Positions 1 to 64,000 of a DNA stretch of 64,000 nt are shown in pieces. Under the pieces are notes generated by a model that saw nothing but the letters and a program-made list of their open reading frames with translations, was not told the origin of the DNA and did no database searches. The position numbers and the translations under genes were made by a program. Origin of the DNA: Verrucomicrobiota bacterium JB023 (lineage in GTDB: Bacteria > Verrucomicrobiota > Verrucomicrobiia > Verrucomicrobiales > Akkermansiaceae); assembly GCA_030673895.1 (NCBI GenBank), contig JAUTCR010000010.1, positions 1 through 64,000 of the forward strand, given 5' to 3'. Positions within the stretch are counted from its first letter, which is position 1, and each line of letters starts with the position of its first letter.

Positions 1-89
1 TCCAACACGGCATCCGATACGGTATCACAAACTTTATCGGGGTGACCCTCGGTCACGGATTCTGAGGAAAAAATAAAGGTCTTGGCCAT
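1..89 (-). CDS. metK: S-adenosylmethionine synthetase, N-terminal fragment
   Basis: This ORF is too short for the track and runs off the left edge. Reverse-complementing from the CAT at 87-89 gives an N-terminus containing [15 protein letters not shown], the highly conserved opening of MetK, which makes SAM from methionine and ATP in the cytoplasm. Only about 29 codons are inside the window. No Shine-Dalgarno sequence is seen before the ATG. The gene is divergent from an ArsR-methyltransferase regulator, and a perfect palindrome lies 17 nt upstream of the start, so transcription is probably controlled there. Confidence 0.93.
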
Positions 90-105
90 AGCGCTAAGTT
101 TTAAT

Positions 106-129
106 ATCAACGAATCACGATTCGTTGAT
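106..129. promoter_or_regulatory. Palindromic operator between metK and the ArsR-type regulator
   Basis: ATCAACGAATC-AC-GATTCGTTGAT is a perfect inverted repeat with 11-bp arms and a 2-bp centre. It lies 17 nt upstream of the metK ATG and about 137 nt upstream of the regulator ATG. ArsR-family dimers bind such short dyads, so this is the natural operator for the adjacent regulator. Binding is inferred, and the site was not matched to a published motif. Confidence 0.75.
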
Positions 130-266
130 GCGTCCCTAAACCTTCGGACCAATGCCGTCAATCCTCAAAACTTTTCCCTGCCCTTGGGGTTCTTCTGGCC
201 GACCCGGGGCGGAAATTTCGATGGCGCGGGTCGAGCCCCTCTTGTCAGTTTCTTCCTCAGTCGCCC

Positions 267-1181
267 ATGCCTTCCATTCTCAATTCCCTGAAGCTCCTCG
301 CCGATCCGACGCGTTTGCGCATCCTGCTCCTACTTAACGAAGAATCCCTCTCCGTGGCGGAGTTGCAGGAGATTCTTGCAATGGGGCAATCGCGGATCTC
401 CTCCCAATTGTCGTCCTTGAAGAAGGAGGGGCTTCTAAACGATACCCGCTCGGGGAGGAATATTATCTACACGGCGGATTTGCCTTTGCGCCTGAAACCG
501 ATCGCGATCGAGGCGGCCAAGGAATTGCCCGAGCATCAGAATGACCTTCGGACCCTCAAGCACATCTTGAGGAAGAGGCAGGATGCCACCCGCGCATATT
601 TTGATCAATTGGCGGGCAAGTTCGGCAAGCACTACGTCCCCGGCCGCTCTTGGAAGTCGCTGGCGGAGGCCTTCCTGAAAATCCATTCCTTCGAGACGGT
701 TGCAGATTTGGGTGCCGGGGAGGGGACGCTCTCCCAGCTTCTGGCCCAGCGGGCCAAGCAGGTCATCGCGATCGATAATTCGCCGAAGATGGTAGAGTTC
801 GGCCAAAAGTTGGCCAAGGAGAACAAGTTGCCGCACCTTGAGTTTCGCTTGGGCGAAATCGAACAAATCCCAATTGCTGACGGCACGGTCGACCTGGCCA
901 TCTTTTCACAAGCCCTTCACCACGCTCTCCATCCCAAGGTTGCTCTTGCCGAAGCCTATCGCGTCCTCAAGCCGGGTGGCACGCTCCTCGTCCTGGACCT
1001 GCTCCAGCACAGCTTCGAGCAGGCGAGGGAGCTCTATCACGACGTCCATCTCGGGTTCTCTGAAATCGAGCTTGCCGAGATGATGGAAGTCCTCTGTTTC
1101 CGGGAAGTGACGACCACCTTGGTCGATAAGGAGCAGCAGCCCCCCCATTTCCAGACGCTTCTGGCAGTTGGGAAAAAGTGA
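267..1181 (+). CDS. ArsR-family regulator fused to a SAM-dependent methyltransferase domain (SahR-like)
   Basis: The 304-residue protein has an ArsR winged helix-turn-helix at about residues 5-75 (LADPTRLRIL near the start, recognition helix around QSRISSQLSSLKKEG). A class I methyltransferase domain spans about 105-265, with motif I DLGAGEGTL at 147-155, an acidic end of strand 2 at VIAID and a post-motif III LKPGGTLLVLD. Such fusions often sense SAM or SAH rather than methylate. SahR, an ArsR-family SAH-responsive regulator of methionine-cycle genes described in Proteobacteria, is the closest concept I know. Divergence from metK across a perfect palindrome supports a role in SAM/SAH homeostasis. 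Whether the domain is catalytic cannot be told from sequence. Confidence 0.85.
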   Translation: MPSILNSLKLLADPTRLRILLLLNEESLSVAELQEILAMGQSRISSQLSSLKKEGLLNDTRSGRNIIYTADLPLRLKPIAIEAAKELPEHQNDLRTLKHILRKRQDATRAYFDQLAGKFGKHYVPGRSWKSLAEAFLKIHSFETVADLGAGEGTLSQLLAQRAKQVIAIDNSPKMVEFGQKLAKENKLPHLEFRLGEIEQIPIADGTVDLAIFSQALHHALHPKVALAEAYRVLKPGGTLLVLDLLQHSFEQARELYHDVHLGFSEIELAEMMEVLCFREVTTTLVDKEQQPPHFQTLLAVGKK

Positions 1182-1443
1182 GCGGATGAAGACCTTCCTG
1201 TGACATTTGGCAAAAGTGCCCGAATCGCACCGCCAGGCCTGTGGCCCCCTACGGGCAATCCTTAAGATGGTCTGTCTCCGCTTTGCTTCGGCTGTCTCCA
1301 AAAGCGTCAGTCCCGGCGGTAAGCAAACGAATTTTTGAGAAGCGGGCTATGCCGGCTCACTTTGGCTGACGTCGATGTTCGCGCCTTTGCCGCCCGGAGC
1401 CTTCCTCTGAGCCTGTTGTGTTGCGCTTGAACTTGCGTTTTCT

Positions 1444-2103
1444 CTATTTTGCCATCGACTGCAGCTGATCCCAAACCAATGAAAATTGTTCATATCCGTC
1501 TGATGCGAGAAAATGCCCTCCTGATTCAGTTTCAATAAATTGGGCATCAAGGTCAGTAGCTAGGGACCTGATCAAAGAAATGGGGACAATGCGATCATCT
1601 GTAGCGCCGATAACCACTTTGCTTTTTGTCATGGCTTTCAATCGCTGAAGATCCAAAGGTTGCTCAGTAAAGGGCGCTAGTTGAGGTAGGATCGGTAATT
1701 CTGAAGAGAATCCCGAGACTAAGATATATCCTCCAATTTTCGTGCCTTCAGGAAGGGATTCAAGATGCCTAAGTAAAGTAATGCATCCTAAGCTGTGGGC
1801 TACGAAGTAGGTGTTGTCGTCTGTGTCGTTTGGTATCTGCTCTTTCAGGGTTTTCAGCCAATCCTCGATAGCGGGTTCATCCGGGTTGGGCATTTCAATA
1901 ACAGATGTTGCGAAGCCGTTTTTCTCTGCCTCGCTCTGCAACCAAGGAAACCAGTGATCGGAGGGGTGTGCGGCATATCCATGAATAATAAAGAGCTTTT
2001 TTGAGGGAGCGGGAGATTCAGCCTTTTTGGAGCAGCCAGTGACGAAGAGCATGACTAGAACTAACGATATTTTGTAAGCTAATTTCATTGTCTTTGAGAG
2101 CAT
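1444..2103 (-). CDS. Lipoprotein alpha/beta hydrolase, RBBP9/YdeN type
   Basis: The 219-residue protein starts with a lipoprotein signal peptide ending in VTGC, so it is probably anchored in a membrane facing the periplasm. Residues 38 onward match small serine hydrolases of the RBBP9/YdeN family: HGYAAHP near the oxyanion strand, nucleophile elbow VAHSLGC, an aspartate in GATDDRIVP and a C-terminal histidine in GGHF complete the triad. ATG at 2103 or ATG at 2088 (MKLAYK) could be the start, and both keep the signal peptide. The substrate is unknown. Most family members are cytoplasmic, so the lipobox is unusual. The gene stands alone, with about 260 empty bases on its 3' side. Confidence 0.75.
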   Translation of the reverse strand: MLSKTMKLAYKISLVLVMLFVTGCSKKAESPAPSKKLFIIHGYAAHPSDHWFPWLQSEAEKNGFATSVIEMPNPDEPAIEDWLKTLKEQIPNDTDDNTYFVAHSLGCITLLRHLESLPEGTKIGGYILVSGFSSELPILPQLAPFTEQPLDLQRLKAMTKSKVVIGATDDRIVPISLIRSLATDLDAQFIETESGGHFLASDGYEQFSLVWDQLQSMAK

Positions 2104-2219
2104 GAATTGAGGCAGAGATGAGGTGTTGAAGCTGGAGTGGTAATTGGTTTGATTGCGGTGCTCGAAATCAGAGCTTTATGGTGGGTTGGCTTGTTAGGTG
2201 ACTTGTTGAGAGGCCCTCC

Positions 2220-3446
2220 TCAAACAACGAACTCTGCGAGGGTCTCGTCATTGGTAATATCGGTGTAGGTGAAGCCGTGCTCGTTGAAGAGGCCGAACAA
2301 GCGCTGGAAATTGGCGGGATTGGGTGACTCGATGCCGATGAGGACGGAGCCAAAGTTCCGCGCTGATTTCTTGAGATACTCGAAGCGGGCAATGTCATCC
2401 TCCGGCCCGAGCAGGCTGAGGAAATCCTTCAAAGCGCCGGGGCGCTGCGGCATGCGGAGGATAAGATACTTCTTCTGGCCGGCGGAGCGCTGGGCCCGCT
2501 CCTTGACCTCTGGGAGGCGCTCGAAGTCGAAATTGCCCCCCGACGTAACGCAGACCACGGTTCGTCCCGCGATGGCTCCGCCCAAATCCTGAAGCGCATC
2601 AAGGGCGAGTGCTCCTGCGGGCTCGAGGACGATCCCCTCGACATTGAGCATCTCAATGATGGTTTGGCAGAGGCGATCCTCGTGGATGGTCAGGACGTTG
2701 GCGAGGCCCACACCCTGGAGCTTGGCGAAGGGTCTTTCCCCGATGCGAGCAACAGCCGCCCCATCGGCGAAGGTGTTCACCTTGGCCAAGTCAGTTGGTT
2801 CTCCTGCTTCCAGAGCGGCCTTCAGGCAAGCTCCGCCGGAGGGCTCGACGAAGGTGTAGAGGCATTCATTGGAGAAATAGCTCAGGAGCCCGGCGGACAA
2901 GCCTCCGCCTCCCACCGGGATGATGAGGTGGTCTGGCACCTTGCCCAGCTGGCGCTCAATCTCCACGCCGACGCTTGCTTGTCCTTCGATGACGTCCTCG
3001 TCATCGAAAGGGGAGAGGAAATAGCCTTTCTCCTTTTGGCAGAATTCCTGTGCGGCCTTGAGACACGAGTCGAAGTAATCTCCCACGAGGCGAATCTCGA
3101 TGAATTCGCCTCCGAACATGCGGGTCTTCTGGATCTTTTGCTGAGGGGTGGTGACGGGCATGAAGATGACGCCCCGCTTCCCAAAGTGTCGGCACATGTA
3201 GGCCACTCCCTGCGCGTGATTGCCCGCACTGGCGCAGACGAAGAGCTCCTGCGCGAGCTGCTTGCGCATGGCATTGAAGGCTCCCCGTAGCTTGTAGCTC
3301 CGGACCGGGCTGAGGTCCTCGCGCTTGAGGTAGATGGTCGCTCCGAAGCGATCGGAGAGATGGTCGTTCTTTAATAGCGGAGTCTCGGGAAAAACCTCCC
3401 GCATCACGCCTTCCGCCTCCTTGGCCCGCTCACGAAATTCGCTCAC
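2220..3446 (-). CDS. ilvA: Threonine ammonia-lyase (threonine deaminase)
   Basis: The 408-residue PLP enzyme converts threonine to 2-oxobutanoate, the first step to isoleucine. The PLP lysine sits in SYKLRGAFN (Lys52), and the phosphate-binding glycine loop is GGGGLSAG near residue 180. The last 80 residues (from about 325, with MPQRPGALKDFL) form a single ACT-like regulatory domain as in biosynthetic IlvA, so feedback control by isoleucine is likely. It lies 41 nt downstream of the co-directional thioesterase gene and may be cotranscribed with it. Length and motifs are ordinary. Confidence 0.93.
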   Translation of the reverse strand: MSEFRERAKEAEGVMREVFPETPLLKNDHLSDRFGATIYLKREDLSPVRSYKLRGAFNAMRKQLAQELFVCASAGNHAQGVAYMCRHFGKRGVIFMPVTTPQQKIQKTRMFGGEFIEIRLVGDYFDSCLKAAQEFCQKEKGYFLSPFDDEDVIEGQASVGVEIERQLGKVPDHLIIPVGGGGLSAGLLSYFSNECLYTFVEPSGGACLKAALEAGEPTDLAKVNTFADGAAVARIGERPFAKLQGVGLANVLTIHEDRLCQTIIEMLNVEGIVLEPAGALALDALQDLGGAIAGRTVVCVTSGGNFDFERLPEVKERAQRSAGQKKYLILRMPQRPGALKDFLSLLGPEDDIARFEYLKKSARNFGSVLIGIESPNPANFQRLFGLFNEHGFTYTDITNDETLAEFVV

Positions 3447-3487
3447 GCCCCCTCTGTGCCGCAGACCTCGCTCTCGCGCAAGGGTGA

Positions 3488-3880
3488 TTAGGCGAGGGCG
3501 GGGAGAGGCCCGAGTCGCTGGATTTTGCCCTCTGGCATTTTCAAGACGGCCAGCGATTGGCGAGCGGTGAGGACGAGATCAGCATCGCGGTGGATCTCGA
3601 ACTCGCACCAGAAGCGCGCCTTGCCCCACTCTGCGAGCCATCCCTTGATGCGGAGGAAGTCGCCCAAGCCGGTCGGCTTCCGGTAATCGGCCTCGGTGTG
3701 CACGACGACGGGGAAGATGCCGGTCTCGCTCATCTCCCGGAGGTTGAAGCCCATGGAGCCGGCCAGCATGGTGCGGCATTTCTCGATCATGCGCAGGTAG
3801 GCGAGGTTGTGGACGACTGCCCCGCAATCCGTATCGTAGAACATCACTTCCTCCAGGATTTCGCATTCGTGTCGCATCAT
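3488..3880 (-). CDS. Acyl-CoA thioesterase, 4HBT/YbgC type
   Basis: The 130-residue hot-dog-fold protein has the YbgC signature VMFYDTDCGAVVHNLAYLR, where the aspartate next to the tyrosine is the usual catalytic residue. Family members hydrolyse acyl-CoA or 4-hydroxybenzoyl-CoA in the cytoplasm. It precedes ilvA by 41 nt on the same strand. There is no tol-pal cluster here, so the usual ybgC-tolQ context is absent. The exact acyl substrate is not readable from sequence. Confidence 0.85.
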   Translation of the reverse strand: MMRHECEILEEVMFYDTDCGAVVHNLAYLRMIEKCRTMLAGSMGFNLREMSETGIFPVVVHTEADYRKPTGLGDFLRIKGWLAEWGKARFWCEFEIHRDADLVLTARQSLAVLKMPEGKIQRLGPLPALA

Positions 3881-3969
3881 GCCTTGTTTCTAACACAGGG
3901 AAGCTTGTTCGGGAATGCTCGCTTCTCTTTGGTTTTCAGAATTTGCTTGCGGGCGAAATCTTTGCCAAG

Positions 3970-5793
3970 ATGCCAGGGATGATGGTTCGCTCCATTTTAA
4001 TTCTGTTCCTGGCAATCGGAGGATTGCAGGGAGAATTCGTCGCGCCATCGGAGGTGGCCCCGGTCATCCACCGGGAGCAGGTGCCGCTCGATGTGGATAG
4101 GATGAGCGAGCTGGCCTCGGATCTGGTGAGTTTGGCCGCGCGCGCGGCCGTGGATGCAGAGGCGGATCCATCTGGCGGTGCGGCGCGGTGGCGGGCCAGT
4201 GCCCAGCTCATCGTTTTGGCAGAGCGATTGGACGCGGCTTCGGGGAAGACGCGGCGCTTGAGGAAGATGTTGGTCAAAGGGGAGGACCCCTCTCGCCTGG
4301 CAGGTGACGGAAGCAAGGAGAGCCTGAGGATCTTGCCCGCTGCCCTGACTTTCATGGTGGGTCAGAGTAAGAAAGGAGAGGAGCAGCCCTTCCTCCAGTA
4401 TCTGCTTGACCCGCTTGCGATCGTATTGCCTGGCGAAGAGAGCTTGAGTCATCGCCAGGCGGAGGGCGAAGAAGAGCGTTGGGCCGGAATCGTTCCGCCC
4501 GTCGCGGCCTATCAACCAATCCCGAAAGAAACACCCGCCAACGAACTCGCCTCACGAGAAGAAGAGGTGATGGAACAGGAAGAAGAGCCTGTCACTGAGG
4601 AAGAGAATGCGCGAATTGAGCCCTTCACCGGGGGCCTCATCTTCCCCGCATTTCTCAGTTACGAGACAGCCGAAGGGGGAACGGAGACCCGGGCCAAATT
4701 GGCCAATCTCTCGCTCACCCTGCAGTCGGGGACGGGAAATAAGCCAGAGATCGAGGTTCCGGATCAGAAAGGGAAACAAGTGCTCAAAGACGGAACAAAG
4801 GTGATGCTGACCGCGATGAAGCGACGGCACCAAGAGGCCTTGGTCAATAGCTTGAAAGGGCAGCTCGCCTTCGAGGGTGGGGGCGGATACCTGTCACGCA
4901 ATCAGAAGAACCATCTCCTGCCCCTCGCGGCGCTGACCGAGGCTGCGCTCACCAATGCGGCGGTGCGGCCCGATACCCTTGTCCTGGGTCATCTGCAGCC
5001 GGACGGCTCCTTGATCGCTCCGGTTTCTCCCTGGCAATTTGTGGAGATGCTACTTCGCAAGCAAGAGGGCGCACCGAAGCGGATCGTCGCCAGCCGCGAG
5101 CTCTTGCCCTACTTCCGCTCCCTTCTCACCATGCATGAAGAAGGCTTCTTCATGGAGAACGATGTCTTTCTTGTGGAGAGGTTCGACGAGGCTCTTCCCT
5201 ATCTGTTAGAGGGGAGTGACAAGGATGAGACGATCGAGGCCCTTGCGCAGATGGCTGAGATCCGCCGGGTCGGTGAGGAGAAAAGAGTTTCGGTGTTCGT
5301 TGCTAATTCGCACGTCCTTGCCCGCCTGGACGCCTTGCAAGAGCTGGAGCCCAACTACCTCTCTCCCCGGATGCTTGCCTTGCGGGGGCATAACAAGCAA
5401 CCCCTTCAACTATCGCCCGAGGTGCTTGCGAGCCAGCTGGAGTTCTGCATCCAGCCGATGGCCGGTCTACCTGATCAGAAGGCCCGGGACGTGGGCCGTT
5501 CCCTGCTCGAAGACACCCACGAAAAATGCCGTGCCGCCATCGACCCCTTGGCCAAATACGTCGCCTTGAACGAGCGCGACCTCTATGAAGAGACTCTAGC
5601 GCTCATCAATCGCCTCCGTACCGCGGCTCGAGCGCGGGGACGGCTGGGTGAAGAGGAGTGGCATAATAGTGAAATGTTCGATAGCTCTTCCTATGCGAAG
5701 ACCTTCGCCAGCATGAAGGAAGAGTATACCTTGGTGAGGCTCAAGCTAGCCGCTCGCACCGGAAGTTCCGTGCCGTCGGAAGTGTCGCAGTGA
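3970..5793 (+). CDS. Exported protein of unknown function, weakly reminiscent of the Lon proteolytic fold
   Basis: The track starts this ORF at a TTG (3943). ATGs at 3970, 3979 and 3982 each put a signal peptide (VRSILILFLAIGGLQG) at the N-terminus, so one of these is preferred. The mature protein is about 590 residues: a helical N-terminal part, an acidic linker (roughly 190-220) and a C-terminal half. The phrase TLVLGHLQPDGSLIAPVSPW followed by RIVASREL recalls the region of Lon proteases around their catalytic lysine. I see no matching Ser-Lys dyad, so if related it is probably not a protease. Neighbours give no functional clue, and the function is unknown. Confidence 0.7.
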   Translation: MPGMMVRSILILFLAIGGLQGEFVAPSEVAPVIHREQVPLDVDRMSELASDLVSLAARAAVDAEADPSGGAARWRASAQLIVLAERLDAASGKTRRLRKMLVKGEDPSRLAGDGSKESLRILPAALTFMVGQSKKGEEQPFLQYLLDPLAIVLPGEESLSHRQAEGEEERWAGIVPPVAAYQPIPKETPANELASREEEVMEQEEEPVTEEENARIEPFTGGLIFPAFLSYETAEGGTETRAKLANLSLTLQSGTGNKPEIEVPDQKGKQVLKDGTKVMLTAMKRRHQEALVNSLKGQLAFEGGGGYLSRNQKNHLLPLAALTEAALTNAAVRPDTLVLGHLQPDGSLIAPVSPWQFVEMLLRKQEGAPKRIVASRELLPYFRSLLTMHEEGFFMENDVFLVERFDEALPYLLEGSDKDETIEALAQMAEIRRVGEEKRVSVFVANSHVLARLDALQELEPNYLSPRMLALRGHNKQPLQLSPEVLASQLEFCIQPMAGLPDQKARDVGRSLLEDTHEKCRAAIDPLAKYVALNERDLYEETLALINRLRTAARARGRLGEEEWHNSEMFDSSSYAKTFASMKEEYTLVRLKLAARTGSSVPSEVSQ

Positions 5794-5820
5794 TTACCAG
5801 GCTTCCCGCCAAACCATAGG

Positions 5821-5852
5821 GAAAAAACATCTCCCTCGTGACGCGGGAGATG
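5821..5852 (-). terminator. Rho-independent terminator of the UDP-glucuronate decarboxylase gene
   Basis: On the minus strand CATCTCCC and GGGAGATG form an 8-bp stem around a 9-nt loop, followed by TTTTTT. It lies about 50 nt past the stop of the gene ending at 5901. Confidence 0.75.
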
Positions 5853-5900
5853 CTGGTTGATAGGCAGTGATGAAAAGGCTTTTCCTAATGGAAAGATAGT

Positions 5901-6833
<933 letters not shown>

Positions 6834-6922
6834 CGCGCGCTCGCATAACCTGAAACGCTCTTTTTGGCCAGAAGAACACGTTTTCGATTTTCATTTCCAT
6901 TATTTCAATTCTCCATTGATTC

Positions 6923-7780
6923 ATGACCGACCCGCAGACCAAAGCTGCCACCCTGATAGAAGCCCTGCCCTATCTGCATCGTTTCCGGGAAAAGACATTT
7001 CTCATCAAGATTGGGGGCTCCGTCATGGAGGACCCGCAACTGGTCGCCGACTTCATGCGGGACATTCTCTTCCTGGAAGTGGCAGGGATTAATCCGGTCC
7101 TCGTGCATGGAGGCGGCAAGGCAATCAGCGCGGCGATGGCGCAAAGTGGCTTGGAGCCTCAATGGGTGTCGGGCTTTCGGGTGACATGCGAGAAGTCAAT
7201 CCGGGTGGTCGAGCAAGTGCTTACCCATGAGCTCAATCCCCGTCTGGTCTCCCTGCTCAACGAGCAAGGAGGGCGAGCGACGGGAATCGCGGGCACCTCG
7301 GTCTTTCAGGCCAAGCGGATGACGCCCGGAGGAGAGGATATTGGCTTCGTGGGTGAGGTTGAGAGCTGCCTTACCGATGATATTCTCTACGCCACTTCTA
7401 GTAATATTGTCCCCGTCATTTCGCCCCTCGGGAGGGAGTTGGAGAGTGGTCATTCTCTCAATATCAATGCTGACCTGGCGGCGGCGGCGTTGGCTAAAGC
7501 GCTCAAGCCAGCCAAGCTGGTCTATCTCTCGGATGTCCCGGGTCTTCTGCGCGACCCCAAGGATCCGGAGACCTTGATCGAATCCCTTAATGAGAACCAG
7601 GCTCGCTCCTTGATGGAGGATGGCACCATTGGTGGGGGAATGATTCCCAAGGTGACCTCCGCTCTGGACGCCCTTCATGCAGGGACGGAGAAGGTCCACT
7701 TCATTGACGGACGCACCCCTCATTCGCTGCTGTTAGAAATCTTTACCTCCAGCGGTGTGGGGACTGAGGTTGTTCTCTAA
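6923..7780 (+). CDS. argB: Acetylglutamate kinase
   Basis: The 285-residue amino-acid kinase phosphorylates N-acetylglutamate in arginine synthesis. Conserved blocks are LIKIGGSVM near residue 30, LVHGGGKAIS for substrate binding, NINADLAAAALA and the C-terminal GGGMIPKV loop. The N-terminal helix before the kinase core resembles arginine-sensitive hexameric ArgB enzymes, so feedback inhibition is likely. No other arg gene is present. Its 3' end overlaps the convergent queG by 4 nt. Confidence 0.93.
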   Translation: MTDPQTKAATLIEALPYLHRFREKTFLIKIGGSVMEDPQLVADFMRDILFLEVAGINPVLVHGGGKAISAAMAQSGLEPQWVSGFRVTCEKSIRVVEQVLTHELNPRLVSLLNEQGGRATGIAGTSVFQAKRMTPGGEDIGFVGEVESCLTDDILYATSSNIVPVISPLGRELESGHSLNINADLAAAALAKALKPAKLVYLSDVPGLLRDPKDPETLIESLNENQARSLMEDGTIGGGMIPKVTSALDALHAGTEKVHFIDGRTPHSLLLEIFTSSGVGTEVVL

Positions 7781-8784
7781 CAGCTTGGGGTTGCCAGGCG
7801 TCGATTAATCTCGTCGATCGCCCATTGGGCGTGCTCGCTAATGAGATCATCTGGATCCTTGGTGGCCTGTCGGAGGGCGGGGAGATCGTCTCTTGTTCCT
7901 GTATTCCCCAAGGCCACGCAGACATTGCGGAGGAAGCGGGGGCGCTTGCTCCGCTTGACGGGAGATTTGCGAAAGACTTGGCGAAATTCCTCATCACTGA
8001 GGGCGAGAAAGTCCCGCAGACGGTGCTTGAAGATGGTGTCGCGGGCTTGCAGTTTGGCCTCTTGGGAAGCCTTGGCGAACTTGTTCCAGGGACAGATGGC
8101 CAGGCAATCATCGCAACCGTAGATTCGGTCGCCCATCAGGGGGCGGAGCTCGAGAGGAATTGGGCCCTTATGCTCGATAGTGAGGTAAGAGATGCAACGG
8201 CGGGCATCAAGTGAGTGGGGTGAGGTGATCGCCTTGGTGGGGCATGAGTCGATGCAGGCGGTGCACTTCCCGCAATGCGAATTACTGGGGGAATCGTAGG
8301 GAAGTTGAAGGGTGGTGAGGAAGTCCGCGAGGAAGAACCAGGTCCCGAGCTTGCGGTGGAGCTGGACTGTCGATTTCCCATTCCAGCCCAGGCCTGCTTC
8401 GGCGGCGAAGTCCCGCTCGAGAACGGGCCCGGTATCCGTATAGAATCGCTGGGTGCCGCCCTCTGCTTCGAGGAGAGAATTGAGTTGCTTGAGTTTGGGC
8501 GTGATGATGTCGTGGTAATCCTCATTCCATGAGTAGCGGGCGATGCGGTAGTTGGCTTCGGGATGAGGGCCCGTATAGTAGTTAAAGGCGAGGACGATGA
8601 CCGATTGGCAACCGGGGAGAACGATCCGGGGATCGCTGCGGCGCTCGGGATCGCGAGCCATCCAGGCCATGTCGCCGTATTTGCCATCGCTGACCCACTG
8701 CTGATAGGCGTCCGCGTGCCGCGCACGGAGAGCGGGAGCCACCCGAAGCTCGGAGAAGCCAAGCTCGAGTGCCTTTTCAGTCAA
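7777..8784 (-). CDS. queG: Epoxyqueuosine reductase
   Basis: The 335-residue iron-sulfur/cobalamin enzyme reduces epoxyqueuosine to queuosine in tRNA. It carries two ferredoxin-type cysteine clusters, CGKCTACIDSCP and CDDCLAICPWN, and the N-terminal DUF1730-type domain with VLPGCQSVIVLAFNYY. A HEAT-like tail (LPALRQATKDPDDLISEHAQ) is typical. The start is odd: the track uses TTG at 8784, but the frame stays open upstream to a TAG and encodes IDPTDLKAL before it, which looks like genuine N-terminus. No ATG or GTG exists in that stretch (only ATC at 8811, CTG at 8787 and TTG). Confidence 0.92.
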   Translation of the reverse strand: MTEKALELGFSELRVAPALRARHADAYQQWVSDGKYGDMAWMARDPERRSDPRIVLPGCQSVIVLAFNYYTGPHPEANYRIARYSWNEDYHDIITPKLKQLNSLLEAEGGTQRFYTDTGPVLERDFAAEAGLGWNGKSTVQLHRKLGTWFFLADFLTTLQLPYDSPSNSHCGKCTACIDSCPTKAITSPHSLDARRCISYLTIEHKGPIPLELRPLMGDRIYGCDDCLAICPWNKFAKASQEAKLQARDTIFKHRLRDFLALSDEEFRQVFRKSPVKRSKRPRFLRNVCVALGNTGTRDDLPALRQATKDPDDLISEHAQWAIDEINRRLATPSC

Positions 8785-8980
8785 CAGGGCTTTAAGGTCG
8801 GTGGGGTCGATGGCGGGATTCTATCGAGGGAGGAGCGGGACCGGAAGAGAAACTCTCCCCCGGCTTCTGACCTTCCCGGGAGAGGAAAGAATTACGCGGT
8901 TTTCATCGTTTGAATGTTTACAAAGGGAACCCTCATGTTTTGATGAGAATTGTCTTTTAAACTAAAAAAACCACGTCCTT

Positions 8981-9769
8981 ATGTCACTTCATTATCTCCA
9001 TCGCGGGTCTCCGGAGGATCCTCCTCTCGTCTTTATGCACGGTCTTGGCGCTAGCAGCGACCAAACGATGTCGGCCTTGACCGACTTGCCAGGCACCTGG
9101 CTGATTGCCCCGGATATGCCGGGCCATGGGCCGGCGACAGACGAGAATCCGGATCGCTTTGAGTTCGATTACTTCGCGGACAAGGTGGTGGACCTGATGG
9201 ACAAGCTCGATATCGAGAAGGCTGACGTGGGAGGGCTTTCCATGGGCTCGGGGATCGCCCTGAATATTGCCTTGCGCTATTCCTCGAGGGTCAACCGACT
9301 TGTTCTCCTGCGGCCTTCTTGGTTAGATCAGGTCCAGCCCGCTCATCTGGAGATTGTCGCGAAAGTGGGGAGATGGATCGAGGAGGATCCGAGCACGGCA
9401 TGGTCGAAGCTCGAGAGCGATGAAGAGTTCAAAAAGATTCAAGACGAGTGTCTCGGCGCGGCGCACTCAATTTCAGACCTTCTTGAGCGGCCGCAGGATC
9501 CGGCATCCACACGTGTTCTCTACAAAATGTGGGAGAGCAAGCCGATTGAGAAGCTGGATGGGCTCTCCTACTTGAGCCAGGATACCATCGTCTTTGATAC
9601 CGATGCGGATCCGCTGCATCCCAAGTCGGTGGCCAAGACCATCGCGGACAAAATTCCGCAGGCGCAGTATGCCTCCTTGCCTCCCCGTTATATCAACGGC
9701 CTCGCCTATCAGACGGCCTTGAATGAAGCGATACGCGACTTTTTGAGCCATCAGGCGGTTCATGCCTGA
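8981..9769 (+). CDS. Alpha/beta-fold hydrolase
   Basis: The 262-residue cytoplasmic protein has no signal peptide. It has the oxyanion-region HGLGASSD (from about residue 20), the nucleophile elbow GGLSMGSG and an acid residue around FDTDADPLHP. The C-terminal histidine expected for a triad is not obvious, because the tail lacks a clear GH motif. It precedes a sulfatase gene whose extended frame overlaps its 3' end. The substrate is unknown, and esterase and lactonase are both possible. Confidence 0.75.
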   Translation: MSLHYLHRGSPEDPPLVFMHGLGASSDQTMSALTDLPGTWLIAPDMPGHGPATDENPDRFEFDYFADKVVDLMDKLDIEKADVGGLSMGSGIALNIALRYSSRVNRLVLLRPSWLDQVQPAHLEIVAKVGRWIEEDPSTAWSKLESDEEFKKIQDECLGAAHSISDLLERPQDPASTRVLYKMWESKPIEKLDGLSYLSQDTIVFDTDADPLHPKSVAKTIADKIPQAQYASLPPRYINGLAYQTALNEAIRDFLSHQAVHA

Positions 9770-9827
9770 AGCCGACGCGGGCGGAGACCACGGTGAGGAA
9801 GTGATATTCCCTGCCGTTCTCCGTCGT

Positions 9828-11294
9828 ATGCGGGCGATGCGGTTTCTCATCTTCTCTCTTCTCGCCGTGCTGACCGCTTCTGGCGGGCAGCGGCCTAGTA
9901 TCCTTTTCTGCATGGCGGATGATTGGGGTTGGCCGCATGCGGGGGCCTATGGAGAGGAGGGAGTCGCGACGCCAAGCTTTGATCGACTGGCTCGCGAGGG
10001 TGCGCTCTTACACCATGTTTACACGACCAGCCCGTCTTGCACTCCGAGTCGCAACGCGGTCTTTACCGGCAAGTATCATTGGCAGCTCGGTCCGGGCGCC
10101 AATCTTTGGTCCACACTTCCGACGGAGCACGAGAGCTTCGTCCATCTGCTGAGAGACGCGGGATACCGGATTGGTCGCAATCGGGCCAAATCATGGGGCC
10201 CGGGTCGCATCGATTCATGGGTCGAGTATCACGGCGGCCATCCGGCGGGACCAATTTTCAAGGGCTTGTCGGAGTTCCTGAATGATGGAGGTGACGCGCC
10301 GGAGCCGTTTTTCTTTTGGCTGGGGACGAGTGACCCTCATCGACCTTATCGCCTTGGTGCGGGGGAAGCGGCCGGGATCGAACTCGATCAGGTCCACCTC
10401 TTTAACCACTTCCCCGACCATGAGGTGGTGCGTCGAGACGTCGCCGACTACTACTTTGAGGTGCAGCGTTGGGATCGACTGGTGGGAAAGGCGATTTCAG
10501 AGCTTGAGGAGAGAGGTCTGCTAGAGAACACCATCATTGTGATGACGGGGGACCACGGGATGCCTTTCCCGCGAGGGAAGGGGAATCTCTATGATTCGGG
10601 CGTTCGGGTGCCCTTCGCGGTCCGGTGGGGGGAGGGAATTCCCGCAGGGAGGAGCATCGAGGATTTCGTCTCCTTTGTCGATCTGGCTCCGACCTTGTTG
10701 GAGGCCTCGGGGGTTGAGGTCCCCGGTGAGATGTCGGGGCGGAGTTTTCTGGCTCGCTTGCAGGAGGGGCAATCCGGGAGGCTGGATGCGGAGGGGCGTC
10801 CCCATGCCCTATTCGGTCGGGAGCGTCACACCCCGGGCCAGGAATACCCCGAGTCGGGCGGCTATCCTTCCCGTGGTTTGCGCACGCATGACTTTCTCTA
10901 CATCCGAAATTATCGCCCCGAGTTAGATCCCGCGGGCGCGGAGTCGCCCGGCAACCCGTCATTCCCGACGATGTGGTACTCCGATTGTGATGGTGGTCCG
11001 ACCAAGGATTATATTATCGAAAATCGAGACGTTGGACCGGACGGGCGGCTGGCTTTTGCTTTGTCCTTCGGCCCAAGGCCGGCGGAAGAGCTCTATGATC
11101 TTCGGGAAGATCCGGGGCAGGTCAGGAACTTGGTTGGGGAGTGGACTTATCAGCCTCGGTTGAGGGAGCTGCGGCGGCAGCTCGACGAGGCCTTGGCGGC
11201 GACAGGGGATCCGAGGGCAGAGGATCCCGACTACAGGGGCTTCGACGATTATCCCTATTTCGGGGGCGGGGGAGGACGCCGGGAGGTAAGGTGA
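9828..11294 (+). CDS. Secreted type I sulfatase
   Basis: The track frame opens at 9762, but ATG at 9828 or 9837 gives a proper signal peptide (MRFLIFSLLAVLTASGG) and is preferred. The mature protein begins with the metal-binding RPSILFCMADDWG. It carries the CTPSR sulfatase signature, whose cysteine is converted to formylglycine, then the second signature GKYHWQLG and a metal/active-site block MTGDHGMPFPRGKGNLYD. It should remove sulfate esters from polysaccharides in the periplasm or outside. No formylglycine-generating enzyme is in the window. It lies 41 nt before the AraC regulator gene and may be linked to the catabolic operon. Confidence 0.9.
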   Translation: MRAMRFLIFSLLAVLTASGGQRPSILFCMADDWGWPHAGAYGEEGVATPSFDRLAREGALLHHVYTTSPSCTPSRNAVFTGKYHWQLGPGANLWSTLPTEHESFVHLLRDAGYRIGRNRAKSWGPGRIDSWVEYHGGHPAGPIFKGLSEFLNDGGDAPEPFFFWLGTSDPHRPYRLGAGEAAGIELDQVHLFNHFPDHEVVRRDVADYYFEVQRWDRLVGKAISELEERGLLENTIIVMTGDHGMPFPRGKGNLYDSGVRVPFAVRWGEGIPAGRSIEDFVSFVDLAPTLLEASGVEVPGEMSGRSFLARLQEGQSGRLDAEGRPHALFGRERHTPGQEYPESGGYPSRGLRTHDFLYIRNYRPELDPAGAESPGNPSFPTMWYSDCDGGPTKDYIIENRDVGPDGRLAFALSFGPRPAEELYDLREDPGQVRNLVGEWTYQPRLRELRRQLDEALAATGDPRAEDPDYRGFDDYPYFGGGGGRREVR

Positions 11295-11335
11295 TCCGGC
11301 TTTTCAGGGTGAGTTTCTCCTGATAACCCAGCGGG

Positions 11336-12067
11336 GTGCAGGATGACCGATTTTTTCAAGAGCACAAGGTGGAGGATAACTTCGCTGCTCTCTTCGATGA
11401 CCTGCCGGGTTTTGTCTATTTCATCAAGGACAGTCAGCTGCGCTACGTCGCCTACAATCAGCGTCTTTGTGAGATCTTCAATGCGAGCCATCCTGATGAG
11501 TTGCTGGGGCAGACCGATGACCCGTTTTACCCCAAGCACCTGTTGGAATTCGTGCGCCAAGACGACTTGCGGGTATTGGAGAGCGGAGAATCGGTGATCA
11601 ATCGCATCGAGCTGGTTCCCCGGGGCAGTGGCTTCGTCGATTGGTCAACGACCACCAAGAAGCCGCTCAAGAATCAGCAGGGTGATATTTGTGGAATCAT
11701 CGGGGTAACCCGGCCTTTTGAGCAAGGAACGATGACAATGCGCAAGAACGAGGAGCTGGGGCCGGCCCTCCGGCTCCTTCATGAGGGCTATCGGGATAAT
11801 GTGTCCATTGAAAGTCTGGCGAAGGCCTGCCACTGCTCTTCGAGCACCTTTCTGCGGAAGTTCAAAGCGTGCTTCAACATGACGCCGAAGGAGTATCTGC
11901 GGCACTTGCGGATCCAAGAGGCCTGCCACCTCATCACCCGCACAACGAGGAGCTTTGCCGAGATCTCCTACCAATGCGGGTTCTCGGATCAGAGCCATTT
12001 TTCCCGGGAGTTCACCCGCATTATGAGGGAGCCTCCGTCCTCCTATCGAGCCCGGTTCCAAATCTGA
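11336..12067 (+). CDS. AraC-family regulator with an N-terminal PAS domain
   Basis: The 243-residue protein starts at GTG. Residues about 15-125 form a PAS domain (DDLPGFVYFIKDS, then GDICGIIGVTRPFE). Residues about 140-243 contain two helix-turn-helix units of the AraC/XylS type, including ESLAKACHCSSSTFLRKFKA and EISYQCGFSDQSHFSREF. A PAS domain in place of the sugar-binding cupin suggests a small-molecule or redox input. Position just before the Tm-1-like operon makes that operon its likely target; this is inference. Confidence 0.87.
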   Translation: MQDDRFFQEHKVEDNFAALFDDLPGFVYFIKDSQLRYVAYNQRLCEIFNASHPDELLGQTDDPFYPKHLLEFVRQDDLRVLESGESVINRIELVPRGSGFVDWSTTTKKPLKNQQGDICGIIGVTRPFEQGTMTMRKNEELGPALRLLHEGYRDNVSIESLAKACHCSSSTFLRKFKACFNMTPKEYLRHLRIQEACHLITRTTRSFAEISYQCGFSDQSHFSREFTRIMREPPSSYRARFQI

Positions 12068-12103
12068 TTTGACGGATTTATTCAAAAGTCTCCGTAAATT
12101 TTT
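12068..12103 (+). terminator. Weak rho-independent terminator after the AraC-type regulator
   Basis: TTTgACGGA and TCCGTAAA can pair (5 bp plus 3 bp across a bulge) around a 14-nt loop, followed by TTTTT. It would separate the regulator from the operon that follows. Confidence 0.4.
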
Positions 12104-12171
12104 CATGACATTGTATGGCCCGTCCTCTAAGAGAACGGCTCGCAGAAAAATCCACTTCGCGTCGTTCTCTT

Positions 12172-13032
12172 ATGTTTACCAAACGCATCTCTACTGAAAC
12201 CATCCTCGCGCGGCTGCAAAAGAAGGTCGCCGACCGGGTGCCCATCATGATCTCATCGGCCGGTTCTGGCCTTGTCGCCAAGCTGCAGGAAGCTGCTGGC
12301 ACCGACTGCATCAATACCTTCTCCGGTGCGCGGCTACGCGCCAACGGGATGGGCACCATGTCCATGATGTGGCCTATCCTCGATTCCAACAAGCAAACGC
12401 TCGACTACACCCGTGAGGACATCATGCCCGCCCTCAACGGTGATGCCTTCGTCTGTGCCTGCCTGAACGCGAATGATCCGCTGAAGGACATGCGCATGGT
12501 CTTGCAGGATTGCATCAACATGGGAGTCAACTCCGTTTCTAATATCGGTCCGTCCATCTCCTACGTCGATCACGACTCTGAGATCTACAAGGTGATGACT
12601 TCCGCCGGGATCACGCTCGACAATGAGATTGAAATGCTCCGCATCGCCAAGGAGGAAATGAACATGGTCTCTGTCGGTCTCGCCTTCACGGAAGAGGATT
12701 CCTACCGCATTGTGGGAGAGGCGAAGCCGCACATCTTCTGCTACCACGCGGGGACGACCAAGGGCGGGCTCAAGGGTTACGACTCGGGCAAGACTATCGA
12801 GGAGACCGCAGAGGAGACCGAGCGCGTTTACCAAAAGTGCCGCGAGCTGCATCCCGACGTCATTCTCGTCGCTCACGGAGCGGCGATGGAGAATCCACCT
12901 GACGCGCAGTACATGCTCGACCACACCAGTGGTCACGGCTTCTGGACAGGATCGTCGACCGAGCGTCTGCCTATCGAGCGCGCCGTTTCCGCCGCCGCGC
13001 AGGAATTTGCGGGCCTTCGCTTCAGCAAATAA
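12172..13032 (+). CDS. PEP-hydrolase-like TIM-barrel protein (Tm-1 C-terminal-half homologue)
   Basis: The ORF opens at 12115, but ATG 12172 (MFTKRISTETILARL) gives the usual length of about 286 residues. The protein matches the phosphoenolpyruvate-hydrolase-like TIM-barrel family (PF09370). Seen motifs are PIMISSAGSGLVAKL near the start, NMGVNSVSNIGPS in the middle and LVAHGAAMENPPDAQYML near the end. In plants the tomato Tm-1 protein joins a domain of this type to a UPF0261 domain; here the two are adjacent genes 21 nt apart. The biochemical reaction is not established for the family as far as I know. Confidence 0.82.
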   Translation: MFTKRISTETILARLQKKVADRVPIMISSAGSGLVAKLQEAAGTDCINTFSGARLRANGMGTMSMMWPILDSNKQTLDYTREDIMPALNGDAFVCACLNANDPLKDMRMVLQDCINMGVNSVSNIGPSISYVDHDSEIYKVMTSAGITLDNEIEMLRIAKEEMNMVSVGLAFTEEDSYRIVGEAKPHIFCYHAGTTKGGLKGYDSGKTIEETAEETERVYQKCRELHPDVILVAHGAAMENPPDAQYMLDHTSGHGFWTGSSTERLPIERAVSAAAQEFAGLRFSK

Positions 13033-13053
13033 GAATCCCAATCCACAAAACCC

Positions 13054-14271
13054 ATGAAAACGATTGCGATTATCGCCACTCTCGACACCAAGGCCGATGA
13101 GGCCGACTTCATGCGCCAGGAAATCGAAACCCTTGGCGGGAAGGCGCTCATCGTGGATATCGGTGTCGTGGGTCAGCCGGGCATTGAGGCCGATGTCACC
13201 CGGGAGCAGGTCGTCGAGGCGGGCGGTTCCACGCTGGCTGATCTCCTCGAGCACCCGACCCGGGAAAAGTGCAACCCCTTCGTCGTCACAGGCGCGACCA
13301 AGCTGCTCGTTGAACTCCAGAAAGAGGGTAAGATCGACGGAGCGGTCTCCTTGGGAGGCACTCAAGGAACTTCCACTTGCGGCCCCATCCTGCAGGCTCT
13401 GCCTTACGGCTTTCCGAAGGTGATGCTCTCCACTGCTGCAGCTGGAGACACCTCGCCCTTCGTTGGTATCAAGGACATCACCATGATGTTCGCGGTGTCC
13501 GATATTCTTGGCTTGAATGTCTTCTCGCGCAAAATTCTCGCCAATGCGGCGGCTGCGGCTTGGGGAATGGCTCAATCACAGCAGTGCATCACCCAGTCCA
13601 CCGCCAAGGGCGTGATTGGAATGTCCAATCTCGGTGTCCTTACCAAGGGCGCCATGCATGCCATCGAGCTTTTTGAGAAAGCGGGCTACGAGGTCATTAC
13701 CTTCCACGCTATCGGAGCGGGAGGAGATGCCATGGAGCAGATGATGCGGGAAGGCATTATCACGGCGGTCTTCGACTACGCAATGGGTGAGATTGCGGAC
13801 GGCACCTTCGGCGTCTTGCGCGCGGGCGGTCCCGACCGACTCACCACCGCTGGCAAGCTGGGCCTGCCTCAGGTCATTGTTCCGGGAGGCTCGGAGCACT
13901 TGGGCATCCTCGTGAAGGAACCAAACAAGATCCCCGAGGGGTGGGAGGACCACCTCATCACCTGGCACTCGCCCGTGATCTTCGTCCCCCGTCTCAATGC
14001 GGAGGAGCAGGACAAGGTGGCCAAGAACATTGGCGACAAGCTCGCCCATTCGACCAAGGACACCGTCTTCCTCATGCCGCTCAAGGGCGTCAGCAGCTAC
14101 TCCGCCGAGGGTGGGGAACTCTACAAGCCCGAGCTGGATGGAGCTTACTGGGATTCGCTCCAAAAGCACCTCCCGGATAGCATTCAAAAGGAGGCTCTCG
14201 ACCTGACTGCGGAAGACCCCGCCTTCGTCGAGCATGCCGTCCAGACCCTAATCAATCTTATCGAAAAATAA
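13054..14271 (+). CDS. Tm-1-like ATP-binding (UPF0261) protein
   Basis: The 405-residue protein opens with IAIIATLDTKADEADFMRQE, the hallmark of UPF0261/Tm-1-like proteins (PF06792). The glycine-rich AVSLGGTQGTSTCGPILQ and VMLSTAAAGDTSPFVG follow. In tomato Tm-1 the equivalent N-terminal domain binds ATP and inhibits tobamovirus replication. The bacterial role is metabolic but undefined. It begins 21 nt after the TIM-barrel gene and is followed 39 nt later by the LsrF-like gene, so the three probably form one transcript ending at the terminator near 15.2 kb. Confidence 0.87.
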   Translation: MKTIAIIATLDTKADEADFMRQEIETLGGKALIVDIGVVGQPGIEADVTREQVVEAGGSTLADLLEHPTREKCNPFVVTGATKLLVELQKEGKIDGAVSLGGTQGTSTCGPILQALPYGFPKVMLSTAAAGDTSPFVGIKDITMMFAVSDILGLNVFSRKILANAAAAAWGMAQSQQCITQSTAKGVIGMSNLGVLTKGAMHAIELFEKAGYEVITFHAIGAGGDAMEQMMREGIITAVFDYAMGEIADGTFGVLRAGGPDRLTTAGKLGLPQVIVPGGSEHLGILVKEPNKIPEGWEDHLITWHSPVIFVPRLNAEEQDKVAKNIGDKLAHSTKDTVFLMPLKGVSSYSAEGGELYKPELDGAYWDSLQKHLPDSIQKEALDLTAEDPAFVEHAVQTLINLIEK

Positions 14272-14310
14272 CGACAAACCTCTAAACAAAACACCCAACC
14301 CAAGACTACT

Positions 14311-15189
14311 ATGGCAGACCTTGATGACATCAGAGACGGAGACAACTTCGGTCTCAACACACCCGCAAGCACCTCTGGCTTTTACCTCAAAGGCATGGAC
14401 GGCTCCGATTGGGGCCTGAAGAACCGCATGGCGCGGATTTTCAATCCCGAGTCCGGCCGCACCGTGATGCTTGCCTTCGACCACGGCTTCCTCATGGGGC
14501 CGACTTCCGGCCTCGAGCGTATCGACCTCGGCATCCGCTCCTTGGTGGATTATGCGGACTGCCTCATGGGCACCCGCGGCATGATCCGCAGCTGCATCCC
14601 CGCAGGCTGCACCAAGCCCGTCTGTCTGCGGACGGATACCGGAACGACCATCCTCACCGAGATGAACCACAACACCCTCATCTCCGAGGAAGAAGCGATC
14701 TCCATGAATGCTTCTGCAATGGCAGCCATGCTGGCAATCGGCGATGCCGCTACCGAAGCCTCGACCATTGCCAACTTCAGCAACCTCGTTGATATCGGCA
14801 ACACCTACTCCATCCCAGTGATGGGGGTGACCGCAGTTGGTAAGGACATGGCTCGTGATGCCCGCTACTTCGGCCTCGCTTCCCGCGTGTGCGCTGAGAA
14901 TGGTGCTTCCATCGTGAAGACTTACTACACCGAAGGATTCGAGAAGGTGGTGGCCGCTTGCCCCGTCCCTGTCGTGATCGCCGGTGGCAAGAAGTTGCCT
15001 GAGCTTGAGGCTCTTGAGCTTTGCTACAAGGCCATCCAGTGCGGTGCTTCCGGTGTGGATATGGGACGTAACGTCTTCCAGTCCGACGCTCCTACGGCCA
15101 TGATCCAGGCGGTCAGCGCGGTCGTCCACAAGGACATGAAGCCTCAGGAAGCATTCGACCTCTTCGAGACTCTCAAGAACGAGGGCTAA
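14311..15189 (+). CDS. LsrF-like class I aldolase/thiolase
   Basis: The 292-residue protein is strikingly LsrF-like from its first residues (MADLDDIRDG) and through RIFNPESGRTVMLAFDHG, CTKPVCLRTD and VVIAGGKKLPELEALEL. LsrF cleaves the autoinducer-2 breakdown product 3-hydroxy-5-phosphooxypentane-2,4-dione by thiolysis. The Schiff-base lysine falls in IVKTYY at residue 203, the position I recall for E. coli LsrF Lys203. No lsrK, lsrR, lsrG or lsr transporter is nearby, so the substrate is probably different and supplied by the Tm-1-like pair. It is the last gene before a strong terminator. Confidence 0.87.
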   Translation: MADLDDIRDGDNFGLNTPASTSGFYLKGMDGSDWGLKNRMARIFNPESGRTVMLAFDHGFLMGPTSGLERIDLGIRSLVDYADCLMGTRGMIRSCIPAGCTKPVCLRTDTGTTILTEMNHNTLISEEEAISMNASAMAAMLAIGDAATEASTIANFSNLVDIGNTYSIPVMGVTAVGKDMARDARYFGLASRVCAENGASIVKTYYTEGFEKVVAACPVPVVIAGGKKLPELEALELCYKAIQCGASGVDMGRNVFQSDAPTAMIQAVSAVVHKDMKPQEAFDLFETLKNEG

Positions 15190-15202
15190 TCCTCCTTTTC
15201 CC

Positions 15203-15240
15203 TTGGACCGCGGGCCCGGGCTCGCGGTCCAATTTTTTTT
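15203..15240 (+). terminator. Strong rho-independent terminator after the LsrF-like gene
   Basis: TTGGACCGCG and CGCGGTCCAA form a perfect 10-bp stem around GGGCCCGGGCT-type sequence, followed directly by eight T residues. It lies 14 nt after the stop codon and ends the Tm-1-like operon. Confidence 0.93.
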
Positions 15241-15310
15241 CCGGCCATCGGCCCAAGGGAGGGGAGCGTCTCTCCGCCCGCAATAAGAACCCAACGATTT
15301 CAATCAAGCC

Positions 15311-16084
15311 ATGAGCGATCCTCTCAAACCACACGCAGGCAAAGTCGCCATCATCACCGGAGCCGCTGGCGGCATCGGTCGTGCGACAGCCGAACGTCTC
15401 CACGCCGATGGTGCCATCGTCGTCGGCCTCGATATCAATCCTGCCATTACCGACAATCTCAACAAGCCCGGCCTCAGCGGCGCGGTGTGCGACATTACGG
15501 ATGATGAAGCCCTCAAAGGTGCCATCGACAAGGTCGTTGCCGAGCACGGCAGCCTCGACATCATCGTGGCCAATGCCGGGATCTTCAAATCCGGCGAATA
15601 CATCGAGACTCTCGGTGAAAGCTGGGACCTGCACCTCAAGATCAACCTCACCGCGACGCAACGCTTCCTGCGCTTCTCGATCCCGCACCTGAAGGAGAGT
15701 CAGCTGCAGCCGGCCATCATCATCATCGGCTCACGTAACTTCTCAGCCCCTGGACCAGGTGCCGCCGCTTACTCGGTGACCAAGGCCGGTGTGACTCAAC
15801 TGGCTCGTGTGGCCGCACTTGAGCTCGCTCCCGCAGGCATCCGGGTGAACGTTCTTCACCCTGACGCGGTCTTCGATACCGAGATTTGGACTGAAGAAGC
15901 CCTGCAGAAATCAGCGGCTCGCTACGGCATGACCGTCGAGGAATACAAGACGAAGAACCTGCTGCGTACCGAGATCAAATCCACCGACGTGGCGGCGATG
16001 ATTTCGACCGTTGCCGGCCCCGTCTTTGGTGCCACGACCGGCGCGCAGATCCCGATCGACGGCGGTAACGACCGCGTGATTTAA
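15311..16084 (+). CDS. SDR-family oxidoreductase resembling the dehydrogenase half of RhaD-type bifunctional enzymes
   Basis: The 257-residue classical SDR has the cofactor motif TGAAGGIGR, ANAG after strand 4, and a catalytic YSVTK. The serine expected upstream lies in IIIGSRNFS. The C-terminal part (AVFDTEIWTEEALQ, then EEYKTKNLLRTEI and PIDGGNDRVI) resembles the dehydrogenase half of bifunctional aldolase/dehydrogenases of sugar catabolism. Here that half stands alone, while the aldolase role may belong to the LsrF-like neighbour. It lies 121 nt past a strong terminator, so it has its own promoter or depends on read-through. Confidence 0.85.
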   Translation: MSDPLKPHAGKVAIITGAAGGIGRATAERLHADGAIVVGLDINPAITDNLNKPGLSGAVCDITDDEALKGAIDKVVAEHGSLDIIVANAGIFKSGEYIETLGESWDLHLKINLTATQRFLRFSIPHLKESQLQPAIIIIGSRNFSAPGPGAAAYSVTKAGVTQLARVAALELAPAGIRVNVLHPDAVFDTEIWTEEALQKSAARYGMTVEEYKTKNLLRTEIKSTDVAAMISTVAGPVFGATTGAQIPIDGGNDRVI

Positions 16085-16113
16085 GCTAGCCTCGGACGCT
16101 TTCGCCTTGTCCG

Positions 16114-17316
16114 GTGCGGAGGATTGAGAATTCTTCGACCGTGCGTTTGGCTGCGATTGTTTTCGTTCTGACAATGCTGGTCCCCTTTGCCTCCGGGCAT
16201 CAGGTGGACCAGCATTTCCTTAAGCTCTTCCTTCAAGACGGCCACCTCACGGGGCGTCTTGAGATGGATGCGGGCTATTGCTTGCCCGATCTCCGGTCGG
16301 CCGATGACGAGACCTTGCCGACCAATGATTGGCTGGCGGCTAAGACGGATGCCGAGCGAGACCGTATCCTCATCGAGGGGAAAAAATACCTCTCGTCTAT
16401 TCTTCTGTTCCAACTGGGTGGCGAACAGCGGGTTCCCGATATTGGCTTCGGCAAATGGGGGACTGACTGGCCGGTCTATTTCGACCAACGCGGCGACACC
16501 TTCGCGCGGATGGTGTGGGACGTTCGCTTGGATTATGGTCTCGCGTCCGGGCATTTGGAACTGGTTTGGAACGAGGATGAAGACGGGCCTTCTCTGGCCT
16601 TGGCCATCGAATCAAATGGCAAGGACCTTCCCCTCTCGACGGTTGATCAGGGCGAAGAGAGATCGCTCGCCTATGTGACCCCGGGGCGGAAGGCAGAGCC
16701 AAATCGCGCTGTCTTCTCAAGCTGGTGGGCGTGGCTGGTGGCGGGCTTCGAGCATGTTCTTCCTCTCGGGCTGGATCACATCTTGTTTATCCTCGGCCTC
16801 TACTTTCTTTCTGCCAAGTGGAAGCCCTTGCTTGCGCAATCTCTCGTCTTCACCGTGGCGCATACCATCACCCTGGGACTGACCGTGGCGGGGATCATTC
16901 CCTTCGATGGCGAAATCGTAGAGCCCCTGATCGCGCTGAGCATTGCTTACGTCGCCATCGAGAATCTTTTCTTCGAGGAGGTGAAGCCCTGGCGTCTTTC
17001 GCTCATTTTCGGTCTGGGTCTTCTTCATGGAATGGGATTTGGCTCCGTGATGAGTGAGCTTCCAGTCGATCGCTCATCGCTCCTCATTCCCGTCCTCAAC
17101 TTTAATCTCGGGGTCGAGATCGCCCAAGTGGCTGTGCTGGCCATGGCCTTTGCGGCAACCTGTTGGTTCCATCACAAGCCCTCTTGGAAGGTTATCCGAG
17201 TCGTCGCTTCCGTCCTCATTGCCTTGGTGGGCCTCTATTGGACAGTCGAGCGAGTCGCAAATGCGATGAAGCCGGACGAGACCACCGAAGTCCAAACTCA
17301 ACTCACCTTGAGCTGA
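16114..17316 (+). CDS. HupE/UreJ-like integral membrane protein
   Basis: Start is GTG 16114 or GTG 16141; the latter gives a tidy signal peptide (RLAAIVFVLTMLVPFASG). Residues about 30-200 are an extracytoplasmic domain. The C-terminal half has about six membrane segments with the HupE/UreJ_2 hallmark FEHVLPLGLDHILFILGLYF, then VAHTITLGL, FGLGLLHGMGFGS and NLGVEIAQ. Histidines on these helices suggest metal (nickel or cobalt) passage, as proposed for HupE. There is no hydrogenase or urease operon in the window. Function is inferred from family only. Confidence 0.82.
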   Translation: MRRIENSSTVRLAAIVFVLTMLVPFASGHQVDQHFLKLFLQDGHLTGRLEMDAGYCLPDLRSADDETLPTNDWLAAKTDAERDRILIEGKKYLSSILLFQLGGEQRVPDIGFGKWGTDWPVYFDQRGDTFARMVWDVRLDYGLASGHLELVWNEDEDGPSLALAIESNGKDLPLSTVDQGEERSLAYVTPGRKAEPNRAVFSSWWAWLVAGFEHVLPLGLDHILFILGLYFLSAKWKPLLAQSLVFTVAHTITLGLTVAGIIPFDGEIVEPLIALSIAYVAIENLFFEEVKPWRLSLIFGLGLLHGMGFGSVMSELPVDRSSLLIPVLNFNLGVEIAQVAVLAMAFAATCWFHHKPSWKVIRVVASVLIALVGLYWTVERVANAMKPDETTEVQTQLTLS

Positions 17317-17421
17317 CCTGATGACGAGGGGCCTGAGGTCTTGAATGGAAAGGACGGGAAACAGAGCGGTTGGGTAAAAAAGACATTGCCCGTGGCAGGG
17401 ACGGAGCCCTAAGGAAGGGGA

Positions 17422-18501
17422 ATGAACATCAAGCTGGATTTCTCCGAAGCAGCCATCGAGGGGCTGGTTCTCGCGAAGGTGGGCAATCCCTCCCGGGAAG
17501 AAGCCTTGCAGACCTCCAAGCAGGTCTTTGAGGTCGAGGAGGCGGACCAAGAGACACTCTGCAATATCTTCCTCCGTCCCTTCAAGAGCTTCAATTTGGT
17601 GGGTCAGAAGTTTCATCATCACAGCTCGCTCGATCAGCACGAGGTCAACTCCTGCGCTGCTGCCATCTTCGATGATCCCGCGAAACTCCTGGAGAAAGGC
17701 TGTGCTCTGGCGACTCGCCTGCACACCAAATCCACGCATCCCAACATCAAGTCAGGCGACCTCTGCATCTCCCGGATCACCGGTGTCAAAGCAGGCGAGG
17801 AAACGGTCGACGCCATCTGCATTCTTAAGTCGGAAAGCATGACTCCATTCCTGAGCATCACCGCACGGGAGGGAGACCTCCAGCTGAATACCGAGCAGGG
17901 AATCAATCCGGAGAAAATCGACAAGGGTTGTCTCATCGTTAATCAATTCGGGCGCAAAGGGTTCTACGTGTTGACTTTCGACCGGGGCAGCTCAGAGAGC
18001 CGTTTCTGGGTGCGGGACTTTCTCGGCGTGATCGCGATCCCTGACAATTCCCTGCTCTCAAAAAAGGTCGCCGAGATGGCGGTGACAGCCGTTGCCGAGA
18101 CCAAAGCGCCTCACGATGACGCCGATGAAGGCCCCCCTTGGGAGGTGAATGAGGCAGCCAAGGAGGCGCTCTCCTACTTCGACAATAAGAAACAATTCAG
18201 CCTCGCGGAGTTCGAGGAGCAGGCTCTGCGCACACCAGAAGCCAAGGCGGCTTTCAAAGAGAAATGCAAACAGCTCGAGGAAGAGAGCGGGGTGGCTCTC
18301 AAAGAGGACTTCGATATTTCTCCCAAAGATGTTTCGAAGGCGAAAAAATTGATGAAATCAATCATGCGCCTCGATTCCGGGGTCGAGATTCGTCTCAAGC
18401 CCAAGGTGGTCAACAACCCCGAGAAGGTTCTCGAGAAGGGCTACGACGAGGAGAAAAAGATGAACTATATCAAGGTCTTCTTTAATCGCGAAAGTGACTG
18501 A
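17422..18501 (+). CDS. Nucleoid-associated protein, NdpA (YejK) family
   Basis: The 359-residue cytoplasmic protein resembles the 37-kDa nucleoid-associated family (PF04245): an N-terminal VLAKVGNPSREE tract, the central CALATRLHTKSTHPNIKSGDL, and the NEAAKEALSYFDNKKQFSL region with an acidic-basic helical C-terminus. Family members bind DNA and the nucleoid in Gram-negative bacteria. It is a single gene with its own spacing on both sides. The call rests on overall pattern rather than one diagnostic motif. Confidence 0.65.
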   Translation: MNIKLDFSEAAIEGLVLAKVGNPSREEALQTSKQVFEVEEADQETLCNIFLRPFKSFNLVGQKFHHHSSLDQHEVNSCAAAIFDDPAKLLEKGCALATRLHTKSTHPNIKSGDLCISRITGVKAGEETVDAICILKSESMTPFLSITAREGDLQLNTEQGINPEKIDKGCLIVNQFGRKGFYVLTFDRGSSESRFWVRDFLGVIAIPDNSLLSKKVAEMAVTAVAETKAPHDDADEGPPWEVNEAAKEALSYFDNKKQFSLAEFEEQALRTPEAKAAFKEKCKQLEEESGVALKEDFDISPKDVSKAKKLMKSIMRLDSGVEIRLKPKVVNNPEKVLEKGYDEEKKMNYIKVFFNRESD

Positions 18502-18592
18502 AGACCGCTTCTTGTGGATCCAGAAAAAATGAAGCCTCTGGCTTTCGGTTGGTAGTGGTGGAGCAAGTCGTTCCTTCCCTTCTTCCGATGTC

Positions 18593-19129
18593 ATGTTAGA
18601 GCAAGCCGTCTTCTTCGTCCTCGCTGCCCTCCTTGCGACGCTATTGGTTTCGGGGATGGGGCGATGGCATCGCTATCAACTGGAGAAGACGTGGACACGT
18701 TGGTTGGCCAAAAGGAGGCTGGTCGATGGCCAGAGGGCTTGCTCCAAGGAGGCCACCGCGCCTGAGATCGTCTTCGTCGAAGACGGGTTCCAGATTCGCT
18801 TTGGCATCAAGGCCGAGCAGCCGGCCTATCATTGCCTGTGGAGCGAGGTTTTGGAAGCAATTGCTTACAAGCAGGATCTGATGACAATGGACTGTGTTTG
18901 CATCCAGTTTCGGAGCAGAGAGGGGACGATGATCACGGTCGATGAGGAGATGAAGGGATGGGGCAAGCTGATCGATAGTCTCCCTGACTTCCTGCCTGGT
19001 GCGCTCCCGATTGAAAAGTGGTATCGCAGCCTGACCGCGGAGGCTTTTGAGTTGGCTCCCACGATTCTTTATCGGCGCGCTGTAAATGCTGGCGATTCTT
19101 CGGGTGAGATTAGCTCATCTAATATTTGA
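18593..19129 (+). CDS. Hypothetical single-span membrane protein
   Basis: The 178-residue protein has one N-terminal membrane segment (VFFVLAALLATLLVSGMG) and then a soluble domain rich in alternating hydrophobic residues (IRFGIKAEQPAYHCLWSEV, then CVCIQFRSREGTMITV). The layout resembles small membrane proteins with a YcxB/PH-like cytoplasmic domain, but no family motif is certain. It sits between the NdpA-like and VOC genes, on the same strand. Confidence 0.55.
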   Translation: MLEQAVFFVLAALLATLLVSGMGRWHRYQLEKTWTRWLAKRRLVDGQRACSKEATAPEIVFVEDGFQIRFGIKAEQPAYHCLWSEVLEAIAYKQDLMTMDCVCIQFRSREGTMITVDEEMKGWGKLIDSLPDFLPGALPIEKWYRSLTAEAFELAPTILYRRAVNAGDSSGEISSSNI

Positions 19130-19165
19130 AATTCGAATTGAGGTATCTATTGGTTCACTATCGAA

Positions 19166-19609
19166 ATGAAAGAGACCCCCACTGTAACTATTTCCCTCAC
19201 CTGTCGGAACTCGGCCGCAGCTCTTGATTTCTACCGCGAAGGCTTCGGCGCTGATGAACTTTATCGGCTTGAGACGCCCGAGGGACAGATGGCCCACGCC
19301 GAGATTCTGCTTGGGAATACGAGAATTATGATGTCGGATGCCCACCCGTCATCTCATGCTTTTCCGCAGGAGGAGGGGCTGTTGTCGTCGTGCTCATTTT
19401 CGATCGAGGTCGACAATTGCGACGAAGCTTGCCGACGGGCCGAGGCTGCCGGAGCCAAGGTTCTGGTGGAGCCTGCCGATCAATTCTATGGCATGCGGGA
19501 GGCTATCGTGGCTGACCCGGAGGGGTATCGATGGCACCTCGCCCAGAAGATTGAGGATCTGTCGGATGAGGAGCTGGACCGACGAGCGCGAGAAAAGGTG
19601 CAGAACTGA
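19166..19609 (+). CDS. VOC (glyoxalase/bleomycin resistance) superfamily protein, PhnB-like
   Basis: The 147-residue protein shows the paired beta-alpha-beta-beta-beta layout of VOC proteins: VTISLTCRNSAAALDFYREGFGA at the start, MAHAEILLGNTRIMMSD in the first half, IEVDNCDEACRRAEAAGA and REAIVADPEGYRWHLAQ in the second. Such PhnB-like proteins often lack the full metal-ligand set. The substrate is unknown. It ends about 95 nt before the convergent lpxC-fabZ gene. Confidence 0.82.
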   Translation: MKETPTVTISLTCRNSAAALDFYREGFGADELYRLETPEGQMAHAEILLGNTRIMMSDAHPSSHAFPQEEGLLSSCSFSIEVDNCDEACRRAEAAGAKVLVEPADQFYGMREAIVADPEGYRWHLAQKIEDLSDEELDRRAREKVQN

Positions 19610-19704
19610 TCCTGATAATTTGTTTTGCCATCTGCCGCATCCTGCGGAAGGGGATTACTCGACGGGCAATCGGTCGTTCGAAGACCCGCCGAGGCAACTG
19701 GAAG

Positions 19705-21006
19705 TTATTGCACGGCAAACTTGATTGTCGCGCTGCTGGCGACTTCGCCATTGAGCAGGCAACGGCATTCTGCTTCGCCAATGTTGCGCCGGAAGGTTTT
19801 GATGGACGCCTCGATGAAGAGCGTGTCGCCGGGCGTAACGGGCTTCCGCCACTTCACTTTGTCCGCTGACATGAAGTAGCCAATTTTACCGGCATTCTCG
19901 GGCATGCGGAGAACGAGGACGCTGGCCGTCTGGGCCATGGCTTCAAGCTGAAGAACACCCGGCATGATCGGGTGCCCGGGGAAGTGACCCTGGAAGAAAT
20001 CCTCATTGAAAGTGAGATTCTTGATGGCCGTGCAAGTCTTCTCCGTGAAGTCGACGACGCGATCAATCAGGAGGAAGGGGTAGCGGTGGGGGAGAATCTT
20101 CAGGATGTCTGGCAGATTGAGAACAGCCTCGCCCGAGGGGATCGTTACGGGCGGCACTTGGGTCTTCATCCGGGCGTACTCCTTCTTGAGCATCGCGGCC
20201 ATCTTCGTATTCGGGCCATGACCGGGGGCAACAGCGATGACGTGTCCCAGAATACGCTTACCGCCAAGCATCAGATCGCCGATGATGTCGAGGGCCTTGT
20301 GGCGGGCAAACTCGTTGTTGAAGCGTCGAGGCTCCTTGGACATCACCTGTTCTCCTCGGATCACCACTGCGTTCTCCAAGGAGCCGCCCTTGATGAGCCC
20401 TTTCTCGAGCAGAGGGGCGACGTCTTCGTAAAAGGTGAAAGTGCGGGCCGGGGCGATTTCCTCTTCATAGATTTCCGGCGTCACCACCGATGAGAAATGC
20501 TCGGTGTGAAGTCCGTTCCGACCAACGTTTGTCACTGTGAGCCGGAATTTATTGTCCGGCACGATGGTGATGAGAGAGCCATTGCCACAATCAAGGTGGA
20601 TGGGCTCGCGGATGTGCCAGGTTTTGCGGGTGCCTTCCTGTTCCTCAAGCCCAGCCTGCTTGATAAGCTCGACATACGGGGCCGAGGAACCGTCGGCGAT
20701 GGGAGGCTCGTTCGCATCCATTTCGATCAAGGCGTTGTCCACCCCCATACCGACGAGGGCACTCAGCACATGCTCAACCGTGTGCACGCGGTTTGAGCCG
20801 ACTGAGAGAGTGGTCGCTCGCTCAACGGTCTCGACGAGATCGACATTGGCGGGGATGAGAGGCTTGTCCGGTAAATCGACGCGGCAAAAGACAAAGCCAT
20901 GATCAATGGGAGCGGGCTTCAGGGTCAGCGTGACCTTGGAGCCTGTATGGAGCGAAGTGCCCTCCAGGGTGGCGGAGGCTGCAAGAGTGTGTTGGCGCTC
21001 GGACAT
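19705..21006 (-). CDS. lpxC/fabZ: Bifunctional UDP-3-O-acyl-GlcNAc deacetylase / 3-hydroxyacyl-ACP dehydratase
   Basis: The 433-residue fusion joins LpxC (about 1-290), the committed zinc deacetylase of lipid A synthesis, to FabZ (about 295-433), the dehydratase of fatty acid elongation. LpxC landmarks are HTVEHVLSAL and FARHKALDIIGDL, with zinc-binding histidines. FabZ landmarks are LPHRYPFLLIDRV and the active-site GHFPGHPIMPGVLQLEAMAQ. This fusion is known in Bacteroidota, Chlamydiota relatives and Verrucomicrobiota and is a useful lineage marker; it ties lipid A flux to acyl supply. It is divergent from the Nif3-like gene across 70 bp. Confidence 0.94.
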   Translation of the reverse strand: MSERQHTLAASATLEGTSLHTGSKVTLTLKPAPIDHGFVFCRVDLPDKPLIPANVDLVETVERATTLSVGSNRVHTVEHVLSALVGMGVDNALIEMDANEPPIADGSSAPYVELIKQAGLEEQEGTRKTWHIREPIHLDCGNGSLITIVPDNKFRLTVTNVGRNGLHTEHFSSVVTPEIYEEEIAPARTFTFYEDVAPLLEKGLIKGGSLENAVVIRGEQVMSKEPRRFNNEFARHKALDIIGDLMLGGKRILGHVIAVAPGHGPNTKMAAMLKKEYARMKTQVPPVTIPSGEAVLNLPDILKILPHRYPFLLIDRVVDFTEKTCTAIKNLTFNEDFFQGHFPGHPIMPGVLQLEAMAQTASVLVLRMPENAGKIGYFMSADKVKWRKPVTPGDTLFIEASIKTFRRNIGEAECRCLLNGEVASSATIKFAVQ

Positions 21007-21076
21007 GGGCAGGTTTTAGAGAGACTTCTCTCGTAGATACAAGACGCAAGAATAGATTGGATGACACGGAGTCCTG

Positions 21077-21850
21077 ATGGATGCTGGCGTTATGGCCCGA
21101 TTATCTGAAGTCGTTGCATTCTTGGATCGTGAACTGAGGACGGCTGAGATCCCCGATTATCCCGGTGCGCATAACGGTCTTCAGCTGCAGAACCAGGGCG
21201 GGGAACTCACCCGGGTCGCCGCAGCTGTCGATGCCAGCCTTGAGGTCATTGACGAGGCGGTCGAGCTAGGAGCGGATCTCCTCATCGTGCATCACGGTCT
21301 CTTTTGGCAAGGCGTGAGAATGTTCACCGGACCGCAATACCAAAAGATCAAAAGAGCGATGGATGCCGGGCTGGCTATCTACAGCTCGCACATTCCCCTC
21401 GATGTCCACCCACTTTACGGAAACAACGCCCTCTTGGCAAAGTCCTTGGGCATGGAGGTGACCGGGACCTTCATGCCATGGAAGGGTATCGAACTTGGCC
21501 TGAGGGCAAACAGCGCATTCGATAAGCTGACGGAACTGGAGTCGCTGATCGAAAAAAAGGTGGGCCCGGTGATCTCGAGTCACGTCGGGGAAGCGGAAGT
21601 GGGCGAGTTGGGCATCATTACCGGTGGGGCCGGTTCGGAAGTTGAAGCGGCTGCGGCGGAGGGGATTTCGACATTTATCACTGGCGAAGGTCCTCACTGG
21701 AGCTTTCCTCTTGCTAGAGAGCTTGGTCTTAAAGTGATTCACGCCGGTCACTATGCTACCGAGACCTTCGGGGTGAGGGAAATGGCCAAAGTGGTGGGGG
21801 AAAAATTCGGACTTGAGGGCGTTTTCATCGATCGACCGACTGGTTTATAG
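21077..21850 (+). CDS. Nif3-like dinuclear metal-centre protein
   Basis: The 257-residue protein matches the NIF3/YbgI family (GTP cyclohydrolase I type 2-like), which forms a hexameric toroid with a two-metal site. Seen metal-binding tracts are DLLIVHHGLFW, SSHIPLDVHPLYGNN and the C-terminal HAGHYATETFG. Start is ATG 21077 or ATG 21092 (MARLSEV). It ends with TAG, showing that TAG is a normal stop in this genome. The cellular role of the family is unsettled. Confidence 0.88.
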   Translation: MDAGVMARLSEVVAFLDRELRTAEIPDYPGAHNGLQLQNQGGELTRVAAAVDASLEVIDEAVELGADLLIVHHGLFWQGVRMFTGPQYQKIKRAMDAGLAIYSSHIPLDVHPLYGNNALLAKSLGMEVTGTFMPWKGIELGLRANSAFDKLTELESLIEKKVGPVISSHVGEAEVGELGIITGGAGSEVEAAAAEGISTFITGEGPHWSFPLARELGLKVIHAGHYATETFGVREMAKVVGEKFGLEGVFIDRPTGL

Positions 21851-22068
21851 AAAACTTGTTAGCGGTGTCGGTGGTCTGCCCGCTCTCGCGATTTATGTCA
21901 CAACGCGGATATGGTTGAGCTGGAATGAGTGGGCAGAACGTGCGAAACGGGCGCCGTTGTTAGTCAATGGCGCTGCAATTGGTGAACGAGACCTAATAAA
22001 AATGGCCGCTCTCGGTGAAAAATGCCTTGCGGTCATCAGCAGCACCCCGTAAAACTACCCCCGAAAGC
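21851..22068. other. Intergenic stretch before tRNA-Gly
   Basis: I see no convincing gene here. The track ORF 21813..22052 overlaps the end of the Nif3-like gene and has no family features. A promoter for the tRNA must lie here but no clear -35/-10 pair stands out. Confidence 0.4.
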
Positions 22069-22139
22069 GCGGGTATAGCTTAATGGTAAAGCTCCAGCCT
22101 TCCAAGCTGGCCATGAGGGTTCGATTCCCTCTACCCGCT
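22069..22139 (+). tRNA. tRNA-Gly(TCC)
   Basis: The cloverleaf is complete: acceptor GCGGGTA pairs with TACCCGC at 22132-22138, the anticodon stem CCAGC pairs with GCTGG, and the loop CTTCCAA gives anticodon TCC at 22101-22103. The T arm contains GGTTCGATTCC. The 3' CCA is not encoded. It lies 40 nt before the first gene of the export block. Confidence 0.96.
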
Positions 22140-22178
22140 TTCTAACTACCAACCAGTTCACTCCAAGGAGAACAAATC

Positions 22179-22856
22179 ATGAAAACAACTCTGAAATTCG
22201 CTCTCGTGTCAGCAGTGCTGGCCGTGGGTCCCGCTGCCTTCGGTGCAGAGGACGCCAAGAGCTGCAAAACAATCGAGCAGGCCATCGAAAGGGCTGTTAA
22301 GGCTGACTCCTCTAAGATTCTTGAGGTCGTCGAGCAGCAGGTCTCTGCAAACTCCGGCTGCGCTTGCGAAGTCGTCAAGGCTGCCATCGTTGCCTCCGAG
22401 GCTGATGTTGAGTTGGTCCGTCAAATCGTCGAAACAGCTGTTGTTGCAGCTCCCGGTGAGATGAGAATCATCGCTCAGTGCGCTGTCGCAGTCGCTCCTG
22501 ACGCGGTCAAGCAGGTGCAGGCAGTTGTTGCTTCTTTCGATCCTCAGAGCGGTGAAGGTTACAGCGCCAAGGGCGGATTGAGCAAAGGCGGTATGGATAA
22601 GACTCCTGTTCAGCCTGAAGTTGGTGGTGTTGCTAACCCTCTTGATGGTCCTTTGAATCCGGGTGGTCCTGGTGGTTATCCAATCCTTCCTCCTGAGCTT
22701 CCTCCTCTTGAGCCGCCTGTCGTGACTCCTCCAGGTGTCACCACAATCGACTCTTCCAATGGGGAAGAAGATATGGACAGCAGCGAGACAGATAGTAACG
22801 ACGATAACGACGACAACATCGATACCGCCGTTGTCGATGTTCTCTCCGCAAGCTAA
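22179..22856 (+). CDS. Secreted protein with acidic low-complexity tail, first gene of the export block
   Basis: The 225-residue protein has a signal peptide (LKFALVSAVLAVGPAAFG). Residues about 25-120 form a helical domain with cysteines (SCKTIEQAI and NSGCACEVVKAAI). A glycine/proline-rich stretch follows (PPELPPLEPPVVTPP), then a very acidic Asp/Asn/Ser tail. It has an unusually clear Shine-Dalgarno sequence (AAGGAG about 9 nt before the ATG). It is 39 nt upstream of the barrel gene and likely cotranscribed up to the terminator at 24.1 kb. I do not recognise the family; the acidic tail suggests calcium or polysaccharide interaction, which is speculation. Confidence 0.7.
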   Translation: MKTTLKFALVSAVLAVGPAAFGAEDAKSCKTIEQAIERAVKADSSKILEVVEQQVSANSGCACEVVKAAIVASEADVELVRQIVETAVVAAPGEMRIIAQCAVAVAPDAVKQVQAVVASFDPQSGEGYSAKGGLSKGGMDKTPVQPEVGGVANPLDGPLNPGGPGGYPILPPELPPLEPPVVTPPGVTTIDSSNGEEDMDSSETDSNDDNDDNIDTAVVDVLSAS

Positions 22857-22895
22857 GCACGACTGCTGTTAAGTTAGAAAACTTTAAAATCACGC

Positions 22896-24110
22896 ATGAA
22901 AAATATCTCCAAATGCCTTGCTTTCGCAGCGCTTGCTCCTTGTGCAGCGCTCTCGCAAGGTCTCTACAGCATTGCTCCCGCCGACGATGAGGCTTCTGAC
23001 AGTCTTCCGCTCAAGTGGACTGTTGGCGCAAATCTTGGCTTTGACGATAACCCAACGCCTCTTTCGAACTCTGACGACGAGTCTCTCTACGCTAGCGCGT
23101 TCGTGCAGGCGAATATGGTGAGCGTTTCTCCTCAGACCACATGGGATCTGATGGCTCGTGTTGGTGGGCTCTACTACATCGATGGTCTTGACGGCAGTAA
23201 CGCCGATGATTTCTCTCCCAATGCTTCTTTGGGTTTGAATGTGACTCATCGTGTGAGCGAGCGTCTCCGCTTGAGTAGCCGCAATCTTCTCAGCTTCGAG
23301 CGTGAGCCTGACTATTCTTACGGTCTGAGCTCTGACCGCGCAGTGGGCAACTACTTCCGATACACCACCGATAACTCGGTCGGTTACCGTTGGTCCGAGC
23401 GCTTTGCTACCATCACGGGTGTTGTCTTCAGTGGTGTCGCTTACGAAGATTTGGATCGTTCTGACTATAATCGTATCCAGTTCTACAATCAGTTCCGTTA
23501 CCGGGCGACTCCTGCAACTGTTTACACTGCGGAATATCGTTATGCGATGACCGATCACGACACATCTGGCGATGCAACATCACACTACATCTTGGGTGGT
23601 GTTGAGCACCGGATTAGCGCTGCCTCGGCAATCATTCTTCGTGCAGGTGCTCAGCTTTCCGAGCGCGATGGGGGTGATTCCAAGACGCAGCCTTTCGTCG
23701 AGGGTGTTCTTAAGTCGCAGATGACCGAGCAACTTGGTGTGCAAGCCTTCGTTCGCTACTCTACCGAGGATTGGAGCCGCTCAATTCGTGATGGTTCCGG
23801 CAGCGTTTCGGTTTATGATTCGAACCAGACTCTTCGTTTCGGCCTCAAGGCTAGCTACGCTTTGAACCCCCGCTTGACTCTCTTCGGTGGTGCAAACGTT
23901 ATCTTCCGGGATTACGAGGATGAGGTCGTTGGCACCTTCGGTGAAGGCAGCGAAACGCTCTACAACCTCAATGCTGGTGCAAGCTTCCAAGTTCAAGACA
24001 ACCTGTTCCTTACAGGCTCTTACAACTTCACCACATCTGATTCTGACTTCGGCGGCAGTCGTGAATACGACCGCAACCGCGTCCAGGTTGGTGTTCAAGC
24101 AACATTCTAA
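22896..24110 (+). CDS. Outer-membrane beta-barrel protein of the polysaccharide export locus
   Basis: The 404-residue protein has a signal peptide (KCLAFAALAPCAALSQ), then about 16 amphipathic strands rich in aromatic and Asp/Ser residues. The last strand ends in the outer-membrane-type terminal phenylalanine (VQVGVQATF). The pattern fits BBP2-type barrels often found next to exopolysaccharide genes. Probable role: outer-membrane channel or anchor for the polymer. It ends at a strong terminator. Confidence 0.8.
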   Translation: MKNISKCLAFAALAPCAALSQGLYSIAPADDEASDSLPLKWTVGANLGFDDNPTPLSNSDDESLYASAFVQANMVSVSPQTTWDLMARVGGLYYIDGLDGSNADDFSPNASLGLNVTHRVSERLRLSSRNLLSFEREPDYSYGLSSDRAVGNYFRYTTDNSVGYRWSERFATITGVVFSGVAYEDLDRSDYNRIQFYNQFRYRATPATVYTAEYRYAMTDHDTSGDATSHYILGGVEHRISAASAIILRAGAQLSERDGGDSKTQPFVEGVLKSQMTEQLGVQAFVRYSTEDWSRSIRDGSGSVSVYDSNQTLRFGLKASYALNPRLTLFGGANVIFRDYEDEVVGTFGEGSETLYNLNAGASFQVQDNLFLTGSYNFTTSDSDFGGSREYDRNRVQVGVQATF

Positions 24111-24134
24111 TTGCTGAAGCAAAATTTCTGAACA

Positions 24135-24180
24135 AATCAACCCCCTCGGTGTCACTTACCGCGGGGGTTGATTTTTTTTT
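24135..24180 (+). terminator. Strong rho-independent terminator after the barrel gene
   Basis: AATCAACCCCC and GGGGGTTGATT form a perfect 11-bp stem with a 17-nt loop, running into a T tract. It separates the barrel gene from the Wzc-like kinase gene, which must have its own promoter within the next 50 nt or receive read-through. Confidence 0.95.
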
Positions 24181-24230
24181 GCGGTGTGTATAAACCGCAG
24201 TGACTTCGCCCACTGAGCCGACATTTCCAT

Positions 24231-26366
24231 ATGAATCCAAACAAGGACTCCTCTTCTGAGGCTTCACTCCACGCAGTTGATTATTGGCAGGTATTACGGA
24301 ACCGGTATGGGATTATTCTCCTGACCTTCCTTCTCGCCTTTTTGTGCGCTGCTGTAATCACCTCTGTCTTGCCGAAGAAGTATGCAAGCACCGCTCTCCT
24401 TCAGGTGAACCCCCCTACTGAGAACGACATTGGCGCCTTGCAAACTCGCCAATTCTTCATGACCCAGTTCGACATCATTGTTGCCTCGAACAACCTTCGT
24501 CATGTCGTCGATAAGCTTGATCTGAAGACGAGTTGGGGCCGTGACGAAGATTCGGCGATTGGACTGCTAAAAGGGATGATCGACACGAAGCAGCGGCCGG
24601 GCACCGACCTCATCGAAATCACTGTTGAGCATCAGCAACCGGAGATGGCCCGGGCCATCGCGGCTCAAGTTGCGGAGGCCTACAAAGAGAATCGTAATAA
24701 CGAGGAGCTTGATTTCGCTCAGAGCCAGTTGAATGCCCTTGAGAAGGAAATCCGGGATCAAGAGGACGAAGTGGAGCAAAAGCGGAAGGTTCTCGATACG
24801 ATCGTTAAGATCACCGGCCGCCCCTACATCGAGAATTCACGTTACGGAGTCGACGATCTCGAGAGGACGGATGTTCGCTACACTCAGCAGCAGCTGTTGG
24901 AACTCCAGAGTCAGAAAACCCAATATAAGATCTACCTTGAGAATCTGGAGAAATTCGATAGCGAGCGTCTCCTGAGCTACGCTGCGGAAATTCCCATCGC
25001 AGACCAAACCGTCCAAACTCAGCGGGCCAAGTATTTGGAAATGCAGCAGCAGCTGGCTTCTCTGAAGGCTTCCGGTCTGGGTGCTCGACACCCTCAGGTT
25101 CAGATGCAGCAGGACCAATTAAGTGCAGTTCGCCAAGACCTTGAGTCGGCGGTTGCTTCAATGATCGACACCATGAGAACCACCTATCAAATGGTCACTG
25201 ACCGTCTGGAGGGGATGGAAAACATGAAAGAGGAAAAGGCGCAGGAGCTGGCCGACCTCTCCATCGATATTCAAGACTTTGAGAATGCAGAACGGGAGTA
25301 CGAAGACGCTCTCTCCTTGCTACAGCAACTGAAGCTCAAGCATTCGTCCGACAAGGTTCTGCTGCAGTCTCCTAAAAAGCCAATCACCATTCGGGAGGAC
25401 CCCAAGGAGAACAACAATCCGGTCAGCCCGAAGGTTACACTTTACCTGACCCTGGGCGCGGTTCTCGGTCTGGTCTTCGGAATCGCCATCGCCTTTTTCT
25501 TGGAATACATCGACACTTCGGTGAAGAGCCTCGAGGATGTCGAGCGCTTCTTGCAGGTTCCTGTTCTTGCGGTTATCCCGAAGGATGTCGGAGTTCTTCA
25601 CAAGCAGAGCGGTATGAGCCCCGATGCGGAGGCTTACCGAATTCTGCGCACTAACATCGAATTCAACCGCAAAAATCCCGAGGACAACTCAATCACCGTT
25701 GTTTCCGGTGGAGCGGGTGAGGGTAAGTCGACCACCTTGGTCAATCTCGCCTACGTGTGTGCTCAGGGTGGATACACCACCCTCATGATTGATGCTGACT
25801 TGCGTCGTCCCCGTCTTCACACCTTCTTCGATATCAACAACTCGGTGGGTCTGACCAATTACCTGACGACCGACTTGATGCTTGAGGATGTCATTCTTCA
25901 GACACCTGTCGACAATCTCTACTTCATGCCTTCTGGGGTATTGCCAGCGGATGCCGCAGGAATTCTGAACTCCCGACGCATGTCCGAGCTCATTCAGGAC
26001 GTCAAGCAACGCTTTGACCTCGTCCTCGTGGATTCCCCGCCGATTCTTGGCGTGAGTGATGCTTCGGTATTGGCCAGTGAGGTTGATTTGACGATGATTG
26101 TCGTGCAGCACCGTAAATTGCCCCGCAACATGCTGATGCGCGTGAAGCAGGCGGTTGAGAACGTGGGTGGCCACGTCATCGGTGTTGTCCTCAACAACGT
26201 CGACATCCGAAGCGATAATCAGTATCAATATTACACAAGTTACTACACCTACTACGCTCCATCATCGGAGCCCGAACCACGGGCTGCCAAGAAGAAGGCG
26301 GAAAAAGCCAAGCCTGCTCCAAAGGCAGCTTCTTCCTCTTCGGATAGTAAAAGTGACCTCTACTAA
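24231..26366 (+). CDS. Wzc-like polysaccharide co-polymerase / tyrosine autokinase
   Basis: The 711-residue inner-membrane protein has the Wzz-type layout: first membrane segment about 22-45, a long periplasmic coiled coil (about 160-375) and second segment about 400-425. The cytoplasmic BY-kinase follows: Walker A GAGEGKST near 495, Walker A' IDADLRRPR near 520, Walker B VLVDSPPI near 598, and a C-terminal tyrosine cluster (QYQYYTSYYTYY) that is autophosphorylated in this family. It controls chain length and export of surface polysaccharide. It is followed 20 nt later by a Wza-like gene. The matching phosphatase gene at 28 kb is interrupted. Confidence 0.93.
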   Translation: MNPNKDSSSEASLHAVDYWQVLRNRYGIILLTFLLAFLCAAVITSVLPKKYASTALLQVNPPTENDIGALQTRQFFMTQFDIIVASNNLRHVVDKLDLKTSWGRDEDSAIGLLKGMIDTKQRPGTDLIEITVEHQQPEMARAIAAQVAEAYKENRNNEELDFAQSQLNALEKEIRDQEDEVEQKRKVLDTIVKITGRPYIENSRYGVDDLERTDVRYTQQQLLELQSQKTQYKIYLENLEKFDSERLLSYAAEIPIADQTVQTQRAKYLEMQQQLASLKASGLGARHPQVQMQQDQLSAVRQDLESAVASMIDTMRTTYQMVTDRLEGMENMKEEKAQELADLSIDIQDFENAEREYEDALSLLQQLKLKHSSDKVLLQSPKKPITIREDPKENNNPVSPKVTLYLTLGAVLGLVFGIAIAFFLEYIDTSVKSLEDVERFLQVPVLAVIPKDVGVLHKQSGMSPDAEAYRILRTNIEFNRKNPEDNSITVVSGGAGEGKSTTLVNLAYVCAQGGYTTLMIDADLRRPRLHTFFDINNSVGLTNYLTTDLMLEDVILQTPVDNLYFMPSGVLPADAAGILNSRRMSELIQDVKQRFDLVLVDSPPILGVSDASVLASEVDLTMIVVQHRKLPRNMLMRVKQAVENVGGHVIGVVLNNVDIRSDNQYQYYTSYYTYYAPSSEPEPRAAKKKAEKAKPAPKAASSSSDSKSDLY

Positions 26367-26386
26367 CCACTGAAACAACGAAGCGA

Positions 26387-26956
26387 ATGAAAAGAATTAC
26401 CCTACTGCTACTTGCTCTACTAGCCTCTGTGGCAGGACTGAGCGCGCAGATCGAAAGGAACACCACGATTAAAATCTCAATCGTCGGAGTTCCACCGAGT
26501 GAGCAGGCTCGCATCAACCAAAATTATCCCGTGGATTCCCAAGGGAACGTCCGCATGTGGGAAATTGGTAGTATCCGTGCTGCCGGTCTACAGCCCACGA
26601 CCTTGGCAAAAAGGATTGAGGCTGCCTATCGCAGTGCTCAAATCTACACCTCCCCAACCATCCTGATTGAAACGGGTTCGGCGAAGGAATCGCTCAATGA
26701 GCAAGTGACCGTGACCGGCAAAGTCAATCGTCCTGGGCCCATCCCTTGGGTGAAGGATATGACCCTCGCTCAGGCTATCGCAGCCGCAGGTGGGGTCAAT
26801 ACCTTCGGAACATCCAAGCGAGTGTATGTCTATCGCGAAGGTAAGAAGTATGAGTTGAGTCCCCGGACTAATGACCGGCACAAGCTCGAGCGCATCTACG
26901 CTGGCGACACTGTGGAAGTTGACCAAGTCAAGGCTTGGGAATCCGGTGGCGAGTAA
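26387..26956 (+). CDS. Polysaccharide export protein, Wza-like with SLBB domain
   Basis: The 189-residue protein has a signal peptide (KRITLLLLALLASVAGLSAQ) without a lipobox cysteine. A polysaccharide-export domain follows (VDSQGNVRMWEIGSIRAAGL), then one SLBB domain (VTVTGKVNRPGPIPW, AQAIAAAGGVNTFG, KRVYVYREG). It is much shorter than Wza (about 380 residues) and lacks the C-terminal amphipathic helix that forms the pore, so the outer-membrane channel may be the barrel protein upstream. It is cotranscribed with the kinase gene. Confidence 0.87.
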   Translation: MKRITLLLLALLASVAGLSAQIERNTTIKISIVGVPPSEQARINQNYPVDSQGNVRMWEIGSIRAAGLQPTTLAKRIEAAYRSAQIYTSPTILIETGSAKESLNEQVTVTGKVNRPGPIPWVKDMTLAQAIAAAGGVNTFGTSKRVYVYREGKKYELSPRTNDRHKLERIYAGDTVEVDQVKAWESGGE

Positions 26957-26984
26957 AAAGCCAGAACGACTATTTTGAGGAAAG

Positions 26985-27010
26985 CGGTCAGGCAGGAGCC
27001 TGGCCGTTTT
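26985..27010 (+). terminator. Probable terminator after the Wza-like gene
   Basis: CGGTCAGGC and GCCTGGCCG pair (9 bp, one G-T) around a 4-nt loop, followed by TTTT. It closes the kinase/export operon. Confidence 0.65.
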
Positions 27011-27051
27011 GCGTTAATGAGGGTGCCCTGTGTATCAACGGAGTAGCCATA

Positions 27052-27891
27052 TCAACGGAGTAGCTTTGTGATGATTTGTTGGGCTTGCCGGGCATAGGAG
27101 CTCCCAAAAAGAATGGCGTGATTGAGCAGGTGATAGAGATGGTACAGTTCGAGCCGCTCCTCGTCGCGGTCGGCATCCAGTGGCTGGCTTTGTGAATAGC
27201 TCCGATAGAAATCACTTGAGAACCCTCCGAAGAGTTGGCTCATGGCGATATCGACCAGCGAGTCCCCATAGTAGCAGGCAGGATCGTAGATCACTGGCGT
27301 CTCATCATCGAGGCAGGCAGCATTCCCGCCCCAGAGATCGCCGTGGAGAAGAGAATAGCGGGGCGAGTGAGGCAGAAGTTCGGGAAGTCGGGCGAGCAAT
27401 TCTCTTCTTCCTTCGAATTCGATGTCAGACTGGGCTGCTAGTGTGAAGAGGTGACCAAGGCGCTGTTCCTTCCAAAAGGTGACCCAATTCGGGCGCGAGC
27501 CATTTGGCTGGGGAGTGGCTCCGATGAAGTTATCCCGTTCGAATCCAGGAAGCGACTGTTCGACTTGGTGGAGACTGGCAAGTTGAGTCCCCAGTTCTCT
27601 TTCCGCCTTCGATGTCAGAGGGCGTAGAGGAAGGTATTCGAGGAGGAGATATGAATGAGATTGAAAGCGGTCCGTCGCGACGACACAGGGGACGCGGACC
27701 GTCTTGGTGGCTGCGATAGCTTCGAGATTGAAGGCTTCAGCCTCAAAATTGGCGGCAAAATCGCGGTCGTTGATTTTCAGGAAATAATCCCCGCAGCGAT
27801 AGCTTTGGCTAATATTTCCGCCACCTACGAGTTGAGGAGACCCAAGCCTCACGCGATGCTGTCGCTCAATCTCTTCAATAAGAGCTTTCAT
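27052..27891 (-). CDS. Fructosamine/ketosamine kinase family protein
   Basis: The chosen ATG (27891) overlaps the stop of the upstream phosphatase gene in an ATGA, the usual sign of translational coupling; the track start at 27930 is an upstream extension. The protein is about 279 residues with the FN3K/aminoglycoside-phosphotransferase-like fold: a nucleotide loop (LVGGGNISQSY), YFLKIND with the ATP lysine, and the catalytic LLHGDLWGGNA followed by VIYDPACYYGD. It may phosphorylate sugar adducts on amines (deglycation) or a small sugar-amine. Coupling to a phosphatase gene is recurrent in bacteria. Confidence 0.87.
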   Translation of the reverse strand: MKALIEEIERQHRVRLGSPQLVGGGNISQSYRCGDYFLKINDRDFAANFEAEAFNLEAIAATKTVRVPCVVATDRFQSHSYLLLEYLPLRPLTSKAERELGTQLASLHQVEQSLPGFERDNFIGATPQPNGSRPNWVTFWKEQRLGHLFTLAAQSDIEFEGRRELLARLPELLPHSPRYSLLHGDLWGGNAACLDDETPVIYDPACYYGDSLVDIAMSQLFGGFSSDFYRSYSQSQPLDADRDEERLELYHLYHLLNHAILFGSSYARQAQQIITKLLR

Positions 27892-28355
27892 GAGGGTAGT
27901 CGGCCGAGCTCGCGAAGAATTCCCTCGCATCCGTCGAGCATGAGGTCGGCAACCAGTTCAAAGCCTTCTTGTCCTCCATAATAGGGGTCCGGGACCTCCT
28001 TAAGATCAAAGCTGGTGCAATAGTCCGTGAAGGGCCGGATCGTCGCGCGGTGCTGGTCATTCTGGCTGAGATGAAGAATATCAACCCGATTCTAATCGTC
28101 CATCGGAAGGATAAGATCGAAATCTTCGAAATCGCTTTTTGCGAACTGACGGGCGTTTCCCTCTACGGAAATGCCGCGTTTTTCGAGAGTCTCCGACATC
28201 CTGGGATCTGGCGATTTACCGATATGATAGCCAGCGGTTCCGGCTGAATCGATTTCCAAGTCGCTGATTCCGTGTTTGTTGAGCAGATGTCGCATGGTGT
28301 TCTCGGCGGCGGGAGAGCGGCAGATATTTCCGAGACAGACAAAGAGGATTCTCAC
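27888..28355 (-). pseudogene. Low-molecular-weight protein-tyrosine phosphatase interrupted by an in-frame TAG
   Basis: The reading frame codes for a complete Wzb-like phosphatase of 155 residues except that codon 88 is TAG (28092-28094). The N-terminal part carries the P-loop VCLGNICRSPAAE. After the stop the same frame continues without any shift through FDLKEVPDPYYGGQEGFELV, which includes the general-acid aspartate in DPYYGG, and ends at a TGA overlapping the kinase start. One C-to-T change (CAG to TAG) would explain it. The truncated 87-residue product lacks the general acid and should be inactive. A sequencing error or nonsense suppression are alternatives. Confidence 0.9.
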
Positions 28356-28476
28356 GCGGAGAGCTTTACCGCCACGGGTTTCCGTTCAATCCCATTTGCG
28401 AATTCTGGTAAGAATCACCCCTTCCTTCCTCGATTTTCCGATTGCCCTTTTTTTCATACCGGTCCACTTCAACCCA

Positions 28477-29772
28477 ATGAAAGCTCCCGAACTCCTAGCC
28501 CCTGCGGGCTCCATGGAAATGATGCGCGCCGCCTACCAATACGGTGCCGATGCCGTCTACGCGGGGCTGCCCCGCTACAGCCTGCGCGTCCGCAACAACA
28601 CCTTCAAAAATGTGGCTGCGCTGAAGGAAGGAATCGATGAGGCCCACGCCCAAGGAAAAACCTTCTTCGTCGTCTGCAACTCCCTTCCCCACAACCCGAA
28701 GATCCGGAGCTTCAAGAAAGACATGGCTCCGATCATCGATTTGAAGCCCGACGCGCTCATCATGGCGGATCCCGGGCTCATTGACATTGTCCGCAACGAG
28801 TGGCCGGACATGCCGATTCACCTTTCCGTGCAGGCGAATACGCTCAATTTTGCAGCGGTCAAGTTTTGGGCCAAGCAAGGCATTGAGCGCGTGATTCTTT
28901 CACGCGAACTTACCCTCGATGAGGTCGCCGAGATTCGGCAGGAATGCCCCGAAACGGAGATCGAAGTCTTCGTCCACGGTGCTCTCTGCATCGCCTACTC
29001 GGGCCGTTGCCTCCTTTCCGGATACTTCACCAAGCGCGATGGCAACCAAGGAGCCTGCACCAATTCTTGTCGTTGGAAATACCAGCTGCACGACAACCAA
29101 TCCGTGCAAGTCCCTGCCGGGCGATACGAAGACCCTGATGCGGATCAGTTCCTTCTCGAGGAGAGCGAGCGCCCCGGTGAATTCATGCCGATTGAAGAGG
29201 ACGAGCACGGCACCTACATCCTCAACTCAAAGGACCTCCGGGCCGCCGAGCACGTGCCGCGTCTGATGGAGATCGGAGTGGATTCCCTCAAGATCGAAGG
29301 CCGCACCAAGAGCGCCTACTATGCCGCCCGGGCTTGCCAAGCTTACCGCAAGGTCATTGATGACGTCATGGCGGGGAATGGCTTTGACCCTCAGGTGTTG
29401 TCCGACCTTGAGGGCCTTGCCAACCGCGGATACACGGGTGGTTTCTTCCAGCGACACGCTGCTGCGGATTACCAAAACTACGTCGATAGTCACAGCCTTG
29501 CCCGCAGTGGCCGCTACGTGGCCAAGCTCATTGGCTGGGATGAGGAGCGTGGCCTTGTGGAAGCATTGGTCAAAAACCGATTCGATCTGGGCGATACTTT
29601 GGAAGTCCTCGTCCCGAACGGAAACTTCAAGCAGGAGATCAAGCGGATGGAGGATAAGAACGGCAATGCAATCACCGTGGCCCCTGGCGATCCTCACCAT
29701 GTCTGGATCGACCTGCCGAGAACGGCCATCGGCGCCTATTGCTCCAAAGTGGAGGTTCCTGCCGAGGCCTGA
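28477..29772 (+). CDS. trhP: Peptidase U32-family tRNA hydroxylation protein (TrhP/YegQ-like)
   Basis: The track ORF starts at 28276, but ATG 28477 begins MKAPELLAPAGSMEMMRAA, the canonical N-terminus; the longer form overlaps the phosphatase antisense. The protein is then 431 residues. The U32 signature EVFVHGALCIAYSGRCLLSGY and cysteines in NQGACTNSCRWKY are present. TrhP is needed for prephenate-dependent 5-hydroxyuridine formation at position 34 of tRNAs. The C-terminal beta-barrel (LGDTLEVLVPNGNF) is also present. It appears monocistronic. Confidence 0.88.
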   Translation: MKAPELLAPAGSMEMMRAAYQYGADAVYAGLPRYSLRVRNNTFKNVAALKEGIDEAHAQGKTFFVVCNSLPHNPKIRSFKKDMAPIIDLKPDALIMADPGLIDIVRNEWPDMPIHLSVQANTLNFAAVKFWAKQGIERVILSRELTLDEVAEIRQECPETEIEVFVHGALCIAYSGRCLLSGYFTKRDGNQGACTNSCRWKYQLHDNQSVQVPAGRYEDPDADQFLLEESERPGEFMPIEEDEHGTYILNSKDLRAAEHVPRLMEIGVDSLKIEGRTKSAYYAARACQAYRKVIDDVMAGNGFDPQVLSDLEGLANRGYTGGFFQRHAAADYQNYVDSHSLARSGRYVAKLIGWDEERGLVEALVKNRFDLGDTLEVLVPNGNFKQEIKRMEDKNGNAITVAPGDPHHVWIDLPRTAIGAYCSKVEVPAEA

Positions 29773-29866
29773 GATGGCTTCCATTTCCCTTCTCCCGGGC
29801 CGGATGATTGTCCGGAGAAAATAAAAAAGTTGTCACCGACGCCCTCGTTCATTGCTCTAGTCAGTA

Positions 29867-32551
29867 ATGATCGGGCAGTCGGATGTTTCCAAGGAGGTTG
29901 AGCTGGTGTCTCGGGCGCGGGCCGGAGATGCGCGGGCGTATGTCGAATTGGTCGAGCGCTACCAAGGTCTGGTTTCAGCAGTCACCTTGTCGGTATTGGC
30001 AGATCGGACCTTGAGCGAAGACGCTGCCCAAGAGGCATTTCTCAGCGCATGGAAGGCGCTGCCGAATCTCCGGGAGCCGTCGAAGTTCCGTCCTTGGCTG
30101 ACTGCGATTGCCCGGCGAGCGGCCTTGAAGGGCTTATCAATGAGAGCGCAACGGGCCGACGACGAATTGACAGAAAGAGCGGATCAAAGGCTGGGGCCAG
30201 ACGAGATGGCCGCCCGGGGTGATGACCTGGCTTTCGTTCTGTCTTCGCTGAAGACCTTGCCGGAAGCCTACCGCACCCCGTTGATTCTTTTCTACCGCGA
30301 AGGGCATTCAGTGGCGAAGGTGGCAGAGTCGTTAGGCATGAAGCCTAGTGCGGTGAAGCAGAGACTGAAGCGCGGGCGCGAGATGTTGCGCGACAAAGTG
30401 GAGTCGCGTCTCTCCTCGGCGTTGCGGCGCACGGCGCCCGGGACGGCTTTCACGGCGGCAGTGGCAGCTGCACTGGGTCAAATGGGGGGAGCGGGTTCGG
30501 CTGCGGCGGCAGGATTGGGAGAAGTTTTTGTCACCTCCGGGTCATCTGCTGCCACTACATCGGTAGTAACTGGTGCAACGATGACGACTTCAAAATTTTC
30601 AGCAATTACGGCGACGGTCCTTTTAGCGGCCGGACTTCCACTAGGCTATGGAGCGAGCAAGTTGATGCAGGAAGCGGCTTCCTCGTCCCAACTCGCTGGT
30701 AGTAGAACGACCCCGCATGAGGTAACGCTCGACGAACTCCGGGGGAGGCCTCTGCCGCCTAGCCGCGTTGTCGATGAGTGGCGGCGACTGGTTGCAAAGC
30801 ATGGTAAGGCACCTTCCTCGATGGCAGGCATTCGAGATGAGGTAGAAACCTTTCCTGATGGATTCTTGAAAGATGCACTCACTACCACCCTCTTCACCAC
30901 TTGGGTAAGAATCGATCCGGAGGGTGGATTCACTGTCTTGAGCGAGGATGGGGATTGGCCGGAGAAATATTTGTTTACGGAGGAGTGGATCAAGGCCGAT
31001 GCCAGCCGGGCGATGGAAGCAATTGTGTCTTCCGGAAATGAGAATTGGATCACTTCTACCGGCAAAATACTTGGTGGACGAGATCCTAATGTCTTCAGCG
31101 ACTATCTGGAGCAGTTCAACTTTAAAATAGGACTTACGACGGGGGCCAATCGGGGGCTTGAGCGGGCCGCGGAGTTGGCTCCCCACCGAATCCTCGAGGC
31201 CGCTCTGGCAATGGATGAGGGCGAAGCCAAAGGGGGCGTTCTGAACGCAGCGATCAAAGGCTGGGCGAAGAGGGAGCCTCAAGATGCGTTGGCTTGGATT
31301 CAGGAAAATCCAAGTGAGGACGGCATCGTGCAACGGGATCGTTTGTTTTCAATTGTCAACGGATGGACGGAGAAAGACGCCGATAGCTTCCTTAAGGCCT
31401 TACCCAAATTGTTAAAGGGAGAGTTGCCAGAGGGCTGGATGACCAAAAAGGAACTCCGGACAAGGTGGGTCACGATGGCGTTGGCGAAAGTAGCCAAGGA
31501 TGACTTCCCGAAAGCCATTCGCTACTTGGGAGAGAACCGAGACGACCTGCGATTTGAGAGTGTGGCTCCCGAACTCAATCAACTGATCCTTGAAAGAATG
31601 GCGGTTGCTCCGCGGGAAACGCTTGTCTTGCTCGAGATGGAGGGGCTCATGAATGAGGGGGAACGAATTTTTTCGAACCTTTCCTATTCTAACAAAGATT
31701 TTCGACCAAACTTCGAGGAGCTTTGTGAGACTTTGCATGAACTCGGAGAGAGCAAGGGGAAGAAGGCGCTTGTGCAGAGCTTGTCGATGATGCTCGTGCG
31801 GCAGTCCGAAGAGGACGCGGTCAAGCTGGTGGACAGTGCTGCTCACGGGAAGAATTACGAGCAGCTTAAGGACAGGGTGGTCTCAAGCTTAATGAGAAAC
31901 GATGTTACTTACAAACGGTTGATTGAGCTTGAGAGGAAATTTCCTCACTGGGCAAATAACTTCAAGAGTCATGCTCTGGAAGAGAATGCCTCGGGCTTCC
32001 GAAGATACCCGGGGCAACCTCGTCAGGCCGTTGAGCTTTCGACTTGGATACCGGTCTTTGAAGAGTTGATGGAGAGCGGCTACTATACGGGATATGATGA
32101 GTATATTCTTTTTAGGCCGGTCTTCGGGCTTGGACCTGCCTACCTTGCCCAGGATCCCGATGCGGCGATACGATGGATGAACGAGGTTACTGAGGGCGCG
32201 ATGAAAGAGTCTCTTCAGCAGGACTTACTTGGCCAGACCGTCGCTTCCTGGATGGGTGAGGAAAGTGAACAGGCTCTCACTTGGCTGCATGAGCAGGACT
32301 GGTCGAGCTGGCATCCCGACTTTTTGGGATCGGTTTGTTACGAGGCGACTCGCTTGAAAGGAGAACCCCATTTGTTCTGGGAACTCTTCGCATCGATTGA
32401 AGGAGAGGAAAGGCGGCAAAGCGCAATCTGGACCTTGCAAGAAAATCGGGATGCTCAGCAAATCCGGATGGAAATGGATGGGCTGAATCTGACGCCAGCG
32501 GAGAGGCAGGAGATCGACCGCTACCTGAACGTAGAACTCATTGAGCAATGA
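29867..32551 (+). CDS. ECF sigma factor fused to a membrane segment and a long repeat-containing C-terminal domain
   Basis: The 894-residue protein begins with an ECF sigma factor: sigma region 2 at about 10-90 (VELVERYQGLV, DAAQEAFLSAWKAL, FRPWLTAIARRAA) and region 4 at about 125-180 (LPEAYRTPLILFYREGHS, KPSAVKQRLKRGREML). A low-complexity Ala/Gly/Ser/Thr linker leads to one hydrophobic segment near 245-265 (ITATVLLAAGLPLGYG). The remaining 620 residues are helical with recurring WxxxxPxxAxxWl-type units such as WAKREPQDALAWIQENP. The topology implies a membrane-tethered sigma factor with an extracytoplasmic sensor. The stop overlaps the next start (ATGA). I know no characterised homologue. 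Confidence 0.85.
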   Translation: MIGQSDVSKEVELVSRARAGDARAYVELVERYQGLVSAVTLSVLADRTLSEDAAQEAFLSAWKALPNLREPSKFRPWLTAIARRAALKGLSMRAQRADDELTERADQRLGPDEMAARGDDLAFVLSSLKTLPEAYRTPLILFYREGHSVAKVAESLGMKPSAVKQRLKRGREMLRDKVESRLSSALRRTAPGTAFTAAVAAALGQMGGAGSAAAAGLGEVFVTSGSSAATTSVVTGATMTTSKFSAITATVLLAAGLPLGYGASKLMQEAASSSQLAGSRTTPHEVTLDELRGRPLPPSRVVDEWRRLVAKHGKAPSSMAGIRDEVETFPDGFLKDALTTTLFTTWVRIDPEGGFTVLSEDGDWPEKYLFTEEWIKADASRAMEAIVSSGNENWITSTGKILGGRDPNVFSDYLEQFNFKIGLTTGANRGLERAAELAPHRILEAALAMDEGEAKGGVLNAAIKGWAKREPQDALAWIQENPSEDGIVQRDRLFSIVNGWTEKDADSFLKALPKLLKGELPEGWMTKKELRTRWVTMALAKVAKDDFPKAIRYLGENRDDLRFESVAPELNQLILERMAVAPRETLVLLEMEGLMNEGERIFSNLSYSNKDFRPNFEELCETLHELGESKGKKALVQSLSMMLVRQSEEDAVKLVDSAAHGKNYEQLKDRVVSSLMRNDVTYKRLIELERKFPHWANNFKSHALEENASGFRRYPGQPRQAVELSTWIPVFEELMESGYYTGYDEYILFRPVFGLGPAYLAQDPDAAIRWMNEVTEGAMKESLQQDLLGQTVASWMGEESEQALTWLHEQDWSSWHPDFLGSVCYEATRLKGEPHLFWELFASIEGEERRQSAIWTLQENRDAQQIRMEMDGLNLTPAERQEIDRYLNVELIEQ

Positions 32552-34257
32552 ACAAGAATTGGATCTATGCTACGGTGTTTGTCGTAGCTGTGCTTTTAGG
32601 AGTGGGATGGCATGACTCCACGAAAGATAGCAACCCGGAAGACCTTTTGGCGGGCTCCCTTCCGACCAAGTCGAGCCGGAGGGTGTTGTCTGCGAAGCGT
32701 GAGCAAGAGGTAGCCGGATTGACCCGGCTTCAACAGGAAGAAGGGGGGGAGGAAAGTTGGCTGCGCTGGTTGGCGGAGCTGGAGAACGCGACCTTGGCTG
32801 ACATGCCTCGATTCGTCAGTCATGTCCCTGACCATGGACCGGCTCGTGATCTGGTGGTCGAGCGGTGGCTCGATCTGGGTCCGGACGAGGCGATCGACTA
32901 CTTCCAGAAGAAGTTCGCTGCGGGAGAGATGGGAGCGGGAATGCTCGATCCCGATGTTCAGTTCGTGGCGATTTTGTTTGACGCTTGGGCGAAGCGGGAC
33001 TTGGACGGAGCCATTGCTGCTCTGGAGGCAATGGAAGCCTTTCCGTTTCTGGAAAAGAGAATTGCGAGGCTTGCTGAATTGCTGGCGGGCAAGGAGCCGG
33101 AGCGAGCCATTCGTTTGGCAATGAGGCACAACGTCCATCGGAGCGGCCGAACCTTTTTGGTCAGAGGCGGTCGACTACGAGATTGGATCCAGCGTGACCC
33201 AGAGACGGTAGCAGAGCTGATCTTCGCGTGGGGCCGAGAGGATTATGCGTTGAAGGACCTGGCCAAGCATTGGGGTGCGTCCAGCCCGAAGGACGCGATA
33301 GCTTTCGGGCTGGCAAGAGGCGGAAGTAATGCGCAGGAGTTCGTGGACGAGGTCTTCCAAAGCTGGGCGAGGAGAAATTATGGTGAGGCGGCGCAGTGGT
33401 TGAGTGACGAGGCAAGTGACGAAGAGGCTTCTCTCTTTACGGCTCCTCTCGTCGGAGTATGGGGAGAGTCGGATCCCCAAGCGGCGTTGGGGTGGTGCGA
33501 GGAGAATTTGGAAGGAATGCCCCTGGTCGAATCGGTGGGGCGCTTGGTGATTGGTTCAGTGGATTCCAAGGGCGTGAGCGCAGGGGACTTGTTAGCACGC
33601 ATCGACGATGAGAGAGTGCATCGGGAGGTGGCCGTTCGCTTGGCCCACTCGCTTTGGGGCAAGGGACTTGACGAAGAGGGAGCGAAGTTGGTGGAAGAGC
33701 GGCTCGCCTGGTTCGATCACATCCGGGAACCGCAAACTTGGGAGAGGATTATTCCGAATCTTACGCTACTAGGTGAATACGAGGCGGGAGCCAAGTGGTT
33801 TCGTGAGTTCGTCGAAAGAGAAGAGGCCGCGCAACTCGGGCGGTATGCGTCCGAGTCTCTCCTATTGGGGATTGCCGGTCAGGGTGATTATGCAGGGTCG
33901 TTGGCAGCGGTGGAACTCATGAACAAGCCGCATCAAGAGGAACTGTATGCGTCCCTTTTCTCGGGTTGGGTGAAGCGTGAACCGGAGGCGGCGGCGGACT
34001 GGCTTGAGAACCTTGATGGAACCGATTCCCGCCGAGCGCATCTCGGAATGGATTTGGCGCAGAGATTCTTCTATCTCGTGAATCGTCATCCTCAGGATCA
34101 CGACACCGTAGCCAGTCTGGCTAAGACTGTGGATCCAGCCTTCCGTCAATTGGTTATAGACAGCTTGAGGCGCCAGCAGGCCAATTCGGCAAGTTCCTTG
34201 CGGACTGATGGGACGGAGGTTGACTTTGATATGATGATTGAAGCCTTGTCTGATTGA
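32548..34257 (+). CDS. Membrane-anchored repeat protein translationally coupled to the sigma-repeat fusion
   Basis: The 569-residue protein has one N-terminal membrane segment (IYATVFVVAVLLGVGW) and an extracytoplasmic helical domain with the same type of repeat as the C-terminus of its upstream neighbour: GPDEAIDYFQKKF, WAKRDLDGAIAALEAM, WGASSPKDAIAFGLARGG, WGESDPQAALGWCEEN and WVKREPEAAADWLENL. The start codon overlaps the sigma gene stop in ATGA, so the two are made together, probably in fixed ratio. It lacks a sigma or anti-sigma motif. A partner or regulator of the tethered sigma factor is the simplest idea; function is unknown. Confidence 0.8.
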   Translation: MNKNWIYATVFVVAVLLGVGWHDSTKDSNPEDLLAGSLPTKSSRRVLSAKREQEVAGLTRLQQEEGGEESWLRWLAELENATLADMPRFVSHVPDHGPARDLVVERWLDLGPDEAIDYFQKKFAAGEMGAGMLDPDVQFVAILFDAWAKRDLDGAIAALEAMEAFPFLEKRIARLAELLAGKEPERAIRLAMRHNVHRSGRTFLVRGGRLRDWIQRDPETVAELIFAWGREDYALKDLAKHWGASSPKDAIAFGLARGGSNAQEFVDEVFQSWARRNYGEAAQWLSDEASDEEASLFTAPLVGVWGESDPQAALGWCEENLEGMPLVESVGRLVIGSVDSKGVSAGDLLARIDDERVHREVAVRLAHSLWGKGLDEEGAKLVEERLAWFDHIREPQTWERIIPNLTLLGEYEAGAKWFREFVEREEAAQLGRYASESLLLGIAGQGDYAGSLAAVELMNKPHQEELYASLFSGWVKREPEAAADWLENLDGTDSRRAHLGMDLAQRFFYLVNRHPQDHDTVASLAKTVDPAFRQLVIDSLRRQQANSASSLRTDGTEVDFDMMIEALSD

Positions 34258-34287
34258 CTCGGAGAGACCGGAACGAGGTCGAGCGAA

Positions 34288-34319
34288 CAAAAAAGCCGCA
34301 CCTTGCAGAGAAGGGCGGC
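34288..34319 (-). terminator. Rho-independent terminator of the fabV gene
   Basis: On the minus strand GCCGCC...GCGGC forms a short GC stem with a 15-nt loop followed by TTTTTT. It lies about 30 nt past the fabV stop. Confidence 0.65.
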
Positions 34320-34347
34320 CTGGTGAGGGTGCTTGGGGTTGTTCGCT

Positions 34348-35526
34348 TCAGCTCTGGCTGGGAAGGGGGAGGTCGACGTCGACATCCGCATCGTAGTCCA
34401 CCCCCGGGAGTCCGAAGCCGAAGAGTTGGAGAAAGTTTTCTTGGTAACCCTCGAAGTCGGAGAGTTCGCGAAGGTTCTCGCTGGTGACTGTGGGCCAGAT
34501 TTCAGCAACTTCGCCCTGGACGTCCGCTTCCATTTCCCAGTCGTCGATTCGGATGCGGCCTTCTTCGTCGAGTGGCAGATCCTCTCCGTAGAGGCGATCA
34601 TTGAAGAGGCGGACGGCTTGTTCGATGCAGTCCTCGTGCTTGCCCTTTGCCTTCATCACCTTGAAGAGGATGGAGATGTAGAGTGGGACGACAGGGATGG
34701 CGGAGCTGGCTTGTGTGACCACCGCCTTGTTCACCGAGACGAGAGCCTGGCAATCGTAGGCGTTGGTGATGGCCTCGGCCGCGCGTTCCACATCCTTTTT
34801 GGCCGCACCGATTGTTCCGTTGGTGTAAACAGGCCAAGTGATTTCCGGCCCGATGTAGGAGTAGGCGACGGACTTGGCGCCCGGCGCGAGCGCATCGGCC
34901 TCGGCGAGGGCCTTCATCCAGAGCTCCCAGTCTTCACCGCCCATCACTTTGATGGTTTGGTCGATTTCTTCCTGGGTGGCGGGCTCGATGGATACCTCGC
35001 TCACCTCGCCCTTGTCGGTATCGAGGGTGCGATTGGTGTAGGTCTCACCGGTGGGCTTGAGACAGGACTTGTAAGTCTCTCCCGTCTCGGGGTCGGTCCG
35101 GCGGGGGGAGGCGAGGCTGTAGATGACGAGGTCCACCTGACCAAGGTCTTCCTTGATGCGCTTGATGGTCTCTTCTTTGATTTCGTTGGAGAAGGCGTCG
35201 CCGTTGATGCTCTTGGCGTAGAGGCCGGCCTCGTGGGCTGCCTTCTCGAAGGCGACCGAGTTATACCAACCGGCGCTGGCGGGCTTGCCGTTTTGCGAGG
35301 GGCGCTCGAAGAAGACACCGAGGGTGGCTGCGTCGTGACTGAAGGCAGCAGCAATGCGGGAGGACAGGCCGTAGCCAGTGGAGGCTCCGATCACGAGGAC
35401 CTTCTTGGGGCCGCCTTCCATCTTGGCGGCTCGGGCAATTTCAATTTCCTTGGCGACTCTGGCTTCGCAGCCAACCGGGTGGGCGGTCACGCAGACAAAT
35501 CCGCGGATGCGAGGTTTAACGATCAT
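34348..35526 (-). CDS. fabV: Trans-2-enoyl-ACP/CoA reductase, FabV type
   Basis: The track ORF begins at 35757, but ATG 35526 (MIVKPRIRGFVCVTAHPVGC) is the standard FabV N-terminus and gives 392 residues. It performs the last reduction of fatty acid elongation using NADH. Evidence: the nucleotide motif VLVIGASTGYGLSSRIAAAF, VDLVIYSLASPRR, and the FabV active site Y-x8-K in YTNGTIGAAKK. FabV enzymes are naturally triclosan-tolerant as a family property. It is monocistronic with its own terminator and divergent from the AAA+ gene. Confidence 0.93.
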   Translation of the reverse strand: MIVKPRIRGFVCVTAHPVGCEARVAKEIEIARAAKMEGGPKKVLVIGASTGYGLSSRIAAAFSHDAATLGVFFERPSQNGKPASAGWYNSVAFEKAAHEAGLYAKSINGDAFSNEIKEETIKRIKEDLGQVDLVIYSLASPRRTDPETGETYKSCLKPTGETYTNRTLDTDKGEVSEVSIEPATQEEIDQTIKVMGGEDWELWMKALAEADALAPGAKSVAYSYIGPEITWPVYTNGTIGAAKKDVERAAEAITNAYDCQALVSVNKAVVTQASSAIPVVPLYISILFKVMKAKGKHEDCIEQAVRLFNDRLYGEDLPLDEEGRIRIDDWEMEADVQGEVAEIWPTVTSENLRELSDFEGYQENFLQLFGFGLPGVDYDADVDVDLPLPSQS

Positions 35527-35679
35527 AGTTTCGACTTCTGATTCTCCCGCTGGGCAGGGAAAAGGCAAGTCAAGGTCGCCCTGCCGTCCTTGGCAATCAG
35601 GATCATTATGAGTCGAGGATGCCGCTCCCGTTGCATTTTCTGCTGCGCTCTCTTCCACATCGTTGGCTAGGATGGCGTC

Positions 35680-37353
35680 ATGAGCAAACTCCCTGTCTGG
35701 GCCGCAGAGATCATCGCCGGTTACGAAAGCCGAGTCTCCGGGTGTTTCGTCATTCATGGCAACGTGGGTGATCGCTTGTTGCTTCCGGCCCAGCGCGGAA
35801 TGGCCGCTGACAAGTCGTCCGGCAGCGCCCGGTTGAGTAGTCTATCCGACTTTCTCGGCGAGGTCTTGCTGCCGAAGTTCGAGGTCGTCCTTAGTTATGA
35901 CTTGGGCGAGGGCTTGCGGGTGGAGCGCGGGGAGGCGGTCTTCCAGGAGTGGGCGGCGGGCAAGGCCATTCCAGCCCAGCCGCTGGGAGTGATGCGTCTG
36001 GTGGGGGAATATTTGCGCTACCTTCGCAATCTTCGGGCGATGTCGGGCAAGGCGCCCCGGGTGGCTTTCCTCGTGAAAGAGGCGGAGCTGGTTTGCCCTG
36101 CTCTGCCGAATGCGCTCAATTACGAGCTCAATGCCCTGGCCTCACTATGGCGGAGCTGGGCCACCGGCGGGCGCTTGCAGGAGAATGGCCAAGCGGTTTT
36201 CCTGATTGCGGATCGCTGGGCAAATCTTCACCCCCTGCTGGCGCGCGAGGGCGCGGTGAAGGCGGTCGAGATCCCTCTCCCTGATGAGGATGATGTGACG
36301 CGGGCTCTGGAGGTATTGGAAAGCTCGTGCCCGATTGCGCTGCAGAACTTCAAGGAACGCTTGCCCGACCTGGGTCGAGGCTTGCGGGGGACAACCCTGG
36401 AGGCTGTCGAGGGGCTGGTGAGAAGCCGTGAATACGAAAGACGCCCTCTCGGAGACGAAGACGTTGGGCGATTGAAACGGGAATTGGTGGAGCAGGATTG
36501 CGAAGGCTTGATCGAATTCATCGAGCCGGATCGGTCGCTCGATGACGTTATCGGAATCGATGAGGTCAAGGGGTGGCTGCGGGAGGACTTAGCCCTCTGG
36601 AGGAAAGGGGAGCTGGAAGCAATGCCCATGGGCTATCTCTTCTGCGGACCGGTAGGAACGGGTAAAACCTACCTTGCAGAATGCTTGGCGGGAGAGGCCG
36701 GGGTTCCCATGGTGGTGATGCGGAATTTCCGCGACAAGTGGGTTGGGAGTACCGAGGCCAATCTCGAAAAGATCTTTGCTCTCCTTCATGCGCTTGGACG
36801 CTGCCTCGTCTTTGTTGATGAAGCCGATCAAGCACTGGGCCAGAGGCAATCCGGGGGCGGCGATAGCGGGGTCAATAGCCGGGTTTACTCCATGATGGCT
36901 GCCGAGATGTCGGATACCGACAATCGCGGTAAGATCGTGTGGGTGCTGGCTTCCAGCCGACCGGACCTCATCGAGGTGGACCTCAAGCGTCCGGGACGCA
37001 TCGATGTCAAAATTCCGCTCTTTCCCACCACCACGCCTGACGAGGGCTTTGCTCTCATTCGCGCCCTGTGCGCGGCGAGGGGGGTGCCGATCGCTAAAGA
37101 AGAGTATGAGGACCTGAAAAGCTGGATCCCCGATCTGCTGACTCCCGGGGCGGCCGAGGCGATTGCGGTGAAGGTGTTCCGACGCGTGAAATCGCAAAAT
37201 GAACGACCCGAAATCGCTCTCAAGAAGTCTCTCGATGGGTATTTGCCTCCCGTATCTTACAAAATAATACGTCAGCAGATGAAAATTGCTGCGGACGAAT
37301 CGACCGAGCCCGGGTTCATCAATGATCGCGTCAAATCCTTGCTGGGACTTTGA
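35680..37353 (+). CDS. AAA+ ATPase with a degenerate N-terminal domain (Ycf46-like layout)
   Basis: The 557-residue cytoplasmic protein has a C-terminal AAA+ module from about 285: Walker A CGPVGTGKTYLAE near 322, Walker B CLVFVDEADQAL near 377, sensor-1 region VWVLASSRPDL and the arginine-finger-type LKRPGRIDVKI. The N-terminal 280 residues (GCFVIHGNVGDRLLLP, later AVFLIADRWANL) look like an AAA-type fold without P-loop residues, a layout seen in Ycf46-like proteins. The role is unknown. It is not next to a substrate gene that would suggest one. Confidence 0.82.
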   Translation: MSKLPVWAAEIIAGYESRVSGCFVIHGNVGDRLLLPAQRGMAADKSSGSARLSSLSDFLGEVLLPKFEVVLSYDLGEGLRVERGEAVFQEWAAGKAIPAQPLGVMRLVGEYLRYLRNLRAMSGKAPRVAFLVKEAELVCPALPNALNYELNALASLWRSWATGGRLQENGQAVFLIADRWANLHPLLAREGAVKAVEIPLPDEDDVTRALEVLESSCPIALQNFKERLPDLGRGLRGTTLEAVEGLVRSREYERRPLGDEDVGRLKRELVEQDCEGLIEFIEPDRSLDDVIGIDEVKGWLREDLALWRKGELEAMPMGYLFCGPVGTGKTYLAECLAGEAGVPMVVMRNFRDKWVGSTEANLEKIFALLHALGRCLVFVDEADQALGQRQSGGGDSGVNSRVYSMMAAEMSDTDNRGKIVWVLASSRPDLIEVDLKRPGRIDVKIPLFPTTTPDEGFALIRALCAARGVPIAKEEYEDLKSWIPDLLTPGAAEAIAVKVFRRVKSQNERPEIALKKSLDGYLPPVSYKIIRQQMKIAADESTEPGFINDRVKSLLGL

Positions 37354-37534
37354 TTTGCTCGCCGCGAGGCCCTTGCCTAGAGACACCTCGAGCGGGCAAA
37401 ATAGTCACTGTTCAGAGGACAACCTACGAAAAAAATAGTTGTGACCTTTCAGAAAATCCGCATCTTCGCGCCCTATAGCGCAAATCGCAACTTGCTTCAT
37501 GCATCTTGCAACCGCGTTGAACCTTGCCTAAATT

Positions 37535-38227
37535 ATGCTAAAGACAATGACCCTGGTCGGACTTTCCGGCCTCGCCGCCCTCTTGTTTTCGAGCTGCAGC
37601 TCTACTGAAACCGTCCGCGTGATGGACAAGGAGCGTGCCAAGCAGATTGCCGCCTTCTCCGCTGCCAAGTCCGATAATGGCTACGATCCGGCACCCGCAG
37701 ACCCGGCGGTTCTCGCGCAAGCGGCTGATCTTCCCAAGGATAAACATGGCATGCCAACTTATCCTGATGACGTGACTCATCGTTACGTCCGCGCCACCGC
37801 CTACTCGCACATGCAGAATGAGCCAGGTGCACCGGGTCGCATGAATGCTGCTGGTGGAATCCTCAAGTATGGCAATGTCCGCAGTGTGGCGGCCGACTGG
37901 TCTCGCTACCCGCTCGGCACCACCTTCAAAATCAAGGGTCTTCCTCACCTCTACGTCGTCGATGACTATGGTTCGGCACTGACCAACACCAACACCATCG
38001 ACATGTTCCACCCCACCCTCGCCGGCATCAAGCGCTGGGGTGTTCGCAATCTTGAAATCGACATTGTGAAGATGGGTTCCTACGAGCGCTCTCTCGCGCT
38101 GCTCAAAGGCCGTCAGGGCTACTGGCACTGCAAGGACATGTATGACAACGCCATCGCCAAGGTGAAGGCGGCTGGTCCAGCGGTTGCCTCTGTCCAGGAC
38201 GAGTCCGCTGAGCCTCAGGAGGGCTAA
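37535..38227 (+). CDS. 3D-domain lipoprotein (MltA/RlpA-like cell-wall domain)
   Basis: The 230-residue protein has a lipoprotein signal (LSGLAALLFSSC). From about residue 85 it carries a 3D domain: RATAYSHMQNEPG, then YPLGTTFKIKGLPHLYVVDD and the aspartate motif ALTNTNTIDMFHP. This double-psi barrel occurs in MltA lytic transglycosylase and related peptidoglycan enzymes, where the aspartates are catalytic or structural. The MltA-specific insert domain is absent, so it is a stand-alone 3D protein. Likely acts at the cell wall. Confidence 0.83.
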   Translation: MLKTMTLVGLSGLAALLFSSCSSTETVRVMDKERAKQIAAFSAAKSDNGYDPAPADPAVLAQAADLPKDKHGMPTYPDDVTHRYVRATAYSHMQNEPGAPGRMNAAGGILKYGNVRSVAADWSRYPLGTTFKIKGLPHLYVVDDYGSALTNTNTIDMFHPTLAGIKRWGVRNLEIDIVKMGSYERSLALLKGRQGYWHCKDMYDNAIAKVKAAGPAVASVQDESAEPQEG

Positions 38228-38257
38228 TTACCCAATTTGGATTAAGCTTTTGAGCCC

Positions 38258-38911
38258 ATGCGTAAGCAAGAACGGGCTGACTTTATCAACAGGCGTCTCG
38301 CGGAGTTGTATCCGGAGACGCCTGTTCCTTTGGATCATACCGACGCCTTCACCTTGCTGGTGGCGGTTTTACTTTCCGCCCAATGCACGGATGCGAGGGT
38401 GAATCTGGTCACGCCGGGCTTGTTTGCTCTCGCTGACACCCCGGAGGCGATGGCTGAGCTTGAGGTTCCCGTCATTCAGGAAGCCATCAAAAGTTGCGGA
38501 CTTGCGCCCCGGAAGGCCAAGGCCATTGCCGAGCTGTCCAAGATTCTCATTCGGGATCATGCTGGAGAGGTGCCCGCCAACATGGCTGCTCTGGAGAAGC
38601 TTCCCGGAGTGGGGCACAAGACAGCTTCGGTGGTCATGGCCCAAGCCTTCGGCGTGCCGGCCTTCCCCGTGGATACGCATATCCATCGGCTGGCCCAGCG
38701 CTGGGGTCTGACGAGTGGTCGTAATGTGGTGGAGACCGAGCGCGATCTGAAAAAGCTCTTTCCTGAGCAGGATTGGAATGCCTTGCACCTGCGCATCATC
38801 TTTTACGGTCGGGATGCGTGTACTGCCCGGGGGTGTGACGGAACGGTCTGTGAGATTTGCCGCACCCTTTATCCACGGCGCCGGACGCCGGTGGTGACGA
38901 AGAAGGGATGA
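38258..38911 (+). CDS. nth: Endonuclease III (DNA glycosylase/AP lyase)
   Basis: The 217-residue base-excision repair enzyme has the helix-hairpin-helix LEKLPGVGHKTASVVM with the catalytic lysine and VDTHIHRLAQRWGL with the catalytic aspartate. Four C-terminal cysteines for the [4Fe-4S] cluster are present as CTARGCDGTVCEIC, a C-x4-C-x4-C-x2-C spacing rather than the textbook C-x6-C-x2-C-x5-C. The stop overlaps the next start in ATGA. Confidence 0.92.
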   Translation: MRKQERADFINRRLAELYPETPVPLDHTDAFTLLVAVLLSAQCTDARVNLVTPGLFALADTPEAMAELEVPVIQEAIKSCGLAPRKAKAIAELSKILIRDHAGEVPANMAALEKLPGVGHKTASVVMAQAFGVPAFPVDTHIHRLAQRWGLTSGRNVVETERDLKKLFPEQDWNALHLRIIFYGRDACTARGCDGTVCEICRTLYPRRRTPVVTKKG

Positions 38912-39390
38912 AACGTTTCCTCGTCAGGTTGATCCTGCCCTTCGTCATCCATTGGGCTAGGAAGGAGGAGCAGCGGGCGCTGGAGAATGGCGAGAAGCTC
39001 TCTCACCAGAGTCTGGCGGATGCCACGATGCTGGGGGTGAAAGAGCCGGAGCGAATCCGCCTCCTCAAAGTGGCAAGAATGCCTTTCCCCTCAAATGCCC
39101 TGCTCGATCGGCTCAGTGAGTGGGCGGGGTTGGCGCCTCAAGCGACCTGTGGCTTGTCCCTGCGCTACGGACTTTTCATCAGAGAAGATCAATGGGGAGA
39201 CCGCTGGCTCATCGCCCATGAGTGCGTCCACACCGCGCAGTATGAGCGGATGGGTGGCTTGCGAGCATTCATGGAAGAGTATCTCGTGCAATGCTGGCAG
39301 GACGGCTACTCCGCCGCCGAGCTGGAGCGGGAGGCCGTGGAGGCGACGGTCCGGCTTCGTTCTGCCGCCGATGCCACGGAGGCAATTTAG
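38908..39390 (+). CDS. Small HExxH metallopeptidase-like protein
   Basis: The track ORF begins at 38857 inside nth; ATG 38908 overlaps the nth stop (ATGA) and is preferred, giving 160 residues. The key feature is AHECVHTAQYERMGG, an HExxH zinc-binding motif with a downstream glutamate-rich helix (AAELEREAVEA) that could supply the third ligand. The N-terminal hydrophobic stretch (FLVRLILPFVIHWA) may associate with the membrane. Coupling to nth does not by itself imply DNA repair. No named family is recognised. Confidence 0.72.
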   Translation: MKRFLVRLILPFVIHWARKEEQRALENGEKLSHQSLADATMLGVKEPERIRLLKVARMPFPSNALLDRLSEWAGLAPQATCGLSLRYGLFIREDQWGDRWLIAHECVHTAQYERMGGLRAFMEEYLVQCWQDGYSAAELEREAVEATVRLRSAADATEAI

Positions 39391-39421
39391 CTGGAGAGCC
39401 GGCGCGACTTGCCTTAGGGAA

Positions 39422-40393
39422 ATGAGGATGAAGATCGCCCCGTTTCTCGCTCTCCTTCTCGCTTGTTCTCACCCGGTCATCGCCAAGGTGGGAGAGGTCC
39501 GCACCTGGACCTCGGATGATGGCCGCACGCTGGAGGCCACGCTCCTTGAGGTGACCGAGACCGGAATCGTCGTAGAGCGCAATCGGGGCCGGGTGACGAT
39601 TCCCCTTACTCGCCTGTCGGCTGCCGATCAAGAATTCGTCGCCAAGCTGAAGGAGGAAATGCAGCGGGAGGAGGAGCTGGCGGCGTTGGACGCCCGGCGG
39701 GCCAATGGCTTCGAGGAAGGCAAGTATGCGGAGATGGTCAAGGGGGAGTGGTTGATTGGCAGTGACGAGCAGGGCCTCTTTCATCAGCTCTACATCGGAA
39801 AAGAAGTGAAGCGAAGTTCAGCGGGCCCGACCGTTCCTCTCTTCGTCCATTTGCACGGAGCCTCCGCGCGGGCGGAGACAACTCCGGTGGGCAAGGTCGA
39901 GATTGCTCCCCAGACGCTGGCTGCCGAAGCGTTGTATCGCGATCATCCGTGCGTGATTGTCGTGCCCACTTGTCCGCCTGAACCGATGACTTGGGGTAAG
40001 GATGAGATCCAGGAAAAGTTGGAAGCGCTCATCGACGATCTGGTCGCCCATCTGCCAATCGACCGCGACCGCATCTATCTCTCGGGGTACTCGATGGGCG
40101 GAAGGGGGATTGGCAAGCTCATCGAGCGGCGTCCGGACTATTACGCGGGTGCTCTCTTCGCGGATGGAGGACCGTCCCTCCCCTGGGTGGGCCGGGTGAA
40201 GACGGCGATGTGGAGCTACTACTCCGGGGAGCGGGACACGGCGAAGGTTCCCGAGCTTAAGGAGAAGTTTGCCAGTGAAGGGGTCGAGTTCCGCGCGACC
40301 ATCCTGCCCGATGCGAAGCACAATGGCATTCACTGGAAGCTCGCCAAGGACCCCGCCGTGTGGGAATGGCTCTTCCAGCAACGGAAGAAATAG
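39422..40393 (+). CDS. Secreted esterase with an N-terminal SHD1 domain
   Basis: The track ORF opens at 39095 inside the previous gene; ATG 39422 or 39428 gives a signal peptide (KIAPFLALLLACSHPVIA). Residues about 25-75 match the SLA1-homology domain 1 found in many planctomycete and verrucomicrobial secreted proteins (VRTWTSDDGRTLEATLLEV, VTIPLTRLSAADQEFV). The rest is an alpha/beta hydrolase of the PHB-depolymerase/feruloyl-esterase type with nucleophile LSGYSMGGRG and histidine in DAKHNGIHW. It probably releases acyl groups from polysaccharide. The stop is TAG. Confidence 0.82.
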   Translation: MRMKIAPFLALLLACSHPVIAKVGEVRTWTSDDGRTLEATLLEVTETGIVVERNRGRVTIPLTRLSAADQEFVAKLKEEMQREEELAALDARRANGFEEGKYAEMVKGEWLIGSDEQGLFHQLYIGKEVKRSSAGPTVPLFVHLHGASARAETTPVGKVEIAPQTLAAEALYRDHPCVIVVPTCPPEPMTWGKDEIQEKLEALIDDLVAHLPIDRDRIYLSGYSMGGRGIGKLIERRPDYYAGALFADGGPSLPWVGRVKTAMWSYYSGERDTAKVPELKEKFASEGVEFRATILPDAKHNGIHWKLAKDPAVWEWLFQQRKK

Positions 40394-40425
40394 TAGCGGG
40401 TGATCGAGACCCGCTCGCTCCGTCT

Positions 40426-43400
40426 CTAGCCCGCGTCAGGTTCGGGTAGCTTGCCTGGTTTTTCACCGTCTTCTTCTGCCTTGCGGCGGGAGAAAAGACC
40501 CCGGATGAGCACATAGAAGACGGGGGTGAAGAGAAGGCCGAAGAAGGTCACACCCAGCATCCCCGAGAAGACGGCGGTGCCCAGTGATTGGCGCATCTCC
40601 GCACCCGCTCCTTCCGCAATAACCAGAGGCACGACCCCCAGGATGAAGGCGAAGGAGGTCATCAGAATTGGTCGGAGGCGAAGGCGGCAGGCCTCCACCG
40701 CCGCAGAAAAGCGATCCATACCTTCGTCTTCCTGCTGCTTGGCGAATTCGACAATCAGGATCGCATTCTTGGCGGCGAGACCGATGAGGACGATGAAGCC
40801 TACCTGGGTGAGGATGTTGTTGTCCATCTCCCGGAGGTAAACTCCCGCGATGGCTCCGACGATGCACATCGGGACAATCATGATGATCGCCATCGGCAGA
40901 CCCCAGCTCTCATACTGCGCCGCCAGGAGGAGAAAGACAAAGACGACGGCCAGCGCGAAGACCAACCCGGCGGTATTGCCAGCGGCTCGCTCCTGATAGG
41001 CGATGTCCACCCAAGCGAAGTCGTAGCCCTCGGGAAGGTCGCGGGCGAGCTCCTCCACCAGGTCGAGCGCTTCCCCCGAGCTAACGCCCGGCATATTGCG
41101 GCCGTTGACCTCGGCAGCTGCGTAAAGATTGTGACGGACCACGCGGTCCGGGCCCGCCGTGCGCTGCATCTTCATGACGGAGCCGAGGGGCACGATGGCT
41201 CCGCTTTGGCTCCGGACGCTCATCAGATGAATATCCTCCGGATTATCCCGGTAAGGTGCGTCGGCTTGTGCGACCACTCGATAGGTTCGGCCAAACTGAT
41301 TGAAGTCGTTGACGTAGGTTGAGCCGAGGAAGGTCTGCAGGGAGCTGAAGATGTTGGACATTGGCACGTCGAGCATCTTGGCCTTCTCCCGGTCGATATC
41401 GGCAAAATACTGGGGCGTGGATGCGCGGAAGGTGGTGAAGGCGACCGCGATTCGAGGATCGGCATTGAGCTTGCCAAGGAATTCGTTCGTGACCTCCTGC
41501 AAGGCCTGGTAGCCGTTGTTAGAACGGTCTAACAACATCATCTTGAATCCTCCCCCGGTTCCCAATCCGCGCACCGGCGGCGGGGCAATGACCACATTGG
41601 TTGACTCCGTGATCTTGCCGACCGCAGCCTGTAGCTCCGCAGTGATCACATCGGCTCCCCGGCCAGCCTTGTCGCGCTCCTCGAAGGAGTCGAGGATGAC
41701 GAAGACGGCTGCTGAATTAGGTGAGATGGAGCGCGTCGCGCCAGAGAAGCCGGCGATCTCGACGGTGTGGGCCACGCCATCGATACCGCGTGCCGTCTGA
41801 CCGGCTTCGCGGACGACTTCGCGAGTTCGCTCCAAGGAAGCGGAATCGGGCAGTTGGATAGAGAGAATCAGGTAGCCTTGGTCCATCTTGGGAATGAAGC
41901 CACCGGGAACGTTCTTGAAGCCCCAACCGCCCAAGGCGATCAGGCCGCCATAGATCAGGAGCATGACCACGACGAGGCGGACGACTCTCTTGATGAGGCC
42001 GGCGTAGCCATTGGAAAGCAGGCCGAAGGTCTTGTTGAAGATGCGGAAGAACCAACCGAAGAGGAAGTCGATGGAGCGCTGGAGCCAATCCTTCTTCGCA
42101 TCAGGCTTCTGAAGGAGGATCGCGCAAAGGGCGGGACTGAGGGTCAGCGAGACGAGAGCGGAGATGACAGTGGAGGCGGCGATGGTGATTGCGAACTGTT
42201 GATAGAACTGTCCGGAAATCCCGGTGATGAAGGCCGAGGGAAGGAAGACCGCAACCAGAACGAGCGCCATCGCGACGAGGGCCCCGCTCACTTCGGACAT
42301 CGCCTTCCGTGTGGCAGCCTTCGGGCTCATCCCTTCCTCGAGGTGACGCTCCACGTTCTCTACGACGACGATGGCGTCATCAACGACGATCCCGATCGCA
42401 AGGACGAGACCGAAGAGGGTGAGGTTGTTCAGGGAATAACCCAGACCGTTCATCACCATGAAGGTGCCGATGAGAGAGACGGGGATGGCGGCCAGCGGGA
42501 TGAGCGAGCTGCGCCAATTCTGCAGGAAGATGATGATGACGAGGACGACCAGGATGACCGCCTCGAACAGGGTATGGATCACCGAGTCGATGGACTGCTC
42601 AACGAAGACGGTGGGGTTGTAAACAATGGTGTAACCCAAGCCGGCCGGGAAGTCCTTCGAGAGTTCCTCCATCAGGGCCTTCACTTCTTCGGCCGTCTCG
42701 AGGGCGTTGGAGCCGGGGCGCTGGGTGATGCCGATCCCGATGGCGGGGCTGCCATCCAGGTAGCTTTCTCTAGCGTATTCCTGCGAGCCAAGTTCGATGC
42801 GGGCAACGTCCCCGAGGTAGACAACTTGTCCCTCGTCTCCCGTTTTCACAACGATGCCTTCAAACTCGGAGACGGTTTCCAGTCGACCCAAGGCGCGGAC
42901 GTTCATGGTGAAGGTCGCGCCATCGGAGACTGGCTGTTGACCGATGGTTCCGGCGGCCACCTGGATGTTTTGCTCTCTGAGAGCAGCAGTGACATCCGTA
43001 GTGGTGAGATCCCGGGCGGCGAGCTTCTGAGGGTCTAGCCAGACCCGCATGCCATACTCACTGGCTCCAAAGACGGTGACGTTGCCGACCCCTTTGAGGC
43101 GGAGCATCTCGTCGCGGACGCGCAGGTAGGCGTAGTTGCCGACGAAGAGCTGGGACAGGTTCTCATCCTCGGCGATCAGGTGTGCCACCAGGAGGAGGTC
43201 GGGGCTGGCCTTTTGCGTGACGATACCGGTCTGGGTGACGATATCGGGCAGGCGGGGCTCGGCCCGGGAGACCCGGTTTTGCACCAGGACCTGCGCCTCA
43301 TCGATATCGGTGCCGGGCTCGAAGGTGACAGTGATGGTGACCGCCCCGTTGCTGGTGCTCGAGGAGGTAATGTAGAGCATGTCCTCGACTCCGTTGATCT

Positions 43401-43608
43401 CCTGCTCCAAAGGCGTGGCTACGGTATCGGCGAGAACGTCCGGGCTGGCTCCGGGATAGGAGGCCGTTACCTGAATGGTGGGCGGGACGATGTCGGGATA
43501 CTGCGCGAGGGGGAGATTGAGATAGGAGATCCCCCCCACCATCATGATCACGATGGACAGGACGGAGGCGAAGATCGGTCGATCGATGAAAAACTGTGGA
43601 AGCTTCAT
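40426..43608 (-). CDS. RND efflux pump, inner-membrane transporter (AcrB/MexB type)
   Basis: The 1,060-residue protein has the HAE1-RND layout: 12 membrane segments and two large periplasmic loops. It starts MKLPQFFIDRPIFASVLSIV and PLAQYPDIVPPTIQVTASYPG, as AcrB does. The proton-relay pair DD lies in GIVVDDAIVVVENVER on TM4, and TM10-12 blocks such as GFIVLIGLAAKNAILIVEFA are intact. It is the last gene of an OMF-adaptor-transporter operon, 36 nt after the adaptor gene. Drug or detergent efflux is expected; the actual substrates are unknown. Confidence 0.95.
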   Translation of the reverse strand: MKLPQFFIDRPIFASVLSIVIMMVGGISYLNLPLAQYPDIVPPTIQVTASYPGASPDVLADTVATPLEQEINGVEDMLYITSSSTSNGAVTITVTFEPGTDIDEAQVLVQNRVSRAEPRLPDIVTQTGIVTQKASPDLLLVAHLIAEDENLSQLFVGNYAYLRVRDEMLRLKGVGNVTVFGASEYGMRVWLDPQKLAARDLTTTDVTAALREQNIQVAAGTIGQQPVSDGATFTMNVRALGRLETVSEFEGIVVKTGDEGQVVYLGDVARIELGSQEYARESYLDGSPAIGIGITQRPGSNALETAEEVKALMEELSKDFPAGLGYTIVYNPTVFVEQSIDSVIHTLFEAVILVVLVIIIFLQNWRSSLIPLAAIPVSLIGTFMVMNGLGYSLNNLTLFGLVLAIGIVVDDAIVVVENVERHLEEGMSPKAATRKAMSEVSGALVAMALVLVAVFLPSAFITGISGQFYQQFAITIAASTVISALVSLTLSPALCAILLQKPDAKKDWLQRSIDFLFGWFFRIFNKTFGLLSNGYAGLIKRVVRLVVVMLLIYGGLIALGGWGFKNVPGGFIPKMDQGYLILSIQLPDSASLERTREVVREAGQTARGIDGVAHTVEIAGFSGATRSISPNSAAVFVILDSFEERDKAGRGADVITAELQAAVGKITESTNVVIAPPPVRGLGTGGGFKMMLLDRSNNGYQALQEVTNEFLGKLNADPRIAVAFTTFRASTPQYFADIDREKAKMLDVPMSNIFSSLQTFLGSTYVNDFNQFGRTYRVVAQADAPYRDNPEDIHLMSVRSQSGAIVPLGSVMKMQRTAGPDRVVRHNLYAAAEVNGRNMPGVSSGEALDLVEELARDLPEGYDFAWVDIAYQERAAGNTAGLVFALAVVFVFLLLAAQYESWGLPMAIIMIVPMCIVGAIAGVYLREMDNNILTQVGFIVLIGLAAKNAILIVEFAKQQEDEGMDRFSAAVEACRLRLRPILMTSFAFILGVVPLVIAEGAGAEMRQSLGTAVFSGMLGVTFFGLLFTPVFYVLIRGLFSRRKAEEDGEKPGKLPEPDAG

Positions 43609-43644
43609 GGCGGAGCGAGGTCGAGAGCTGGTGTTAGGTGCCGC

Positions 43645-44775
43645 TTATTGTTCGGCAGGTTTGGGCGTGGCAGGGGCGCCGGGGCGCACCCGGGTGAGGC
43701 CGGAAACGATGACCCGGGTACCCAGTGGCAGTTCGCTTTCGATCACTCGCATGTCGCCGTGGACGGGACCCAGGGTGACGACCTCGGAGCGGACGATGTT
43801 TTCCTCATCCAGAGTCGAGATCAGGGTCAGATTCTGCTGGGTCTGGAGGGCGACCTCGGGGATGAGAGTGGCAGTGTATTCCCCGCGACCAGGCAGCCGC
43901 ACTTTGGCAAACATGCCCGGGGTGAGGAAGCCGTCCTCATTGGGGAAGACGGCGCGGGCCCGCAGAGTCGCCGTGCCGGAATCGAATGAATTGTTCACGA
44001 AATCGATATGGCCTTTCCGGGGGAAGCCTTCGTCGCCATCCAGTGCCATCTCGACGGGGACGGACGTGTTCCGCGCCGACTCCCGCTTGCCTTCTTGCTC
44101 TAGGCGCAAGTACTTCAGCACGGAGGATTCATCGGCATCAATGCGCACATAAATCGGGTCAATGGAGACGATGGTGGTGAGGAGGGTTGATTGTGCAGTG
44201 CCGCCGCTGATCAAGTTGCCCACGGTGATGAAGTGATCGGCGATTCGGCCGGAGATGGGGGAGCGAACCTCGGTGTAGCTGAGGTTCAGTGCCGTTGTCT
44301 CCAGCTGGGCTCGGGCTGCTTGCACGCGGGCTTTCGCTTGGGCCAGGGTTCCTTCACGGACGTCGACCTCTTCCTTGGCAATCGCGTTGCGTTCGAGAAG
44401 CTTCTGGCCCCGGGTGTAGTTGGATTCGGCGAGAGCAGCAGAAGCTTCGGCTTGTTCGAGCTCGGCCTCTGCAGCCCGATGCGCGGCGAGGAAAGGTGCC
44501 TTATCGATGGTGTAGAGCAGATCGCCCTTGTTGACCTTCGCTCCAGCGTCAAAGTGAATTTGCTCCAGCATCCCGCTCACGCGGGCCCGGACTTCCACGC
44601 TCTCCACAGCCTCGAGACGACCGTTATAGTAGTCCCAGGAAGTGATTTCCTTTTGCACAGGGTGGACGAACTCCGCGGTCGGTGGCGGAGGTGGGGTGGC
44701 GGCGGATTCTGGCTCCCTGCAGGAGGTGAGGAAGAGGCCGAGGAGGAGAGGTGAGACAATGACTGAGTGATGCAT
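43645..44775 (-). CDS. RND efflux pump, periplasmic adaptor (AcrA/MexA type)
   Basis: The 376-residue membrane-fusion protein has a lipoprotein signal (LLLGLFLTSC). The lipoyl half-motifs (VEVRARVSGMLEQI and LNLSYTEVRSPISGRI) flank an alpha-hairpin (EAELEQAEASAALAESNY). The beta-barrel and membrane-proximal domains follow (GMFAKVRLPGRG). It bridges the transporter and the outer-membrane channel and sits 33 nt after the channel gene. Confidence 0.94.
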   Translation of the reverse strand: MHHSVIVSPLLLGLFLTSCREPESAATPPPPPTAEFVHPVQKEITSWDYYNGRLEAVESVEVRARVSGMLEQIHFDAGAKVNKGDLLYTIDKAPFLAAHRAAEAELEQAEASAALAESNYTRGQKLLERNAIAKEEVDVREGTLAQAKARVQAARAQLETTALNLSYTEVRSPISGRIADHFITVGNLISGGTAQSTLLTTIVSIDPIYVRIDADESSVLKYLRLEQEGKRESARNTSVPVEMALDGDEGFPRKGHIDFVNNSFDSGTATLRARAVFPNEDGFLTPGMFAKVRLPGRGEYTATLIPEVALQTQQNLTLISTLDEENIVRSEVVTLGPVHGDMRVIESELPLGTRVIVSGLTRVRPGAPATPKPAEQ

Positions 44776-44808
44776 GCGGATGGGTGGGGTTGAAAGTGGT
44801 TCGGTCGA

Positions 44809-46227
44809 CTACCAGCGGCCTCCAAGGGCGCGGATGAGATTGACGGCGTTGACGAATTCGGAGCCGATGAGAAGGGCCTGCGCACGCTCGGCATTCAGGG
44901 CGGTGCGTTCGGCATCGAGGACGCTCAAGTAGTCGGAGATGCCGCCATTGTATTGGTCATGCGCGGTATCGCGCGCAGCTTGGGCGGCCTTGACCGCTTC
45001 CTTCTGTGCCATGTCCTGGATGGCAAGCTGGCGGGTGGCGGCCAAGCGGGCCTCGACCTCGGCGAGGGACTCGAGGACGGTCTGCTGGTAGTCGGCAAGG
45101 ACCTCCTCGTATTGGGCGCGGGAGATATCGAGATTGGCTTGATTACGACCGCCGTCAAAGAGAGGGAGGTAAACTTGAGGGCCGATGGACCAATATTGAG
45201 CGTCTAGATTGAGGAGTTGGTCGAGTTGGTAGGATTGGACCCCGAGGTTGCCAGTGAGCGAGACGGAGGGGTAAAAGGCTGCGGTGGCGACCCCGATGCG
45301 GGCATTGGCCGCAGCGATCTGGCGCTCGGCAGAACGGATGTCGGGCCGGGCACGGAGGAGCTCGGAGGGTACGGAAGCTGGGATGGCGGGCGGAGATCCA
45401 GTGAGGGGAGAATGGGGGATGGTGAAGCTGGAGGCAGGCTTGCCTGCCAAGGTCGCAAGGGCGGTCTCCTGCGTGGTGCGTTGGCGGCGAAGGGAGGCAA
45501 GGTCAGCCTCACTGGTGGCAAGCTCTGACTTGGCGCGGGAGACATCGAGCTGACTCACCGCGCCGAGGTCGAAGCGGTCTTGTGCCAGCTGAAGCGAGTT
45601 CTGCCGCGTCTCGACGCCTTCTCTCACAATGTCGATTTCCCGATCGAGAGCCCGGAGGTTGAAGTAGCCGGCGGCGGCCTCGGCTTCGAGCGACAATCGG
45701 AGACTGTTAAGAGCTTCCTCGCTTGCCTGGGCATCGGCGGTGAGCGCTTCCAGGTTCCGGCGGATGCCTCCGAAGAGGTCAATCTCCCAGCTGGCATTCA
45801 CCGGAGCGGAGAACAAGTTGTAGGTTCTTCCCCCGGAGAACACTTCGCTGGAGGTGCGGTTGCGGGTGATGGAGGGGGAGGTGGAAACGTCGGGAACGGT
45901 GTCTGCGGCGGAGAGGCGGAGGGTCGCGCGCGCTTGCTCCACGCGGGCGAGTCCGGAACGAAGCTCTTGGTTGGAGGCACGAACTTGTTCGAGAAGGCGG
46001 TTCAACCCGTTATCATTAAAGAGGGTCCACCAGCGGTCCCGCTGAGCCGCCGATCGTCCGTTTTTACGAATTTCAAAGCGGTAATTTGACGGAAGCGATG
46101 TTTGGGGTTCCTTGTAGTCAGGGCCGACCGGATTCGGCGTTGAGCAGGCCGCGAGAACGAGAGCCGGCAAGAGCACCCCGAGGCGAGTGAGTGAAATCGA
46201 AGCTTGGGGCACGGTGATGGTCTTCAT
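44809..46227 (-). CDS. RND efflux pump, outer-membrane factor (OprM/NodT family)
   Basis: The 472-residue protein has a lipoprotein signal (LLPALVLAACSTPNPVGPDY) and the duplicated OEP repeats of TolC-like channels: SNQELRSGLARVEQARATL and DRFDLGAVSQLDVSRAKSEL in the first half, LLNLDAQYWSIGPQVYLPLFDGG and YNGGISDYLSVLDAER in the second. It is the first gene of the operon, whereas in many acrAB-type operons the channel gene is last. The promoter region is shared with the divergent TetR gene. Confidence 0.94.
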   Translation of the reverse strand: MKTITVPQASISLTRLGVLLPALVLAACSTPNPVGPDYKEPQTSLPSNYRFEIRKNGRSAAQRDRWWTLFNDNGLNRLLEQVRASNQELRSGLARVEQARATLRLSAADTVPDVSTSPSITRNRTSSEVFSGGRTYNLFSAPVNASWEIDLFGGIRRNLEALTADAQASEEALNSLRLSLEAEAAAGYFNLRALDREIDIVREGVETRQNSLQLAQDRFDLGAVSQLDVSRAKSELATSEADLASLRRQRTTQETALATLAGKPASSFTIPHSPLTGSPPAIPASVPSELLRARPDIRSAERQIAAANARIGVATAAFYPSVSLTGNLGVQSYQLDQLLNLDAQYWSIGPQVYLPLFDGGRNQANLDISRAQYEEVLADYQQTVLESLAEVEARLAATRQLAIQDMAQKEAVKAAQAARDTAHDQYNGGISDYLSVLDAERTALNAERAQALLIGSEFVNAVNLIRALGGRW

Positions 46228-46256
46228 GGAACGGGTGCTTTCGCGTTACACTGGCG

Positions 46257-46297
46257 AGTTTACTTTTGTGTTCGGGTTTGTAAACTGGGAAGTTTAC
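46257..46297. promoter_or_regulatory. Triple half-site operator between the efflux operon and the TetR gene
   Basis: AGTTTAC occurs at 46257-46263 and 46291-46297, and its complement GTAAACT at 46280-46286. The last two form a perfect dyad GTAAACT-GGGA-AGTTTAC. Position in the divergent intergenic region makes it the probable binding site of the TetR-type repressor. Confidence 0.78.
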
Positions 46298-46338
46298 TTT
46301 TAATCAATGCCGTCTTACGATTGGATGAGTGAAATTGC

Positions 46339-46965
46339 ATGGCGCTGAGAAAAGATAAGAGAGAGGCGATAATTGAAGCGGCGGTTGCGGAGTTCCGGGA
46401 CACGGGATTCGAGTCAGCGAAAATGGACGATATTGCTGCCCGGGCGGGCGTATCGAAGCGAACCGTTTACAATCATTTCCCGAGTAAAGAGTCTTTGTTT
46501 CATGAAATCAGCGGCCAGCTCACTGATCGGTTGGTAGGAGGGACAGAGCTTCCGTTTAATTCCCGGAAATCTTTGCAGAAGCAACTTGAGGAGCTGGCCC
46601 ACCGCTATGTCGAGGTGGTGAGCGACGAAAACTTCATGGGCTTGGCCCGGGTCGTTCTGCGGGAAAAAGTGGGGCAGCCGGAGCTCTCCAAGGAAAAATT
46701 CGAGCGTATTCGCCGGGGGCAGACCGGGCTGGGTGAGTGGATGCGGGAAGCCGCGAGGCAGAATGCCCTGGAGCTGGCCAATCCGGCGGAAGACGCGCGC
46801 CGCTTCAGCGCGATGCTTTCCGAGTTCGCCTTCTGGCCACAGCTGTTCAGTGGTCAGCCGCCCATGAACGGTGAGGAGAAAGAGCGGGTGATCGCCGAGA
46901 CGGTCCGGCTATTCCTCAGAGGCAAGGGGTGCCGGGACGGCGAGGGGGAGGCTGAGGAGAGATGA
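46339..46965 (+). CDS. TetR/AcrR-family repressor of the efflux operon
   Basis: The 208-residue protein has the TetR helix-turn-helix near the N-terminus (MDDIAARAGVSKRTVYNHFPSKESLF). The remaining residues form the all-helical ligand-binding domain with an AefR-like C-terminal part (EDARRFSAMLSEFAFWPQLF). It is divergent from the RND operon, with about 110 bp holding three AGTTTAC half-sites. Repression of both directions and induction by a pump substrate is the expected model. Confidence 0.92.
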   Translation: MALRKDKREAIIEAAVAEFRDTGFESAKMDDIAARAGVSKRTVYNHFPSKESLFHEISGQLTDRLVGGTELPFNSRKSLQKQLEELAHRYVEVVSDENFMGLARVVLREKVGQPELSKEKFERIRRGQTGLGEWMREAARQNALELANPAEDARRFSAMLSEFAFWPQLFSGQPPMNGEEKERVIAETVRLFLRGKGCRDGEGEAEER

Positions 46966-46974
46966 GAAGAAGGG

Positions 46975-47034
46975 GTGACGCCCGTCGGATTGCGCTCTCC
47001 TCGTCGCTAATTCGATACCGCGAAGGGGCGTCAC
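46975..47034. repeat. Inverted repeat between convergent TetR and sulfatase genes
   Basis: GTGACGCCC (46975-46983) and GGGCGTCAC (47026-47034) are perfect 9-bp complements separated by 42 nt, followed by GTATTTT. It could act as a terminator for the TetR gene, although the loop is long. Confidence 0.5.
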
Positions 47035-47059
47035 GTATTTTGCGGCTGCCAAAAGGCGG

Positions 47060-50000
47060 CTACCGGACTCCCTCAATCAGGATTTGGTAGAAGAGGGTCT
47101 CAGGGAGAGCCTCGGTGGGGGTGAGCAGGGCCTTCTCGTAGTGACTTCCCAAGTCACTGGGCGGATTCGACATACTGAATTGATAGTAGTCCGTGAAGGG
47201 GCGCCAAGTGGTGAGATCCTCGGAGAGCTCAATGCGGAAGCCAAGCCCGGCATTGATGATGCGGTGGTAGCTGAAGGCTCCATCAGTCGGTTGCAGGGAG
47301 AGCTTGGGCAGGGCGGAAGGGAGGAGGGGGTCGCTGCCCAAGGCCCACTCGGCGAGATTGGTATAGCCATCGCCATCGAAGTCGCCGGAGCCGGATTGAG
47401 ACAAGTCGCCGAAGGTGGCGATTTCATAGTCGTCTTTGAGTTGATCCCCATCGGAATCCTCATTTTCAATGGGAACGTAGGTGACGAGCAATTGGAGGGA
47501 TTCGTCGACCGTCGTGGTGGGGTCGTCGCTATCGGCGAAGGCGGCTCCGACCAGAGCGGGCGCTTCGAAAGCGATCCGAAGTCCATGATTTGCCAAGCTG
47601 CCGTTCTGCCAACCCTGCACGATGGAGGTGATTTGATTATCGGGATCGAAGCCGGTCTCGTCGCCGGGTGAGCCGGGGCTTCCTCCATAAAAGCCGGAAG
47701 CGTCAACTGCGGTTCCAAAGTCGCTATTGCTCCCGAATACGAGGTTGTCAGTGACGGGGGTGTCGTCGAAGAGCGGAAAGGAGCCGGGCTCGGAGTCCCA
47801 GTCCTCGGTCACCCGGGCCACCTCAAGGGATGCACTATGGATATCGTTGAGACGATGGGTCTGGTAAACCTTCAGACGGGCATCGGTGACCGTGCCCTCG
47901 ACGGCATTGAGGTCGAACTTGAGAAAGAGCCTGGTGCGGAATTGCTGGTTGCTACCGCCCGCGCTCCGTTCGCGCACGTAGAGGGTCCCAGAATCATCCC
48001 AGCTGCCAAGCACCGCCGGATCGTCGCTATCCCCCGTTGACCCGACGAGTTGGATGCTGGAGGGGTCGAGTGCGAGGGTGACGGGAGCTCCCGTCGTGGG
48101 CAGGGAATCGGCATTGCGGGGATTGGTGAAGTTGGCGAGCTCAAGCTGATCGTCGAAGCCATCTCCATCGGTATCATCCCGGACGGGATCGGTATTCCAG
48201 AGATGGACCTCTTCGCCATCGGGGAGGCCATCGGAATCCGAGTGGGCGGAATTGGGGGCCGAGAAGTAAGTGAGGACCTCCAAATCGTCGGAGAGATCGT
48301 CCTTATCGGTATCCGGATCGAGAGGATCGGCCTGATTCTCGAATTCGAGGCGGTTATCAAGACCGTCTCCGTCGAAGTCGAGTGCTCCGTCGGCGGGGTT
48401 GTCGCGGTCGAGTCCTTCGACTTCGTTTTCGAAGTAGTTGGGCACTCCGTCGGCATCGCTATCGATGGGGGGGACATTGCTGTCACCGTCGGTCCCGTAG
48501 GTGGTGTTTCCGCGAATCTCGTTCAGCAGGGCGTAGAGCTCCTGCTCCTTGGCGAGAATTTCTGGATCGGTGGAGGGGAGGAGGTTGTTCGTCTCGCCAA
48601 TGTCGGTGGAGAGGTTGAAGAGTTGGCGGGGGGTGCCGAAGATTTCCCCGGAGGCTTCGGAGGCTGGGATATTGACGTTATTCGCATCGTAGGAGTTGCT
48701 GCCATTGCCGCCGGTGCCATCGATGAGCTTCCAGATGCCGTCCTTGTCCAGGATGGCGAGCTGGCCGTTGTAGGCGTGTTGCGTGATGGCGGGTCTTCGC
48801 TCCGCTGGCATGGGGTCGCCCCGGAGGACGGGGAGGAAGCTTTCGGCATCGGCCGCCTCGTCGGGAGTGAAGTCATAGCGGAGATACTCCGCCATGGTGG
48901 CGAAGAAGTCGCCTTGCCAGCAGGTGTGGTCGGTCGTGCTGCCGGCGGTAGTGACGCCGGGCCAGCGGATGACAAAGGGGACGCGGGTGCCGCCCTCCCA
49001 GTTATCGAGCTTCTGGCCGCGGAAGGGGCCGTTGCCATCATGATTGTTCCCCAGGCCTTGGCCCATGGCGGAGCGGGAGACGCCATTGTCGCTGCTGAAG
49101 AAAACGACCGTATTGCCATCCAGTCCGTCCTCAGTGGAGGGATCCCCGTCGGGATCGGCGAGGGCATCGAGAATCTGTCCTGCGTAATGGTCCGATTGAG
49201 CCAGGAAGTCTCCGTAGGCGAAGGGCGTGGTGCCATCAAAAGTGCTCTGCACGGCCCAAGGGAGATGGGGGGAAGGGAAGGGGACGTAGATGAAGAAGGG
49301 CTCGCCATCCCGCGAGTGCGTCAGAAGCTGGTCGGCCACCTTCTGGGCCTGAACCTGGAGGTAATCGGAGACGACGAAGGTGGGATCGTAGGCTCCATCC
49401 CGCACGTTATTGACTGCGCCAATGGGCTCACCTTCCTGCAGATTGGCGTTGGTCACCGGGGTCGCGAGGCCGAACTCCACGCGCCCTCTGCTAACCAGCC
49501 CGCCCCGGTAGAGGACGGTCTCGTTCTCGATCCAAGCGTAGGGCGGCATATCCAGCGAAGCGGAGGTGCCGAAGAAGTAGTCGAAGCCGTAGCTGGTCGG
49601 GGTCTGGGTGAGTGGGCGGGAGAAGTCGATCTTATCGTCATCCACCGAGTTGTTCACGCTGCCCAGCACGTTGGCGTCGTTGCCCAGATTCACCGGCTCG
49701 CCATCCGGGCTATAGAACTGCATGCCGATGTGCCATTTCCCAATCATCGAGGTGGCGTAGCCCAATTCCTGAAACATCTTGGGCATGGTCAAGCGTTCGG
49801 GATCGATCAACGGCGAGGAATAGCCGCCGGTTACCCGTGTCTTGAGGCGGGTGCGCCAGCAGTATCGGCCGGTCAGGAGCCCGTAACGGGATGGGGTGCA
49901 AACGGCATCGCCGGAGTGACCGGCATCGAAGCGGAGGCCGCTGTTGGTGAGGGCGTCCAGATTCGGGGTATAGGAGGTCTGGCTGGTGTCGTAGGCTCCG

Positions 50001-50716
50001 ACGTTGGAGTAGCCCAAATCATCGTAATAGAGGATGAGGACGTTAGGCCGCGCGGGGTCGAGATTGGGATTGGGAGGTCCGAGCTCGTTAGGCGTCTCTT
50101 CTTCCTCTTCCGCCGCTTCGAGGATGAGAAGGTTGAGGGCGCTGGAGCCCGAGCCGTTTCTCTCCATCTGGAGGGTGAGTTCTCCGCTGGCGTTCGGGCG
50201 CAGGCCTCCAAGGAACGCGACGTGTGCGGCGTTGTTGAAGGTATTGGCTAAATCGTCCGTGGCGGTATTGGCTCCGGTCGCGGAGAAGGTGGCGCCGGTG
50301 CCATTGTTTCCGCGGGCTCCGTAGAGGGTCAGATCGTAGCTGGCTACCGGGTCCAGACCGGTGAAGGTGAGGGTGATGCTGTCGCTTTGAAAGAAGAGCC
50401 CGTCCTGCAGGGCGCTCGCCGGGAGCGAAGACAGTTCCGGGGGATAGGGACCCGCGTAGTTGGCTCCGGTACCCGCCGCGCCCGAGTCCGCTCCGCTGGT
50501 CGCATAGGCCAGGCCGATGGAGGTGGGAGTGCCATCCGAGGAGACGAGATCGGTGAGATCGGCCGGATCATTGCCCGTGGTCGCGCTCATGTTGTTCCAG
50601 CCCGCCTCTGTGGTCGGCTGGCTCGAGTTGCCGAAGTCGACTTGAAGGGGGAGTGCGGCGAGGGGCAGTGTCGCCATCAGGCTGACGAGGGCGAACGGGG
50701 CGAGTTGCTGGGGCAT
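47060..50716 (-). CDS. Giant secreted sulfatase with thrombospondin type 3 repeats and a DNRLRE-like domain
   Basis: The track start is 50764; ATG 50716 (MPQQLAPFALVSLMATLPLAALP) gives a clean signal peptide and about 1,218 residues. Order: a beta-sandwich domain of about 200 residues (VDFGNSSQPTTEAGWNN); the sulfatase with PNVLILYYDDLGYSN, CTPSRYGLLTGRYCWR and SSDNGVSRSAMG; calcium-type repeats (DSDADGVPNYFE, DTDGDGFDDQLE); a DNRLRE-like domain (RLFLKFDLNAVEGTVTDA, then EDWD); then another DxDxDG repeat and a C-terminal domain. It has no PEP-CTERM tail. It should desulfate an extracellular polysaccharide. The extra domains suggest surface attachment or substrate binding. Confidence 0.9.
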   Translation of the reverse strand: MPQQLAPFALVSLMATLPLAALPLQVDFGNSSQPTTEAGWNNMSATTGNDPADLTDLVSSDGTPTSIGLAYATSGADSGAAGTGANYAGPYPPELSSLPASALQDGLFFQSDSITLTFTGLDPVASYDLTLYGARGNNGTGATFSATGANTATDDLANTFNNAAHVAFLGGLRPNASGELTLQMERNGSGSSALNLLILEAAEEEEETPNELGPPNPNLDPARPNVLILYYDDLGYSNVGAYDTSQTSYTPNLDALTNSGLRFDAGHSGDAVCTPSRYGLLTGRYCWRTRLKTRVTGGYSSPLIDPERLTMPKMFQELGYATSMIGKWHIGMQFYSPDGEPVNLGNDANVLGSVNNSVDDDKIDFSRPLTQTPTSYGFDYFFGTSASLDMPPYAWIENETVLYRGGLVSRGRVEFGLATPVTNANLQEGEPIGAVNNVRDGAYDPTFVVSDYLQVQAQKVADQLLTHSRDGEPFFIYVPFPSPHLPWAVQSTFDGTTPFAYGDFLAQSDHYAGQILDALADPDGDPSTEDGLDGNTVVFFSSDNGVSRSAMGQGLGNNHDGNGPFRGQKLDNWEGGTRVPFVIRWPGVTTAGSTTDHTCWQGDFFATMAEYLRYDFTPDEAADAESFLPVLRGDPMPAERRPAITQHAYNGQLAILDKDGIWKLIDGTGGNGSNSYDANNVNIPASEASGEIFGTPRQLFNLSTDIGETNNLLPSTDPEILAKEQELYALLNEIRGNTTYGTDGDSNVPPIDSDADGVPNYFENEVEGLDRDNPADGALDFDGDGLDNRLEFENQADPLDPDTDKDDLSDDLEVLTYFSAPNSAHSDSDGLPDGEEVHLWNTDPVRDDTDGDGFDDQLELANFTNPRNADSLPTTGAPVTLALDPSSIQLVGSTGDSDDPAVLGSWDDSGTLYVRERSAGGSNQQFRTRLFLKFDLNAVEGTVTDARLKVYQTHRLNDIHSASLEVARVTEDWDSEPGSFPLFDDTPVTDNLVFGSNSDFGTAVDASGFYGGSPGSPGDETGFDPDNQITSIVQGWQNGSLANHGLRIAFEAPALVGAAFADSDDPTTTVDESLQLLVTYVPIENEDSDGDQLKDDYEIATFGDLSQSGSGDFDGDGYTNLAEWALGSDPLLPSALPKLSLQPTDGAFSYHRIINAGLGFRIELSEDLTTWRPFTDYYQFSMSNPPSDLGSHYEKALLTPTEALPETLFYQILIEGVR

Positions 50717-50784
50717 GGTGGGTATTTTTTTTGAAAGGACTGCGATGTCGCGGGACGCAGACACCGGTTCTCCTCAATTCCCGG

Positions 50785-50811
50785 CTTGGACTGTCTTTGG
50801 GACAGTCCAAG
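50785..50811. promoter_or_regulatory. Perfect inverted repeat upstream of the giant sulfatase
   Basis: CTTGGACTGTC and GACAGTCCAAG form perfect 11-bp arms around TTTGG. It lies about 70 nt upstream of the preferred sulfatase ATG and between that gene and the ABC-F gene. No T tract follows in either direction, so an operator is more likely than a terminator. Confidence 0.55.
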
Positions 50812-50875
50812 GGGAGAAAGGTGGATCTTTCCAAAGGGGTGTTGCCTGTTGCCCCGGAGTTCGTTGGCAGGACCT

Positions 50876-52930
50876 TTAGGCTAGCTGCGCTTCCAGCTTC
50901 TCAATCTCGGAAGTGAGCTCGTCCCAGCGGGAGTAGGAAGTGTTGAGCTTGTTCGTCAAATTCTCGAGGGCGGAAGTGGTTTCCTGCAGCTTGGCCGCGT
51001 CACCAGCGACCTCGGGGGTGGAGAGATGGTTGGTGAGGGTTTCTTGTGCGGATTCGATTTCGGCAATGGTTGCTTCAAGGCTTTCGAGTTCCTTGTTGAG
51101 CGGAGAGAGCTTCTGGCGGATGGCGGCTTGGGCCTTGCGCAGATCCTTGCGGTTGCCTTGTGGCCCGGCAGGCGGCGACGATGATTGGGCTGCTGGCTTG
51201 GCGGGGGAAGCTGCCTGCTTATCACGTTGGCCTTCGGCCTGATTGGCAGTGGCCGGCTTGGGTTTCGCTTGGGCAGGTTGGGGACTGCTCTTTGGCTTGG
51301 TGGCCGCTTTCTCGCTTTCCTCCTCAGCCTCGGTTTTGCTGAGGTAGTAGCTTAGATTACCGTGGAAGAGGCGGGGATCGTGCCCGGGGCGGAATTCGAT
51401 CGTCTTGCTGACGATGGGATCGAGGAAGTCCCGATTGTGCGAGACGATGAGGAGGGTGCCTTCATACTCCATCAGCGCGTTCTGCAAAATGTCCTGCGAG
51501 CGCATGTCAAGGTGGTTGGTCGGCTCATCAAGAATGAGGAAATTGGCTGGCCTGACGAGCATGCGAACGAGAGCGACGCGGGAGCGCTCTCCGCCGGAGA
51601 GGACGCCGATCTTCTTGAAAACGTCATCTCCCCGAAAGAGAAAGCAGCCGAGGATGTCGCGGGCGGAGAGGGAGTTCCCCCGCGAGGCGACCTTTTCCAC
51701 CGTTTCCAGGATGGTGAGGTCGGGGTCGAGTTCGTCGGCGTGGTTTTGGTTGAAGAAGGAGGGCAAGGTCTTGGGACCAAGCTCGTGGCTGCCGCTGGAA
51801 GGCTCTTCCTCGCCAGTAATCAGGCGGCAGAAGGTCGACTTACCCGCTCCATTGGGGCCTACGATGGCAATCTTCTCGCAACGCTCAATCTCGAGATCAA
51901 AATTGCGGAAAATGGTGAGGTCGCCGTATTTCCGGCCCGCCTTCTCGAGCTTGGCCACGGTTTGCGTCGTTGGCGGAGGCTGGGGGAAGCGAAAGGACAT
52001 CGAGCTTTCCTGCTCATCGATCTCGATGCGTTCGATTTTGGCCAACTGCTTGATGCGGGACTGCACTTGGGAGGCCTTGTTGGCTTGGGCGCGGAAGCGG
52101 TTGATGAAGCGCTCAAGTTGCTCGATCTCGCGGTCCTGGGATTTTTTCTGTTTGATCAGGGTCTCCTGTCTTTCGACGAGCTGGGTCTCGTAGGAGGAGT
52201 AGTTGCCCGTGAATTCCTCCGCCCGACCGTGGTGGAAGGCGATGGTGCGGGTGACCAAGGCATCCATCAGGGAGCGATCGTGCGAAATAAGGGCGATGGC
52301 ACCCCGATAGGCATGGAGGTAGCCCTCCATGAATCGTTGGGCCTGGATGTCGAGGTGGTTGGTCGGCTCATCAAGAAGAAGAACCTCAGGCTCGGCGAGG
52401 AAAAGCTTGGCCATCGCAATCCTCATCTGCCACCCGCCGGAGAACTCCCCGCAATCGCGGTCCAGGTCCTCGTCCTTAAAGCCAAGCCCCTTGAGCACAG
52501 ACTGGATGCGGGGCTTGATGCGCGAGGGGTCGAAGTGCTCCAAGGCGTGGTCAATTTCTCCCATCTCCTCCAAGGCCTTCGAATAGGGGTCGGAGCGGGG
52601 ATCGAGGGCGCGCAGCTCATCCTCGAGTTCGGCCAGTCTCTTCTGCAGCTTCTGGGCTTCGCCAAAGGCGGACTCGGTCTCCTGGTAAACCGTGCGACCT
52701 TTCACATGGATGCCTTCCTGCGGGAGATAGCCGATGCGGGCGTGCTTGGGTTTGGTGATTTCTCCTCCGTTGGGCTCGATGATGCCGGCGATGCACTTCA
52801 TCAAGGTCGACTTGCCTGCCCCGTTGTGGCCGGCGAAGGCGATGCGCTCCCCTTCGTTAATGGAGAAGGTGAGATCGGAGAAAAGAACGCGGGCCCCGAA
52901 TTCGACGCGAAGATTTTTGACGGCAAGCAC
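50876..52930 (-). CDS. ABC-F family ATPase
   Basis: The 684-residue soluble protein has two ABC modules without membrane segments. The first has Walker A GHNGAGKST and signature FSGGWQMRIAMAK; the second has Walker A GPNGAGKST and signature LSGGERSRVALVR. A charged linker of the ABC-F type lies between (QDREIEQLERFINRFRAQ), and a Pro/Ala/Lys/Gln-rich tract leads to a C-terminal coiled coil (about 600-684), as in YheS/Uup-type members. ABC-F proteins act on stalled or initiating ribosomes. The subgroup cannot be fixed without alignment. Confidence 0.92.
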   Translation of the reverse strand: MLAVKNLRVEFGARVLFSDLTFSINEGERIAFAGHNGAGKSTLMKCIAGIIEPNGGEITKPKHARIGYLPQEGIHVKGRTVYQETESAFGEAQKLQKRLAELEDELRALDPRSDPYSKALEEMGEIDHALEHFDPSRIKPRIQSVLKGLGFKDEDLDRDCGEFSGGWQMRIAMAKLFLAEPEVLLLDEPTNHLDIQAQRFMEGYLHAYRGAIALISHDRSLMDALVTRTIAFHHGRAEEFTGNYSSYETQLVERQETLIKQKKSQDREIEQLERFINRFRAQANKASQVQSRIKQLAKIERIEIDEQESSMSFRFPQPPPTTQTVAKLEKAGRKYGDLTIFRNFDLEIERCEKIAIVGPNGAGKSTFCRLITGEEEPSSGSHELGPKTLPSFFNQNHADELDPDLTILETVEKVASRGNSLSARDILGCFLFRGDDVFKKIGVLSGGERSRVALVRMLVRPANFLILDEPTNHLDMRSQDILQNALMEYEGTLLIVSHNRDFLDPIVSKTIEFRPGHDPRLFHGNLSYYLSKTEAEEESEKAATKPKSSPQPAQAKPKPATANQAEGQRDKQAASPAKPAAQSSSPPAGPQGNRKDLRKAQAAIRQKLSPLNKELESLEATIAEIESAQETLTNHLSTPEVAGDAAKLQETTSALENLTNKLNTSYSRWDELTSEIEKLEAQLA

Positions 52931-53296
52931 GACGGGGAGTTAGCGGGTCGGGCGGAACTTTTGAACCGCAAATCGTCGTTCTTGCTGAGAAGAGGAAATC
53001 GGGCCGTCAGCACGGGCAGTGAGGCGGGCGCTGAGCCTGTCAACGAGATCTCTACGGGGTGGAAGCGCCCCGAACGCTGAGCGGAATTGAGCGAATGTTC
53101 GCTGTTAGGCGGGCTCAGGATAGGTGTATCGGCTAGCTTGTTGATGTGGTAAGTTCCTTACTTTGAGTGTTTTTGGTCACCTATTGTGCAAATTTTAAAA
53201 ATTAAGTTGTGAGAATTTTAAATAAATGCGAGTCTTCAAGCGTCGTTGCCCCCCCCTGCGGCCTTGTTCCCTCTAAATCATTTTCCCTTGTTGTTG
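52931..53296. other. Intergenic region upstream of the small ORF and SdrD-like gene
   Basis: This stretch has an AT-rich segment around 53180-53230 that could hold a promoter. No family-level coding signal or RNA is recognised. Confidence 0.4.
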
Positions 53297-53488
53297 ATGA
53301 AGGCTATTCCCAATCCAGTTCCCCGTCTCACTCAGCTAACCCGGCTAGCCGGACGTTCTCTTGCGAGCCTTTTGGTTGATTATTCAGCCTGGTTCGCGGA
53401 GGTGTTCAATCACCTTGTGATGAATAGGCTACGTGATGACTCGGGGCAGGGAATGATGCTGGCGAAAGTGCCCGTGCAACGACGGTAG
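53297..53488 (+). CDS. Possible small protein (about 63 residues)
   Basis: The track opens this frame at a TTG (53246); ATG 53297 gives a basic/hydrophobic 63-residue peptide (KAIPNPVPRLTQLTRLAG, then SLLVDYSAWFAEVFNHLV). Support: a hairpin with a nearby T tract follows it, and it precedes the SdrD-like gene. Against: no ribosome-binding site and no recognisable family. It may be spurious. Confidence 0.3.
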   Translation: MKAIPNPVPRLTQLTRLAGRSLASLLVDYSAWFAEVFNHLVMNRLRDDSGQGMMLAKVPVQRR

Positions 53489-53503
53489 ATTCCCTCGTTT
53501 CGT

Positions 53504-53536
53504 CCCCAATCGACAATTGGGGCCTATCCCTTTTTT
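53504..53536 (+). terminator. Possible terminator before the SdrD-like gene
   Basis: CCCCAAT and ATTGGGG form a 7-bp stem with a CGACA loop, and TTTTTT begins 9 nt later. The gap before the T tract makes it weaker than a classical terminator. Confidence 0.5.
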
Positions 53537-53618
53537 CGCAACCGATATTCCGGCTCGAATCACCCACTTCTTTGCCGGGATTTTTATAATTTTCTAAATT
53601 TTACACAAAGTTCCATCC

Positions 53619-56600
53619 ATGCCCCCAATGAAGACGAGTTCACCCCCTCCCGTCATTTCCTTTGTCGCCTTAAGCGCGGCTCTTGGTAGCCTTCAAGCTC
53701 AGACCGTGGTCGAAGTTGGCCCGAATAGCCCCGGCACAATTGTCCCCGTAAGAAGCGTCACCTATTGGGATGATGATGGTTCGAACCCCGGTGGAGACTA
53801 CACTGTGGTTCAAACAGCGTCCCAGCCCACCACAGTGAATAATCAGCGGAGCACTCCGGTGGAGATTCGGAATATCGAACTCTCAAATGGAGTGGATCTG
53901 GATATCTTCAACTTTGAAGGCGTGGATGTCATTCTGCAGAACTTTGCGATTCAGAGCCCACCACCCCAAGGAATCGGGGTTCTTCTCTCGGATGGAACGA
54001 GGGTTGCCCTCAGCGATGGAGCGGCTGCCTACGAGGCGAGCCTGGAGGCCATGCTGCTTGATTCCAACATCAATTCCTACAGCTACTACGATGGGATTAG
54101 TCCGGATCCCACTCCTGGGACTCCGGATTTCGACCTCATGCTGCGCTTCGCTTACCTGCCGGACGAGGACTACATCTTCATCCAGGAGCGGGACGGGAAT
54201 ACTTTCTTTGAGTTGACCGCGTTGGATATCGACGGCAATCCGATCGAAGGAGCTAACATCCTGAAGTTCGGTGAGAGTGGGGGGAAATCGTTCACCGTCT
54301 ATGATTGGAACTCGGGTTATGCGAACAGCAGCTACCAAAGCCGGCAGGAGATGGCCTTTTCGGTCGCGCCAGCTTCTCTGTTCTTCGAAGGGACGGACGT
54401 GACGCCGGAACCTATTTTTGGCTTTCGAATCGACAACGATGGGGAAGCCGATGTCAAGGTGATGGGAGCCTCGGGTGATACCTTTAACAACAACCCCTAT
54501 AACCCAAACGTGCCGGGCGGCGCACCCATTCCGGGCTCATTGTCCGGTCAGGTTTTGGAGGACTTGGATGGCGACGGGATAGGAGATCGGGCCATCGCTG
54601 GCGTTGTGTTGACCTTGAAGGATGCGAATGGGGCGGACGTGGATAGCGACCCGGACACGGCAGGTATCCAGCCTACCACGACGACGACAGACGGAAGCGG
54701 CAACTACTCATTCACCGGTTTGGAGCCGGTGACTTATCAGGTGGTGCAGAGCCAGCCGGAATACTTCGCCTCCGTGAGTGATACCGATGGCGCCAACGAT
54801 AATTTGATCGGAAGCGAATCTCCCATCCAAGTGACCTCAAACGCTGACAATGGAGGAAATGACTTCGTGGAAGAATCCTCTGTCGGGGCCATCTCGGGCA
54901 CGGTCGAGGCTGACCTCAATGGGGACGGCTCCGGGGACGAAGCCCTGCAAGGGGTCTTGGTGACTCTCAAGAACAGCTCGGGTGGGGACATCGACAGCGA
55001 CCCGGCGACCGCTGGGGTACAGCCGACGGTAACGACCACTGATGCCAACGGGAATTACTCCTTTGTGAATTTGGAACCGGGTAATTATCGGGTGGTGGAG
55101 AGTGATCCGCAGGGGTATCTCTCGGTGTCTGATGTTGATGGCGGCAATGATAACGTCATCGGACAAGAAGGCCCGATTGCGGTGGTTGCCGGGCAAACGA
55201 ATACCGGGAATGATTTTCTGGATGAAGAGTGGGCCTTGATTGCCGGGACAGTTCGTAGCGATGGCAATGCGAGCGGCACTCTCCAAGCTGACAACTCGGT
55301 GGATCCTCCCATCGAGTTGGTGACCGTCCGCTTGTTCACCGATCCGAATGGAGATGGGAATCCCGATGATGGGGTGGAAGTGGCCCAAGTCGAAACCGAC
55401 GGCAGTGGAGACTATCAGTTCTCCCAGCTTCCCTCCGGCGATTACGTCGTGGTGCAGGATCAGCCCGACGGATACCTTAGTATCTTGGACGAAGATTTTT
55501 CCGCCCCTGCTGACGACGTGGCGGACGCTGGAACCGACAACATCATCCCGGTGACCGTGACTGCGGGTGAGTCAGACACTCGCAATGACTTCCTCGAGCA
55601 AGTGCCAGGCGCGATCACTGGACGGGTCCTCGCTGATACTGATAACGATGATGAGGGTGAAGAGGGAATCGGTGGAGTGATTCTCACTCTGAAGAATGCT
55701 GCGGGTGAGGACATCGATAGCGACCCGGCGAGCGAAGGAGTCCAGCCGACCACCACCACGACCGCGAGCGACGGCTCTTATCAATTTACCAACTTGCTTC
55801 CGGGGTCTTATCAAGTCGTAGAGACTGACCCGGCTGATTATCTTTCGGTCTCTGATGTTGATGGCGGCGCGGTCAACACGATTGGCGATGAGCAAGCAAT
55901 CGTCGTGCTCGCCGGCCAAAGCTCAGGAGGAAACGACTTCATTGATGAGCAGTCCGCGACCATCAGCGGTTCGGTTTTCGCTGATCTTGATAATGACGAT
56001 TCTGGCGATGTTGGTATCGCTGGCGTTGTTCTGACCCTGACTGATGCGGTAGGAGAGCCGGTGGACGGGGACCCTGACGCGGTAGGAATTCAGCCAATCA
56101 CTGCGGTGACCGATGGAGACGGCTACTATGAGTTTAGTTCTGTCCCTCCCGGAGACTACGGGGTGAGTGAGTCTCAGCCTTCCGGCTATGCTACCGTGCT
56201 TGATGGTGACACCACGGACGCGGGTGATGATGCGCTTAATGGAAGCGTTCTCGATAATTTGATTCCTGTCAGCGTCAATGCTGGCGAGACCGATACGGGA
56301 AATGATTTCGTGGAAGAGCAGCCTGGCTCGATCACAGGAACGGTGCGGGCTGACCTCGATCATGATGCCGTGGGCGATGAGCCTTTGGCCGGCGTCACGG
56401 TGACGCTGAAGAATGCTGCAGGGGAAGACATCGATAGCGATCCGGTGACGAAAGGCGTGCAGCCCACCACCGCCGTGACCGATTCCGAAGGCCGTTACGA
56501 GTTCACTAACCTTTTGCCGGGTGATTACCTCGTGGTGGAGAGTGATTTGGCGGGCTATGAGTCAGTTGGCGACGTCGACGGAGCCAATGACAACACCATC

Positions 56601-59366
56601 GGAGAAGAGAATGCCCTCACCGTCGTTGCTGGACAAAGCAATGACGACAATGACTTCGTTGACGAGCAGCTCGCCTCGATATCCGGATTTGTAATGGAGG
56701 ACACGACAGGGGATGGGAACGGAAATCTTGCCTTGGCTTCTGTCGAGATGGTTCTCTTCACCGACCCAAATGGCGATGGAGATCCTGCCGATGGCGAGGC
56801 CATCCAGACGGTGAGCACCGGGCAAGATGGTTTCTATCAGTTCAATCTTGTCCCTGTCGGCGACTACGTCTTGGTGGAAAGCCAGCCCTCGGGATTTTTA
56901 ACGGTCCGGGACTACGACGGAAGCTCGCCCGCTGATGACGCGGGCAACCTTGATGCCAATGATGATCGACTTCCGGTTTCCGTCGTCGCGGGAGAGGAAG
57001 ATACGGAGAACAACTTCGTGGAGGCAAAGCCTTCCCGAATCAGTGGAACCGTCCTCGCAGATACAGACGATGACGGCCAAGGCGAGGAGCCGCTGGAGAA
57101 TGTGATCCTCACGTTGCTCTCCGATACGGGAGAGCCAATCGATGCGGATGATAATCCGGACAATGGGGTCCAATTGGTCACCACGACCACCGACCAGAAT
57201 GGAGACTATGTCTTTGAGAATTTGCTCTTTGGAGACTACCAGATTTCCCAAACTCAGCCGGCTGGCTATGGAAGCGTCAGTGATGGCGACACCACCCAAC
57301 CGGAGGATGATGCCTCCAATGACGACACCTTGGATGATATCATCCCGGTCAGTGTGATTCCGTCGGAAGAAGACTCCGGCAACGACTTCATCGAGGTCGG
57401 CTTGGGTTCGATTAGTGGTTATGTCCTCGAGGATACGGACAATGATGCTGCCGGCGATCGGCCGCTTCCGGGCGTCGTCCTTTCCCTGACTGATGGCGAC
57501 GGTGCGTTATTGGACGCTGATCCGGAGCTTGAAGGAATTCAGCCCATCACCACGACGACTGACGTCAACGGCTACTACGTCTTTAGTGGATTACTTCCGG
57601 GCGACTATGGCGTGCAGGAGAGTCAGCCCCCGGGGTATTTGAGTGTCTTGGATGGCGATTTCACCGCTCCTGACGATGATGCGGCTAATGCCGACAGCTT
57701 GGACGACTTCATCCCGGTGTCCCTTGCGCCCGACGAGGTGGATACCCGGAACGACTTCATCGAAGTTGATGAAAAAGCAGGGACCTTCGCTGAATTCCAA
57801 GATGACTTTGCCCTTGAGTTAGGCTCGGACGACGGGCCGGCAGATAATCCGGACGGCGACATGTATCCCAATGCTCTCGAGTATGCCTTTTGTCTGGAGC
57901 CGGGCAGTGGCCTGCCGGGCAAGGGAGAGTTTTGCCTCGTCAAATCGGATGACGGCTCGGTGACCGCCCAATTCTACCGTCGTCGCGGCGGTCTCAATGA
58001 TGTCACCTACATCCTGGAAGGCGCGGATGAGCTTGGCACTCCCACCACATGGCAGGAGTTGGCCAGCATCGTGCCGACTGTCGATACCTCTGACGCCGAT
58101 CTGCCTCTGGAAGCCGAGAAGGTCGTCTATTCTGATATCCAAAATGCCAGCGAACTGACCCGGGGGGCCTCTGGTGGTGTCGTCCGGATGAAGGTGGAGG
58201 TCGATGTGGATGGCAACGGCTCGATTGCCTCTGACGAGGTCTTCTACAGCCCGGCCTTTGGCTGGCAGTGTGTGGACTATATTGATTATCAGTGTGCGAC
58301 CTTCTGCATGCCTTTCAGTGCGAAGCCGGTCTTCAGCGGCACATTCGCCGCCTCCGGCGCCCTCACTCTGGCAACAGATGGCGATGGCAATGTGACTCTT
58401 GATGTCAGCAATTCCCCTTTGGCCGCCGACTTGGCCGGGGTGGTGGGCTCACAGGGTGAGTGCTACCTGCAGATGACCAGCGGATCGCTGGAGGGTGAGC
58501 GATTCGACATCCTGTCTGGCGGGCTTGACCAGATCACGCTGGTCAATGATCCGGACATTTTCTCGGAGAGTGATGGCGTGGAGAGCCTCTCGACCTTGAG
58601 TGGCGTGCCTGCGGACGCGTTGTTCAATGGAGCCAGCTTCCAAGTCATCCGCTACCAGACCGTGGACGATGTCTTTGATAAGACGGCTAGCTATGCCGGG
58701 CTGGAGTCGACCAGCCCTTCAACGGCCACTCGGGTGCTCTTCTACAACAGTCGCAAAGACAATCCCGGCTTTGAGGTTCTTTTCCTCTTCGGCTCGAATG
58801 CGGAGAATTCGAAGTGGGTCGAAAACAATGATTTGGTCTTTCTGAACGATGCTGGCGGCTACCGTCTCGATCCGGCGGGAGGCAACTGGATTCATCCGAA
58901 GATTTCCGGAGATTCTCTGGAGCCCTCCGCAATACCCCAGAGGCAGTTTGTCTCGGGAATGATCGCCAACCACCACCAGGCGGTGGCCCTTAATGAGGGA
59001 TTCAATCTGGTAGGAGCAATGTGGCCTTATGAGCAGAGCGCGGCAGGGCCCAGTGGGCGCAACTACTCGGTGCTCGCTGGCTTCGATGGAGGGGTGGACC
59101 CCGATCAAAGCTCCGAAATCCTCTATTGGCTGGGCGATCAGGCCGCCGATACGGAAGGGGCAAGCTATCGTGAAACCTACGATGCCTACATGTTGCTCGA
59201 TGGCGGTGGGATGCAGAACTGGGTGGACACCAGTGACCCTTGGTTGAACGACCTTGATGCCTCCCTCACCTTCCCAAGTTATCGGGCAGCCTTCCTCAAG
59301 CTCCTCGCGGATGATGAGAAGGAGTCGCATCTTTACCCCTTCCCGAACTTTGGGCTCGAAAATTGA
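53619..59366 (+). CDS. Giant secreted protein with nine SdrD B-like repeats
   Basis: The 1,915-residue acidic protein has a signal peptide (ISFVALSAALGSLQAQ). Residues about 30-300 form a unique N-terminal domain. Nine Cna-B/SdrD-like beta-sandwich repeats follow, about 116-125 residues each, from about 305 to 1385; each starts with a phrase such as ISGTVLADTDDDGQGEEPL and contains a YxFxNLxPGxYxVxES-type core. Aspartate-rich loops suggest calcium binding. The C-terminal 530 residues are non-repetitive. There is no LPxTG or PEP-CTERM motif, so attachment is by another route. Adhesion or matrix scaffolding is inferred. Confidence 0.88.
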   Translation: MPPMKTSSPPPVISFVALSAALGSLQAQTVVEVGPNSPGTIVPVRSVTYWDDDGSNPGGDYTVVQTASQPTTVNNQRSTPVEIRNIELSNGVDLDIFNFEGVDVILQNFAIQSPPPQGIGVLLSDGTRVALSDGAAAYEASLEAMLLDSNINSYSYYDGISPDPTPGTPDFDLMLRFAYLPDEDYIFIQERDGNTFFELTALDIDGNPIEGANILKFGESGGKSFTVYDWNSGYANSSYQSRQEMAFSVAPASLFFEGTDVTPEPIFGFRIDNDGEADVKVMGASGDTFNNNPYNPNVPGGAPIPGSLSGQVLEDLDGDGIGDRAIAGVVLTLKDANGADVDSDPDTAGIQPTTTTTDGSGNYSFTGLEPVTYQVVQSQPEYFASVSDTDGANDNLIGSESPIQVTSNADNGGNDFVEESSVGAISGTVEADLNGDGSGDEALQGVLVTLKNSSGGDIDSDPATAGVQPTVTTTDANGNYSFVNLEPGNYRVVESDPQGYLSVSDVDGGNDNVIGQEGPIAVVAGQTNTGNDFLDEEWALIAGTVRSDGNASGTLQADNSVDPPIELVTVRLFTDPNGDGNPDDGVEVAQVETDGSGDYQFSQLPSGDYVVVQDQPDGYLSILDEDFSAPADDVADAGTDNIIPVTVTAGESDTRNDFLEQVPGAITGRVLADTDNDDEGEEGIGGVILTLKNAAGEDIDSDPASEGVQPTTTTTASDGSYQFTNLLPGSYQVVETDPADYLSVSDVDGGAVNTIGDEQAIVVLAGQSSGGNDFIDEQSATISGSVFADLDNDDSGDVGIAGVVLTLTDAVGEPVDGDPDAVGIQPITAVTDGDGYYEFSSVPPGDYGVSESQPSGYATVLDGDTTDAGDDALNGSVLDNLIPVSVNAGETDTGNDFVEEQPGSITGTVRADLDHDAVGDEPLAGVTVTLKNAAGEDIDSDPVTKGVQPTTAVTDSEGRYEFTNLLPGDYLVVESDLAGYESVGDVDGANDNTIGEENALTVVAGQSNDDNDFVDEQLASISGFVMEDTTGDGNGNLALASVEMVLFTDPNGDGDPADGEAIQTVSTGQDGFYQFNLVPVGDYVLVESQPSGFLTVRDYDGSSPADDAGNLDANDDRLPVSVVAGEEDTENNFVEAKPSRISGTVLADTDDDGQGEEPLENVILTLLSDTGEPIDADDNPDNGVQLVTTTTDQNGDYVFENLLFGDYQISQTQPAGYGSVSDGDTTQPEDDASNDDTLDDIIPVSVIPSEEDSGNDFIEVGLGSISGYVLEDTDNDAAGDRPLPGVVLSLTDGDGALLDADPELEGIQPITTTTDVNGYYVFSGLLPGDYGVQESQPPGYLSVLDGDFTAPDDDAANADSLDDFIPVSLAPDEVDTRNDFIEVDEKAGTFAEFQDDFALELGSDDGPADNPDGDMYPNALEYAFCLEPGSGLPGKGEFCLVKSDDGSVTAQFYRRRGGLNDVTYILEGADELGTPTTWQELASIVPTVDTSDADLPLEAEKVVYSDIQNASELTRGASGGVVRMKVEVDVDGNGSIASDEVFYSPAFGWQCVDYIDYQCATFCMPFSAKPVFSGTFAASGALTLATDGDGNVTLDVSNSPLAADLAGVVGSQGECYLQMTSGSLEGERFDILSGGLDQITLVNDPDIFSESDGVESLSTLSGVPADALFNGASFQVIRYQTVDDVFDKTASYAGLESTSPSTATRVLFYNSRKDNPGFEVLFLFGSNAENSKWVENNDLVFLNDAGGYRLDPAGGNWIHPKISGDSLEPSAIPQRQFVSGMIANHHQAVALNEGFNLVGAMWPYEQSAAGPSGRNYSVLAGFDGGVDPDQSSEILYWLGDQAADTEGASYRETYDAYMLLDGGGMQNWVDTSDPWLNDLDASLTFPSYRAAFLKLLADDEKESHLYPFPNFGLEN
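54530..57770 (+). repeat. Nine tandem SdrD-type coding repeats
   Basis: Repeat starts are near 54538, 54886, 55234, 55609, 55957, 56326, 56674, 57037 and 57406. Spacings are 348, 348, 375, 348, 369, 348, 363 and 369 nt, all multiples of three. Two units (third and seventh) share a variant with LFTDPNGDG in place of the LTLKNAxGxDIDSDP stretch. Confidence 0.85.
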
Positions 59367-59395
59367 AATTTAAGCGATATTAATTAACCTGCCTG

Positions 59396-60136
59396 ATGAA
59401 AACTCCCCTCACTTTCGCAGCCATCCTCTCTCTGTCAGCCGCTTCAGCTTCCGCGCAGGAGGCGCTACGGATCGAGTGGGGAAGCTCGCTGGTTTCCGAA
59501 AAAATCATCACCAGTGATGGCAGCGCGGTCACGCTTGACGAGTTCAGTTTCGAGTTGGGGGGCTTTGCCGGAGGTTTTGTCCCGACTGCGGAAAACATCA
59601 ACGAGTGGTTGGACAATTGGCAGGTCTTCGATGCGATCACGGAGAATGATCCTGATCGCAACGGCACCGACCAGAGCGGTCAGCCTGCCAGTGCCGACTT
59701 TTTCATCCCCGGTGGAGGGACGGATGCCCGCTTTGTCGCAGCAGATTTGCTGGATGGTAACCAAAATTCACTCTCCGCGGATTCCAACGGCACGGATACC
59801 TTTGGCCCGGGCCAACAGGCCTACGTTTTTATCAGAAACTCGGAAACCACGACAGCGGGCTCCGAGTGGTTGCTTTACACGAGTGAGGCTGGCGAGGTTT
59901 GGGAATATCCGACGGTCACCTCAGGGCAGACGCAGGTCCCTCTCACTTGGTATGTGGCTGAGGCGGACGAGGCGATTTGGGGTGGGGTGAACGGCTCCAC
60001 GCTGGGAGGCGGCGAGTTTTCAGATAGCTCGTCGGACTTCGTTCTGCGGACTCACACGTTCATCCCTGAGCCTTCAGTGGCTCTTTTCAGCGCGCTTTCC
60101 GGGTTGCTGCTCTTGGTGCGTCGGTCGCGAGCTTGA
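59396..60136 (+). CDS. PEP-CTERM sorting-domain protein
   Basis: The 246-residue secreted protein has a signal peptide (TFAAILSLSAASASAQ) and a classical C-terminal sorting signal: PEP in FIPEPSVAL, a hydrophobic helix (LFSALSGLLLLV) and the basic end RRSRA. In this system an exosortase processes the tail and ties export to exopolysaccharide production. No exosortase gene is in the window. The central region (GGFAGGFVPTAENINEW) is shared with the next gene. It is 27 nt after the SdrD-like gene and may be cotranscribed. Confidence 0.9.
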   Translation: MKTPLTFAAILSLSAASASAQEALRIEWGSSLVSEKIITSDGSAVTLDEFSFELGGFAGGFVPTAENINEWLDNWQVFDAITENDPDRNGTDQSGQPASADFFIPGGGTDARFVAADLLDGNQNSLSADSNGTDTFGPGQQAYVFIRNSETTTAGSEWLLYTSEAGEVWEYPTVTSGQTQVPLTWYVAEADEAIWGGVNGSTLGGGEFSDSSSDFVLRTHTFIPEPSVALFSALSGLLLLVRRSRA

Positions 60137-60175
60137 GTTGGATGAGTGTTCGATGAGCTGCCTTTCCCAAAGGAC

Positions 60176-61081
60176 GTGAAGCGACTTCTTCCACTTTCCC
60201 ATTGGCCGCTTCCGGCTCTTTCGACCGGTTTTTTGCTGGCCGTGGCCTCGTGCGTCAATGCTGTCGACGTTCAGTGGTTCAGCTCCTTCTTCCAAGAGAA
60301 TCGTGATAGCGAGGATGAACCCCTGGATGAGGGGTGGACCTTCCATCTCGGCTATTTCTCCTCGAGCTTCGTGCCCACCTCTGGAAATACTGCGGAATGG
60401 GCTGCTCACTGGCAGCAGGTGGACTCGACGGCCTATCAGGTGACGGGCAGCCGCTTTGCGGGACAGTGGGCCAATGACGGCTCCGTGACGGGTCGCCCCG
60501 CCTACATCTGGGGGCTGAATCGGCAGCGAGCGAGCAACGAATGGATCCTTCTACACGATGCGAGCTGGAACTTCCCCTTCGCTGGCGGCATCGCGCCTCC
60601 TGTCAACTGGGCCGCCGGAGACGCCGGGGAAGTGATCGTGGGCGCCCTGAATGCGGGGGGCGTCCATCTGAGGACGGAAGCCGTCGAGGGTGAGCCCTTC
60701 GAGCAGACCTACCCGATCTGGCTACAGACTTACTTCACGGATGAGGAACTCTCTGCCGGCACCCTGACCGGAGCCTCGGACGATGCCGACGGCGATGGTC
60801 AAGCCAACGCCGTCGAGTTTGCCTTCGCAACGAATCCTCGTGACGCAGCTAGCCGAGCCGGGGTGATGGTCGCGAAGGACACCTCTGGGGAAATCGTCTT
60901 TTCCGCCCCACGGGCGCGGGCGACGGCGGTTTCCCTCTTTCCTCAGGTGAGTCCCGATCTCGTTCTCTGGTTGGAGGACTCCTCACTTGAGGTGCTGGCC
61001 TCGTCGTCCAGTGAGCTGCTTTTCCGGAGCAAGCTAGACGGGAATCAGGCTTTCGCGCGGGTTCGAGTCGAGCTCCCCTAG
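60176..61081 (+). CDS. Secreted paralogue of the PEP-CTERM protein without the sorting tail
   Basis: The track start is GTG 60146; GTG 60176, after an AAAGGA-like ribosome-binding site, gives a signal peptide with less N-terminal extension (KRLLPLSHWPLPALSTGFLLAVASCVNA). About 300 residues. The first half resembles the preceding protein (FHLGYFSSSFVPTSGNTAEW, DAGEVIVGALNAGG). The C-terminus is instead a calcium-type repeat (ASDDADGDGQANAVEFAFATNP) and a beta-rich domain common in large verrucomicrobial secreted proteins. The stop is TAG. Function is unknown. Confidence 0.75.
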   Translation: MKRLLPLSHWPLPALSTGFLLAVASCVNAVDVQWFSSFFQENRDSEDEPLDEGWTFHLGYFSSSFVPTSGNTAEWAAHWQQVDSTAYQVTGSRFAGQWANDGSVTGRPAYIWGLNRQRASNEWILLHDASWNFPFAGGIAPPVNWAAGDAGEVIVGALNAGGVHLRTEAVEGEPFEQTYPIWLQTYFTDEELSAGTLTGASDDADGDGQANAVEFAFATNPRDAASRAGVMVAKDTSGEIVFSAPRARATAVSLFPQVSPDLVLWLEDSSLEVLASSSSELLFRSKLDGNQAFARVRVELP

Positions 61082-61372
61082 CTTCGATAGACGCTGTCTG
61101 AGCGGTTTCCGCGCGGAGGGGTGAAGTCAATCGAGTCACTAGGCGGCTCGAAGCTGACAGCGGCAGAGAGAGGCTTCCAGCGGCTTCACCGGGCAATCTG
61201 TGCCTCGCATCGACGATTGTCGAAGGCGTCTCCCCGAAATGCAGAGAGCGAGGGCCGGCCGAAACCAACCCCCGCTCTGGGAACAACAACGCACGTCCCT
61301 TGCGGGACATGAGTAAAGAGGTACCAAATTCAGATTAAGTCACCGAATATTTTCGAAAAAACGCAAAAAAGT
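61082..61372. other. Intergenic region between the PEP-CTERM paralogue and the MscS-like gene
   Basis: There is a small hairpin at 61294-61311 (GTCCC-TTGC-GGGAC) and an AT-rich stretch at 61320-61375. No gene is convincing. Confidence 0.4.
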
Positions 61373-62311
61373 TCAATTTTCCCGCCTTCCCCGGATGATT
61401 TCGTTCACCAATACCGAATTTGGAATGATGATGAACGAGCCATCATTGCGAGTCAGCTTGGTTGTGACCGGTCCGATTCCGGCGACTTTGGCAGGATCGC
61501 CATCATAATGAAGCTCGGTCCCGATGTCATAGAGGTCGCGGGCATACACTCCGGCGACGATGTGACCGGCGAGGGTTTTCAATCCGAGGCCAAGGGCGAG
61601 CGCGAGAGCGGCTGCCAGGCCGGAGAGGATGATTTTGACTGAGGAGTTGAGCAGCTCGGTCTCGATGCCGAGCTGGGAGAGCGCGACGGTGAGGACAATG
61701 ATGAAGAGGAAGCTGAAGAGGATTTTGGCGACCGTGCTTCCATACTCAATCCCCAGCGACTCCAAGGATTGCTGGACCGCGTTGCGGACGATGTCGGCAA
61801 CGATGAATCCGACCAGGGTGATGATGGCGGCAGTCAGGACCTTCGGGAGGAAGGCCATGATTTGGTCAATGACATTGCTGATGTCTTCGATCCCGGCGGA
61901 ATCCGCTGCCATCCGGATGCTGAGGAAGACGATGAGCCAGTAAACCAGCTTGGGGATGAAGGAGGAAGGGCCTGACTTGATGCCCATCTTGGCGAAAATC
62001 TCGGTCAGGCCGACTTTCTCGAGAAGGCCATCAAGATTGATGCGCTTGAAGACGGTGGCCAGGACGGAGCGGATGACCTTGGCAAAAATGAAGCCAATCA
62101 TCAATAAGACGATGGCGACGACGAGGTCCGGAATCTTGTTGATTGCCTCGTCGGCGAGCTCGACAAAAGCTTGTCTGAGCTTATCGAGAACGTAGTGGAG
62201 AAAGTTTTGTTCGCCGATGGTTTCCTCCGGCGGGGTGGGGAGGTCGATTTTCGTGACCTCCAGGGTGGTGGTCTCTTCGCTATTCAACGGAGTGGCTTGA
62301 GCAAGTCTCAT
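61373..62311 (-). CDS. MscS-like mechanosensitive channel
   Basis: The 312-residue membrane protein has conserved TM-helix repeats (IPDLVVAIVLLMIGFIFAKVI and VLTAAIITLVGFIVADIV) and a glycine/alanine-rich pore-type helix (ILSGLAAALALALGLGLKTLAG). A short C-terminal MscS beta domain follows (DLYDIGTELHYDGDPAKVAGI, then IPNSVLVNE). It lacks the long MscS C-terminal vestibule. It should respond to membrane tension or osmotic downshock. It is just downstream of the sigma operon on the same strand (26 nt gap) and could be part of it. Confidence 0.85.
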   Translation of the reverse strand: MRLAQATPLNSEETTTLEVTKIDLPTPPEETIGEQNFLHYVLDKLRQAFVELADEAINKIPDLVVAIVLLMIGFIFAKVIRSVLATVFKRINLDGLLEKVGLTEIFAKMGIKSGPSSFIPKLVYWLIVFLSIRMAADSAGIEDISNVIDQIMAFLPKVLTAAIITLVGFIVADIVRNAVQQSLESLGIEYGSTVAKILFSFLFIIVLTVALSQLGIETELLNSSVKIILSGLAAALALALGLGLKTLAGHIVAGVYARDLYDIGTELHYDGDPAKVAGIGPVTTKLTRNDGSFIIIPNSVLVNEIIRGRREN

Positions 62312-62337
62312 GGATGGTGCGTCGGGGTAGCACCATA

Positions 62338-62592
62338 CTAAGGCTTATAGTCTTCGTTGGAAGACGAAACGCAGCCGAAAAGCGCGTCGAAGAAGCCGGT
62401 GAGGGCCGAGGTGAAACCGAGGAAGACGAAAGAGGTGGACTCCTTCATGACCGTCTCGGCAATCGCTCTCCGGGTGATTTCATCGACCCGTCTCTCGTCG
62501 GCCGGGGCTTGAGCAATCTCATTCCACCCAGCCTCGGCGAAGAGGTCTTCGAAGAACGCGTCGTCCGCGTCAGATGTGGCTGTAGGGTTCAT
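62338..62592 (-). CDS. Small protein coupled to the ECF sigma factor, possible anti-sigma factor
   Basis: The 84-residue protein starts inside the sigma gene stop (ATGA overlap at 62589-62592). The N-terminal half is acidic and helical (ADDAFFEDLFAEAGW). The C-terminal half has a hydrophobic stretch (STSFVFLGFTSALTGFFDALFG) that could be one membrane segment. No zinc anti-sigma motif (HxxxCxxC) is present. Position makes it the natural candidate for sigma control, but this is inference. Confidence 0.65.
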   Translation of the reverse strand: MNPTATSDADDAFFEDLFAEAGWNEIAQAPADERRVDEITRRAIAETVMKESTSFVFLGFTSALTGFFDALFGCVSSSNEDYKP

Positions 62593-63215
62593 TCTTTGGG
62601 CATTAAGGGTAGGGGAAGATCCTTATTGACGCGCTGATAGGCTTCCTTGAAGGACTCCAGCGCGCGGTAAAGGCGCATCTTTGCAGCGCTGAGTTTGACC
62701 TCAAGCACATCGGCGACCTCTTCCAAGGTGAGACCGGACATGTACTTAAGAACGATGACCTCCCGCTCCTTTGCTTTTAAATTTGATAAGGCTTCTTCCA
62801 CCGCTTGAGAGACTTGGGCCTTTCTTTGTGTCGACTCCAAATCTTCTTCATGGGCAGCGGTTTGTTCTTCATAGGCTGCATGTCTTTCTCGCTTTCTTGC
62901 GATCTTAGAGATGCGGTTTCGGCAGTAATTGTGCACAATTATATGAAGCCAGGTTTTAAAAGACGACCTTCCTTCGAATTGGTGAATCTTGTGAAAGATT
63001 TGAAGCAGAGTGTCTTGTGTGATTTCCTCAGCATCTTCAGCACTACCTAAAATTCTTCGCGAAGTGTTAAAGATAAGACCCTCATAACGTCTGACGAGTT
63101 CTTGATAGGCTTCTAAATTGTGGGGGAGTTCAGCCTTACAGCGGGCCACCAGTTGGGCATCATCCCATGCTTCGAGATTTTCGCTACTACTGGTGCTGGT
63201 TGAGGAGACAGTCAC
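62589..63215 (-). CDS. ECF RNA polymerase sigma factor, RpoE-type
   Basis: The 208-residue protein has sigma region 2 at about 38-105 (ELVRRYEGLIFNTSRRIL, AEEITQDTLLQIFHKIHQFEG, FKTWLHIIVHNYCRNRI). Region 4 is at about 140-195 (LKAKEREVIVLKYMSGLTLEEVADVLEVKLSAAKMRLYRAL). A charged Glu/Lys linker joins them. It redirects RNA polymerase to stress-type promoters. Its stop overlaps the start of the 84-residue gene, and an MscS-like gene follows. Confidence 0.92.
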   Translation of the reverse strand: MTVSSTSTSSSENLEAWDDAQLVARCKAELPHNLEAYQELVRRYEGLIFNTSRRILGSAEDAEEITQDTLLQIFHKIHQFEGRSSFKTWLHIIVHNYCRNRISKIARKRERHAAYEEQTAAHEEDLESTQRKAQVSQAVEEALSNLKAKEREVIVLKYMSGLTLEEVADVLEVKLSAAKMRLYRALESFKEAYQRVNKDLPLPLMPKE

Positions 63216-63284
63216 GATTCAGGCTCAGGGGAAAGTTAGGGACGGACCAACAATGCGTTTCTTTGAGAATTATGCTATATTTTT

Positions 63285-64000
63285 TTAGGTGGAGAAACCA
63301 GGAAGTGGTTCAACGAGGTTCGTCGGCAAAGGAAATTGCCGCTCGTATACCCCAGGGATGGTCTCGTTACTCGTTTGGTAGGAGTCCTTCACCATCTCAA
63401 GCTTGGCATCCAGGTTGTCCACGTAGTGAAGGGCGTGCGCTTCGGGGGTTTTTGGCAGCGTGGGAGAACCAAATTCGTGGGTCCCGTGGTGGCTGGCAAT
63501 GAGGTGGAGGAGGTGGAGGCGGACGGTTTCCGAAGCTGGTTGCAGGCCGCTCCATCCCTCACTCGCAGGCTCCATGGCGAGATCACGCCAGAGGCGGTTG
63601 ACCAGTTCCATACCGAGAGGGATGTGGCCGATGAGTTCACCGGTCAGGCTCTGGGTCTGGGTGAAGCCGCTTTCCGGGTAGCAGTTCTCCCAGAGCTTCC
63701 CGCAATCATGAAAAAGGACCCCGGCGAGGAGTAAATCACGGTTGAGCTGGGGATAGACGCCGGCGATCGCGTTGGCCGAGCGCATCATCTGCGCCACATG
63801 CTCGACGAGTCCGCCACGCCGGGCGTGGTGATTCTTCTTGGCGGCGGCAGTGCGACGGAAGCGGTCGCCGAACTTCTCCAGGAAGTGGGTGCAGAGGGCG
63901 TGGAGGCGAGGATCGGTGATGCCATCAATGAAGGCGGTGATGTCAGCGTAGTCCGCATTCTGCCGCTCCATCGTCTCGGGGTCGCCGGCCAGGAGGGCGT
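63285..64000 (-). CDS. YhaM-like 3'-5' exoribonuclease HD domain, 5'-truncated by the window edge
   Basis: The track begins at ATG 63971, but the frame stays open to the window edge (ALLAGDPET precedes that Met), so the true start lies outside. The visible 238 codons contain the HD domain: GLVEHVAQMMRSA with the first histidine, LLAGVLFHDCGKLWE with HD, and ASHHGTHEFGSP followed by HYVDNLDAKLEMV, the pattern of YhaM/CBF1-type nucleases. Full-length members carry an N-terminal OB fold that would lie outside the window. The role is RNA turnover in the cytoplasm. Confidence 0.85.
   Translation of the reverse strand, partial: ALLAGDPETMERQNADYADITAFIDGITDPRLHALCTHFLEKFGDRFRRTAAAKKNHHARRGGLVEHVAQMMRSANAIAGVYPQLNRDLLLAGVLFHDCGKLWENCYPESGFTQTQSLTGELIGHIPLGMELVNRLWRDLAMEPASEGWSGLQPASETVRLHLLHLIASHHGTHEFGSPTLPKTPEAHALHYVDNLDAKLEMVKDSYQTSNETIPGVYERQFPLPTNLVEPLPGFST

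What the first reader, a model, noticed from the sequence alone, without database searches (positions are those of the whole stretch)
29867..34257. Membrane-tethered ECF sigma factor with a fused repeat sensor and a translationally coupled repeat partner
Seen: sigma regions 2 and 4, a Gly/Ala/Ser/Thr linker, one membrane segment, then about 620 residues of W-x4-P-x2-A-type helical repeats; the next gene starts in the sigma stop codon and encodes a membrane-anchored protein with the same repeats. No anti-sigma factor is present. Inference: like-with-like repeat contacts across the envelope could hold or release the sigma domain, possibly through proteolysis, giving a one-and-a-half-component envelope sensor unlike classical sigma/anti-sigma pairs.
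Basis: partly seen in the sequence, partly recalled or inferred. Interest (0 to 1): 0.8.

Follow-up and report, generated by a model that had tools for sequence, protein, structure and literature searches.

The report
Membrane-tethered sigma factor with solenoid partner
A gene switch protein (an ECF sigma factor) is built into the cell membrane, carries a large helical arm predicted to face outside, and is made together with a second membrane protein bearing a related arm; the same two-gene kit recurs in related bacteria with different sigma heads, which suggests an unstudied way of passing signals across the cell envelope.

Summary
29867-32551 encodes an 894-aa protein: intact ECF sigma regions 2 and 4, an Ala/Gly/Ser/Thr linker, one weak membrane segment, and about 600 residues of alpha-solenoid. 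The next gene (32548-34257) overlaps its stop codon (ATGA) and encodes a membrane-anchored solenoid. The two solenoids are distant homologues (hhalign 99.8%), although the exact W-x4-P-x2-A motif occurs only once in the sigma protein. No Pfam or NCBIfam family covers them. The pairing recurs: 14 of 20 fused-sigma genes with a readable downstream side (a hand-picked set) are followed at once by a membrane-anchored partner, 13 with a repeat-profile match. Two different ECF subtypes sit on sister solenoids, so the sigma head has been exchanged. Sigma-less tandem solenoid pairs also exist. A TTGTCACC promoter-like footprint precedes every subtype-1 sigma-solenoid gene and TGTCCGG the subtype-2 genes, so the sigma domain is probably active and autoregulatory. 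Membrane-tethered ECFs are already known (IutY/ECF243; ECF48, 52, 53), but those carry an anti-sigma-like part; none is detectable here. Most likely mechanism, inferred: tether and proteolytic release. Novelty: new variant of a known kind.

The parts
29820..29858 (+). Putative autoregulatory ECF promoter: A-rich stretch, -35-like TTGTCACC (29830-29837), 16-nt spacer, -10-like GCTCT (29854-29858); start codon 8 nt further on
   Evidence: Same element upstream of the subtype-1 sigma-solenoid genes of L001, L002, L003, L201a (=L095) and of the broken copy L204; strict form occurs 4 times in the whole genome
29867..32551 (+). ECF sigma factor fused to membrane segment and alpha-solenoid, 894 aa
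29948..30139 (+). Sigma-70 region 2 (residues 28-91)
   Evidence: Pfam PF04542 E 3.3e-14
30245..30388 (+). Sigma-70 region 4 (residues 127-174)
   Evidence: Pfam PF08281 E 3.0e-11
30401..30595 (+). Ala/Gly/Ser/Thr-rich linker (residues 179-243)
30437..30481 (+). Post-sigma4 helix (residues 191-205), conserved in the sigma subtype; possible built-in regulatory element (inference)
   Evidence: Helix 191-205 in the AF2 model at low confidence; same 'T.PG..FT' segment in L001-L005
30596..30652 (+). Membrane segment (residues 244-262, FSAITATVLLAAGLPLGYG) with a Pro that is invariant among 7 relatives
30764..32545 (+). C-terminal arm: alpha-solenoid, about 595 residues, no Pfam/NCBIfam family
32548..34257 (+). 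Partner gene, 569 aa, starts in the sigma stop codon (ATGA)
32563..32619 (+). Partner N-terminal membrane anchor (residues 6-24)
   Evidence: KD 1.49; Lys near the N-terminus (MNKN; MKK/MKR in relatives)
32719..34254 (+). Partner alpha-solenoid, residues 58-569
   Evidence: AF2 mean pLDDT 80.5 for the whole chain, all helices; homologous to the sigma arm

Best explanation
This is a two-gene trans-envelope signalling module. The first protein is an active ECF sigma factor held at the inner membrane by its own single membrane segment, with an exported alpha-solenoid sensor arm. The second is a membrane-anchored solenoid that descends from the same ancestral arm and is made next to it. SHOWN by sequence: the architecture, homology of the two arms, recurrence of the pair, exchange of the sigma head, and a conserved promoter-like element upstream. 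INFERRED: the two arms contact each other in the periplasm and keep the sigma protein in a protected, inactive state; an envelope signal that disturbs the pair exposes the sigma protein to site-1 cleavage and then site-2 (RseP/M50) cleavage in its membrane segment, freeing the sigma domain, which switches on its own operon and a few other genes.
For: Intact sigma regions 2 and 4; closest structural matches of that part are P. aeruginosa AlgU and E. coli sigmaE. TTGTCACC/TGTCACC upstream of all five intact subtype-1 sigma-solenoid genes plus the broken copy L204, and of L218 and L005 (same sigma subtype, other membrane part); among the other sigma-type ORFs scanned only L028 and L036 have it. 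TGTCCGG lies upstream of the subtype-2 genes and several related ones. Immediate downstream membrane-anchored partner in 14 of 20 fused-sigma loci with a readable downstream side, 13 of them with a repeat-profile match; ATGA overlap in W, L001, L207b and L224, 1-nt overlap in L201a and L227. Arms homologous over 517 columns including the membrane segment. Pairwise identities of sigma arm and partner correlate at 0.93 over 7 pairs, sigma domain versus sigma arm only 0.70. Sigma heads of two separated ECF clades sit on sister arms (support 1.0). Pro in the sigma membrane segment is invariant in 7 relatives. An M50 site-2 protease is encoded. Published precedent for release: IutY; proposed for ECF48/52/53 (PMC8999054).
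Against: No experiment. The membrane segment of the window protein is weak (KD 1.45) and AF2 gives it no confidence. M50 proteases are near-universal (all 14 control genomes), so their presence says little. The Pro is absent from several more distant fused sigmas such as L219, L224 and L227. Arm-arm contact was not modelled. The 0.93 correlation is not corrected for shared species history, and sigma domain versus partner is also high (0.87). In one search the W/L001 sigma arms sit on a long branch away from the other sigma arms. The L198 partner has no repeat-profile match.
Confidence: 0.48

Rival explanations
1. The sigma factor works while still attached to the membrane, in the manner of ToxR or CadC: the paired arms change the clustering or conformation of the tethered sigma domain, and RNA polymerase is recruited to the membrane without cleavage.
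For: A long flexible linker (about 65 residues) would allow it; no anti-sigma domain detected that would need removing.
Against: The better-studied membrane-fused ECFs are reported to be released, or proposed to be (PMC8999054); promoters would have to reach the membrane.
Confidence: 0.2
2. The conserved helix just after sigma region 4 (residues about 185-205) acts as a small built-in inhibitor, and the arm and partner move it. The system is then a degenerate sigma/anti-sigma fusion.
For: The segment is conserved across the sigma subtype even where the membrane part differs (L004, L005).
Against: Much shorter than known anti-sigma domains; modelled at low confidence; no Pfam anti-sigma hit.
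Confidence: 0.15
3. The sigma and partner genes are neighbours for reasons unrelated to sigma control: the solenoid pair is an envelope scaffold and the sigma fusion merely couples its expression to itself.
For: Sigma-less solenoid pairs exist (L203, L205, L213, L215, L216, L230) and single solenoid proteins are common.
Against: The fusion recurs with two sigma subtypes, each with its own upstream motif, so sigma activity on this module appears to be kept by selection.
Confidence: 0.12

Closest known systems
IutY (ECF243) of Pseudomonas putida, sigma fused to a membrane anti-sigma part, released by Prc and RseP (PMC8999054)
   Same: One polypeptide with cytoplasmic ECF sigma, membrane segment and outside part; no separate anti-sigma gene
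   Different: IutY carries an anti-sigma part and belongs to an iron-starvation cell-surface signalling system; here no anti-sigma domain is detectable and the partner is a homologous membrane-anchored solenoid
ECF48, ECF52 (SCO4117) and ECF53 of Actinobacteria (PMC8999054)
   Same: C-terminal membrane extension of an ECF sigma with an outside part; release by proteolysis proposed
   Different: They have a zinc-finger anti-sigma-like domain and one or two membrane helices; no solenoid partner reported in the text read
ECF42 with C-terminal TPR extension (PMC8999054)
   Same: Helical-repeat C-terminal extension thought to bind a partner protein
   Different: ECF42 extension is about 200 residues with no membrane segment mentioned; here about 600 residues beyond a membrane segment
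Planctomycete ECF sigma factors with WD40 repeats (PMC8567305)
   Same: ECF with repeat-type extra domains in the PVC group; some recovered in detergent-soluble fractions
   Different: WD40 beta-propellers, not alpha-solenoids; no paired partner described in the passages read

Membership tests
ECF sigma-70 factors | Sigma regions 2 and 4 present | tested here: met
   TIGR02937 82.7 bits vs cut-off 42.9; PF04542 and PF08281 above cut-offs
ECF sigma-70 factors | Autoregulated promoter with group-specific -35/-10 | tested here: inconclusive
   TTGTCACC footprint across diverged relatives; sequence evidence only, no transcription data
TIGR02989 Rhodopirellula/Verrucomicrobium sigma family | Score over the curated cut-off | tested here: not met
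   76.6 bits vs cut-off 124.55
Sigma/anti-sigma fusions (IutY, ECF48/52/53 type) | Fused anti-sigma domain (zinc-finger or similar) | tested here: not met
   No anti-sigma domain by Pfam; the stretch between sigma4 and the membrane is one low-confidence helix plus disorder
Sigma/anti-sigma fusions (IutY, ECF48/52/53 type) | Membrane segment with outside domain | tested here: inconclusive
   Segment weak in the window protein, stronger in relatives; topology not measured
Sigma/anti-sigma fusions (IutY, ECF48/52/53 type) | Proteolytic release of the sigma domain | not testable with these tools
   Needs an experiment
Numbered ECF groups of the 2021 classification | Match to a group model | not testable with these tools
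   The group models and the paper are not held
TPR / HEAT / Sel1 and other Pfam repeat families | Pfam hit over the cut-off | tested here: not met
   None over the cut-off in the window proteins or the relatives listed

The most novel reading that the evidence does not exclude
A class of trans-envelope signalling in Verrucomicrobiota with no anti-sigma factor: an ancestral pair of homologous membrane solenoids has more than once taken on different ECF sigma heads, and the solenoid-solenoid interaction itself is the switch that holds or releases the sigma factor.
Probability: 0.33. Interest if true: 0.75.

Novelty: new variant of a known kind. Interest (0 to 1): 0.56.

Why it matters
The 12 genomes of this order that were searched carry 28 to 113 sigma-70/ECF-type matches each, and how ECFs without an adjacent anti-sigma gene are controlled is named as an open question (PMC8103513). 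Here is a compact module with a predicted promoter, a defined partner and an exchangeable sigma head, so the question becomes testable. It also adds a probably exported alpha-solenoid repeat family that Pfam and NCBIfam do not hold.

Tried and rejected
Repeat identity: no Pfam, NCBIfam or convincing PDB sequence match; weak hits such as ANTH or Pex19 rejected as composition. Fold search of the partner gave only generic eukaryotic solenoids at low TM-scores, so no function was taken from it. AF2 of the membrane region: no confidence, not used as evidence. Regulon by pattern: the loose motif hits mostly look like chance or coding DNA; the strict form left 4 sites in the genome, of which the sigma gene and a PI-PLC-type secreted protein are intergenic and promoter-placed; a ppx/gppA-like site in R. 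ishigakijimensis is not conserved in our genome. A 42-sequence IQ-TREE run timed out; FastTree used instead. Conserved neighbours as targets: neighbours differ between W and L001, rejected. L222, L223, L226, L201c, L218 and L221 lack an adjacent solenoid partner, so the pairing is common but not universal.

Full report
WHAT IS THERE. Gene 1 (29867-32551, 894 aa) has intact ECF sigma regions 2 and 4 (TIGR02937 82.7 bits against a cut-off of 42.9), a linker of Ala, Gly, Ser and Thr, one membrane segment at residues 244-262 and an all-helical remainder from about residue 300 (AF2 mean pLDDT 74). Gene 2 (32548-34257, 569 aa) begins inside the stop codon of gene 1 (ATGA), has an N-terminal membrane anchor and an all-helical remainder (mean pLDDT 80.5). 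Neither solenoid matches a Pfam or NCBIfam family. A profile-profile comparison nevertheless aligns the two proteins from membrane segment to C-terminus (99.8%, 517 columns), so the two arms are distant homologues.

IS THE PAIR REAL. The same two-gene order was found in Roseibacillus ishigakijimensis (L001), L002, L003, two copies in G099 (L201a, L201b) and G019 (L202), and with more distant sigma heads in L207 (two pairs), L219, L220, L224, L227 and the window's own genome (L198). Reading the junctions: ATGA overlap in W, L001, L207b and L224; 1-nt overlap (TGATG, TAATG) in L201a and L227; gaps of 1-12 nt in L201b, L202, L207a, L198 and L219; 40-42 nt in L002 and L003. Of 20 fused-sigma loci with a readable downstream side, 14 have a membrane-anchored partner immediately downstream; 13 of those match the repeat profiles and one (L198, 428 aa) does not. 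The sample was picked by hand from long open frames, so this is not an unbiased rate. Relatives of the solenoid are spread over the phylum (42 of 388 genomes at E<1e-15), often as sigma-less proteins with an N-terminal membrane segment; tandem sigma-less pairs occur in L203, L205, L213, L215, L216 and L230. That most sigma-less relatives have an N-terminal membrane segment directly before the solenoid, and that the segment of gene 1 aligns with that of gene 2, is the main argument that the arm of gene 1 is outside the cytoplasm. The segment itself is weak in hydropathy.

IS THE SIGMA DOMAIN ALIVE. Upstream of the sigma gene lies TTGTCACC-N16-GCTCT (29830-29858) behind an A-rich stretch. TTGTCACC (in L201a TGTCACC) occurs upstream of all five intact subtype-1 sigma-solenoid genes and of the broken copy L204, although W and L001 are only about 40% identical as proteins and W and the others 25-26%. 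It also lies upstream of L218 and L005, which carry the same sigma subtype on a different, polytopic membrane part. Among the other sigma-type ORFs scanned only L028 and L036 have the 7-mer upstream. A strict form occurs four times in the 4.03-Mb genome. Subtype-2 genes carry TGTCCGG instead. This is what an autoregulated ECF promoter would look like; it is a footprint, not a measured promoter.

SIGMA HEADS ARE EXCHANGED. Sigma heads of subtype 1 (W, L001, L002, L003, L201a) and subtype 2 (L201b, L202) fall in separated ECF clades. Yet the arms of L002, L003 and L201a are sister to those of L201b and L202 (support 1.0), and share 31-33% identity with them against 17-19% with W. The W and L001 sigma arms sit on a long branch in that tree, so their placement is not relied on. 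Identities of sigma arm and partner correlate at 0.93 over the seven pairs, sigma domain and partner at 0.87, sigma domain and sigma arm at 0.70. The correlations are not corrected for species history. The simplest reading is that arm and partner are inherited together and the sigma head is replaceable.

MECHANISM. Shown: architecture, homology, coupling, footprint, head exchange. Inferred: arm-arm contact, silencing by tethering, release by proteolysis. A Pro in the sigma membrane segment is one of 29 invariant columns among seven relatives, which is compatible with site-2 cleavage but not proof; more distant fused sigmas lack it and two of the partner anchors contain one. An M50 protease is present, as in every control genome.

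KNOWN RELATIVES. Membrane-tethered ECFs with C-terminal outside parts are known and are released, or proposed to be released, by proteolysis: IutY (ECF243), ECF48, ECF52, ECF53 (PMC8999054). Planctomycete ECFs with WD40 repeats are also reported (PMC8567305). None of the passages read describes a solenoid arm with a homologous membrane-anchored partner, and no anti-sigma domain is detectable here. The ECF group classification itself could not be consulted, so it is not excluded that one of its groups already lists this architecture.

LIMITS. Trees are FastTree on repeat proteins with long branches; the alignments behind the AF2 models held 11-12 sequences; no complex was modelled; the literature held is open-licence papers only.

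Noticed in passing
L004:5740-7488, L005:376-2010, L218:3960-5750 (-): Same sigma subtype as the window gene fused to a polytopic membrane part instead of a solenoid; TTGTCACC upstream of L005 and TGTCACC upstream of L218. A second kind of membrane module on the same sigma head.
   Followed up: partly
L203:5504-9193 (-) and L215:4032-7531 (+): Sigma-less tandem pairs of solenoid proteins, each next to a ribosomal-protein-S1-like gene, in two different families of the order.
   Followed up: partly
L201 (G099:C259:29000-48000): Four sigma-membrane fusion genes within about 16 kb, two of them complete sigma-solenoid/partner pairs of different sigma subtypes.
   Followed up: partly
L198:98-3400 (own genome, contig C30): A second sigma-membrane fusion (670 aa) followed after 3 nt by a 428-aa membrane-anchored protein without a detectable repeat-profile match.
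   Followed up: partly
L209:7573-9899 (own genome, contig C70): Two overlapping (4 nt) sigma-less membrane solenoid genes in the window's own genome.
   Followed up: no
L292 (G000:C57:27325-27354): Strict TTGTCACC promoter-like site 89 nt upstream of a secreted PI-PLC-type protein (PF16670); possible regulon member.
   Followed up: no
window 29800-29815: A TTGTCCGG site, the motif of the other sigma subtype, starts 22 nt upstream of the TTGTCACC element, within an inverted repeat CCGGATGATTGTCCGG; possible cross-regulation or a hairpin.
   Followed up: no
L204:4763-7687: A broken copy of the module in G028: sigma reading frame in pieces, partner intact; decay or assembly error not resolved.
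   Followed up: no
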